The notes under the pieces are model-generated. The model was not told the DNA's origin. It did no database searches and saw only the letters and a program-made list of their open reading frames with translations. Below, one piece after another: positions 1-41,755 of a stretch of 41,755 nucleotides of DNA. The position numbers and the translations under genes are program-made. The DNA comes from Frankiaceae bacterium (GTDB lineage Bacteria; Actinomycetota; Actinomycetes; JAFAQI01), in NCBI GenBank assembly GCA_025929365.1, contig JAICMG010000008.1, positions 1-41,755 of the forward strand, read 5' to 3'. Each line of letters starts with the position of its first letter. The stretch's first letter is position 1.

Positions 1-653
1 ACCGACGACTCGGTGGGCTTCGCGAGATCGGCGGTCATCGAGTCCAGCCGGGCAACTGCGTCGTCGTACGCCGCGCCCGGATCCTCGTCAGCACCCGGCG
101 TGAGCCCGTGGATCACGTTCGCGACCAACAGGATCGAGCCGTCCCGGTGATCGACGACGGCGACGTCGGTCGCGAGCAGGAAGTGCAGCTCGGGCATCGC
201 AATGTCGTCCTCGGCGAGGACCGGCAGCCGTTCCATGCGGCGCACCGAGTCATATCCGAGATACCCGACCAGCCCGCACGTCAGCGGCGGCAGATCGGGA
301 TTGCGCGGGGTGTGCAGCCGTTCAGCCGCGTCCCGCAGCGCGGCGAGCGGGTCCTCCGGATGGTCGTCGGGCCCGATGCCGGTCCATACCGCCTTGCCAC
401 CCTGCTCGGAGAGCGTCGCCGCGGAACGCACACCGATGAAGGAGTACCGCGCCCACACCCCGCCGTGCTCGGCCGACTCGAGCAGGAACGTGCCCGGTCG
501 CCCGCCGGCCAGCTTGCGATAGGCGCTGATCGGCGTCTCGGCATCCGCCAGCACACGACGTACGACAGGTACGACGCGATCCTCTGCAAACGCACTGAGG
601 AATGCCTCACGGTCCGGACGGTCGATGCCGTCCGGCGCAGACCCGGCGCTCAC
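1..653 (-). CDS. trpE: Anthranilate synthase component I (N-terminal part, cut by window edge)
   Basis: Partial gene: the minus strand reads an open frame from a GTG at 653 to the window edge, about 217 residues. It is not in the ORF track because it runs off the end. The translation ([20 protein letters not shown], then [11 protein letters not shown] and [18 protein letters not shown]) matches the N-terminal domain of TrpE, which makes anthranilate from chorismate with the TrpG amidotransferase. The GTG overlaps the TGA of hisI (GTGA), so the two genes are translationally coupled. hisI followed by trpE is a common actinobacterial order. The catalytic C-terminal domain is outside the window. 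A paralogue such as pabB is possible in principle, but the position after hisI favours trpE. Confidence 0.88.
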
Positions 654-1030
654 GAGGTCGGCGCGCCGACGACAGCGTCGAGCACGTCGGCGTCGAAGCA
701 GCGGCGATCACCGGTGTGACAGGCGGCCCCGACCTGGTCGACCGACACCAGCACGGTGTCGCCGTCGCAGTCGAGCGCCACCGACTTCACCCACTGCTGG
801 TGGCCGGACGTCTCGCCCTTGACCCAGTACTCCTGGCGGCTGCGGCTCCAGTAGGTGCAGCGGCCGGTGGTCAGGGTGCGATGCAGCGCCTCGTCGTCCA
901 TCCAGCCCACCATCAGCACCTCGCCGGTGTCCCACTGCTGGGCCACCGCAGCGATCAGGCCGTGGTCGTCGCGCTTGAGACGCGCGGCGATCCCGGGATC
1001 GAGCGAGGACGGACGGGCAGGACCGGACAT
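650..1030 (-). CDS. hisI: Phosphoribosyl-AMP cyclohydrolase
   Basis: HisI opens the adenine ring of PR-AMP, the third step of histidine synthesis, in the cytoplasm. The family signatures are intact: [45 protein letters not shown] and the metal-binding GAACHTG segment near the C terminus. This is the stand-alone cyclohydrolase without a HisE pyrophosphohydrolase domain. The ORF track starts at 1057. I prefer the third in-frame Met (MSGPARP, 1030, 126 aa) because GGAT lies just upstream of it, but MDLMSG at 1039 is also possible. Its stop overlaps the trpE GTG. A secreted-protein gene separates it from hisF, which is unusual for the operon. Confidence 0.93.
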
Positions 1031-1090
1031 GAGATCCATTGTGCCGCGTGCATGCACACCATTTATTTCAGTGACCGCGACGACGAGCCG

Positions 1091-2572
1091 CTAGCCGCAG
1101 CGGATGATGCGGGGGCCGCCGGTCTGGCGAGCCACGGTGGGGGCCGCCGGTCCCTGACCCGACAACGGATCCTGGAACCGCATGACGACGGCGTCGCCAC
1201 ACGGATCGGTGGTCAGCCCAACCGTGTTGTGTTCGCCGTCGTACGGCGAGCTGCGGACATCGCACGCCGGGCAGATGACACCGTGGTGCTCGACGCCGGA
1301 TACGGTGACCTGACGGAACGTGGGCTCTCGCGCCGCGTCTGACGACTGCGCCAGCCGAACGGTCCACCTCGCGGCCGGATCCATCTGATCGGGCGCGGTC
1401 GTCGCCTGCCAGGCGACGTCGATGTGCCCGGCGTCACCAGCGACGATCGCGGGACCGAAGTTGTTCGTCGTCCCTGGTGCGTCGACTCGTGATTCGCGGA
1501 AGGTACGACCGTCGTCACGGGAACGGAACAGCTCGATGTGACTGCCTTGATGACCCGTCTTTCCCGGGCTGATCTCACTGACGACGCAGTACAGATTGCC
1601 GGCGGCGTCGACTGCGGCGGCTGGGAACAGGTTTGCGAGCTCGGGGACGCGCTGGTGATCGTCTCCGTGCGAGCCGCGCACAATCCCGCACGGCGGTTTG
1701 GGCTGCATAGCGGCGAGCTCGCGGCCATGCCACGTGGCTCCGCCGTCGACCGAATCGGCATAGAAGAGGTTCGACATGAAGTTCCACGGACCGGGAGTGG
1801 AACACAACGCCTGGTCGCGGGCCGTGCTGGAAATCCAGAACAACGACAGCCGTCGGCTGTCGCGCGGGTCGACGAGCACCGGGGTGAAGAAGTTGGCTAC
1901 GTCGTCCGGTACCTCGGAAGCGCTCGCACCGTCCGGCGGCAGGTTGACCACGTGCTGCGTGAAAGCGGCACCGCCGTCGGTGGAGATCGAGACGACGATC
2001 GCGGTGAAGTACGTCGGGACGAGGTGGCTGACAACGTAGACGTGCGAAGGATGCTTCGGGTCGCTGGAGATCACGCCTTCGTCGTCCGCGACGCCGGTGA
2101 CGGACTCGGACGTCGGCCGCCAGCTGCGTCCGTTGTCATGCGACACCTCGACCATGTTGACCGAGGCGCAATCGGAGACGGCGTACATCGTGCCCGGCGC
2201 GGGCGCCGTGACGGTGGGGAATCCCAGCGCCTCCCCGGGCCGACAGGCCGGCGGCTCGATCTCGGCTGGTCGCGACGCCCATTGCCGACCGTCGTTGGCT
2301 GAGGACCAGGTGGTGATGTAGCCCTGCGCCGTAGCGGCGTGCTTGGACGGCTGGTTGTGGGCGTACGAGGCGACCACGTCGCCGCGACGATCGGAGGCCA
2401 AGCGGGCGCCGTAGCGCGGCGAGGTGCGGTCCGGGTCGCCGCTGAGAACGGTATCGACGAACCGCAGCGAGGAGGAGGGGCGCGCCTGCGGAGCGCTCCC
2501 GCCAGCCGTCGCCGTGCCCGGCGCGCTGGTGGCGACGGCCAGTCCCGCCGCGACGAGCGCGAAAGTCCGCAT
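1091..2572 (-). CDS. Secreted Asp-box (BNR/sialidase-fold) beta-propeller protein
   Basis: About 493 aa. I start at the second Met (MRTFALVAAGLAVATSAPGTA), which gives a classic signal peptide ending near an Ala-rich site; GGGG sits just upstream. The mature part contains at least five Asp-box-like motifs (SANDGRQW, SHDNGRSW, STDGGAAF, SVDGGATW, SRDDGRTF) spaced through the chain, as in six-bladed sialidase/BNR propellers. Several cysteines in the second half could form disulfides outside the cell. Substrate is unknown: Asp-boxes mark the fold, not sialidase activity, and I do not see a convincing arginine triad by eye. It sits between hisF and hisI in the same direction, so it may be read through from the his operon despite having no link to histidine. 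Gaps are 147 nt to hisF and 60 nt to hisI. Confidence 0.75.
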   Translation of the reverse strand: MRTFALVAAGLAVATSAPGTATAGGSAPQARPSSSLRFVDTVLSGDPDRTSPRYGARLASDRRGDVVASYAHNQPSKHAATAQGYITTWSSANDGRQWASRPAEIEPPACRPGEALGFPTVTAPAPGTMYAVSDCASVNMVEVSHDNGRSWRPTSESVTGVADDEGVISSDPKHPSHVYVVSHLVPTYFTAIVVSISTDGGAAFTQHVVNLPPDGASASEVPDDVANFFTPVLVDPRDSRRLSLFWISSTARDQALCSTPGPWNFMSNLFYADSVDGGATWHGRELAAMQPKPPCGIVRGSHGDDHQRVPELANLFPAAAVDAAGNLYCVVSEISPGKTGHQGSHIELFRSRDDGRTFRESRVDAPGTTNNFGPAIVAGDAGHIDVAWQATTAPDQMDPAARWTVRLAQSSDAAREPTFRQVTVSGVEHHGVICPACDVRSSPYDGEHNTVGLTTDPCGDAVVMRFQDPLSGQGPAAPTVARQTGGPRIIRCG

Positions 2573-2719
2573 TACCCCGGCGTACACGTCGACTGCCCCC
2601 AACTCGCATCACTCGCACTTGCGTGGACACAAGAAAGGACGCGGTCGAACCAAACCGGTTGACACGAACTTCACCCGATCGCCGGCAAAGGTATTCCGGG
2701 TTGGGGGGTTCGGTTCGGA

Positions 2720-3490
2720 CTAGCGGACCTCGTAGCCCTCGCTGAGCAGGGCGTCCTTCACCTCGCCGATCCGCAACGTCCCGAAGTGGAACACGCTCGC
2801 CGCGAGTACGGCGTCGGCGCCGGCCGCGACCGCCGGCCCGAAGTCCTCGACCCGCCCGGCACCACCCGACGCGATGACGGGGACGCTCACGACGTCACGG
2901 ACCGCTTCGATCATCTCGATGTCGAATCCCGCGGTCGTGCCGTCGGCATCCATCGAGTTGAGCAGGATCTCGCCGACCCCGAGCTGCTCGCCACGCGCCG
3001 CCCACTCGACCGCGTCCATCCCGGTTCCTTCGCGACCGCCGTGCGTCGTCACCTCGTAACCGCTCGAGGTCACCGTCGCGCCGGTGACCCGGCGGGCGTC
3101 GACCGACAGCACGAGCACCTGGCTGCCGAACCGTTGCGAGATCTCGCCGAGCAGCTCGGGACGCGCGATGCCGGCGGTGTTGACACCGACCTTGTCCGCA
3201 CCGGCACGAAGCAGGCGGTCGACGTCGTCGACCGACCGCACGCCGCCGCCGACCGTCAGCGGGATGAAGACCTGCTCGGCGGTACGACGAACCACGTCGT
3301 AGGTGGTCTCGCGGTCGCCACTCGACGCCGTGATGTCGAGGAACACCAGCTCATCGGCCCCCTCGCGGTCGTAGGTCGCCGCCAGCTCGACCGGGTCCCC
3401 TGCGTCGCGGAGCTCGCGGAAGTTCACGCCTTTGACGACCCGGCCGGCGTCGACGTCCAGACAGGGGATCACGCGGACGGCAATGCTCAC
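2720..3490 (-). CDS. hisF: Imidazole glycerol phosphate synthase, cyclase subunit
   Basis: 256 aa, normal length. HisF uses ammonia from HisH to convert PRFAR into IGP and AICAR. The (beta/alpha)8 barrel features are visible: [18 protein letters not shown] at the start with the first catalytic Asp (D12), TVGGGVRS for phosphate binding, LSVDARR with the second catalytic Asp, and [12 protein letters not shown] as the second phosphate loop. The GTG start overlaps the TGA of priA (GTGA), so HisF synthesis is coupled to PriA. It forms a complex with HisH, encoded two genes upstream in the same operon. Confidence 0.97.
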
Positions 3491-4221
3491 GAGCGGACCG
3501 CTTTCAAGGCCTCGGGCAGCGTAAAGGCGCCCGCGTACAGCGCCTTGCCGACGATCGCGCCCTCGACGCCCGCGTCGACGAGCCCGGCGATTGCGCGGAG
3601 ATCGTCGAGGCTGCTCACGCCTCCACTCGCGATCACCGGCCGATCGGTTGCGGCGCAGACGTCGCGCAGCAGGTCGAGGTTCGGGCCGGTCAGCGTGCCG
3701 TCACGGCGTACGTCGGTCACGACGTAGCGCGCACATCCATCGGCGTCGAGCCGCGCAAGCACGTCGAAGAGCTCGCCGCCGTCCTGCGTCCAGCCGCGCG
3801 CCGACAACGTGGTGCCACGCACATCGAGACCGACCGCAATCCGATCGCCATGTTTCGCGATCGCCGCGCGAACCCAGTCCGGTTGCTCGAGCGCGGCCGT
3901 GCCGATGTTCACTCGCGCGCATCCGGTCGCGAGCGCTGCCTCGAGTGACGCATCATCGCGGATGCCGCCGGAGAGCTCGACGGCGACGTCGAGCCGGCCG
4001 ACCACCTCGGCGATCAGCTCGCGGTTCGCGCCTCGCCCGAACGCCGCGTCGAGGTCGACCAGATGCACCCACTCCGCGCCGCCCTCCTGCCAGGCAAGCG
4101 CAGCGTCGAGCGGGGCGCCGTAAGACGTCTCCGAACCCGCCTCGCCCTGGACCAGACGCACCGCCTGCCCGTCCGCCACGTCCACGGCCGGCAACAGGAC
4201 GAGGCATCGATCCGCGGTCAT
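3487..4221 (-). CDS. priA: Phosphoribosyl isomerase A, probably bifunctional HisA/TrpF
   Basis: 244 aa barrel enzyme that isomerises ProFAR to PRFAR. The catalytic Asp lies in [15 protein letters not shown] (D14) and the second in [15 protein letters not shown]. The segment [10 protein letters not shown] holds the Arg and Trp which, in mycobacterial and streptomycete PriA, adapt the site to both ProFAR and phosphoribosyl anthranilate. Actinobacteria generally lack a separate trpF, so this enzyme is expected to serve tryptophan synthesis too; trpE lies four genes downstream. ATG overlaps the hisH stop and its own stop overlaps the hisF GTG. The dual activity is inferred from family knowledge, not shown here. 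Confidence 0.94.
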
Positions 4222-4832
4222 AGCGCCTTCAGCCAGTTCTCGAGCAGCGTCAGCCCGGCGTCGCCGGACTTCTCAGGGTGAAACTGCGTCGCCGACAGCG
4301 CGCCGCTCTCGACAGCGGCGACGAAGGGCGCCCCGTGCACCGTCAACGTCTCCCCCTCGGTCGCGCCCGGCCGGACCCCGTAGGAGTGGACGAAGTAGAA
4401 CCGCTGCCCGCCCACACCGGCGAACAGGACGGAGCCAGCCGGCGGCTCGACCGTGTTCCAGCCCATGTGCGGCAGGATCGGCGCGTCGAGGCGAACCACC
4501 TCACCCGGCAGCACTCCGATGCCGTCGGTTCGCTCCCCGTGCTCCTCCCCTACGTCGTAGAGCACCTGCATGCCCACGCAGATGCCGAGCACCGGGCGAC
4601 CGAGCTCGATCCGTTGGCGGACGAGAGCGTCAGCGCGCACGTCGCGGACGCCTGCCATGCACGCGGCAAACGCGCCGACGCCGGGCAGGACGACGCCATC
4701 CGCGTCGTACGCCGTGTCCAGGTCAGCAGTGACGCGCACATCCGCGCCGACCCGGGCGAGAGCGCGCTCGGCCGAACGAAGGTTCCCCGATCCGTGGTCG
4801 ATAACGACCACGGACGGTTTCGCGTCGGCCAT
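4218..4832 (-). CDS. hisH: Imidazole glycerol phosphate synthase, glutaminase subunit
   Basis: 204 aa class-I glutamine amidotransferase that supplies ammonia to HisF. The oxyanion/nucleophile region [14 protein letters not shown] contains Cys85, and FHPEKSG near the C terminus supplies the His-Glu pair of the triad. The N-terminal [13 protein letters not shown] strand and the VVLPGVGAF turn are typical of HisH. It starts 5 nt after the hisB stop and overlaps priA by four bases. All parts expected of the family are present. Confidence 0.97.
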
Positions 4833-4837
4833 GAGCG

Positions 4838-5425
4838 CTAGAGGACGCCCTTGGTCGACGGCACGCCGACCGACCGCGGATCCAGTGACATCGCGTCGCG
4901 CAGCGCCCGGGCGACTGCCTTGAACTGCGCTTCGACAATGTGGTGAGCGTTGCGCCCGCCGAGGACGCGCACATGCAGGCAGATCTGGGCGCTCGAGACG
5001 AGCGACTCCCAGATGTGGCGAGTCAGCGTCGTGTCGTAGCTGCCGATCAGCTCGACCAGCTGCGGCTCGTCGTGCACCAGGTAGGGCCGGCCCGACAGGT
5101 CGACCACCGCGTGGGCCAGCGCCTCGTCGAGCGGCACGTAGGCGTCGGCAAAGCGCCGTACGCCGGCCTTGTCACCGAGCGCTTCGCGAAGCGCCTGGCC
5201 GAGCGCGATCGCGGTGTCCTCGACGGTGTGGTGCGCGTCGACCTCGAGGTCACCGACTGTCTTCACCGTGAGATCGATCCCGCCGTGTTTCGCAAGCTGC
5301 GCGAGCATGTGGTCGTAGAACGGCACCCCCGTCGAGATCTCGGAGACGCCGGTGCCGTCGATGTCCAGGGACACCGACACCTGCGACTCCTTGGTGGATC
5401 GCTCGACTTTCGCGCTTCTCGCCAC
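4838..5425 (-). CDS. hisB: Imidazoleglycerol-phosphate dehydratase
   Basis: 195 aa, the size of the monofunctional actinobacterial enzyme. The ORF track extends it to 5764, but that extra N terminus is a shadow of hisC. The real start is the GTG at 5425 ([20 protein letters not shown]), 40 nt after hisC. The manganese-binding repeats are present: [12 protein letters not shown] in the first half and [12 protein letters not shown] in the second, together with [11 protein letters not shown]. It dehydrates IGP to imidazole acetol phosphate, the substrate of HisC encoded just upstream. Confidence 0.95.
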
Positions 5426-5465
5426 GAGACCAGTATCGCTGGGCGCTCGCCCGAACCCGCTGGAT

Positions 5466-7854
<2,389 letters not shown>

Positions 7855-7858
<4 letters not shown>

Positions 7859-8415
7859 GAGGAGCCAGGGTAGGCGGACGCCACCAGCCGCGTCGGCTCA
7901 TTTGCGACTCGGAAGCCCGCGATCAGCGCGTTCAACAGCACGGATGCCAACGGCCACGTGAAGAGCACCGATTTCCAGCGAGCGGAGAAGTCGAAGTAGC
8001 TCAGGACGAGCTTGATGTCGGCGGAGCTGATCCCGGGCGCCCGCGCCCGCAGCACGTTGGTGAGATCGCGGTGGCCGGCGAGGTGCCCGACACGTGCGGC
8101 GACCAGCGCCCCGAGCAAGCCCCCGACCGCAAGCCCGATGAACGCGCCCGGCCCGCGGGAAGCGTGCGGTGCCGCGACCCACATCAGCGCGACGCAGACG
8201 ATGCCCGCGATGATGCCGAGCAGGCCGAGCCACAAGTCATCGCCGATGAGGGCCTTCATCGCGGAGGCGGACCCCTGCGCCGCCGCAACGATCTCCACCT
8301 GGGGCGCGAGTGCGTGCCAGAGCACCCCGACGACGGAGCCCAGCAGCGTCGCGAAAGTCGCGACCAGCAGGGCACTGCGTGCCTCCGCCCACCAGCTCAC
8401 CGGGTCGCTCAGCAC
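7855..8415 (-). CDS. DUF2567-like integral membrane protein
   Basis: About 186 aa from the GTG at 8415. The ORF-track extension to 8733 reads through the deacetylase gene in a wrong frame. Four hydrophobic segments are visible: [60 protein letters not shown] and [20 protein letters not shown]. The pattern 'TM - WxxLAP - extracytoplasmic loop - TM - RGP - TM - long loop - TM' resembles actinobacterial DUF2567 proteins, whose function is unknown; that assignment is from memory and tentative. It starts 14 nt after the deacetylase and its TGA overlaps the hisD GTG. Start is uncertain: a second GTG lies five codons inside. Confidence 0.7.
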
Positions 8416-8429
8416 CCAACCAGTGTTGC

Positions 8430-9149
8430 TCAGCCCGCTGCCGAGCCGAACCTCGCCACCGTGAGTCCGCGCGCAGACAGCCGTTCGGCAAGCAGTGGCA
8501 GCGCGGCGACGGTCGTGCGCCAAGACCCCGGATCGCTCATCTCGTCGGAGTCGTGCAGCAGCACCGTGCCACCGGCCGGCCGGCCCGACTCGAGATCGGC
8601 CACCACCGACTCCGGGGTGGCCGCCGCCCGCCAGTCGCGCCCCCATGCCGACCACAGCACCGGACGCAACCCGAGCGCGCGAGCCGCGAGGTACGACGGG
8701 CCGGACATCACGCCGTACGCCGGCCGCCACCACTGCGGCGCCCGCCCGGTCACCTCGCCGACCGTGTCCCGACCCCGGCGCAGGTCATCGGCGATGCCCC
8801 ACGGCGTGCGGGCGATCGTGTACCGGTGGTCGTCGCCGTGCAGCTCGACGGCATGGCCACGACGCAGGGTCTCCGCGACAACGTCGGGGAACCGGCGTAC
8901 CTGCGAGCCGACGACGAAGAAGGTGGCGTGCCAGCCGAGCTGGTCGAGCTGGTCGAGGACCGCGATGGTGCCCTCGGGATGCGGGCCGTCGTCGAAGGTC
9001 ACCGCAACCCGGTCTCTCGGCATCGGCCCGCACAGTGACGGCGTGAGCGTGGCGCGCAGCGGGGGCAGCCAGGTCCCGGCCGGGACGATCTGCGCGGCGG
9101 CCGCGGCGGCGAGCGCCGCACCGGCCGTCGCCACCGCGGGGCTCACCAT
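8430..9149 (-). CDS. NodB-type polysaccharide deacetylase (CE4)
   Basis: 239 aa. After a hydrophobic Ala-rich N terminus (signal peptide or anchor, roughly residues 1-22) comes a NodB domain: motif 1 VAVTFDDGPHPEG with the catalytic base and metal Asp, motif 2 VELHGDDHRY with two histidines, motif 3 WWRPAYGVMSG, a variant of RPPYG, then VLWSAWGRDW and TVLLHDSD with the catalytic His. Such enzymes remove N-acetyl groups from peptidoglycan, chitin-like or exopolysaccharide chains outside the membrane. Its partner is probably the glycosyltransferase encoded 10 nt upstream. The substrate cannot be read from sequence. Confidence 0.88.
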   Translation of the reverse strand: MVSPAVATAGAALAAAAAAQIVPAGTWLPPLRATLTPSLCGPMPRDRVAVTFDDGPHPEGTIAVLDQLDQLGWHATFFVVGSQVRRFPDVVAETLRRGHAVELHGDDHRYTIARTPWGIADDLRRGRDTVGEVTGRAPQWWRPAYGVMSGPSYLAARALGLRPVLWSAWGRDWRAAATPESVVADLESGRPAGGTVLLHDSDEMSDPGSWRTTVAALPLLAERLSARGLTVARFGSAAG

Positions 9150-9159
9150 GCCGACTCGG

Positions 9160-10215
9160 TCAAAACAGCGTGCTCAGCACGTCGATCGCTCGCGCGCCGC
9201 CGAACACCGCGCCGGCGTCGCGTGGCGGCTCGGCCCGGCGTACGGCGTCCACGAGCTCCGGCCCGCTGCTCGTGCAGGTGGCGAGCCCACTGCGTTCGAG
9301 GACCACCGCGTTGATGCGACCGTGACCGGCGATCGGCCGGTACACCACGGTCGGCTTTCCCATCGCGAGCGCCTCCCAGCACGTCGTCCCGCCCGCGTTG
9401 TCGACCACGACGTCCGCGGCAGCGAGCAGGCCGACGACGTCACCGGTCCACGGGATCGGACGAACCTTCTCGATTCGGCTGAGCCGGCTCGCCAGGCGGA
9501 CCGAGCGGCCGGTGAGGACGAGCACGACGTCGGCCGCCTCGGCGAGCAGGCGCGCAGCCGCCTCGACCTGCCCGACGCCCCAGCTGCCGCCGTTGACGAG
9601 GACGACCCGGGCGTCCTCGCGCAGCTGCCAGCGTCGCCGCGCGTCGGACCGATCGGCGGGCTGGGTGTACTTCGCGGCGATGAGAGGCGCGACCGGCTTC
9701 ACGACCTCCGCGCCCATGTCCTCCAGGGCGGAGGCCGTATCGGGCATCGGCGCCAGGTGGAGGTCGACGCCCTCCCACACCCAGTAGGGGTGCGCGCCCG
9801 GATCGGTGACGTACGTCGCCACCGGAACGGTGAGCCGACCTTCGCTGCGCAGCCGGGCCAGCACCTGCGCGGCCAGGTTGTAGACCGCAACGACCGCGTC
9901 CGGGCGATAGCGCGCAACCTCGTCGAGGAGCGGCTTCTCGCTGCTGCGGCCGCCGTTGCGGGTGATGAACACGAACAGGCTCGGATGGTCCAGCCAGGTC
10001 CGCATCGCCCAGTCGTACAGCCATGGGAAGACCGCGATCATGGCGTGGTAGAAGATCCGCAGCGCGGCGCCCTGACCGTGCCGGGGCATCGCGAGCAGGT
10101 CCACCACGCGGGCTTCGTGACCTTCCGCCTCGGCCTGCGCGGCGAGCGCGGCGGCAGCCGCGTCATGGCCGGCGCCCATCGACGCCGACACGATCAGCAG
10201 CCGCTTCGAAGCCAT
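9160..10215 (-). CDS. MGDG-synthase/MurG-like glycosyltransferase (GT28 family)
   Basis: About 351 aa from ATG 10215; an in-frame GTG at 10224 adds three residues. The N-terminal half has LLIVSASMGAGHDAAAAAL and YVTDPGAHPYWVW, as in the MGDG synthase N-terminal domain. The C-terminal half has VLVNGGSWGVGQ, VVVDNAGGTTCWEALAMGKPTVVYRPIAGHG, the UDP-sugar site shared with MurG and diacylglycerol glucosyltransferases. Expected role: transfer of a sugar to a lipid or polyprenyl acceptor on the inner membrane face. Together with the deacetylase and membrane protein it looks like a small envelope-modification unit placed in front of hisD. Acceptor and product are unknown. Confidence 0.85.
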   Translation of the reverse strand: MASKRLLIVSASMGAGHDAAAAALAAQAEAEGHEARVVDLLAMPRHGQGAALRIFYHAMIAVFPWLYDWAMRTWLDHPSLFVFITRNGGRSSEKPLLDEVARYRPDAVVAVYNLAAQVLARLRSEGRLTVPVATYVTDPGAHPYWVWEGVDLHLAPMPDTASALEDMGAEVVKPVAPLIAAKYTQPADRSDARRRWQLREDARVVLVNGGSWGVGQVEAAARLLAEAADVVLVLTGRSVRLASRLSRIEKVRPIPWTGDVVGLLAAADVVVDNAGGTTCWEALAMGKPTVVYRPIAGHGRINAVVLERSGLATCTSSGPELVDAVRRAEPPRDAGAVFGGARAIDVLSTLF

Positions 10216-10280
10216 TGTGGTCACGTTAGATCACTAACCCGCCGGAACCGTTGCATTCCTCAACGGTCGGGTGATCGCGC

Positions 10281-10590
10281 GTCAGATCAAAAACAAACCC
10301 GCTAAGACGAGGGGATGGCGCCCGCTCATGGTCGGCTTCCGCTCATGGCCGCTTCCGCTGCCCCGTTGCGTTTCGCTGCTGATTCGTATGTCACATAGGT
10401 GTTGCGAATCACGACCCGCATGTCACACCGGTGTCGTGATTCGCGACACCGGTGTGACATAGGGGCGAGGTGGCACAACACGCATGTGACATGCGAGCAG
10501 CGCAGCGGCACGCAGCGCGGCTCGCTTGCGCGGCAGCGAAAAGCCCAGGAAGCGGAAGCGACCCCTGGTCTTAGCGGGGCTTGACCTGAC
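10281..10590. repeat. 310-bp imperfect giant palindrome filling the dnaE-glycosyltransferase gap
   Basis: The 386-bp gene-free stretch 10225-10610 is mostly this element. Its ends are inverted repeats: GTCAGATCAA...CCCGCTAAGACGAGGGG at 10281-10314 and its near-complement at 10562-10590. Inside, GCTTCCGCT...CGCTGCC arms pair imperfectly, then ATGTCACAT (10388) pairs with ATGTGACAT (10484). The core is a perfect 17-bp stem, ATGTCACACCGGTGTCG (10420-10436), with a 7-nt loop and its complement at 10444-10460. A roughly 28-nt unit (ATGTCACAYNNGTGTYG followed by AATCACGAC-like sequence) occurs four times, two in each direction. It has no coding capacity I believe. It could be a non-autonomous mobile element or REP/MITE-like repeat, a structured RNA, or the dnaE terminator. 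Confidence 0.85.
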
Positions 10591-10610
10591 CTAAGCCCGG
10601 CGAGGGCGAC

Positions 10611-13600
10611 CTACGAGACGCAGTTGGGACCCAACAGCTGCTTGAGGTCCGCCATGAGCGCCGGCGTGGGAGCAACTCGGTAGCCGTCGCCGATGCGCAT
10701 CACGGTCGACCGCGCGGCGGTCGTCAACGACAGGTGCACGTCGGTTGCACCGGGATGTGCGGCGAGCACCTCTTTGAGCCGGTCCACAACGAGCGGCGTG
10801 CAGCGGTTCGCCGGCAGCGAGATCACGACCGGCCCGCGCGGCCCCTGGCTGATGTCCGGGACCGTCACCTCCATCGCGATGAACCGCGGCACCTCCTCGC
10901 GTTTGTCCAGCCGGCCCTTCACAAGCACGACCGCGTCCTCCGAAAGATGGACGCCGTACTCCTCGTACGTGCGCGGGAAGAACAGCACCTCGACCGCGCC
11001 CTCGAGATCTTCGAGCATCGCCGTCGCCCACGAGTCGCCACGCTTCGTCATCTTGCGCGTGACGGTCGACAGGATGCCGCCGACAGTGAGGATCGCACCT
11101 TCCGGCTTGTCGTCGCCGGCCATCGCGGAGATCGGGCAGTCGACCGCCGCGGCCAGCACGTGCTCGACACCGAGCAGCGGGTGATCGGAGACATAGAGCC
11201 CGAGCATCTCCCGCTCGTAGGCCAGCAGGACCGACTTCTCCCACTCGCTGACCGGGATCGTGAGGTTCAGCCCCAGCGTCGGCTCCGCCTCGCCGCCGTC
11301 GCCGTCACCGCTGAACAGGTCGAACTGCCCGACCGCTTCGTTGCGCTTGGTGTCCATGCACGCGTCGATCGCCTCGGCGTGAATCCGCAGCAGGCCCTGG
11401 CGGGTGTGACCCAGCGAGTCGAAGGCGCCCGCCTTGATCAGCGACTCGATGACCTTCTTGTTGCAGACGACCGGCTCGACCTTCGTCAGGAAGTCACCGA
11501 AGTCGGCGTAGGCGCCCTTGCTGCGCCGGGTCGCGCAGACCGACGCGACGACGTTGCTGCCGACGTTGCGGATGCCGGCCATGCCGTAGCGGATGTCCGT
11601 GCCCACCGGCGCGAAGTCCGCGTCGGAGGAGTTCACATCGGGCGGGAGCACCTTGATGCCCATTCGCCGGCACTCGTGGAGGTAGAGGGCGCTCTTGTCC
11701 TTGTCGTCGCGCACGGACGTCAGCAGCGCCGCCATGTACTCGGCCGGGTAGTTCGCCTTGAGGTACGCCGTCCAGTAGCTGACGACGGCGTAACCGGCTC
11801 CATGGCTCTTGTTGAACCCGTAGTCGCTGAACGGGACGAGGATGTCCCAGATCGTCTTGACCGCGTCCTCGCTGTAGCCGCGCTGCAGCATGCCGTCGCG
11901 GAAGCCGGCGTACTCCTTGTCGAGGATCTCCTTCTTCTTCTTGCCCATCGCGCGCCGCAGCAGGTCGGCCTGTCCGAGGGAGTACCCGGCAAGGCGCTGC
12001 GCGATCGCCATGACCTGCTCCTGGTAGATCACCAGGCCGTAGGTCTCCGACAGGATGTCCTCGAGCGGCTCGGCGAGCTCACGATGCAGCGGGACGACCG
12101 GCTTGCGCCCGTTCTTGCGATCCGCGTAGTCGTTGTGGGCGTTGGCGCCCATCGGGCCGGGTCGATAGAGCGCGATCAGCGCGGTGATGTCGTTGAACCC
12201 GGTGGGGCGCAGCGACCGCAGCAGCGATCGCATCGGCCCGCCGTCGAGCTGGAACACGCCCAACGTGTCCCCACGTCCCAGCAGCGCGTAGGCCTCGGGG
12301 TCGTCGAAGTCGAGCTCCTCGAGCACGACCGTCTCGCCGCGGTTGCTCTCGATGTGACGCAGCGTGTCGTCGAGGACGGTGAGGTTGCGCAAGCCCAGGA
12401 AGTCCATCTTCAGCAGACCGAGCGCCTCGCACGCGTTCATGTCGAACTGCGTGATGATCGCGCCGTCCTGCTCGCGACGCTGGATCGGGATCACGTCGAG
12501 GAGCCGCTCCCGCGACAGGATGACTCCTGCGGCGTGCACGCCCCACTGGCGGCGCAGCCCCTCGAGGCCGCGCGCGGTGTCGACCACCTTTTTCACGTCG
12601 GGCTCGGCGTCGTAGAGCGCGCGGAACTCCTTCGCCTCGCCGTAGCGCTCGTGGGTCGGGTCGAAGATCCCGGCCAGCGGGATGTCCTTGCCCATCAATG
12701 CACCGGGCATCGCCTTGGTGATCTTGTCGCCGATGCCGTACGGGTAGCCGAGCACGCGGGCTGCGTCCTTGATCGCCGCCTTCGCCTTGATCGTCGAGTA
12801 CGTGATGATCTGGCTGACCCGGTCCTCGCCGTACTTCTCGGTGGCGTAGCGGATCATGTCGCCGCGGCGACGCTCGTCGAAGTCCAGGTCGATGTCAGGC
12901 ATCGAGATGCGCTCGGGGTTGAGGAAGCGCTCGAAGAGCAGCCCGTGCGGGATCGGGTCCAGCTCGGTGATCCGCAGTGCCCATGCGACGAGCGAGCCCG
13001 CGGCTGAACCGCGGCCCGGCCCGACCCGGATCCCGTTCTCGCGCGCGTGCCGGCACAAGTCGGCGACCACGAGGAAGTAGCCGGGGAAGCCCATCTGGAT
13101 CATCACGCCGAGCTCGTAGTCCGCTCGCTCGCGATAGTCCGCCGGTATGCCGCCGGGGAACCGGAACTGCAGGCCGCGGTGCACCTCCGCCCGCAGCCAC
13201 GACTCCTCGGTCTCCCCCGGCGGCACCTCGAAGCGGGGCAGCAGGTTGGCGCCCTCGTCGAAGGTGACCTCGCAGCGCTGTGCGATGAGCAGCGTGTTGT
13301 CACAGGCGGCGGGCATGTCGCGCCACACGGTCCGCATCTCCTGCGGCGTCTTCAGATAGAAGTCACGCGCGTCGAACTTGAGGCGGTTGGGGTCGGCCAT
13401 CGTCTTGCCGGACTGCACGCACAACAGGACCTCGTGCGCCTCGGCATCCTTGGCATAGGTGTAGTGCAGGTCGTTCGTCGCGATCGTCGGGATCCCGAGA
13501 TCCTCGGACAGCCGGAGCAGATCGGCGTGGACCCGGCGCTCGATGTCCAGACCGTGGTCCATCAGCTCGACGTAGAAGGACTCGCGGCCGAAGACGTCCT

Positions 13601-14159
13601 GCAGCTCGCCCGCGACCGCCCGAGCGCCGGCGTAGTCCCCGATGCGCAGCTTCGTCTGGATCTCCCCGGACGGGCAGCCGGTCGTCGCGATCAAGCCCGC
13701 GGCGTACTCGCTCAGCAGCTCGCGGTCGGCCCGGGCCTTGTAGAAGTACCCCTCGAGGCTGGAGCGGCTGGCCAGCCGGAAGAGGTTGTGCATGCCCACG
13801 GTCGTCTCGGCGAGCAACGTCATGTGCGTGTACGCCCCACCGCCGGAGACGTCGTCCTCGCCGCCCTCCGCCCAGCGCACCCGGCTGCGGTCGTAGCGCG
13901 ACGTGCCGGGCGTGACATAGGCCTCCATGCCGATGATCGGCTTGACCCCGGCGGCCTGTCCCTTCTTCCAGAACTCGTAGGCCCCGAACACGTTGCCGTG
14001 GTCGGTCATCGCGAGGGCCGGCATCCCCATGCGGGCCGCTTCGGCGAACAGCTCGCTCACGCGCGCGGCGCCGTCGAGCATCGAGTACTCACTGTGCACG
14101 TGGAGGTGGACGAACTGCTCGTCAGGCGCCGGGCTGCCTGGCGACTCAGTCACGGACAT
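10611..14159 (-). CDS. dnaE1: DNA polymerase III alpha subunit (replicative DnaE1)
   Basis: 1182 aa, matching mycobacterial DnaE1 in length and to its C terminus (PALMADLKQLLGPNCVS). It is the replicative polymerase. The N-terminal PHP domain keeps the metal ligands known for proofreading in mycobacterial DnaE1: H20, H22, D29, H54, E79, H112, C162, D230 and H232 by my count. The polymerase site PDIDLDFDE holds D422 and D424; GPGRGSAAGSLVAWAL and the LYRPGPMGANAHNDYADRK fingers region are intact, and an OB fold follows. GGGAGGG lies only two bases before the ATG but eight before a GTG at 14153, so translation may begin two codons later. A giant palindrome lies directly downstream. Confidence 0.97.
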   Translation of the reverse strand: MSVTESPGSPAPDEQFVHLHVHSEYSMLDGAARVSELFAEAARMGMPALAMTDHGNVFGAYEFWKKGQAAGVKPIIGMEAYVTPGTSRYDRSRVRWAEGGEDDVSGGGAYTHMTLLAETTVGMHNLFRLASRSSLEGYFYKARADRELLSEYAAGLIATTGCPSGEIQTKLRIGDYAGARAVAGELQDVFGRESFYVELMDHGLDIERRVHADLLRLSEDLGIPTIATNDLHYTYAKDAEAHEVLLCVQSGKTMADPNRLKFDARDFYLKTPQEMRTVWRDMPAACDNTLLIAQRCEVTFDEGANLLPRFEVPPGETEESWLRAEVHRGLQFRFPGGIPADYRERADYELGVMIQMGFPGYFLVVADLCRHARENGIRVGPGRGSAAGSLVAWALRITELDPIPHGLLFERFLNPERISMPDIDLDFDERRRGDMIRYATEKYGEDRVSQIITYSTIKAKAAIKDAARVLGYPYGIGDKITKAMPGALMGKDIPLAGIFDPTHERYGEAKEFRALYDAEPDVKKVVDTARGLEGLRRQWGVHAAGVILSRERLLDVIPIQRREQDGAIITQFDMNACEALGLLKMDFLGLRNLTVLDDTLRHIESNRGETVVLEELDFDDPEAYALLGRGDTLGVFQLDGGPMRSLLRSLRPTGFNDITALIALYRPGPMGANAHNDYADRKNGRKPVVPLHRELAEPLEDILSETYGLVIYQEQVMAIAQRLAGYSLGQADLLRRAMGKKKKEILDKEYAGFRDGMLQRGYSEDAVKTIWDILVPFSDYGFNKSHGAGYAVVSYWTAYLKANYPAEYMAALLTSVRDDKDKSALYLHECRRMGIKVLPPDVNSSDADFAPVGTDIRYGMAGIRNVGSNVVASVCATRRSKGAYADFGDFLTKVEPVVCNKKVIESLIKAGAFDSLGHTRQGLLRIHAEAIDACMDTKRNEAVGQFDLFSGDGDGGEAEPTLGLNLTIPVSEWEKSVLLAYEREMLGLYVSDHPLLGVEHVLAAAVDCPISAMAGDDKPEGAILTVGGILSTVTRKMTKRGDSWATAMLEDLEGAVEVLFFPRTYEEYGVHLSEDAVVLVKGRLDKREEVPRFIAMEVTVPDISQGPRGPVVISLPANRCTPLVVDRLKEVLAAHPGATDVHLSLTTAARSTVMRIGDGYRVAPTPALMADLKQLLGPNCVS

Positions 14160-14319
14160 GCCCTCCCGAGCGCCGACCAGAGGTACGAGAACGGTGCGAT
14201 CCTCCCGGCGGGGAGACCGGAGAGCTCACCCTAAGCCCGGCCGGTGACGCTCGCCGGAAGGCCGACCCGGCGCGTCGCGCGGAGCGCGAGCCGCAGGCCC
14301 GTTCTCATACCCTTTGAGC

Positions 14320-15174
14320 ATGCCGCGCGGGTATCACCGGAGTTCCTCGCGCACTCTCGTGGGCCTGGCGGTGGCCGTCAATCTCGGAGTCGTGGCGCTC
14401 GGGACGACCGCGATCGTCGCGGCGCCGTCGAGCTCGGTGGGCAACGGCACCGCGGTCATGAGCACCGCCGCGCCGTCGAGAGGTACGGCGGGACAGCGCC
14501 TGCTCACCTGGTCAGGAATCACCTGGGACGTCTATCCCAACTGCCCCGACTGCGGCCCGGAGCAGACCCCGACCACCAACGCGGAGCAGGCCGTGTACGT
14601 CGACCGTCGCGGCTACCTCCATCTGCAGGTCACGAAGATCGGCGGCAAGTGGCGCGGCGTCGAGTTGCGGGCCTTGACCCGGCCGACGTACGGCACGTAC
14701 CGGTGGATCGTCGACACGGCAACCGCCGACATGGACCCGTGGGCCGTCCTCGGCATGTTCGTCTACCGGCCCGGAGCGAAGAAGCAGACCAGCGAGATCG
14801 ACATCGAGGACTCCCGGTTCCCCCGCCTGCTGCCGGCACCGAACAACGCCCAGTTCGTCGTCCAGCCGTACTTCGTCAAGGGGAACTTGCACCCGTACCA
14901 GGTGCTGCCGACGGACCACCCGCTGCTGCAGCAGTTCACCTGGTCGCCCGGCGTGACGTTCGGTGGACCCGGTCGGGTCGACTACGAGACGCGGGTCGGG
15001 TCGAGCTCACGCGCGCCGCTGCTCGCCCAATGGACCTACACCGGCTACAGCGTCCCCAACCCGCAAAGCATGCAGCTGTTCATGATCCTCTGGATGAACA
15101 AGAACACGGCCCCGACCACCGGATCCCACTCGGCCGTGATCCGCAGCCTGACCATCCAGCCCCTCGGGGGCTGA
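14320..15174 (+). CDS. Secreted GH16-like (concanavalin A-fold) protein, copy 1
   Basis: 284 aa from ATG 14320; a TTG two codons earlier is the track start. Residues 5-36 form a signal peptide with Arg-rich n-region and Ala-rich end. The chain ends in beta-rich sequence typical of a jelly-roll. FVYRPGAKKQTSEIDIEDSRFP contains E159-I-D161-I-E163, the ExDxE catalytic motif of glycoside hydrolase family 16, which cleaves beta-1,3/1,4 glucans, agarose or carrageenan; YGTYRWIVDT upstream is the usual strand before it. Two cysteines (C75, C78) are unique to this copy. It is followed after 53 nt by a clear paralogue. Substrate unknown; no ribosome binding site is obvious. Confidence 0.78.
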   Translation: MPRGYHRSSSRTLVGLAVAVNLGVVALGTTAIVAAPSSSVGNGTAVMSTAAPSRGTAGQRLLTWSGITWDVYPNCPDCGPEQTPTTNAEQAVYVDRRGYLHLQVTKIGGKWRGVELRALTRPTYGTYRWIVDTATADMDPWAVLGMFVYRPGAKKQTSEIDIEDSRFPRLLPAPNNAQFVVQPYFVKGNLHPYQVLPTDHPLLQQFTWSPGVTFGGPGRVDYETRVGSSSRAPLLAQWTYTGYSVPNPQSMQLFMILWMNKNTAPTTGSHSAVIRSLTIQPLGG

Positions 15175-15227
15175 GCACCGCCCGCGCATCACTCGAATCA
15201 CAGGAAAGGCGCCGTAGAATCGCAGGC

Positions 15228-16073
15228 GTGCCCAGCCGGTTTCGCGTGAGTTCCTCGCGCGCGCTGATCGGCGTCGCCGCGTTCACGACGGCCGGCGTGC
15301 TCGCGTCCGGGACGTCCGCGACCGGCGCGCCGCCGGCCCAGCACGCGAGCGGGGACCGGACGGCGACGGTGGGCGCCGGACCGGGACGCAAGGGCGACTC
15401 CGCGGTGCGGCTGATCAGCTGGTCCGGTCGTCCCTGGCTCGTCTACTCGAACGCGTCGAAGGGCCCGGAGCACGTCAAGCTGACGAACTCGACCCGGGCG
15501 ATCTGGATCGACAGCCGTGGCCGGCTGCACCTGCACATCGTCAAGATCGACGGGGTGTGGCGCTCAGTGGAGCTTCGGTCGCTCAACACGGTCAGCTACG
15601 GCACGTACCGCCTCGTCAACGACACGGCAACCGGGAAGTTCGCGCCGCAGACCGTGTTCGGAATGTTCGTCTACCGGCCGGGGACGAAGACCTACACCAA
15701 CGAGATCGATGTCGAGAACTCGCGGTTCCCGCGCTACCTCAAGGCACCCAACAACGCGCAGTTCGCGGTCCAGCCCTACACCCAGCCGCACCACGAGCAC
15801 GCCTACCACGTGAAGCCGTCGTACGTTCCGCTGTTCCAGCAGTTCACGTGGTACCCGCCGGTGCAGGGCAACGGCCTGGTGAAGTTCGAGACCCGGGTGG
15901 GAAGCACGCCGCACTCGCCCCTGCTCACGCGCTGGAAGTACTACGGATACAGCACGCCGACCGCGCAGAACATGTACCTCTACATCGATCTGTGGCTCAA
16001 CCGCGGCCAAGCGCCCACGAACGGCACCCACACGGCCGTCCTTCGCTCGCTGACCGTCACGCCGCTGAGCTAA
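15228..16073 (+). CDS. Secreted GH16-like (concanavalin A-fold) protein, copy 2
   Basis: 281 aa from the GTG at 15228 (VPSRFRVSSSRALIGV), preceded by AGG. The ORF track starts far upstream in the frame opposite copy 1 and is wrong there. It is a tandem paralogue of the previous gene: same signal-peptide layout, same TWSG/SWSG start of the mature part, and FVYRPGTKTYTNEIDVENSRFP with E159, D161 and E163 at exactly the same residue numbers. Differences are spread along the chain and the CPDC pair is missing, so this is not a recent duplication. The TAA overlaps the TAG of the convergent gene on the minus strand by a CTAA tetranucleotide. Confidence 0.78.
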   Translation: MPSRFRVSSSRALIGVAAFTTAGVLASGTSATGAPPAQHASGDRTATVGAGPGRKGDSAVRLISWSGRPWLVYSNASKGPEHVKLTNSTRAIWIDSRGRLHLHIVKIDGVWRSVELRSLNTVSYGTYRLVNDTATGKFAPQTVFGMFVYRPGTKTYTNEIDVENSRFPRYLKAPNNAQFAVQPYTQPHHEHAYHVKPSYVPLFQQFTWYPPVQGNGLVKFETRVGSTPHSPLLTRWKYYGYSTPTAQNMYLYIDLWLNRGQAPTNGTHTAVLRSLTVTPLS

Positions 16074-16939
16074 TCCCCGGCGAAGGACAGCGCCGGCACC
16101 GTGCCGGAGACCTGTGGCTCCAGCGGCACGATCATGAGCGAGCGCAGGCTCGCGCCGACCGGCGCGGGATCGAGAATCCGGACCGCGGCCTGGCGGTCCA
16201 GCTCCTGCAGCTGACCCACCGGGCCGGTCACGACCAGGGCGAACACGCACGCACAGCGCGGACCGAGGCCGTTGGCGTCGATGCGAGCCTGTGCCGCCAG
16301 TGCCGCGCCAGCGGCCACCCGCGCCTGCAGCCGAGGCGATGGACGGGTGATCGATCGGGACAGCTCGCGCTCGTAGCGCAAGGCGATCTGGCTCGCGCTC
16401 TGTGTCGCTGCTGCCAGCCCGGCGGACAGATCCGTCGTCGCGGAGGTCAGCACGACGTGCACCCGGGCGTCCTGCGGGGGTGGCACCCTCGCAAACCCCC
16501 GCCGCACGACGATCCCCGGGGTCTTGCTCAGTAGCTCGGCCACCGCCTGCGGCGAGAGGTAGTCGCTCAGGTCAACCACCGCGTTGAGCTGCTGCGAGCC
16601 CGCGAGCTGGTCGAGTGAGCTGCGGCGCTGCGCGGCCAGCGACTCGTAGGACGTGACCGAGCTCCCCGTCACCGGCCCCAGCAGGTGCCCGGCCGGGAGC
16701 TTCGGGCCGGTGTGCGCGGGCGGCCGGACCGCGCCCTGATCGTCACCGCCGGTAGCCGCGATCAGGATCGCCGCGAACGCCACCGCAACGAGCGCGACCG
16801 CCACCACTGGCTCGCGCCGGATCCACGGTGTCACGCGACGGCCGATCGCACCGTCTGGTCCCGCGAGCGCGCGAGACACGCGGCCCAGACGGCGCAGCAT
16901 GTTGGCCACCACCGGCAGGGCCCGGTCGTCGAGCTCCAC
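16070..16939 (-). CDS. Single-pass membrane protein of unknown function
   Basis: 289 aa from GTG 16939, chosen because GGGAGGA lies eight bases upstream, just after the rluD stop; the track start at 17287 overlaps rluD in a wrong frame. About 45 basic cytoplasmic residues are followed by one strong membrane helix (PVVAVALVAVAFAAILIAAT) and a roughly 220-residue outer domain. That domain has a small VVDLSDYLSPQAVAELL segment, an Ala-rich helical region (LSAGLAAATQSASQIALRYERELSR) and a CAC pair in GPRCACVFALVVTG. I do not recognise the family. Position after rluD suggests co-transcription with lspA-rluD. No link to the convergent GH16 genes can be shown. Confidence 0.7.
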   Translation of the reverse strand: MELDDRALPVVANMLRRLGRVSRALAGPDGAIGRRVTPWIRREPVVAVALVAVAFAAILIAATGGDDQGAVRPPAHTGPKLPAGHLLGPVTGSSVTSYESLAAQRRSSLDQLAGSQQLNAVVDLSDYLSPQAVAELLSKTPGIVVRRGFARVPPPQDARVHVVLTSATTDLSAGLAAATQSASQIALRYERELSRSITRPSPRLQARVAAGAALAAQARIDANGLGPRCACVFALVVTGPVGQLQELDRQAAVRILDPAPVGASLRSLMIVPLEPQVSGTVPALSFAGD

Positions 16940-16956
16940 GAGCCGTTCCTCCCGGC

Positions 16957-17886
16957 TCAATGCGGCTCCGCCAGCATCACGAGAGCACGCGCGAGATCCT
17001 CCGGCGGCTCGCTGTCGAACCGCACCGGCGTGCCATCGGCCGGGTGGTCGAAGCCGAGCGACGCGGCATGCAGCCACTGCCGGTCCACCCCCAGCCGCGC
17101 GGCGAGCGTCGGATCGGCGCCGTACGTCAGGTCGCCGACGCAGGGATGGCGCAGCGCGGCCATGTGGACCCGGATCTGGTGGGTGCGGCCGGTCTCGAGC
17201 CGGACCTCCAACAAGCTCGCGGCGCGAAACGCCTCCACCGTCTCGTAGTGGGTGACGCTCGGCCGGCCGCCGGAGACGACTGCCCACCGATAGTCGTGAG
17301 TGGGGTGACGGGCGATCGGGGCGTCGATGGTCCCCCGGCTCGGATCGGGATGTCCCTGCACGAGAGCGAGGTAACGCTTGTCGACGGTGCGCTGACGAAA
17401 CGCGTCCTTGAGGACCGTGTACGCCCGCTCGCTCTTCGCCACCACCATGAGCCCGGTCGTGCCGACGTCGAGGCGGTGGACGACGCCCTGCCGCTCGGCT
17501 GCGCCCGAGGTCGCGACACGGTAGCCGGCCGCCGCCAGACCTGCGGTCACGGTCGGCCCGGTCCAGCCCGGGCTGGGATGAACGGCCACGCCGACCGGCT
17601 TGTCGACGACGACGATGTCCGGGTCGTCGTAGACCACCCGCAGGCCCGCGACCGGCGTCGGGTCGCGGGTGGCCGCGGCGGGCGGACCCGGCAGGGTCAC
17701 CTCGATCCAGTCACCGGCGCTCACCCGCTCCGACTTCGCCGGGGCACGACCCTCGAGCAGCACCGCACCGCTCGTCACCAGCTCGGCCGCTGCCGTACGC
17801 GACAGCCCGAACAACCGCGAGACGGCGGCATCGACCCGCGAGCCGTCAAGCCCTTCGGGCAGCGGCACCCGTCGAGCGTCGGTCAC
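16957..17886 (-). CDS. rluD: RluA/RluD-family 23S rRNA pseudouridine synthase
   Basis: 309 aa from GTG 17886, which overlaps the lspA TGA as GTGA; the track start is too far upstream. An S4 RNA-binding domain occupies roughly residues 8-65 ([16 protein letters not shown]). The catalytic domain follows: [14 protein letters not shown], then [18 protein letters not shown] with catalytic D140, KRYLALVQG, and [19 protein letters not shown]. The lspA-rluD order is conserved in many bacteria. By family this enzyme modifies the helix 69 region of 23S rRNA, but which uridines it uses here is inference. Confidence 0.93.
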
Positions 17887-18452
17887 CGCCGCGTCCCGTC
17901 CAGCTCGATGCCGCGCAGCGCCAGCAGCACGGCCAGCATGCCGCCGATCACGATCGCGGCGTCGGCGATGTTGAACACCGGCCAGTGCGGCAGCTCGATC
18001 CAGTCGACGACGTGACCGCGCAGCGGGCCCGGCGAGCGAAACAGCCGGTCGCTGAGGTTCCCGAGCGCCCCGCCGAGCATCAGTCCCAGTGACACCGCCC
18101 ACCCCGACGACACCAGCGAGCGCGCCGTGCGGGCGATCACGACGACAACGGCGACCGCCACGACCGTGAACAGGAGGGTGGCGCCGGTCCCGACGCTGAA
18201 CGCGGCACCGGCGTTGCGGGTGAACGTCAGCCACAGCACGTGCGGGACGAGTGTCACCCGCTCGCGACCCGCCAGCTCGGCGACCGCGACGAGCTTGGTG
18301 ACGACGTCGATGAGGAGCACTGCTGCCGCAATCCCGGCAACCAGCCGGGTCCGGGTCCGCCGCTGCGCCCCGGACGGTGGATCCTCGGTCAGGACGTTCC
18401 TCCCGATCCGACGGCCGGCACGCCCTAGCGCCGCTCCTCGCGTTGCTTGCAT
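17883..18452 (-). CDS. lspA: Lipoprotein signal peptidase (signal peptidase II)
   Basis: About 189 aa from ATG 18452. LspA cuts prolipoproteins before the lipidated Cys in the inner membrane. Four membrane spans are visible: [55 protein letters not shown] and [20 protein letters not shown]. The catalytic aspartates are D135 (GNLSDRLF) and D164 (FNIADAAI); [10 protein letters not shown] is the other family block. The gene starts inside the 3' end of the zinc-finger gene (28-base overlap) and has an extended basic N terminus of about 37 residues before the first helix; I see no later ATG or GTG that would shorten it. Confidence 0.95.
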
Positions 18453-19891
18453 GTCACACACAGCGTGGCACGCGGGAAGGCCTGCAGCCGCGCCTTCCCG
18501 ATCGGGTTCCCGCAGCTCTCACAGATCGGGTACGACCCGTCCTCGATCCGCTGCAGCGCCCGCTCCACCTGGGAGAGGAGATCACGGCTGTTGGCGGCGA
18601 GGGAGAGCTCGTGCTCCCGCTCGAAGGTCTTCGTCCCCGCGTCCGCCTGGTCGTCGCCGGCGCCCTCGCCGCTGTCACGCTGCAGCGCGGCCCAGGACTC
18701 CTCCGCCTCCGTGATCTCCCCGCGCAGCTCCTTGACCTGCGCCTCGAGCTCGGCCTGGATCTTCGCCAGCTCCGGCTTCTGCCATGGCCGCTCGCCCGGC
18801 AGGACCGTCGCGCCCGGCTTCGCGGCCGGCGCCGGCGGTGGCGCCTGCGCCCCTGGCATCGCGGCGGCCCGCGCGATGAGCTCGGCCCGGGTCGGAGCGG
18901 CGGGCTCGGCCGGCACCTCGGCAGCGGCCTCGGCCGCTTCGGCCGCCTGGGCGGCAGCCTTGGCCGCGGCCTTGGTCTTGACGGCGGCTTCGGCCGCGTC
19001 GACCTTGGCCAGGGCTGCCTTGGCCGCAGTTTCGGCCGGCCTCGTCGCGGGCTTCGCTGTCGCGGGCTTCGCTGTCGCGACCTTGGCGGGCGCCGCCTTG
19101 ACCGGGGCGGCCTTCCTCGCCGCGGCCTTGGCCGGCGCGGCCTTCTTGACCGCGGCCGAGGGCTGCTTCGCGACGAGCTTGACCGGAGACTTCTTGGCGG
19201 GTGTGGCCTTCTTGACTGCCGCCTGCTTCGCGGAGGCCTTGTTCTTCGGCGCGGCCTGCTTCACCGCTGGCTTCGCAGGCGCCCCTTTCTTGACCGCCGG
19301 CTTCGAGACCGCCTTCGCGGGCGCCGCCTTCTTCACCGCTGCCTTCACCGGCGCGACCTTCTTCACCGCTGCCTTCGCGGGCGCCGCCTTCTTGACCGCC
19401 GGCTTCGAGACCGCCTTCGCGGGCGCGGCCTTCTTCACCGCTGCCTTCGCGGGCGCCGCCTTCTTCACCGCCCGCTTCGAGACCGCCTTCGCGGGCGAGG
19501 CCTTCACCGGCGCGGCCTTCTTGGCGGGCGTGGCCGCGGCTTTCTTCGCGGCCGGCTTGCCTCCGGCCGGCTTCTTGGGCGCCGCTTTCTTCGCCGTCGC
19601 CGGGCGGGCGGTCTTGGTCGCTGCCTGCTTCACGAGCGCCTTTCGAGTCGCTGTCTGCTTCGCTGCCGGTGTCGCGGGTCGGGGAGCCGAAGCCGCACCG
19701 GCCTTGACCGGGCGCCGTAGCCCCGCCCCCCTCGATGCAGGACGGGGAGCCGACACCACAGCGGCTGCCGCTACCGGCGAGGCTGATGTGACGGACGGGA
19801 CGAACTCCGCCACGCCGGCGTTCGCCGGTGCGTCGCGGTGCGGCATCAGGCGGCGCAGCCGACCACCAAGGGTCGCGTGCTCCCGTGCCAT
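18425..19891 (-). CDS. TraR/DksA-type C4 zinc-finger protein with long histone-H1-like Lys/Ala tail
   Basis: 488 aa; GGGAGG lies seven bases before the ATG. The last about 130 residues are a TraR/DksA module: a helical hairpin ([23 protein letters not shown]), [23 protein letters not shown], and a complete zinc finger C457-x2-C460-x17-C478-x2-C481. Before it, roughly residues 70-300 are (A/V)KKAAPAKA-type repeats like eukaryotic histone H1 or bacterial Hc1/HU tails, then an Ala/Glu-rich stretch. DksA-like proteins bind the RNA polymerase secondary channel; the tail would bind DNA or RNA nonspecifically. A zinc-finger gene of this kind before lspA/ileS is common in actinobacteria, but this N-terminal part is unusually long. 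Combined function is inference. Confidence 0.87.
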
Positions 19892-19931
19892 GGTCGGCCT
19901 CCCGAACGCCTCCTCGCGAGGTCACGAGGCA

Positions 19932-19960
19932 TTGCCGATCTTGGGTCAGCGAAGGATAGG
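19932..19960 (+). promoter_or_regulatory. Possible promoter of the ileS leader
   Basis: TTGCCG and GATAGG are separated by 17 bases, a weak match to the housekeeping actinobacterial promoter. It would start the transcript about 85-90 bases before the T-box stem I. The -35 shares TTG..., the -10 is poor. It lies in the divergent gap between the zinc-finger gene and ileS, where a promoter for ileS must be. Confidence 0.35.
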
Positions 19961-20052
19961 ACCGCGCTCACCCGCCAGCAACGCAACGCGCCGAAGGGGA
20001 ATCCCTGCAGCTCTCGCCTGCCGTCAAGGCTACGCTTGCGGTTCGCAACCAA

Positions 20053-20267
20053 GGCGTTGAAGAGGCCATCACCTCGGAGCCGCCGGAAGAACGCCGATTC
20101 GCCCCAAAATGGGATAAATCGGTCATTAGAACCGGCTTGCGACCTTCGAGTGGGCCTCCCACGAGCGTGGGAGCCAAGGAGGGTGGTACCGCGGGGCCGC
20201 ACGAGCGGGCCTCGTCCCTCCGCCGACGACCACCCCCCGGCGTGCCGGGCGGATCGACGACGGAGGA
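20053..20267 (+). promoter_or_regulatory. Translational T-box riboswitch controlling ileS (Ile, AUC specifier)
   Basis: The leader contains a canonical T-box, AGGGTGGTACCGCG (20180-20193), whose TGGT bulge can pair with the NCCA end of uncharged tRNA. A short stem I is closed by GGCGTT (20053-20058) and AACGCC (20090-20095) and contains the sequence GGCCATCACC; ATC at 20068-20070 is the expected isoleucine specifier. Stem III is CTCCCACG-AG-CGTGGGAG (20156-20173). CCCTCC (20216-20221) can pair with GGAGGG just before the T-box (anti-sequestrator) or, via CCTCCG, with CGGAGG of the ileS ribosome binding site (20261-20266). There is no T-tract, so control is of translation. Ultrashort stem I is the known actinobacterial ileS type. 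Confidence 0.92.
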
Positions 20268-20271
20268 CCGG

Positions 20272-23200
20272 ATGCCGCCCCGACCCGGCTACCAGCACAT
20301 GCCGCCGCAGGTCGACCTGCCCGCGCTCGAGCACGAGGTGCTCACCCGCTGGCGGGAGCGCGACACCTTCGCCCGCAGCCTGGCTCAGACGGCCGACGGC
20401 GCGACCTGGACGTTCTACGAGGGCCCCCCGACCGCCAACGGCCGGCCCGGCACCCATCACGTCGAGGCGCGGGTCTTCAAGGACCTGTTCCCGCGCTACC
20501 AGACGATGCGTGGCCATCATGTGGAGCGCCGCGCCGGATGGGACTGTCACGGTCTCCCGGTGGAGCTCGAGGTCGAGAAGCGACTCGGCTTCTCGGGCAA
20601 GAACGACATCGAGGACTACGGCATCGAGGCGTTCAACGCCAAGTGCCGCGAGTCCGTCCTCGAGCACGTCGACACCTTCGCGCGGATGACCGAGCGCATG
20701 GGCTACTGGGTCGACCTCGACGCGGCGTACTGGACCATGGACCCGGCCTACGTCGAGAGCGTGTGGTGGTCGCTCAAGTGCATCTACGACAAGGGGCTGC
20801 TGGTCCAGGACTACCGCGTCACGCCGTACTGCCCGCGCTGCGGCACCGGCCTGTCCGACCACGAGGTGGCGCAGGGCTACCTCGACGTGACCGACCCGTC
20901 CGTCTACGTCCGGTTCCCCGTGACGAGTGGGCCGCTGGCGGAGCCGAACGCCTACGGGCGAAGCGTCGCGCTGCTGGTCTGGACGACGACCCCGTGGACG
21001 CTGGTCAGCAACACCGCCGTGGCGGTCAACCCGGCGGTGGCGTACGTCGTCGCCAGGCCGGCCGGTTCGGAGGAGCTGCTGGTCGTCGCCGAGCCGCTCG
21101 TGGGGCATGCGCTCGGTGACGGTGCCGAGATCCTCGAGCGGTTCGCGGGGACCGAGCTCGAGCACGTGACCTACTCGCGTCCGTTCGACCTGGTCGACAT
21201 CCCCGACTCGCACTTCATCGGGCTCGCGGACTACGTCACGGTCGAAGACGGGACGGGTCTCGTGCACCAGGCCCCCGCCTTCGGTGCCGACGACCTCGCG
21301 GTGGCGCGCCGTTACGGCTTGCCGGTCGTCAACCCGATCGAGGCCGACGGCCACTTCGCGACGGGTCTCCCGCTCGTCGGAGGGACCTTCTTCAAGGCGG
21401 CCGATCCGGCGATCGTCGCCGATCTCCGCGAGCGCGGGTTGCTCTACCGAAGCGAGGACTACACCCACTCGTATCCGCACTGCTGGCGGTGCGACACCGC
21501 ACTGATCTACTACGCGCTGCCCTCGTGGTACATCCGGACGACCGCGGTCAAGGACGCCCTGCTGCGCGAGAACGCCCGCACCGACTGGCACCCGGCGACC
21601 ATCAAGACCGGCCGCTACGGCGACTGGCTGAACAACAACATCGACTGGGCGCTGTCGCGCAACCGGTACTGGGGCACCCCGCTGCCGATCTGGCGTTGCG
21701 CGGACGAGCACCTCACCGTCGTCGGCTCGCTGGCCGAGCTGGGCGCGCTGGCCGGCGCGGACCTGTCGGGGCTCGACCCGCATCGGCCGTTCGTGGACGA
21801 CGTCGTGATCCGCTGCGCGACCTGCCAGGACGAGGCCCGCCGGGTGCCGGAGGTCATCGACTGCTGGTACGACGCGGGCTCGATGCCGTTCGCGCAGCAC
21901 CACTATCCGCACAAGCCCGGGTCGGTCGAGGCCTTCGAAGCCGCCTATCCCGCGCAGTTCATCTGCGAGGCACTCGACCAGACCCGCGGCTGGTTCTACA
22001 CGTTGATGGCGATCGGGACGCTCGTCTTCGACCGCTCGTCGTACGAGACCGTGCTCTGCCTCGGTCTCATCCTGGCCGAGGACGGCCGGCGGATGAGCAA
22101 GCACTTGGGGAACATCCTCGATCCGTTCGACCTCATGGAACGGCACGGCGCCGACGCGGTGCGGTGGTTCATGCTGGCCGGCGGCAACCCGTGGGCAGCA
22201 CGCCGCGTCGGCGACAAGATCCTCGACGAGGTCGTGCGCAAGGTCCTGCTGACGTACTGGAACACGGCGTCCTTCCACGTCCTGTACGCCCGGGCAAACG
22301 GGTGGACGCCGGCGGATGACGCGCCGGCGCCGGCGGACCGCCCGCTGCTCGACCGCTGGGCGCGCTCGGAGCTGCACCGCACCGTCGTCGAGGTCACCGC
22401 CGCGCTCGACGACTTCGACCCCACGCGTGCCGGACGGCGGCTCACCGAGTTCGTCGACGACCTGTCGAACTGGTACGTCCGCCGCTCGCGGCGACGCTTC
22501 TGGGACGGCGACCCGGCGGCGCTCGCGACGCTCGCCGAGTGCCTGGACGTCGTCACCCGGCTGCTCGCCCCGTTCGTGCCGTTCATCACCGATGAGGTCC
22601 ACGAGCGGCTGGTCCGCGACCTCGACCCGACCGCGCCGGACAGCGTGCACCTCGAGACGTGGCCCGCTGCCGACCCGACCGCGGTCGACGGAGCCCTCGC
22701 GGAGCAGATGTCCCTCGTCCGCAGGATCGTGGAGCTCGGCCGCTCGGCGCGGGCCGAGTCCGCGGTGCGGACCCGGCAGCCACTGGCGCGAGCCCTCGTC
22801 TCGGCTCCCGGTTGGGACCGACTGCCCGGCGAGCTCGTGGCGCACGTCGCGGACGAGCTCAATGCCCGGGTCGTCGAGCCTCTGGCTACGGCGGCAGACG
22901 GTGCCGGTGGCGCCGGAGGGCTGGTCGACGTCTCGGTCAAGGCCAACTTCCGCTCTCTGGGCAAGCGATTCGGCCCCCGCACGCCGCGGGTCGCCGCGGC
23001 GATTCAGGCGGCCGATGCGAGCGCGCTCGCCGCCGCGCTGCGCCACGCCGGCACCGCGACGGTCGACGTCGACGGCGAGAGCGTCGAGGTCGAACCGGAT
23101 GACGTGGTCACCAGTGAGACGCCCCGTGCGGGCTGGGCGGTCGCCACTGCCGGGCCTGAGACCGTCGCGCTCGATCTCGAGCTCGACGACGAGCTGCGCG

Positions 23201-23460
23201 CCGCCGGCATGGTGCGCGAGCTCGTGCGAAGCGTGCAGGAGGCTCGCAAGAGCCAGGGACTCGAGGTCACCGACCGGATCGAGCTGTGGTGGGAGTCCGA
23301 CGATGCGTCGGCGGCGGCGGCCGTCCGGGGCGCGGCCGACGCCCTTGCGGGTGAGGTGTTGGCAACGGACCTCACCGAAGGCCGGCCGGCGGCGCCGCTG
23401 GCAGACCACGCAGTGGTGGATCCACCGGTGCGCTTCTGGCTCCGTCAGGCCGGCGGGTGA
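20272..23460 (+). CDS. ileS: Isoleucyl-tRNA synthetase
   Basis: 1062 aa from ATG 20272, preceded by GGAGGA; the track start at 20137 lies inside the T-box and is rejected. Class I synthetase charging tRNA-Ile in the cytoplasm. The HIGH-equivalent is in YEGPPTANGRPGTHHVEARVF (residues 49-69) and the KMSKS-equivalent in GRRMSKHLGN near residue 606. The editing domain lies between them (TTTPWTLVSNTAVAVNP), and the anticodon-binding domain follows with LSNWYVRRSRRRFW. Length and the TANGxPGTHH form resemble the eukaryote-like type II class, which tends to tolerate mupirocin; that property is inference. It is the only synthetase in the window and is governed by the T-box just upstream. Confidence 0.97.
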   Translation: MPPRPGYQHMPPQVDLPALEHEVLTRWRERDTFARSLAQTADGATWTFYEGPPTANGRPGTHHVEARVFKDLFPRYQTMRGHHVERRAGWDCHGLPVELEVEKRLGFSGKNDIEDYGIEAFNAKCRESVLEHVDTFARMTERMGYWVDLDAAYWTMDPAYVESVWWSLKCIYDKGLLVQDYRVTPYCPRCGTGLSDHEVAQGYLDVTDPSVYVRFPVTSGPLAEPNAYGRSVALLVWTTTPWTLVSNTAVAVNPAVAYVVARPAGSEELLVVAEPLVGHALGDGAEILERFAGTELEHVTYSRPFDLVDIPDSHFIGLADYVTVEDGTGLVHQAPAFGADDLAVARRYGLPVVNPIEADGHFATGLPLVGGTFFKAADPAIVADLRERGLLYRSEDYTHSYPHCWRCDTALIYYALPSWYIRTTAVKDALLRENARTDWHPATIKTGRYGDWLNNNIDWALSRNRYWGTPLPIWRCADEHLTVVGSLAELGALAGADLSGLDPHRPFVDDVVIRCATCQDEARRVPEVIDCWYDAGSMPFAQHHYPHKPGSVEAFEAAYPAQFICEALDQTRGWFYTLMAIGTLVFDRSSYETVLCLGLILAEDGRRMSKHLGNILDPFDLMERHGADAVRWFMLAGGNPWAARRVGDKILDEVVRKVLLTYWNTASFHVLYARANGWTPADDAPAPADRPLLDRWARSELHRTVVEVTAALDDFDPTRAGRRLTEFVDDLSNWYVRRSRRRFWDGDPAALATLAECLDVVTRLLAPFVPFITDEVHERLVRDLDPTAPDSVHLETWPAADPTAVDGALAEQMSLVRRIVELGRSARAESAVRTRQPLARALVSAPGWDRLPGELVAHVADELNARVVEPLATAADGAGGAGGLVDVSVKANFRSLGKRFGPRTPRVAAAIQAADASALAAALRHAGTATVDVDGESVEVEPDDVVTSETPRAGWAVATAGPETVALDLELDDELRAAGMVRELVRSVQEARKSQGLEVTDRIELWWESDDASAAAAVRGAADALAGEVLATDLTEGRPAAPLADHAVVDPPVRFWLRQAGG

Positions 23461-23470
23461 GGTCGAGCGA

Positions 23471-23519
23471 CGGCCGTGAGACAGTTGGGCGGTCGGAGTG
23501 TTGATCCGCCAAACGGCCG
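23471..23519 (+). terminator. Nested hairpin after ileS, possible terminator
   Basis: CGGCCGT (23471-23477) pairs with ACGGCCG (23513-23519), and inside it GGCGG (23488-23492) pairs with CCGCC (23506-23510). It begins 10 bases after the ileS stop. No T-run follows. The rest of the 230-bp gap to the next gene shows no other structure I trust. Confidence 0.45.
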
Positions 23520-23690
23520 CATCGCCTACACCCGGCTACGCTGGGCTCGTCAGAAATTAACCCGTTCAGTCTAGTGATTCCGACGTGTCCTCTGGCCGAT
23601 GCTTAAGGTGCGTCATGTTAGATACCACCAGCGTGACGCGATTGGTGCATATCCAGCACCGGTCGCCTGGCCCGGATTCGGAGGTGCGAG

Positions 23691-24158
23691 GTGTCGCTGA
23701 CGCTGCTGAAGACGTCGGCTGACGGCTTGCGGCTCAAGACGGAAGCGGTTGCCCGCCCGGCGCTGACCAGTCAGGTTCGTCCTGCGCTGGTCCTGCCGGA
23801 GCTACAGGCCCGCGCCTTGCTTGATGCTGCTGCCCGCGAAGACGTCACCCAGGGCGGGCGGTTCTCGGCCGGCCCGGCCGGCATCCAGCTGTGGAGCGGC
23901 CCGTTCAACGGACCCGACGGCAGCCGCGGGACCGCGGTTCACCTGGGCTCGGTCGACTGGACCTACGACACGCCCGCGAAGCACTGGGCGCTGATCTACC
24001 GCGCGATGGTGACCCAGGAAGGCATCGAGGCGGGTGAGACCACCCTCTCGGTGCTCTGCCACGTCCTCGGCCTGACCGGGCTGTCCATCGAGGGCGACCG
24101 CGTTCAGCTTCCTACTCCCCCCGCGCGCGACCCGTTCCGCCGCACCGGCTCGGCCTGA
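23691..24158 (+). CDS. Small protein of unknown function
   Basis: 155 aa from GTG 23691, with GGAGG eight bases upstream. No signal peptide, membrane helix or familiar motif is visible. The first 45 residues look flexible and basic; the middle (AGIQLWSGPFNGPDGSRGTAVHLGSVDWTYDTPAKHWALIYRAMVT) looks like a compact beta-rich domain, and ETTLSVLCHVLGLTG is a likely helix. It is alone between ileS and a strong terminator, so it is probably transcribed by itself from the 230-bp gap upstream. I do not recognise the family. Confidence 0.72.
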   Translation: MSLTLLKTSADGLRLKTEAVARPALTSQVRPALVLPELQARALLDAAAREDVTQGGRFSAGPAGIQLWSGPFNGPDGSRGTAVHLGSVDWTYDTPAKHWALIYRAMVTQEGIEAGETTLSVLCHVLGLTGLSIEGDRVQLPTPPARDPFRRTGSA

Positions 24159-24177
24159 CCGCCGGACACCAGCCAAC

Positions 24178-24213
24178 GAAGAAGGCCCCCGCCATTCGGC
24201 GGGGGCCTTCTTC
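24178..24213. terminator. Perfect 16-bp stem terminator between convergent genes
   Basis: GAAGAAGGCCCCCGCC (24178-24193), loop ATTC, and the exact complement GGCGGGGGCCTTCTTC (24198-24213). It lies 19 bases after the plus-strand gene and 29 bases after the stop of the minus-strand gene, so it can stop both. The A-rich and T-rich ends of the stem give the U-rich 3' side in either direction. Confidence 0.92.
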
Positions 24214-24242
24214 ATTGCCGCGAGCGGCTGGACGCTCGGTCG

Positions 24243-24959
24243 TCAGCGAGCGGTCTTCTTGGCAGCGGTCTTCTTCGCCGCCGTCTTCTTGGCGGTCTTG
24301 GCCGCAGTCTTCTTGGCCGGCGCCGCCTTCTTCGCCGCAGCCTTGGCCGGAGCCGCCTTCTTCGCCGCAGTCTTCTTGGCCGGCGCCGCCTTCTTCGCCG
24401 CAGCCTTGGCCGGCGCCGCCTTCTTCGCCGCAGTCTTCTTGGCCGGAGCCGCCTTCTTCGCTGCGGTCTTCTTGGCGGTCGCGCTGTCCTGGTTGGCGAG
24501 ACGGGCCGGCAGGACGGCGCGTGGCCGGCCGGAGGTCGCGCCACGAAGCCTGCTCGAAGCAGGCGCGGACCCGGCGCGCACGGGACGACGGGTGGGAGTA
24601 GCCGGGCGACGTTCGACGACTCGCGCCGGAGCGGGCTCAGCGCGCTCCTCGAGCACCGCCGCGGTCGCCGCAGCCGCGGCCGCGCCGCCTGCCGCCGTCT
24701 CCGCCGCACGCCGACCGGCTGGGACCAGGGTCACGTCAGCCGGCTCCGCGGCCACGGCCGCGCCACCCCGAGGGGCAGCGGGTGTGAGAGAGGCGGCCGC
24801 GACCGGAACGTCACGGCGCTGGCGCACCCCGACGAGCAGGAACACGAACGACAGCACGCTGACGGCGATCGAGGCGTACACCCACGCCAGCGGGCCGAAC
24901 AACCCGATGACGAGGAACACAACCGCAATGAGCAGCAGGATCCCGCTGATGACGATCAC
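24243..24959 (-). CDS. Two-helix membrane protein with histone-H1-like Lys/Ala tail
   Basis: About 238 aa from GTG 24959, chosen for the GGAG eight bases upstream; the track start at 25067 adds a non-hydrophobic shadow. Two adjacent helices lie at the N terminus (VIVISGILLLIAVVFLVIGLFG, then AWVYASIAVSVLSFVFLLVGV). A low-complexity Ala/Pro/Arg linker of about 110 residues follows. The last about 75 residues are repeats of [26 protein letters not shown]. The tail is almost pure Lys, Ala, Thr and Pro like the H1/Hc1 nucleic-acid binders, so the protein could tether DNA to the membrane; that is inference. Gene follows divIVA in the same direction after 182 bp with no clear promoter. Confidence 0.78.
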   Translation of the reverse strand: MIVISGILLLIAVVFLVIGLFGPLAWVYASIAVSVLSFVFLLVGVRQRRDVPVAAASLTPAAPRGGAAVAAEPADVTLVPAGRRAAETAAGGAAAAAATAAVLEERAEPAPARVVERRPATPTRRPVRAGSAPASSRLRGATSGRPRAVLPARLANQDSATAKKTAAKKAAPAKKTAAKKAAPAKAAAKKAAPAKKTAAKKAAPAKAAAKKAAPAKKTAAKTAKKTAAKKTAAKKTAR

Positions 24960-25141
24960 GTCGTCGACTCCGTTTCCCTCATCGAGCTGGTGTGGTGGTG
25001 CGACGGCAGTCGCCGCGAACCCCAGGTATTTCTCGCGCTCCCGGTGATTCGCGGCAGTTGCGCACATCGTAGTGGCAGCACGAAGTCAGCAGACTAGTTG
25101 CCCCGCAATCGCGGTCCGGCCAACGACACGAGTGGCGATGC

Positions 25142-26368
25142 TCACGCCTGAGCAGGCGGTCCGCTCGGCGGATCGTCCTCCGGCTGCACCGGCTGGCTGA
25201 CGAACGTCGCCTGGCCCGGAGCTTGCGACGCGGGTGGTGCCAAGGACGGCACCGACGGGGCGGCGGCCCGCGGCGGCAGCTCGGCGGTCGGCGCGTCGGA
25301 TTCCGGCTGGCCAGGCGCTGACGCGGACGCCGCGGCCTCGGCGGCCTCGGCGAGCGCGGACCGGCCGTCGTCGGCCGGTCGCGGCGGCTGGCCGGGCTGG
25401 GCCTGCGGCGGCTGCGGCGGCGGCGCTGCCGATGCGGACGGCTGTCCCGGACCTGGCTGTCCCGGACCTGGCTGTCCCGGACCCGGCTGTCCCGGACCCG
25501 GCTGTCCCGGACCCGGCTGTCCCGGACCCGCCTGTCCCGGACCTGGCTGTCCCGGACCTGGCTGTGCCGGACCCTGACTTCCGGCAGGCGGAGCCACCGT
25601 GGGTGCCACGACGGGCGGAGGTCCGGCCGCGAAGGCGGAGGCGCTCGGCGGCCCGCCGGGACCGGCCGGTCCGGCCGGGGGCGCGTCCGCCGGCCGGGGG
25701 GTCTGCTGCACGGCAGGTGCCGGCGCACGAGGCGCTGGTGAAGCGGCCGGCAATGCGGGTTTGGGTGGCGCCGCGGGCTCGACGCTCGGCCTGGCGTCCA
25801 GGTCCTTGATCGAGGAGTCGAGGTAGGCCCGCAGCCGCGTGCGGAACTCCCGCTCGAAGCTGCGCAGCGCCACGATCTCGGCCTCGAGCGTCTTGCGGTC
25901 GTCCTCGAGCGTGGCGAGCCGGGTGTGGTGCGCGGCTTGGGCTTCGTGCTCCAGCGCCGCCGCCTTGAGCCGGGCGGAGTTGAGGATGCCTTCGGCCTCC
26001 GCATGGGCCTGTGCAATCGCTTCCTCTGCGGTCTTCTGCGCCAGCATCAGCGTCTTCAGCGCCGCGTCGCCGGTCTCCTCGTGCGCCGGAGCCGGCGGCC
26101 GGACCGGCACGGGCGGCGGGGGCGGCGGCGGCGGTGCGGCCGGCGGGGGCGTGGCCGCGGTCTGCGCCGGTGCGCTCGGTGGCGGCACCGGCGCCGCATG
26201 CGCCGCGCCCGCGACGGCCTGGCGAAGCGAGGTGTTCTCTGCGATCAGCCGGCGAAGCTCTTCCTCGATCTCGTCGAGGAAGTTGTCGACCTCCTCCTCG
26301 TCGTACCCGGACTTGAAGCGCACCACGGTGAACCGCTTGTTCTGGACGTCCTGTGGCGTGAGGGGCAT
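25142..26368 (-). CDS. divIVA: DivIVA/Wag31 polar-growth scaffold with Pro/Gly-rich repeat insert
   Basis: 408 aa. The N terminus MPLTPQDVQNKRFTVVRF...GYDEEEVDNFLDEIEEELRRLIAENTSLRQ is the DivIVA membrane-curvature-binding domain and first coiled coil. A Pro-rich linker (residues about 60-95) leads to a second long coiled coil (TLMLAQKTAEEAIAQAHAEAEGILNSARLKAAALEHEAQAAHHTRLATLE). The C-terminal half is low complexity and carries eight PGPGQ/AGPGQ pentapeptides encoded by a 15-bp tandem repeat. In actinobacteria this protein marks poles and directs wall synthesis. AAGGTGA lies ahead of the ATG. It is the usual neighbour of yggT and sepF and is larger than mycobacterial Wag31 because of the tail. 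Confidence 0.94.
   Translation of the reverse strand: MPLTPQDVQNKRFTVVRFKSGYDEEEVDNFLDEIEEELRRLIAENTSLRQAVAGAAHAAPVPPPSAPAQTAATPPPAAPPPPPPPPVPVRPPAPAHEETGDAALKTLMLAQKTAEEAIAQAHAEAEGILNSARLKAAALEHEAQAAHHTRLATLEDDRKTLEAEIVALRSFEREFRTRLRAYLDSSIKDLDARPSVEPAAPPKPALPAASPAPRAPAPAVQQTPRPADAPPAGPAGPGGPPSASAFAAGPPPVVAPTVAPPAGSQGPAQPGPGQPGPGQAGPGQPGPGQPGPGQPGPGQPGPGQPGPGQPSASAAPPPQPPQAQPGQPPRPADDGRSALAEAAEAAASASAPGQPESDAPTAELPPRAAAPSVPSLAPPASQAPGQATFVSQPVQPEDDPPSGPPAQA
25441..25576. repeat. 15-bp tandem repeat inside divIVA
   Basis: CTGTCCCGGACCYGG recurs every 15 bases from 25442: eight good copies and a ninth decayed one (CTGTGCCGGACC at 25562). Copies differ mainly by one C/T position and one G/C position. 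Because the period is a multiple of three, copy-number change keeps the frame and only lengthens or shortens the PGPGQ series. Confidence 0.97.
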
Positions 26369-26412
26369 CTGGAGGTCACCTTCGCGGGTTCGGGGAAGCG
26401 GGACGAGCGAGG

Positions 26413-26697
26413 TCAGGCGTACGGCGAGAGGACGGCGATCAGGGCATATGCGGCGATGAACAGGACGATGAAGGACAGGTCGATCGACACCTGCCCGAGC
26501 CGCAGCGGCGGAATCACCCGGCGCAACGCCTTCAAGGGCGGGTCAGTCGCGGAGTACGCGAGCTCGAGCACGGCGGCGACGGCACCGCTCGGGCGGTAGC
26601 TGCGGGCGAACATCATCACGTAGTCCATGATCAGCCGCACGAACAGCAGGCCGACGACCGCCCACAGCACGTAGATCCCGATGATCGCCGCGATCAT
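26413..26697 (-). CDS. YggT-family membrane protein
   Basis: 94 aa with two hydrophobic regions (IAAIIGIYVLWAVVGLLFVRLIMDYVMMF and IDLSFIVLFIAAYALIAVL) around the family block TDPPLKALRRVIPPLRLGQVSIDLS. The gene is nearly always found between sepF and divIVA in actinobacteria, as here (Rv2146c position in mycobacteria). Its role is poorly understood; the neighbours suggest septum or polar-envelope work. It starts 13 bases after the sepF stop, without a clear ribosome binding site. Confidence 0.92.
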   Translation of the reverse strand: MIAAIIGIYVLWAVVGLLFVRLIMDYVMMFARSYRPSGAVAAVLELAYSATDPPLKALRRVIPPLRLGQVSIDLSFIVLFIAAYALIAVLSPYA

Positions 26698-26710
26698 TTG
26701 GCGGCCATTC

Positions 26711-27196
26711 TCAAGACTGGTTGAAGAAGCCAGCCCCCGCCAGCCGAGACTTGTCCTCGGCGGTGATCTCGACGTTGGCCGGGGTCAGCAAGAAGACCTT
26801 CTGGGTGACCCGCTCGATGCTGCCGTGGCGGCCGAAGACCAGACCCGCAGCGAAGTCGACGAGTCGCTTCGCGTCGGAGTCCTCCATGTCGGTGAGGTTC
26901 ATGATGACCGGGGTGCCGTCACGGAAGTGCTCACCGATCACCCGTGCCTCGTTGTAGTTGCGCGGGTGCACGGTCGTGATCCGGTAGGCCTCGAGGGCGT
27001 CGATCGGCTCCGGGCGGGGCGTGGCGGAGGCCCGGTCGGCGCGCTCGTCGGGACGGGTCACCCGCAGTACGGGCTCCTCGGCACGCCGAACGACATGGGC
27101 GCGCTCGTCGAAGCCGCCCTCGTCGTACTCGCCGTCGAACTCCTCGTCTTCGACGAGGCCGAGATAGACGGCCATCTTGCGCATTGCGCCGGCCAT
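26711..27196 (-). CDS. sepF: SepF, FtsZ membrane anchor
   Basis: 161 aa. The start is the ATG at 27196 because GGAGGACCTCGC precedes it; two further Mets follow (MRKMAVYLGLVEDEEF). The N-terminal amphipathic helix (MRKMAVYLGL) binds membrane. An acidic linker follows, and then the SepF core: ITTVHPRNYNEARVIGEHFRDGTPVIMNLTDMEDSDAKRLVDFAAGLVFGRHGSIERV, ending in VFLLTPANVEIT. SepF polymerises and tethers the FtsZ C-terminal peptide. Actinobacteria lack FtsA/ZipA, making SepF the main anchor. It lies three genes downstream of ftsZ, in the same direction. Confidence 0.96.
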   Translation of the reverse strand: MAGAMRKMAVYLGLVEDEEFDGEYDEGGFDERAHVVRRAEEPVLRVTRPDERADRASATPRPEPIDALEAYRITTVHPRNYNEARVIGEHFRDGTPVIMNLTDMEDSDAKRLVDFAAGLVFGRHGSIERVTQKVFLLTPANVEITAEDKSRLAGAGFFNQS

Positions 27197-27256
27197 GCGA
27201 GGTCCTCCGGTCGTTCGGTCGCTCGGGCGGCGGGGCGCGCGAGCATTGGATCAAGG

Positions 27257-28012
27257 CTAGCCGACAACAGCCTCGCGACGGCCGAGCAACGCGGTTCCGA
27301 CACGCAGGTGTGTCGCGCCGTTGGCGACGGCCGCCTCGAGGTCGCCGCTCATCCCCGCCGACAGCATCGTCGCGCCGGGGAAGGCGGCCCTGACCTGCAT
27401 CGATAGCGACGCCAACGCCCGATACGGCGGACCCGGATCGGCGCCGTGAGGAGCGATTGCCATCAGTCCGGCGAACCGCAGCCCCGCCGTGGTGGCGATC
27501 CGCTCCCCCAAATCGATGACGGCGTCGGGGGCGGCGCCGCCCCTGCTCGTCGAACCCGGTGCCGTCGAGCCGGGCGGATCGAGCGACACCTGCACAAGCA
27601 CGTCGATCTCGCGGCTCGCCCGCTCCGCCGCGGCACCGAGCGCGGTTGCCAGCTCGGGCCGGTCGACCGAGTGCACGACGTCGGCGTACGTCGCCACCGA
27701 GCGGCACTTGCGCCGCTGCAGCTGCCCGATGAAGTGCCAGCGAAGTCCGAGGGCCACCGTCCCGGCGGCCGACGGCGAGCAGAGCTCGACGTGCTTGGCC
27801 ACGGCCTCCTGGTCGCGGTTCTCGCCGATGTCGACCACCCCGAGGTCGGCCAGCAGCGCGACATCGGAGGCTGGATAGGTCTTCGTGACGGCGATCAGCG
27901 TCAGCTCGGCGGGATCCCTCCCGGCGGCGCGGGCAGCGGAAGCGATCCGGGCGCGAACCCGCTCGAGGTTGGCGGCGAGCTCGGCAGGCCGGCCCGACGC
28001 GGGGTCAGCCAT
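27257..28012 (-). CDS. YggS-family pyridoxal-phosphate homeostasis protein
   Basis: 251 aa fold-type III PLP protein. AVTKTYPASDVALLADLG carries the cofactor lysine; DIGENRDQEAVAKH, WHFIGQLQRRKCRSV, LVQVSLD and GLMAIAPHG are family blocks; MLSAGMSGDLEAAVANGATHLRVGTALLG binds the phosphate. These proteins buffer free PLP and affect amino-acid balance rather than catalyse a known reaction. Its start overlaps the pgeF stop by eight bases (ATGGCTGA). Conserved between pgeF and sepF in actinobacteria. Confidence 0.95.
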   Translation of the reverse strand: MADPASGRPAELAANLERVRARIASAARAAGRDPAELTLIAVTKTYPASDVALLADLGVVDIGENRDQEAVAKHVELCSPSAAGTVALGLRWHFIGQLQRRKCRSVATYADVVHSVDRPELATALGAAAERASREIDVLVQVSLDPPGSTAPGSTSRGGAAPDAVIDLGERIATTAGLRFAGLMAIAPHGADPGPPYRALASLSMQVRAAFPGATMLSAGMSGDLEAAVANGATHLRVGTALLGRREAVVG

Positions 28013-28754
28013 CGGGCGACAGCATGACGACCCCGGCGAACCGGCCGGTCAGGCCGTCTCGGCGATAGGAGTACAAGCGATCGTCCTCGGCGGTGCAGAT
28101 CCCGGTCGCGCATGCCTCGACCCCGGCCCGGTGCAGCAGGCCGAGCGCGCCGGCCACGAGGTCCAGACCCGGCGTTCCGGCGGCGGTCACGCACGCCGTT
28201 CCCGGGACCGCCGTATCCACCTCGTCGCGCATCCGGGCGGGGACTTCGTAACAGCGGCCGCAGATGGCCGGGCCGACGACGGCTCGGATCCGGGGCCGCT
28301 TCGCCCCCAGGCCGGTCATCGCGTCGAGCGTGGCCTGCAGCACACCGGCCGCGAGCCCCCGACGCCCGGCATGGGCCACGCCGGCCACTTGGGCCACCGG
28401 ATCCGCGAGCAGGACCGGCATGCAATCGGCCACGAGGACGCCGATCGGCACGTCCGGCAGGGCAGTGACCAGCGCGTCGGCGCCCGGTTCGCCGCCGGCC
28501 ATGATCTGGCTCGGATCCCCGCGCCGCTCGGCGATCACCCGCACTCCGGCACCGTGGACCTGTTCGGGGAACGTGACCACCGGCCCGCCGATCCGGTTCG
28601 CCACCGCGATGCGGTTCGTGCGGACGGCCGCCGGGTCGTCCCCGACGTGCGGTGCGAGGTTCAGCGAGGTCCACGGGGCCAGGCTGACCCCGCCGACACG
28701 CGTGGTGAAGCCACCGACCGCCCCGGGCAGCCCCGCGTCGATCAGCTCGAGCAG
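28005..28754 (-). CDS. pgeF: PgeF/YfiH-type peptidoglycan editing factor, without a canonical start codon
   Basis: About 249 aa if it begins at the CTG at 28754. The family domain is complete: AVGGFTTRVGGVSLAPWTSLNL near the N terminus, then FPEQVHGAGV, VLVADCMPVLLADP and VAHAGRRGLAAGV with the His-Cys-His metal ligands, and GPAICGRCYEV. PgeF removes misincorporated serine-containing muropeptide precursors or acts on purine nucleosides. Oddity: between the ftsZ stop (28761-28763) and residue 50 there is no in-frame ATG, GTG or TTG; the first GTG (28604, track start) would delete the conserved N terminus. The frame is the same as ftsZ. CTG initiation, reinitiation after the ftsZ stop, stop readthrough or a sequence error are all possible. 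Confidence 0.88.
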   Translation of the reverse strand: MLELIDAGLPGAVGGFTTRVGGVSLAPWTSLNLAPHVGDDPAAVRTNRIAVANRIGGPVVTFPEQVHGAGVRVIAERRGDPSQIMAGGEPGADALVTALPDVPIGVLVADCMPVLLADPVAQVAGVAHAGRRGLAAGVLQATLDAMTGLGAKRPRIRAVVGPAICGRCYEVPARMRDEVDTAVPGTACVTAAGTPGLDLVAGALGLLHRAGVEACATGICTAEDDRLYSYRRDGLTGRFAGVVMLSPDG

Positions 28755-28760
28755 CGCGAG

Positions 28761-29996
28761 CTACTTCAGGAAGTCGGGGACGTCGAGGTCGTCGGAGTCG
28801 TCGAACACGATCGTGCGGCGAGGCGGCGTCGGGCGCGACGATGCGCGGGCCGGCTCACGCACCGGCTCCGGTGCGGGTTCGGCACTGCGACGGGGCGAGC
28901 GCACCGGGGGTGCCGGCGCCTCTTCGGTCAGCTCGGCGAGCAGGAGACCGTCGTCCTCCTCGTCGTCGTCGAACTCCACGGCAGGGGCCGGGGCCGGCGC
29001 CCGCTCTGCGACCTGGGTGCGCCGCGGCTCGTAGGACCGCGCCCGCGGCATGCCGCCGTCGAAGCCGGCCGCGATGACCGTCACCCGGACCTCGTCGCCG
29101 AGCGCGTCGTCGATCACGGCTCCGAAGATGATGTTGGCCTCCGGATGCGCCGACTCGGCGACCAGCTGCGCCGCCTCGTGAATCTCGAACAGGCCGAGGT
29201 CGCTGCCCCCGGAGACGTTCATGAGCACGCCGTGCGCGCCCTCGATCGATGCTTCGAGCAGCGGGCTGGCGATCGCACCCTCGGCAGCGACCAGCGCCCG
29301 GTCGTCTCCGCGCGCCGATCCGATGCCCATCAGTGCGGTACCCGCACCGGTCATGACCGACTTGACGTCGGCGAAATCGAGGTTGATCAGACCCGGCGTG
29401 GTGATCAGGTCGGTGATGCCCTGCACGCCGGAGAGCAGGACCTGGTCGGCCGAGTGGAAGGCCTCGAGCACACTGACCCGCTTGTCGCTGATCGACAGCA
29501 GCCGGTCGTTCGGGATGACGATGAGGGTGTCGACCTCCTCGCGCAGAGCGGCGATGCCCTCCTCTGCTTGGACCGAGCGGCGCTTGCCCTCGAAGCCGAA
29601 CGGCCGGGTGACCACGCCGATCGTCAGTGCGCCGATCTCGCGGGCGATCCGGGCCACGACCGGGGCCCCGCCGGTGCCAGTGCCGCCACCCTCGCCGGCG
29701 GTGACGAAGACCATGTCGGCCCCCTTGAGGACCTCCTCGATCTCCTCGACGTTGTCCTCGGCGGCCTGTCGCCCGACGGCCGGGTCGGCGCCAGCGCCGA
29801 GACCCCGCGTGAGGTCGCGACCGACGTCGAGCTTGACGTCGGCGTCACTCATCAGCAGCGCCTGCGCATCGGTGTTGACCGCGATGAACTCGACCCCTTT
29901 GAGGCCCACCTCGATCATCCGGTTCACAGCGTTGACGCCACCACCACCGATGCCGACGACCTTGATGACGGCGAGGTAGTTCTGCGGTGCGGCCAT
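28761..29996 (-). CDS. ftsZ: Cell division GTPase FtsZ
   Basis: 411 aa. Tubulin-like GTPase forming the Z ring. [20 protein letters not shown] starts the nucleotide-binding fold, [18 protein letters not shown] is the tubulin signature loop, and [13 protein letters not shown] is the T7-region with the catalytic Asp. The disordered linker contains an acidic run, and the C-terminal peptide is [13 protein letters not shown], the SepF-binding tail. GGAGG lies 11 bases before the ATG. Upstream is a 275-bp gene-free region with promoter and hairpin instead of the usual ftsQ. The TAG is followed directly, in the same frame, by pgeF sequence. Confidence 0.98.
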
Positions 29997-30068
29997 GAGC
30001 TCTTACGCCTCCGGGGAATCGGCACTAAGGACATCGACAAAGATCTGCGCCCTACTCCTTGCTACGCC

Positions 30069-30119
30069 GTAACCGCACTGTCGGCGACCCGGGGAAGGTG
30101 TCGCCGACACTGCGGTTAC
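30069..30119 (-). ncRNA. 20-bp hairpin in the predicted ftsZ 5' leader
   Basis: GTAACCGCACTGTCGGCGAC (30069-30088) and its complement at 30100-30119 match with one mismatch, around an 11-base loop. It lies between the predicted ftsZ promoter and the ribosome binding site, so the leader RNA would fold it. It could be an attenuator, an RNA-stability element, a protein-binding site on DNA, or a small repeat element. No T-run follows on the minus strand. Confidence 0.75.
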
Positions 30120-30167
30120 TCTCGACCTCGAGTTTAAGGTTGGGCTTACCACGCTCGAAGCCCGGGG

Positions 30168-30197
30168 ACATTAGGCCGGATTCGCAAAGTCGGTCAA
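30168..30197 (-). promoter_or_regulatory. Promoter for ftsZ
   Basis: Read on the minus strand: TTGACC, 18 bases, TAATGT, close to the housekeeping consensus (TTGACA and TATAAT). Transcription would begin near 30161, about 165 bases before the ftsZ ATG, giving a leader that contains the 20-bp hairpin. It lies about 75 bases after the murC stop, in the only long gap of the mur/fts cluster. Confidence 0.65.
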
Positions 30198-30271
30198 GGC
30201 CGGATGAGCTGATCCCCGTTCAACAGCCTCAGAAGTTCACTTTCTCTGGAGTCTCTACCTCAACTCCATGA

Positions 30272-31717
30272 TCACCTTGCCGCGAGCTCATCGAGGACTG
30301 CGGGCCCGATCATCGTCACGTCGCCTGCGCCGATCGTGATCACGACGTCCCCGGGCCGGGCCAGCCCCGCGACCAGGCCGGGCACCGCCGACCACGACGC
30401 CTCGAAGTGGACCCGGTCGGCGGCGAGCGGCACCGCGGCCGCGATCAGCTCGCCGGTCACCCCGGGCAGCGGGTCCTCCCGGGCGGCGTAGATCTCCATG
30501 ACGACCACCTCGTCCGCGGCGCCGAGCGCCGCCCCGAAGTCGGCGGCGAACTGCTCGGTCCGGGTGTACAGATGCGGCTGGAACACCGCGATGACCCGTC
30601 CGTCGCCGGCCGCACCGCGCGCCGCCACGAGGGCGCCGCGGGCGAGTTCGGTCGGATGGTGGGCGTAGTCGTCGAAGACCCGCACTCCCCCGGCGATGCC
30701 CTTCAGCTCGAACCGCCGCCGGGCGCCGGAGAAGCCAGCCAGTCCGCGCGCCATGTCGGCGAACGGCAGCCGGAGCGCCAGCCCGAGCCCCAGCGCGCCG
30801 GCCGCGTTCACCGCGTTGAAGGCGCCGGGAACCGTCAGCTCCATCCGGCCGAGCCGCCGCCCGCCGGCGACCACGTCGAAGGTCGATCCGGCGGCACTCA
30901 CCTCCAGGTCGGCGATGCGGACGTCGGCGTCGGCAGCTTGCCCGAAGGTCCGTACGTCGAGGCCCCGCTCACGCGCGAGCTCGAGCAGGCTGCGCGATCC
31001 GGGGTCATCGGCTCCGAGCAGCAGCGGTCCCCCGTGGTCGATGCGCCGGACGAAGTCTTCGAAGGCCGCCCGCACCGCGCCGGGATCGCCGTAGTTGTCG
31101 AGATGGTCCGGCTCGACGTTCGTGATGACCGCACCGCGGGGCGAGAGCAACAGGAAGGAGCGATCACTCTCGTCGGCCTCCGCCACGAAGTGCTCGCCGG
31201 TGCCGTGATGGGCGTTGGAGCCCGGCTCGTTCAGGTCGCCCCCGATCGCGTAGCTCGGGTCGCGCCCGCAGGCCTGCATCGCCACCGTGAGCATCGACGT
31301 CGTCGTCGTCTTGCCGTGGGTGCCCGCGACGGCCAGACCGATCCGGTCTGCCATCACCGAGGCAAGCGCGGCAGCACGCGGAAGCACGCGGCGACCTGCC
31401 TCACGGGCGTGCTGCAGCTCGGGGTTGCCGTCCCGGATCGCGCTCGAGACCACGACTGTGTCGGCGGCATCGGAGTGTGAGGGTTCATGGCCGACGGCAA
31501 CGTCGGCACCGAGCGCGCGCAACGCGGCCAGGGCGGCCGAGTCCTTGGCGTCGCAGCCGCTGACCGGCACGCCGCGCGCGAGCAGGATCCGGGCGATCCC
31601 GCTCATGCCCGCCCCGCCGATCCCCATCAGGTGGACCCGGCCGAGGTCGGCGGCGGCGGGGATCTCCCCCGGCGACTCGACCAGGCCGCTAATCGCTGCC
31701 TCCCGCGATGGCCGCAC
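30272..31717 (-). CDS. murC: UDP-N-acetylmuramate-L-alanine ligase
   Basis: About 481 aa. MurC adds L-Ala to UDP-MurNAc. VHLMGIGGAGMSGIARILL is the UDP-binding start, AGTHGKTTTTSML the ATP loop, VAEADESDRSFL and NVEPDHLDNYG the metal/substrate blocks, and RVFDDYAHHPTEL the C-terminal site. Start is uncertain: the track start at 31876 is inside murG in a wrong frame. I give the GTG at 31717, overlapping murG by 29 bases. An ATT at 31692 with GGGAGG five bases upstream would suit spacing but is a very rare start. Directly downstream there is no ftsQ. Confidence 0.95.
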   Translation of the reverse strand: MRPSREAAISGLVESPGEIPAAADLGRVHLMGIGGAGMSGIARILLARGVPVSGCDAKDSAALAALRALGADVAVGHEPSHSDAADTVVVSSAIRDGNPELQHAREAGRRVLPRAAALASVMADRIGLAVAGTHGKTTTTSMLTVAMQACGRDPSYAIGGDLNEPGSNAHHGTGEHFVAEADESDRSFLLLSPRGAVITNVEPDHLDNYGDPGAVRAAFEDFVRRIDHGGPLLLGADDPGSRSLLELARERGLDVRTFGQAADADVRIADLEVSAAGSTFDVVAGGRRLGRMELTVPGAFNAVNAAGALGLGLALRLPFADMARGLAGFSGARRRFELKGIAGGVRVFDDYAHHPTELARGALVAARGAAGDGRVIAVFQPHLYTRTEQFAADFGAALGAADEVVVMEIYAAREDPLPGVTGELIAAAVPLAADRVHFEASWSAVPGLVAGLARPGDVVITIGAGDVTMIGPAVLDELAAR

Positions 31718-32780
31718 GCACCAGGGTGGCGAGCTCCCGGTCGGCGTCGAGCCGTCCGAAGCCGCGTGCTGCCTCCCCCATCGTGCGTCGGCGATCGGAA
31801 TCGGCGAGCAACGGCAGCAGATTCGCGCGCAGCCAGTCGGGCGACAGGTCCGCGTCGGCCACCATGAGACCGCCACCTGCCGCCACGACGGGTTCGGCGT
31901 TGAGCCGCTGTTCGCCGTTGCCGATCGGGAGCGGGACGTAGACGGCAGGCAGGCCGAGCGCAGTCAGCTCGCTGACCGTGTTCGCCCCGGCACGCCCGAC
32001 CACCAGGTCGGCGGCGGCGTAGGCGAGCTCCATGTGGTCGACGTAGTCGACCACGACGTACGCCGGCGCCCCGCCGGACAGCCCGGGATCGGCGACCGGC
32101 TTGCCGTGGCCGCACACGTGCAGGACCTGCACGCCGGCGGCCGTGATCTGCGCCGCAACCCCCGGAACCACGTCGTTGAGGCGCTGCGCGCCGAGCGAGC
32201 CGCCGAACACGAGCAGCGTCGTACGGTCCGGATCGAGGCCGAACGCCGCTCGCGCGGCCGGGCGCATCGCCGCCATGTCCAGGCTCACGATCTCCGCACG
32301 CAACGGCAGCCCGGTGCGCACCGCGTGCCGCAGCGGAGTCCCCGGGAAGCTGATCGCGACCGAGCGGGTCAGCCGGGCGCCGAGCCGGTTGGCGAAGCCG
32401 GGACGGCTGTTCTGCTCGTGGACGACGATCGGCACCTTCGCCCGCCGGGCCGCGAGGTACGCCGGCGCCGCGACGTAGCCACCGAAGCCGACCACGACGT
32501 CGGCCCCGAGCTCGTCGATCGCCTGCCGCGCCGCCCGGACCGCCCGGGTCAGGTTGGTGGGAAGCCGCAAGACATCCAGCGAGGGCCGGCGCGGCAGCGG
32601 AACCTTGGGAACGGTGTGCAACCGGTAGCCCCGCGCGGGCACCAGCCGCGCTTCGAGCCCGGTCTCGGTCCCGAGCGCGACGATCTCGGTGGCGGGGTCG
32701 TCGGCGACCAGCCGGTCCGCGAGGGCCAGCAGCGGCGACACGTGCCCGGCGCTGCCGCCACCCGCCAGGACCGCCTTCAT
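31689..32780 (-). CDS. murG: UDP-GlcNAc:lipid I N-acetylglucosaminyltransferase
   Basis: 363 aa. MurG makes lipid II from lipid I on the inner membrane face. GGGSAGHVSPLLALADRL is the first glycine loop, FGGYVAAPAYLAA and VVHEQNSRPGFANR the acceptor face, FGGSLGAQRLND the second glycine loop, and VGRAGANTVSELTALGLPAVYVPLPIG the UDP-GlcNAc site. Starts 18 bases after ftsW and overlaps or abuts murC. Normal length. Confidence 0.97.
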   Translation of the reverse strand: MKAVLAGGGSAGHVSPLLALADRLVADDPATEIVALGTETGLEARLVPARGYRLHTVPKVPLPRRPSLDVLRLPTNLTRAVRAARQAIDELGADVVVGFGGYVAAPAYLAARRAKVPIVVHEQNSRPGFANRLGARLTRSVAISFPGTPLRHAVRTGLPLRAEIVSLDMAAMRPAARAAFGLDPDRTTLLVFGGSLGAQRLNDVVPGVAAQITAAGVQVLHVCGHGKPVADPGLSGGAPAYVVVDYVDHMELAYAAADLVVGRAGANTVSELTALGLPAVYVPLPIGNGEQRLNAEPVVAAGGGLMVADADLSPDWLRANLLPLLADSDRRRTMGEAARGFGRLDADRELATLVRAAIAGGSD

Positions 32781-32798
32781 GCGGTCACCCTCCCGCGA

Positions 32799-34058
32799 CT
32801 ATCGCGACCAGGCGAGCCGAGCGGACCGGCGCCCACGTGCCGCCCGCCGGGCAGCCAGCGCCTTCGCGGTCGTCGGCTCGCAGCGAGCGAACGAGATCAG
32901 CATGCCGATGGCGAACATCGTCGGGACCAGCGCCGAGCCGCCGAAGGACACCAGCGGCAGCGGGATGCCCGTGATCGGCAGGAGGCCCACGACGGCGCCC
33001 ATGTTCACCAGCGCCTGGCCGAGCAACCACGCGGTGACACCCGCCGTCGCCAGCTGGCTGAACCGGTCCCGGCACCGCTGCGCGATGCGGATCGAGGCGT
33101 AGGCGAGGAGGCCGAACAACGCGAGCACGAGCAGCGTGCCGAGCAGCCCGAGCTCTTCGCCGATGATCGCGAAGATGTAGTCGGTGTAGGTGTTGGGCAG
33201 ATAGCCGAACTTCTCGCGGCTGCCGCCGAGACCGACGCCGAACCACCCGCCCGACGAGATCGCGTAGAGGCCCTGGCAGGCCTGATACCCGACCGACAGC
33301 GCGTGCTGCTTGGCACATGGGTCCCGGAAGCCGACGAGGCGCTGCATGCGATAGGGCTCGGCGATCGCAAGCAGACCGGCCAGCCCACCGAGGCTCAGCC
33401 CCAGCTTCGCGAACAATCCCAGCTGTGCGCCCGCGGTGAACAGCAACGCGAGCAGCACGAGAACGAGGACGATCGTCGTTCCCATGTCGGGCTCGACCAT
33501 GACCAGCCCGGCCATGAGCAGCGCCATCGGCAGCAGCGGCACGAGGAGGTGCTTGGTGTCGGCCAGAAGCTTCTCTTTGCGAGTGAGCAGGTCCGCTCCC
33601 CACAGCACCAGCGCCAGCTTCGCCGGCTCGGAGGGCTGCAGCTGCATGCCGCCCGGCAGCGCGATCCAGCGGGTTGCCCCCGACACGTTCTGGCCGACGC
33701 CCGGAACGAGCACCGCGAACAGCAGCACGATCGAGGCGAGCATCAACGGGTAGGCGAGCATCCGGTAGGCCTTGACCGGCAGCCGCGCTGCGACCAGCAA
33801 CGCCGGCATCCCGATCACGACCCACAACGCCTGGCGGCCGGCGATGGTGAACGACGAGCCGCTGGAGTCGAACGACGTCACGCTCGACGCCGACAGCACC
33901 ATGATCAAGCCGAGCACGAGCAACAGGGACGTGGTACCGATGACGAGGTAGTACGACGCCTGCGGCCGGCTCAGCAGATCGATCAGGGTGGCGATCGGCG
34001 AGCGCGCCGCGGCGGTTCGACGGGCACGCGGTCGCCCGGCAAGCGAGGTGATCGTCAC
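32799..34058 (-). CDS. ftsW: FtsW, septal peptidoglycan glycosyltransferase (SEDS family)
   Basis: 419 aa SEDS polytopic membrane protein that polymerises lipid II together with FtsI. About ten hydrophobic helices can be followed, beginning with YYLVIGTTSLLLVLGLIMVLSASS. Family marks are ATRWIALPGGMQLQPSEPAKLALVLW, MVEPDMGTTIVLVLVLLALLFTAG and the C-terminal GIPLPLVSFGGSALVPT. GTG start overlaps the murD stop (GTGA). The first 28 residues are a basic cytoplasmic tail. RodA is the close alternative, but position in the mur cluster supports FtsW. Confidence 0.96.
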   Translation of the reverse strand: MTITSLAGRPRARRTAAARSPIATLIDLLSRPQASYYLVIGTTSLLLVLGLIMVLSASSVTSFDSSGSSFTIAGRQALWVVIGMPALLVAARLPVKAYRMLAYPLMLASIVLLFAVLVPGVGQNVSGATRWIALPGGMQLQPSEPAKLALVLWGADLLTRKEKLLADTKHLLVPLLPMALLMAGLVMVEPDMGTTIVLVLVLLALLFTAGAQLGLFAKLGLSLGGLAGLLAIAEPYRMQRLVGFRDPCAKQHALSVGYQACQGLYAISSGGWFGVGLGGSREKFGYLPNTYTDYIFAIIGEELGLLGTLLVLALFGLLAYASIRIAQRCRDRFSQLATAGVTAWLLGQALVNMGAVVGLLPITGIPLPLVSFGGSALVPTMFAIGMLISFARCEPTTAKALAARRAARGRRSARLAWSR

Positions 34059-35503
34059 GTCAGATGTTCGATGATCCGGCGGACGGCAGCCGCGTAGCGT
34101 TCCCCCCTGTCGGCGTAGTCACGGAACATGTCCATGCTCGCTGCAGCGGGGGCGAGCAGCACGGCGTCGCCGGGCTGAGCCAGCTCGGCGGCAGCCTGCA
34201 CTGCCTCATCCATCCCTGCAGTGTCTTGCGTAACTACCGTCACAACCGGCACATCCGGCGCGTGTCGCGCAAGAGCTTCGGCAATTCGGCCGCGGTCCCG
34301 GCCGATCAGAACAGCCGCTCGCAGCCGGCCGGAATGCTCGACGACAAGTGGCTCGACGTCGGCCCCCTTGAGCAGTCCGCCGGCAACCCACACCACGGAG
34401 GGGTACGCCGACAGGCTCGCGGCGGCCGCATGCGGGTTCGTGGCCTTGGAATCGTCCACCCAGGTGATCCCGGCGGCCTGGGCCACCACCTCGTTGCGGT
34501 GACGGCCGGGACGGAAGGCCCGCAACCCCTCCCGCACGGCGGTCCACGGGAGCCGCCGGGTCAATCCGAACACCTGGGCGGCGGCAGCAGCGGCGGTTGC
34601 GTTGGCGACGTTGTGCGGTCCACTGACCGCGAGGTCGGCGAGGTCGACCAGCCGGAATCCCGGGCCGAGCCGCTCCGGTTCGGGCTCGTCGTCGGGCGAC
34701 CAGCCGCTCATCGCGTCGACGATCGCGCCGTCGATCACCCCGAACCCGCCGGGGGCGGGCGCTTCGGCCGTGAAGGGGTGCGGATCGTCGAGCGCCTCGA
34801 TCGCAAGCCGCGCAACCAGCGAGTCGTCTGCGTTGTAGGGCGCGCATCCACCGTGCCGCCAGACGGCCGCCTTCGCCGCGGCATAGGCCGCCATCGAGCC
34901 GTGCCAGTCGAGGTGGTCCTCGGCGATGTTGAGCACGGTGCCGACCTCGGGAGCGAGCTCGGAGCTCCAGTGCAGCTGAAAGCTCGAGAGCTCCACCGCG
35001 ATCACGTCGTACGGATCGGGGTCGAGCACGACGTCGATGAGGGGACGTCCGACGTTGCCGGCGGCAACGGCCCGGTACCCGGCGGCCCGCAGGATCGACT
35101 CGACCATGCCGACCGTCGTCGTCTTGCCGTTGGTTCCGGTGATCGCCACCCAGGGCGTCGCGCCACGCCCGGCCGGAGCCGGCCGCAGCCGCCACGCGAG
35201 CTCGGGTTCGCCGATCACCTCCACTCCATCGCGCTGCGCGGCCGCGAGCATCGGCTGATCCGGCCGCCAACCGGGTGAGGTGACGACGAGGTCGGCGTCG
35301 ACCGGCGACTCGGCGTCGCCCAGACGGACGCCGGCGCCGGCGGCGACGAGCGGCGCGACCGACTCGCGGATCGGTTCGTCGTCACGCGCGTCGACGAGCA
35401 GGACCCGCGCGCCGCGATCGAGCAGGACCCGGGCGACCGCAAGACCGGAGACCGCGGCCCCCGCGACGGCGACCCGCACGCCGTGGTACGCGGTAGCCGT
35501 CAT
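34055..35503 (-). CDS. murD: UDP-N-acetylmuramoylalanine-D-glutamate ligase
   Basis: 482 aa from ATG 35503, which overlaps the mraY TGA; the track start at 35836 is a shadow. [21 protein letters not shown] is the UDP-binding fold, [20 protein letters not shown] the ATP loop, [22 protein letters not shown] the carbamylated-lysine region, and [13 protein letters not shown] the C-terminal domain signature. Adds D-Glu to UDP-MurNAc-L-Ala. Overlaps ftsW by four bases. Confidence 0.97.
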
Positions 35504-36558
35504 TTGAAGTTGAGGAAGGCGGCGTAGAACACGCCCAGGCCGAATGCGACCGCTAGCCCCGCGATGATCCAGAACCGCACAATGACGGTGTTCTCCGACC
35601 AGCCCGCGAGCTCGAAGTGGTGATGGAAAGGCGCCATGTTGAACACCCGACGGCCGAAGCCGCGGAACGACGCGACCTGGATGATCACCGACAGCGTCTC
35701 GATGACGAACAGCCCGCCGAGGATGAGCAGCAGCAGCTCGGTCCGTGTCGTGACGGCAAGGCCGGCAAGCACGCCACCGATCGCGAGCGACCCGGTGTCG
35801 CCCATGAAGATGCGCGCCGGCGAGGCGTTCCACCACAGGAACCCGAAGCAGGCGCCCATGGCAGCCGCCGCGATGACGGCCAGGTCCAACGGGTCACGCA
35901 CCGAGTAGCACGCACCCGAGGTCGTGGTGACGCAGTTGTTGCCGTACTCCCAGAACGCGATGACCACGTACGAGCCGAACACCATGCACGACGCGCCGCT
36001 CGCCAGTCCGTCGAGGCCATCGGTGAGGTTCACGCCGTTCGAGGTGGCCGTGACCATCAAGTACGCCCAGATCACGAAACCGACGGTGCCGAACGCCCAG
36101 CCGTAGTCGCGCGTGAAGGACAGGTGCGTCGACGCGGGCGCCAGGTGGTGCGCGTTGACGAAATGCGTCGCGAGCACGCCGAAGACGATCGCCACGACCG
36201 CCTGGCCGGAGAACTTCGCGAGCTTGGTCAGGCCGAGGCTGCGCTGCTTGCGGATCTTGATGAAGTCGTCGATGAAGCCGACCAGACCGAGGCCGGTCAT
36301 GAGCGCGAGGACGAGCAGGCCTGATGCCGTGACGCCGCTGAGGAAGACGAGGTGCGCCGCGGTGTACCCGAGCAGGGTCGCGGCGATGATGACGGTGCCG
36401 CCCATCGTCGGCGTGCCGCGCTTGGTGTGATGGCTGGTCGGGCCGTCATCGCGGATCAGCTGGCCGATGCCGTGGCGGCGGAAGCTGCGGATCGCGAACG
36501 GCGTGCCCACCAGCGAGACGATGAGCGCGACGAGCGCCGCGACGAAGACGTCCCTCAT
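35500..36558 (-). CDS. mraY: Phospho-MurNAc-pentapeptide translocase
   Basis: 352 aa from ATG 36558 ([18 protein letters not shown]), overlapping the murF TGA; the 13 extra residues in the track belong to a wrong start. MraY makes lipid I from undecaprenyl phosphate. Family blocks: [31 protein letters not shown] with the Asp pair, [33 protein letters not shown] and [12 protein letters not shown]. Ten membrane helices are expected and plausible. Confidence 0.97.
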
Positions 36559-37946
36559 GCTGCGTCCTCGCCGACGAGGAGGTCGGCGACGCGCCACAAC
36601 CGCAACGCGTTGGAGGCCTTCACGAGCACGACGTCATTCGGTCCGGTGGCCGCCTCGACGGCAGCTGCCGCTTCCTCCGCGGTCGCGAACGATGTGCAGC
36701 TTCCCGCCCAGCCCACAACCGACCTGGCGCCGGTCGCCAGGGACGCCGCGCCTTCACCGACCACCACAAGATGATCCACTCCGACGGTCGCCAATGCGCG
36801 ACCGGCGGCCTCGTGCAGCGTGTCGGACTCCTCGCCCAGCTCGCGCATCTCGCCGAGAACTGCCCAGGAGTGGCCGCCTCGCGGAACCGCCAGCCGGACC
36901 AGCGCGTCGAGCGCCGCACGCACTGACTCCGGGTTGGCGTTGTAGGCGTCGTCGACGACAAGGAGCCCGTCTCCCCGTCGGCGCACCGCCATTCGGTGCG
37001 GGCTTTCCGGGCTGGCCGACATGAGCGCGTCGACGACGTCGGCCAGCCTCATGCCCACCTCGAGTCCGACCGCGGCCGCCGCTGCCGCATTGCTCGCTTG
37101 GTGCCGGCCGTGAACGGCGAGGGTGACGTCTGCACTCCCGGCTGGGGTGATGAGGCGAAACCGCGGCCGCGCGTCGTCGTCGACGACGACGTCCTCGATG
37201 CGTACGTCGGCGGCGGGTGCCTCGCCGAAGGTCACGACGCGCGCCGGCGTCCGCTCTGCCATGCCCGCGACGAGCGGATCGTCGAGATTCAACACCGCGA
37301 CACCGGCCGGTGGAAGCGCCTCGACCAGCTCACCCTTCGCTGCAGCGATGCCTTCTCGGCTGCCGAACTCACCGAGATGGGCTTGCCCGACGTTGAGCAC
37401 CACCCCCACGTCGGGCGGCGCGATCCCCGCGAGATAGCTGATGTGCCCACGACCGCGGGCGCTGTACTCGAGCACGAGATGCGCCGTGGCGGCGTCGACC
37501 TGAAGGACCGACAGCGGCAGACCGATCTCGTTGTTGAAGGAGCCTCGCGCCGCAACGGTGGCGCCGTCGAGCCGCAGCACCGCGGCGATCAGATCCTTTG
37601 TCGACGTCTTCCCTGACGAGCCGGTCACGCCGCAGACGGTGACGGACGGAACCCGACGCAACAGGCCGCCGGCGAGGAAGCCGAGCGCCTTCTCCACGTC
37701 GTCGACAACGACTGCCGGCTCGCCCACCGGCCGCTGGGTGAGTGCCAGCACCGCGCCTCGCCTCGCGGCATCACCGACGAAGCTGTGCCCATCGTGATGT
37801 TCGCCGGGTAGCGCGACGAACATCGATCCCGCTGCGGCGCCGCGCGAGTCGATGACAACCGGACCGCGCACCACCACAGCTCGGTCGGCCTGGTCGAGCC
37901 GGCCGCCCGTGAGCGCGGCGATCTCGTCGGCCCGCATCGGGATCAC
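36555..37946 (-). CDS. murF: UDP-N-acetylmuramoyl-tripeptide-D-alanyl-D-alanine ligase
   Basis: 463 aa. The GTG at 37946 overlaps the murE stop as GTGA; an ATG three codons later ([12 protein letters not shown]) is an alternative. [23 protein letters not shown] is the N-terminal domain, [19 protein letters not shown] the ATP loop (serine variant normal for MurF), [23 protein letters not shown] the middle domain, and [17 protein letters not shown] the C-terminal block. Adds D-Ala-D-Ala, completing the pentapeptide. Confidence 0.97.
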
Positions 37947-39487
37947 GACCCGGCCCCCCGGCTCGCGGCGATCGCCTCGCCGAGCACCACCCGATCATCG
38001 AACGGCACCACGACGCCCGCGGTCTCCTGCCCCTGCTCATGTCCCTTGCCGGCGACCACGAGGACGTCACCCTGTCGCGCCAGACCCACCGCCAGCTCGA
38101 TCGCGCGACGACGATCGGGCTCGACGTGGATCGGTGCGCCGGCCGGCACCCGCGTCTGCATGGACGCGAGGATCTCAGCGGGATCCTCCGAACGCGGGTT
38201 GTCGTTCGTGAAGACCGCAATGTCGGCGGAGCTCGCCGCGGCCTCACCCATCAGAGCGCGCTTGTCGCGATCACGGTCACCGCCACAACCGAGCACCACT
38301 AGCACCCGTCCGCCGGCCGCCGTGAGCGCACGGGCATCAGCCAGCACCGCGCTCACCGCCCGAGGCGTGTGCGCGTAGTCCACCAGAGCGACGTACGGCT
38401 GGCCTACGTCGATGCGTTCGAGCCGGCCGGGCACCACACGCAGTGACGCGACGCCGTTGCCGGCGACGTCGGGATCGACCCCGATGTCGACGAGGACGAG
38501 ATATGCGAGTGCGGCATTCGACAGGTTGACCCGGCCGAGCAGCCCGCAGCCGACCGTGACGGTCCGATGATCGGGCCCGGTCAGTTGCAGCGAGCCCGGC
38601 GTTGTCGCGCCGGCGGGCGATTCGTCGTGGCGTCGCCAGTCGGCGGTCTCACGTGCGCCGGTGGTCGTGACCGGGGTACCGCACGTAGCGGCGATCCGCT
38701 CCCCCCACTCGTCGTCGACGGTGACGATCGCCCGTCGGGAGCGCGCCTCGGAGAAGAGGAGGGACTTGGCCGCGAAGTAGGCCGCCATGTCGTGATGGAA
38801 GTCGAGATGGTCCTGCGACAAGTTCGTGAACGCGGCGACGTCGAAGACCACGCCGTCCACGCGCCCGAGAGCGAGCGCGTGGCTGGACACCTCCATCGCG
38901 ACGGCGTCGACGCCTCGCTCCCTCATCACCGCGAGCAGCGCGTGCAGTTCCGTCGCTTCCGGTGTGGTGCGCGCGCTGGGAAGCGCCTCGCCGGCCACGC
39001 GCGTCTCGATCGTGCCGATCAACCCGGTACGTCGGCCCGCAGCTCGAAGGCCCGCATCGACGAGATAGCTCGTCGTCGTCTTGCCGTTGGTGCCGGTCAC
39101 ACCAACGAGGGTCATCGCTTCGGCCGGATCGTCGTACGCCCACGCGGCCGCCGGTCCCATCGCGACGCGCGGGTCGTCGACGACGAGCGTCGAGGCGACG
39201 CCGGTCCCGGCCGCGGCGGCTGCCGACGCCGGGTCGGTGAGGACGGCGACGGCACCGGCCGCCACCGCCTGCGCAACATGCGCGATCCCGTGGGTGTGGG
39301 CACCGGCTCGCGCGACGTAGAGGTCGCCGGGCATCACGAGCCGCGAGTCATGGGTGATGCCCGTGATCCCGGTTGCCGTGGCGCCCTCGATGCGGGCCCC
39401 GCCGATGCCGTCGCGGTGAAGCCGCTCGAGCAGATCGGCAACCGGCTTCGGCGCCACCGCGGACGGCCGCACAGACAGGTCAGGCAT
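37943..39487 (-). CDS. murE: UDP-MurNAc-tripeptide synthetase, meso-diaminopimelate-adding
   Basis: 514 aa from ATG 39487 (MPDLSVRPSAVAPKPV); the track start at 40072 runs through ftsI in a wrong frame. [20 protein letters not shown] is the ATP loop, SSHALALGRVDGVVFDVAAFTNLSQDHLDFH the substrate domain, and VALVDYAHTP the C-terminal domain. FTNDNPRSEDP contains DNPR, the motif that selects meso-diaminopimelate rather than lysine, so this organism should have DAP-type peptidoglycan. It starts 38 bases after ftsI. Confidence 0.97.
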   Translation of the reverse strand: MPDLSVRPSAVAPKPVADLLERLHRDGIGGARIEGATATGITGITHDSRLVMPGDLYVARAGAHTHGIAHVAQAVAAGAVAVLTDPASAAAAAGTGVASTLVVDDPRVAMGPAAAWAYDDPAEAMTLVGVTGTNGKTTTSYLVDAGLRAAGRRTGLIGTIETRVAGEALPSARTTPEATELHALLAVMRERGVDAVAMEVSSHALALGRVDGVVFDVAAFTNLSQDHLDFHHDMAAYFAAKSLLFSEARSRRAIVTVDDEWGERIAATCGTPVTTTGARETADWRRHDESPAGATTPGSLQLTGPDHRTVTVGCGLLGRVNLSNAALAYLVLVDIGVDPDVAGNGVASLRVVPGRLERIDVGQPYVALVDYAHTPRAVSAVLADARALTAAGGRVLVVLGCGGDRDRDKRALMGEAAASSADIAVFTNDNPRSEDPAEILASMQTRVPAGAPIHVEPDRRRAIELAVGLARQGDVLVVAGKGHEQGQETAGVVVPFDDRVVLGEAIAASRGAGS

Positions 39488-39525
39488 CGACAGGCACGCT
39501 AGTCGGCAGCGGTCGCCGGGCGCTG

Positions 39526-41316
39526 TTACCAGGTGAGCTTTGCTTTGGCGGGTTTGGTGAAGGTGGGGGCGATCCCAAGGGTCCGCAGCGCGAACGACAT
39601 CACGGTCTTGAAAACAGGTGCTGCCACCAGACCGCCGAAGTAACCGCGGATGGGCCGCTCGAGCACGACCTCGCAGACCAGCTTCGGGTCGTCTGCCGGG
39701 ACCATCCCGACGAAGGTGGCGTCGTATCCGGCGCCGGTGTATCCGCCGTGGCCGTTGGCGCGGTTCGCCGTGCCCGTCTTCCCGGCGATGCGGTAACCCG
39801 GGATCCGCGCGGCAGGTGCGGTTCCTTCGTTGGTGGTCACGGACTCGAGGATCTGCCGCATCTTCGCCGCGACGTCGGGGCTGATCACCTGCTGGCGGTG
39901 CGGCGCCGCAACCCGCTTGAGCTGACCGTTGCTGCCGATCGTTCCCTCGACGATGTTCGGCGTCACCCGGACACCGTTGTTGGCGATCGTCGAGTAGAGG
40001 CTCGCGACCTGCATCGCCGTGACACTGAGTCCTTGACCGAACGCGAGGGTCGGCAGCGTCGTGCCCGACCACTGGTCCACCGGAAGCAGCACGCCGGCGC
40101 TCTCGCCGGGCAGGCCGACTCCGGTCGGCTGCCCGAAGCCGAACGCCCGCAGGTAGTCGTACAACCGCTGATCGCCGACTCGCTTCGCGATCTCGATCGC
40201 CCCGATGTTGCTGGAGTACGCGAGGATGCCGGTCAGCGTCAGATGCTCGGTGCCGTGGTTCTCGGCGTCGTGGAACCGGCTCCCGCCGTAGCTCAGGCTG
40301 CTCGGGATCACGAACTTCGACTTCGGCGTGACCAGGCCGTTCTGCAGCGCCGCCGAGACCGTGACCGACTTGATGACGCTGCCCGGCTCGTACGCATCGC
40401 TCACTGCAGGATCACCGAGGTCGGCCGAGCTGGCCTTGCTGAGATCGTTGGGGTCGAACCCGGGGGCGACCGCCAGCGCGAGGACCTGGCCGTTACGCGG
40501 ATTCATCACGATGACGGTGCCCGACAACGCGTGCGTCGCCTTCACCTGCGCGGTGATCGCCTGCTGCGCCTCGAACTGGATGTCACGCTGCAATGTGAGG
40601 CGTAGACCTTCGCCGGCCTTGGCCGCCGTGGTCAGGTCCCGGCCATCGGGAATCGGTGCACCGTTTGCCCCGACCTCGTAGTGCGCGACGCCGTTGCGGC
40701 CGGCGAGCTGGCGCTGGTAGGACAGCTCGAGGCCGCCGAGTCCCTGCCCCGACGCACCGACGAAGCCGACGACGTTGGACGCGAGCGCACCATCGGGGTA
40801 GATCCGCCGGCTGGCGTCCGGGGTCGAGATTCCCGCCAGGTTGAGCGCGTCGACCGCGTCGCCCTCCGCGGGCGACACCGCTGCCGCGAGCCGCGAGTAC
40901 TGGTTCGTACCCGTGAGCTCTCGCACGAGCGTGGCGCGTTTGATCTGCAGGACCGGCGCCAGCACATCGGCCACCTTCGCCGGGTTCGTGATCTCGCTCG
41001 GATCGGCGACGATGTCGCGCGCGTCGATGGTCTCGGCCAGCGGATGGCCACTGCGATCGGTGATCATGCCGCGGGTCGCGGTCAGTGTCACGGTGTGCAA
41101 CCGTTGCGCGGCAGCCGCGACGGCGTACGTCGCACGATCGACACCTTGCAGCTGCACGAGTCGCGCCGCAATGAGCGACATCAGCATCATCGTGACCAGC
41201 AGTACGGCGTTCAGGCGGCGGCGGGGGCTTGGCCCACGACGGCGCCGGCGCGCGCCGGCGCTCGTCCGCGGTGCCGGACGAGAGGTACGGCGTTGCGGGG
41301 CGCGCGATGACGTCAT
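39526..41316 (-). CDS. ftsI: Septal class B penicillin-binding protein (transpeptidase)
   Basis: 596 aa. Arg-rich cytoplasmic tail (residues 1-35), one membrane anchor (LNAVLLVTMMLMSLIAARLV), the class B dimerisation domain with TRGMITDRSGHPLA, then the transpeptidase domain. The active site motifs are S313-V-I-K316, S368-S-N370 and K512-T-G514. It crosslinks septal wall together with FtsW and is the target of beta-lactams. ATG overlaps the ftsL TGA by four bases. No PASTA domains are visible; the chain ends soon after the catalytic domain (KPAKAKLTW). Confidence 0.96.
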   Translation of the reverse strand: MTSSRAPQRRTSRPAPRTSAGARRRRRGPSPRRRLNAVLLVTMMLMSLIAARLVQLQGVDRATYAVAAAAQRLHTVTLTATRGMITDRSGHPLAETIDARDIVADPSEITNPAKVADVLAPVLQIKRATLVRELTGTNQYSRLAAAVSPAEGDAVDALNLAGISTPDASRRIYPDGALASNVVGFVGASGQGLGGLELSYQRQLAGRNGVAHYEVGANGAPIPDGRDLTTAAKAGEGLRLTLQRDIQFEAQQAITAQVKATHALSGTVIVMNPRNGQVLALAVAPGFDPNDLSKASSADLGDPAVSDAYEPGSVIKSVTVSAALQNGLVTPKSKFVIPSSLSYGGSRFHDAENHGTEHLTLTGILAYSSNIGAIEIAKRVGDQRLYDYLRAFGFGQPTGVGLPGESAGVLLPVDQWSGTTLPTLAFGQGLSVTAMQVASLYSTIANNGVRVTPNIVEGTIGSNGQLKRVAAPHRQQVISPDVAAKMRQILESVTTNEGTAPAARIPGYRIAGKTGTANRANGHGGYTGAGYDATFVGMVPADDPKLVCEVVLERPIRGYFGGLVAAPVFKTVMSFALRTLGIAPTFTKPAKAKLTW

Positions 41317-41755
41317 CGGCGGGGCGCTCCGTGGCGATGGTGCTTCGTCGTGGCCGAGGTCGACGTGGCCGATGTCGACGTGGCCGATGTCGACGTGGCC
41401 GATGTCGACGTGGCCGATGTCGACGTGGCGGCGGCGGTCGCGGGGGACACGCTCGTCGCGGGGACCTCGCGGGCCACGACACGACCGTCGGCGCGGCGGT
41501 GATAGCCGGTCACGACCGACGGCACCAGGCCAAGAGCCTTCGCACGCTGCCGCAAGGTGATCGGCGAGGAGTCGACCTGCACCTTCTGCTCGAGCTGTTG
41601 CTCGGTGTCGGTGAGCGCGGCCAGACGCTGCTGCAACGAGGTCTGGCGGAACGCATCCTGCGCGGCGAGTGTGTGCAGCATCAGCAACGCGATCAAGCCG
41701 GCGAGCATCAAGCCGCCCACGAGCACCACGAAGGGAGTGCGACCGACGGGGCGCC
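41313..41755 (-). CDS. ftsL: FtsL-like divisome protein (5' end cut by window edge)
   Basis: Partial: the frame stays open to the window edge (RPVGRTPFVVLVGGLM...), so the track start at 41729 is not the true start. A single membrane helix (VVLVGGLMLAGLIALLMLHTLAA) is followed by a short coiled coil (DAFRQTSLQQRLAALTDTEQQLEQKVQ) and SSPITLRQRAKALGLVPS, the layout of FtsL/septum-formation initiator proteins. A Thr/Ser/Ala tail with five TSTSA repeats and a basic end (TKHHRHGAPRR) follows. Position directly before ftsI supports FtsL. Sequence conservation in this family is low, so identity rests on layout and context. Confidence 0.85.
   Translation of the reverse strand, partial: RPVGRTPFVVLVGGLMLAGLIALLMLHTLAAQDAFRQTSLQQRLAALTDTEQQLEQKVQVDSSPITLRQRAKALGLVPSVVTGYHRRADGRVVAREVPATSVSPATAAATSTSATSTSATSTSATSTSATSTSATTKHHRHGAPRR
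41350..41424. repeat. 15-bp tandem repeat inside ftsL
   Basis: GTGGCCGATGTCGAC occurs five times end to end from 41350, the first copy with GAG for GAT. A sixth partial unit decays into GTGGCGGCGG. It encodes the TSTSA series in the outer tail of FtsL. The copies are almost identical, which suggests recent slippage. Confidence 0.96.

Follow-up and report, generated by a model that had tools for sequence, protein, structure and literature searches.

The window, a stretch of 41,755 nucleotides from a Frankiaceae bacterium, carries on its reverse strand a ddbA-type gene (18425..19891) that encodes 488 amino acids plus a stop codon and begins at an ATG preceded, at normal spacing, by GGGAGG. From N- to C-terminus the product comprises a basic tip, an arm of ~240 residues, a linker, and a TraR/DksA coiled coil with a C4 zinc finger. 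GC at the third codon position lies between 0.89 and 0.93 (0.89 in the arm, 0.93 in the module), indicating that both parts are coding. Judged from its sequence, the gene is real and joins a basic arm to a head of the RNA-polymerase-regulator type; a chance low-complexity open reading frame or a wrong frame was ruled out by the coding signal, the start site and the relatives described below. A sigma-70 promoter scan gave no match. Downstream on the same strand lies lspA (signal peptidase II; 17883..18461 as the longest reading frame, its true start being probably inside), and ileS diverges on the forward strand (20272..23460). The order ileS, ddbA, lspA, rluD is common to the window and to Streptomyces loci (L035, L036 and others); lspA and then rluD follow in nearly all loci examined, and ileS lies divergently upstream where the locus extends there. 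The ileS gene has a probable T-box leader of the same, divergent orientation (20048..20222, forward strand; E = 6.9e-6, 34.3 bits against a gathering score of 93), seen in a relaxed search only, as the Rfam search at gathering thresholds found nothing. An intact AGGGUGGUACCGCG is retained in this T-box-like leader. Since the intergenic region also holds the promoter side of ddbA, isoleucine supply and ddbA could possibly be co-influenced.

The head of the protein (18428..18799, reverse strand) is a DksA/YteA-like module with a net charge of -6, made of a coiled-coil hairpin, a DQADAG tip (D414, D417, G419) and a C4 zinc finger (C457, C460, C478, C481; 18431..18538, reverse strand). In particular, residues 452-487 match the dksA/traR zinc finger of Pfam over its cut-off (PF01258, E = 1.8e-12), and phmmer against the PDB retrieves E. 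coli DksA and P. aeruginosa DksA2 at E ~1e-12. An AlphaFold model of the module built with 24 relatives (pLDDT 86.5) folds as a hairpin of two long helices with a zinc-finger end, for which the best Foldseek matches in the PDB are DksA in RNA polymerase complexes (7khi, 5vsw) and free DksA (1tjl), with E between 3e-6 and 2e-5 and TM between 0.76 and 0.82. The module also aligns to E. coli DksA from tip to zinc finger without a gap. Pfam, phmmer and AlphaFold with Foldseek thus agree on the complete C-terminal TraR/DksA C4 zinc-finger module that a first-pass annotation had proposed from the DNA alone; the family match on which that proposal was staked does exist, and a C-terminus that is not DksA-like is ruled out. 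The NCBIfam YteA and DksA profiles span the whole module with scores below their curated cut-offs: 62.8 against 115.5 bits and 63.8 against 105 bits for the DksA equivalogs, and 79 against 134 bits for the Bacillus YteA family (TIGR02890), which is the best-scoring NCBIfam profile but matches the module only (positions 3-118 of 159). By analogy with DksA, the head may be able to enter the RNA polymerase secondary channel.

Ahead of the head lies a linker (residues 301-364; 18800..18991, reverse strand) that is rich in Ala and Pro and has a net charge of zero; it is preceded by the Lys/Ala/Pro-rich, histone-H1-like arm (residues 61-300; 18992..19711, reverse strand), with a net charge of +61. 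The first-pass annotation described about 230 residues of KKAAPAKA repeats forming an H1-like tail; the length and the basic character hold, but the exact octamer occurs only five times (KKAAP seven times), the remaining units being variants, and the stretch is an N-terminal arm rather than a C-terminal tail. At the DNA level the arm consists of tandem units, of 72 and 102 bases that are ~89% alike and of 30 bases that are 83-96% alike (Tandem Repeats Finder). A coding pattern for KKAAPAK finds 10 matches in the 3.27-Mb host assembly versus none for a reversed-pattern control; all 10 are inside the window, five in the ddbA-type gene and five in a second gene at 24243-25067. In ten relatives compared with the window, the arm frame is open throughout and its net charge ranges from +49 to +80. 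Most of the ten long-armed relatives compared by eye also share an RLRRL-type basic N-terminal tip (MADERG..RLRRLFRR), which in the window protein spans residues 1-20 (19832..19891, reverse strand). The arm is most likely disordered and would coat DNA without sequence specificity.

The combination is not a novel fusion: an arm joined to a DksA-like head was published in 2013 as DdbA. Reviews present DdbA (SCO2075 of S. coelicolor) as a nucleoid-associated protein of two functions, H1-like at its N-terminus and DksA-like at its C-terminus (PMC9043899), and report that Streptomyces lacking ddbA are altered in chromosome compaction and in the stress resistance of their spores (PMC11942623). Both of these reviews cite for DdbA the work of Aldridge et al. 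(2013, Nucleic Acids Res 41:4813), the title of which asks whether DdbA couples DNA conformation and transcription. The suggestion of the first-pass annotation that the protein could couple nucleoid compaction to transcription is therefore plausible but is the published DdbA hypothesis, not a new one; its assignment of RNA polymerase binding to one part and nucleic-acid binding to the other would follow by analogy, from the family only. (The name DdbA has also been given to an unrelated Chlamydia protein; PMC8343073.) Other Streptomyces relatives stood in for SCO2075 in our comparisons. The window protein resembles them in having an N-terminal H1-like arm and a DksA-like module (~60-62% module identity), and in its site between divergent ileS and lspA-rluD. 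It differs in two respects: (i), its arm is longer, with 364 residues ahead of the module and 61 Lys; (ii), compared with the Streptomyces locus L035, it has KKAAPAKA-type units and the conserved RLRRL tip, no RLRRL-like tip being evident in L035. Architecture, module identity and locus together indicate that the window protein belongs, as a member with a long arm, to a known actinobacterial family that spans the phylum, and is an orthologue of Streptomyces DdbA.

Similar arms are found outside this family. Pseudomonas AlgP and PhaF carry a KPAA-type H1-like disordered tail, although theirs is C-terminal and attached to an unrelated domain. KPAA-repeat peptides bind DNA in vitro, and AlgP, whose KPAA tail is 154 aa long, is located at polyphosphate granules (PMC9239181). 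Given this association, and because low-complexity basic arms are not DNA-specific, the arm of the window protein might instead bind a polyanion other than DNA, in particular polyphosphate granules or RNA, so that the protein would link granules to RNA polymerase; we regard this as quite improbable, since AlgP and DdbA each have reported DNA or nucleoid links and evidence for polyphosphate was not found for the DdbA-type family.

The arm is not unique to this genome. Matches at E <= 0.001 were present in 57 of 60 sampled relatives (several of these being a distant paralogue only), and a phylum-wide draw gave matches at E <= 1e-20 in 63 of 150 genomes. A Lys-dense core is present in 80 of the 92 frames that have both ends (a set in which the window is counted and at least one locus is duplicated); the core of the window protein (221 aa, 61 Lys) is the second highest of the 92 in both length and Lys number, the median being 33 Lys. 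The first-pass annotation had proposed a survey of the tail across relatives, an absence in all of them being what would speak against it; arms are in fact present in most. The head is conserved (60-90% identity) and the arm is variable, ranging from none to ~390 residues, with arm-less heads in Streptosporangiaceae (L094, L108), in L130 and in several loci from other classes. The DdbA architecture is thus not restricted to Streptomyces: head and locus are found phylum-wide, the arm being gained and lost. The wide variation in arm length, the ~89% likeness of the tandem units, and the fact that the contigs of many metagenome-assembled relatives end within the arm could also be taken to mean that repeat slippage produced the arm as a by-product without selected function, or that assembly artefacts account for part of its length. 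This seems very improbable to us given that basic arms stand at the same locus across the phylum, also in genomes that are complete, for instance that of Candidatus Planktophila versatilis (L070, 43 Lys), and that frame and charge are maintained in the ten relatives. Contigs that break off within the arm nevertheless imply that exact lengths in such assemblies, that of the window included, need read support.

The head shares with E. coli DksA the coiled-coil hairpin, the C4 zinc finger and equivalents of D71, D74 and K139, but, besides the basic arm, it differs at the tip, DxxDxG versus DxxDxA in DksA, and at R91, K98 and R129, which are N, Q and F. The E. coli DksA residues in contact with ppGpp at site 2 are K98, R91, K139 and R129. 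Residues were counted, in E. coli DksA numbering, in 138 modules (115 from the class Actinomycetes and 23 from other classes). In the Actinomycetes-class modules, K98 is replaced by Q in all 115, R91 by N in 111 and R129 by F in 109, so that the canonical site 2 set is incomplete, and K139 is kept in all 115. The tip aspartates (D71, D74) are invariant in these modules, as are the zinc cysteines C114 and C117, with C135 found in 114 and C138 in 112; the position of A76 is G in 138 of the 138 modules. Of the 23 modules sampled from other classes, 14 keep K98, and R129 is mostly L in them. The E. coli K98A and R129A variants do not bind ppGpp at site 2, yet they retain RNA polymerase binding and still shorten promoter-complex lifetime (PMC7676912). 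Since the site 2 residues are replaced across the class, DdbA heads are probably active without ppGpp bound at site 2. R91, however, also helps to set the hairpin against the rim helices in E. coli (PMC6488371), and its replacement means that RNA polymerase binding by DdbA-type heads could be weaker or different. The replacements at site 2, which the first-pass annotation missed, weaken its simple reading in terms of ppGpp/DksA-style rRNA control.

We therefore predict from sequence that the DdbA-type protein is a secondary-channel factor that would not need ppGpp, its arm keeping it near DNA. This is contrary to the summary table of PMC11942623, in which DdbA acts together with ppGpp, and the loss of the ppGpp-binding DksA residues offers a cheap test of that stated assumption. 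The host genome encodes a Rel enzyme, so ppGpp is likely made in this bacterium.

The explanation that we favour, with good confidence, is that the window encodes a long-armed DdbA orthologue with its arm on the nucleoid and its head in the secondary channel without ppGpp at site 2. By coating DNA, the Lys/Ala/Pro arm would hold the protein at the nucleoid; the hairpin of the head would insert into the secondary channel of RNA polymerase, where, as in DksA, it could place the two tip aspartates, which are present, near the active site; and the head, as predicted, would work with site 2 empty of ppGpp. The net effect might be that transcription is adjusted, along with nucleoid compaction, in response to stress or growth phase. 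Alternatively, the arm could be the working part of a nucleoid-compacting H1-like protein, the DksA fold having been kept as a scaffold that affects transcription little. The altered compaction and stress resistance upon loss of Streptomyces DdbA would fit such a function, as would the replacement of several DksA contact residues, but the conserved part of the protein is the head and the variable part the arm, L094, L108 and L130 keep the head without an arm, and the tip aspartates do not vary within the class, all of which makes this alternative unlikely.

The same genome also contains a tail-less DksA/TraR paralogue (L002; contig C80 of G000, 8266-8370) in a 123-codon open frame, whose residues at the positions of K98 and R129 are basic as judged by eye. 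Returning to the favoured long-armed, nucleoid-bound orthologue, a broader and tentative proposal is that the actinobacterial DdbA clade is a secondary-channel factor free of ppGpp at site 2 and concentrated on the nucleoid, that arm length evolves quickly through repeat slippage and sets residence on DNA, and that the paralogue could take the ppGpp role.

The second gene with KKAAPAK units (24243-25067, reverse strand) lies near a DivIVA gene (25142-26368) and ileS. Its product is short, with an N-terminal part that appears membrane-spanning by eye and a KKAAPAK-rich C-terminal tail, and it has no match in Pfam. The repeat units of this gene are up to 97% alike, and its repeat DNA is ~78-86% like that of the ddbA arm across the longer matches. 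Strong 15-base tandem arrays also occur at 25439-25574, within the DivIVA gene (94% matches), and at 41345-41429 (97% matches).
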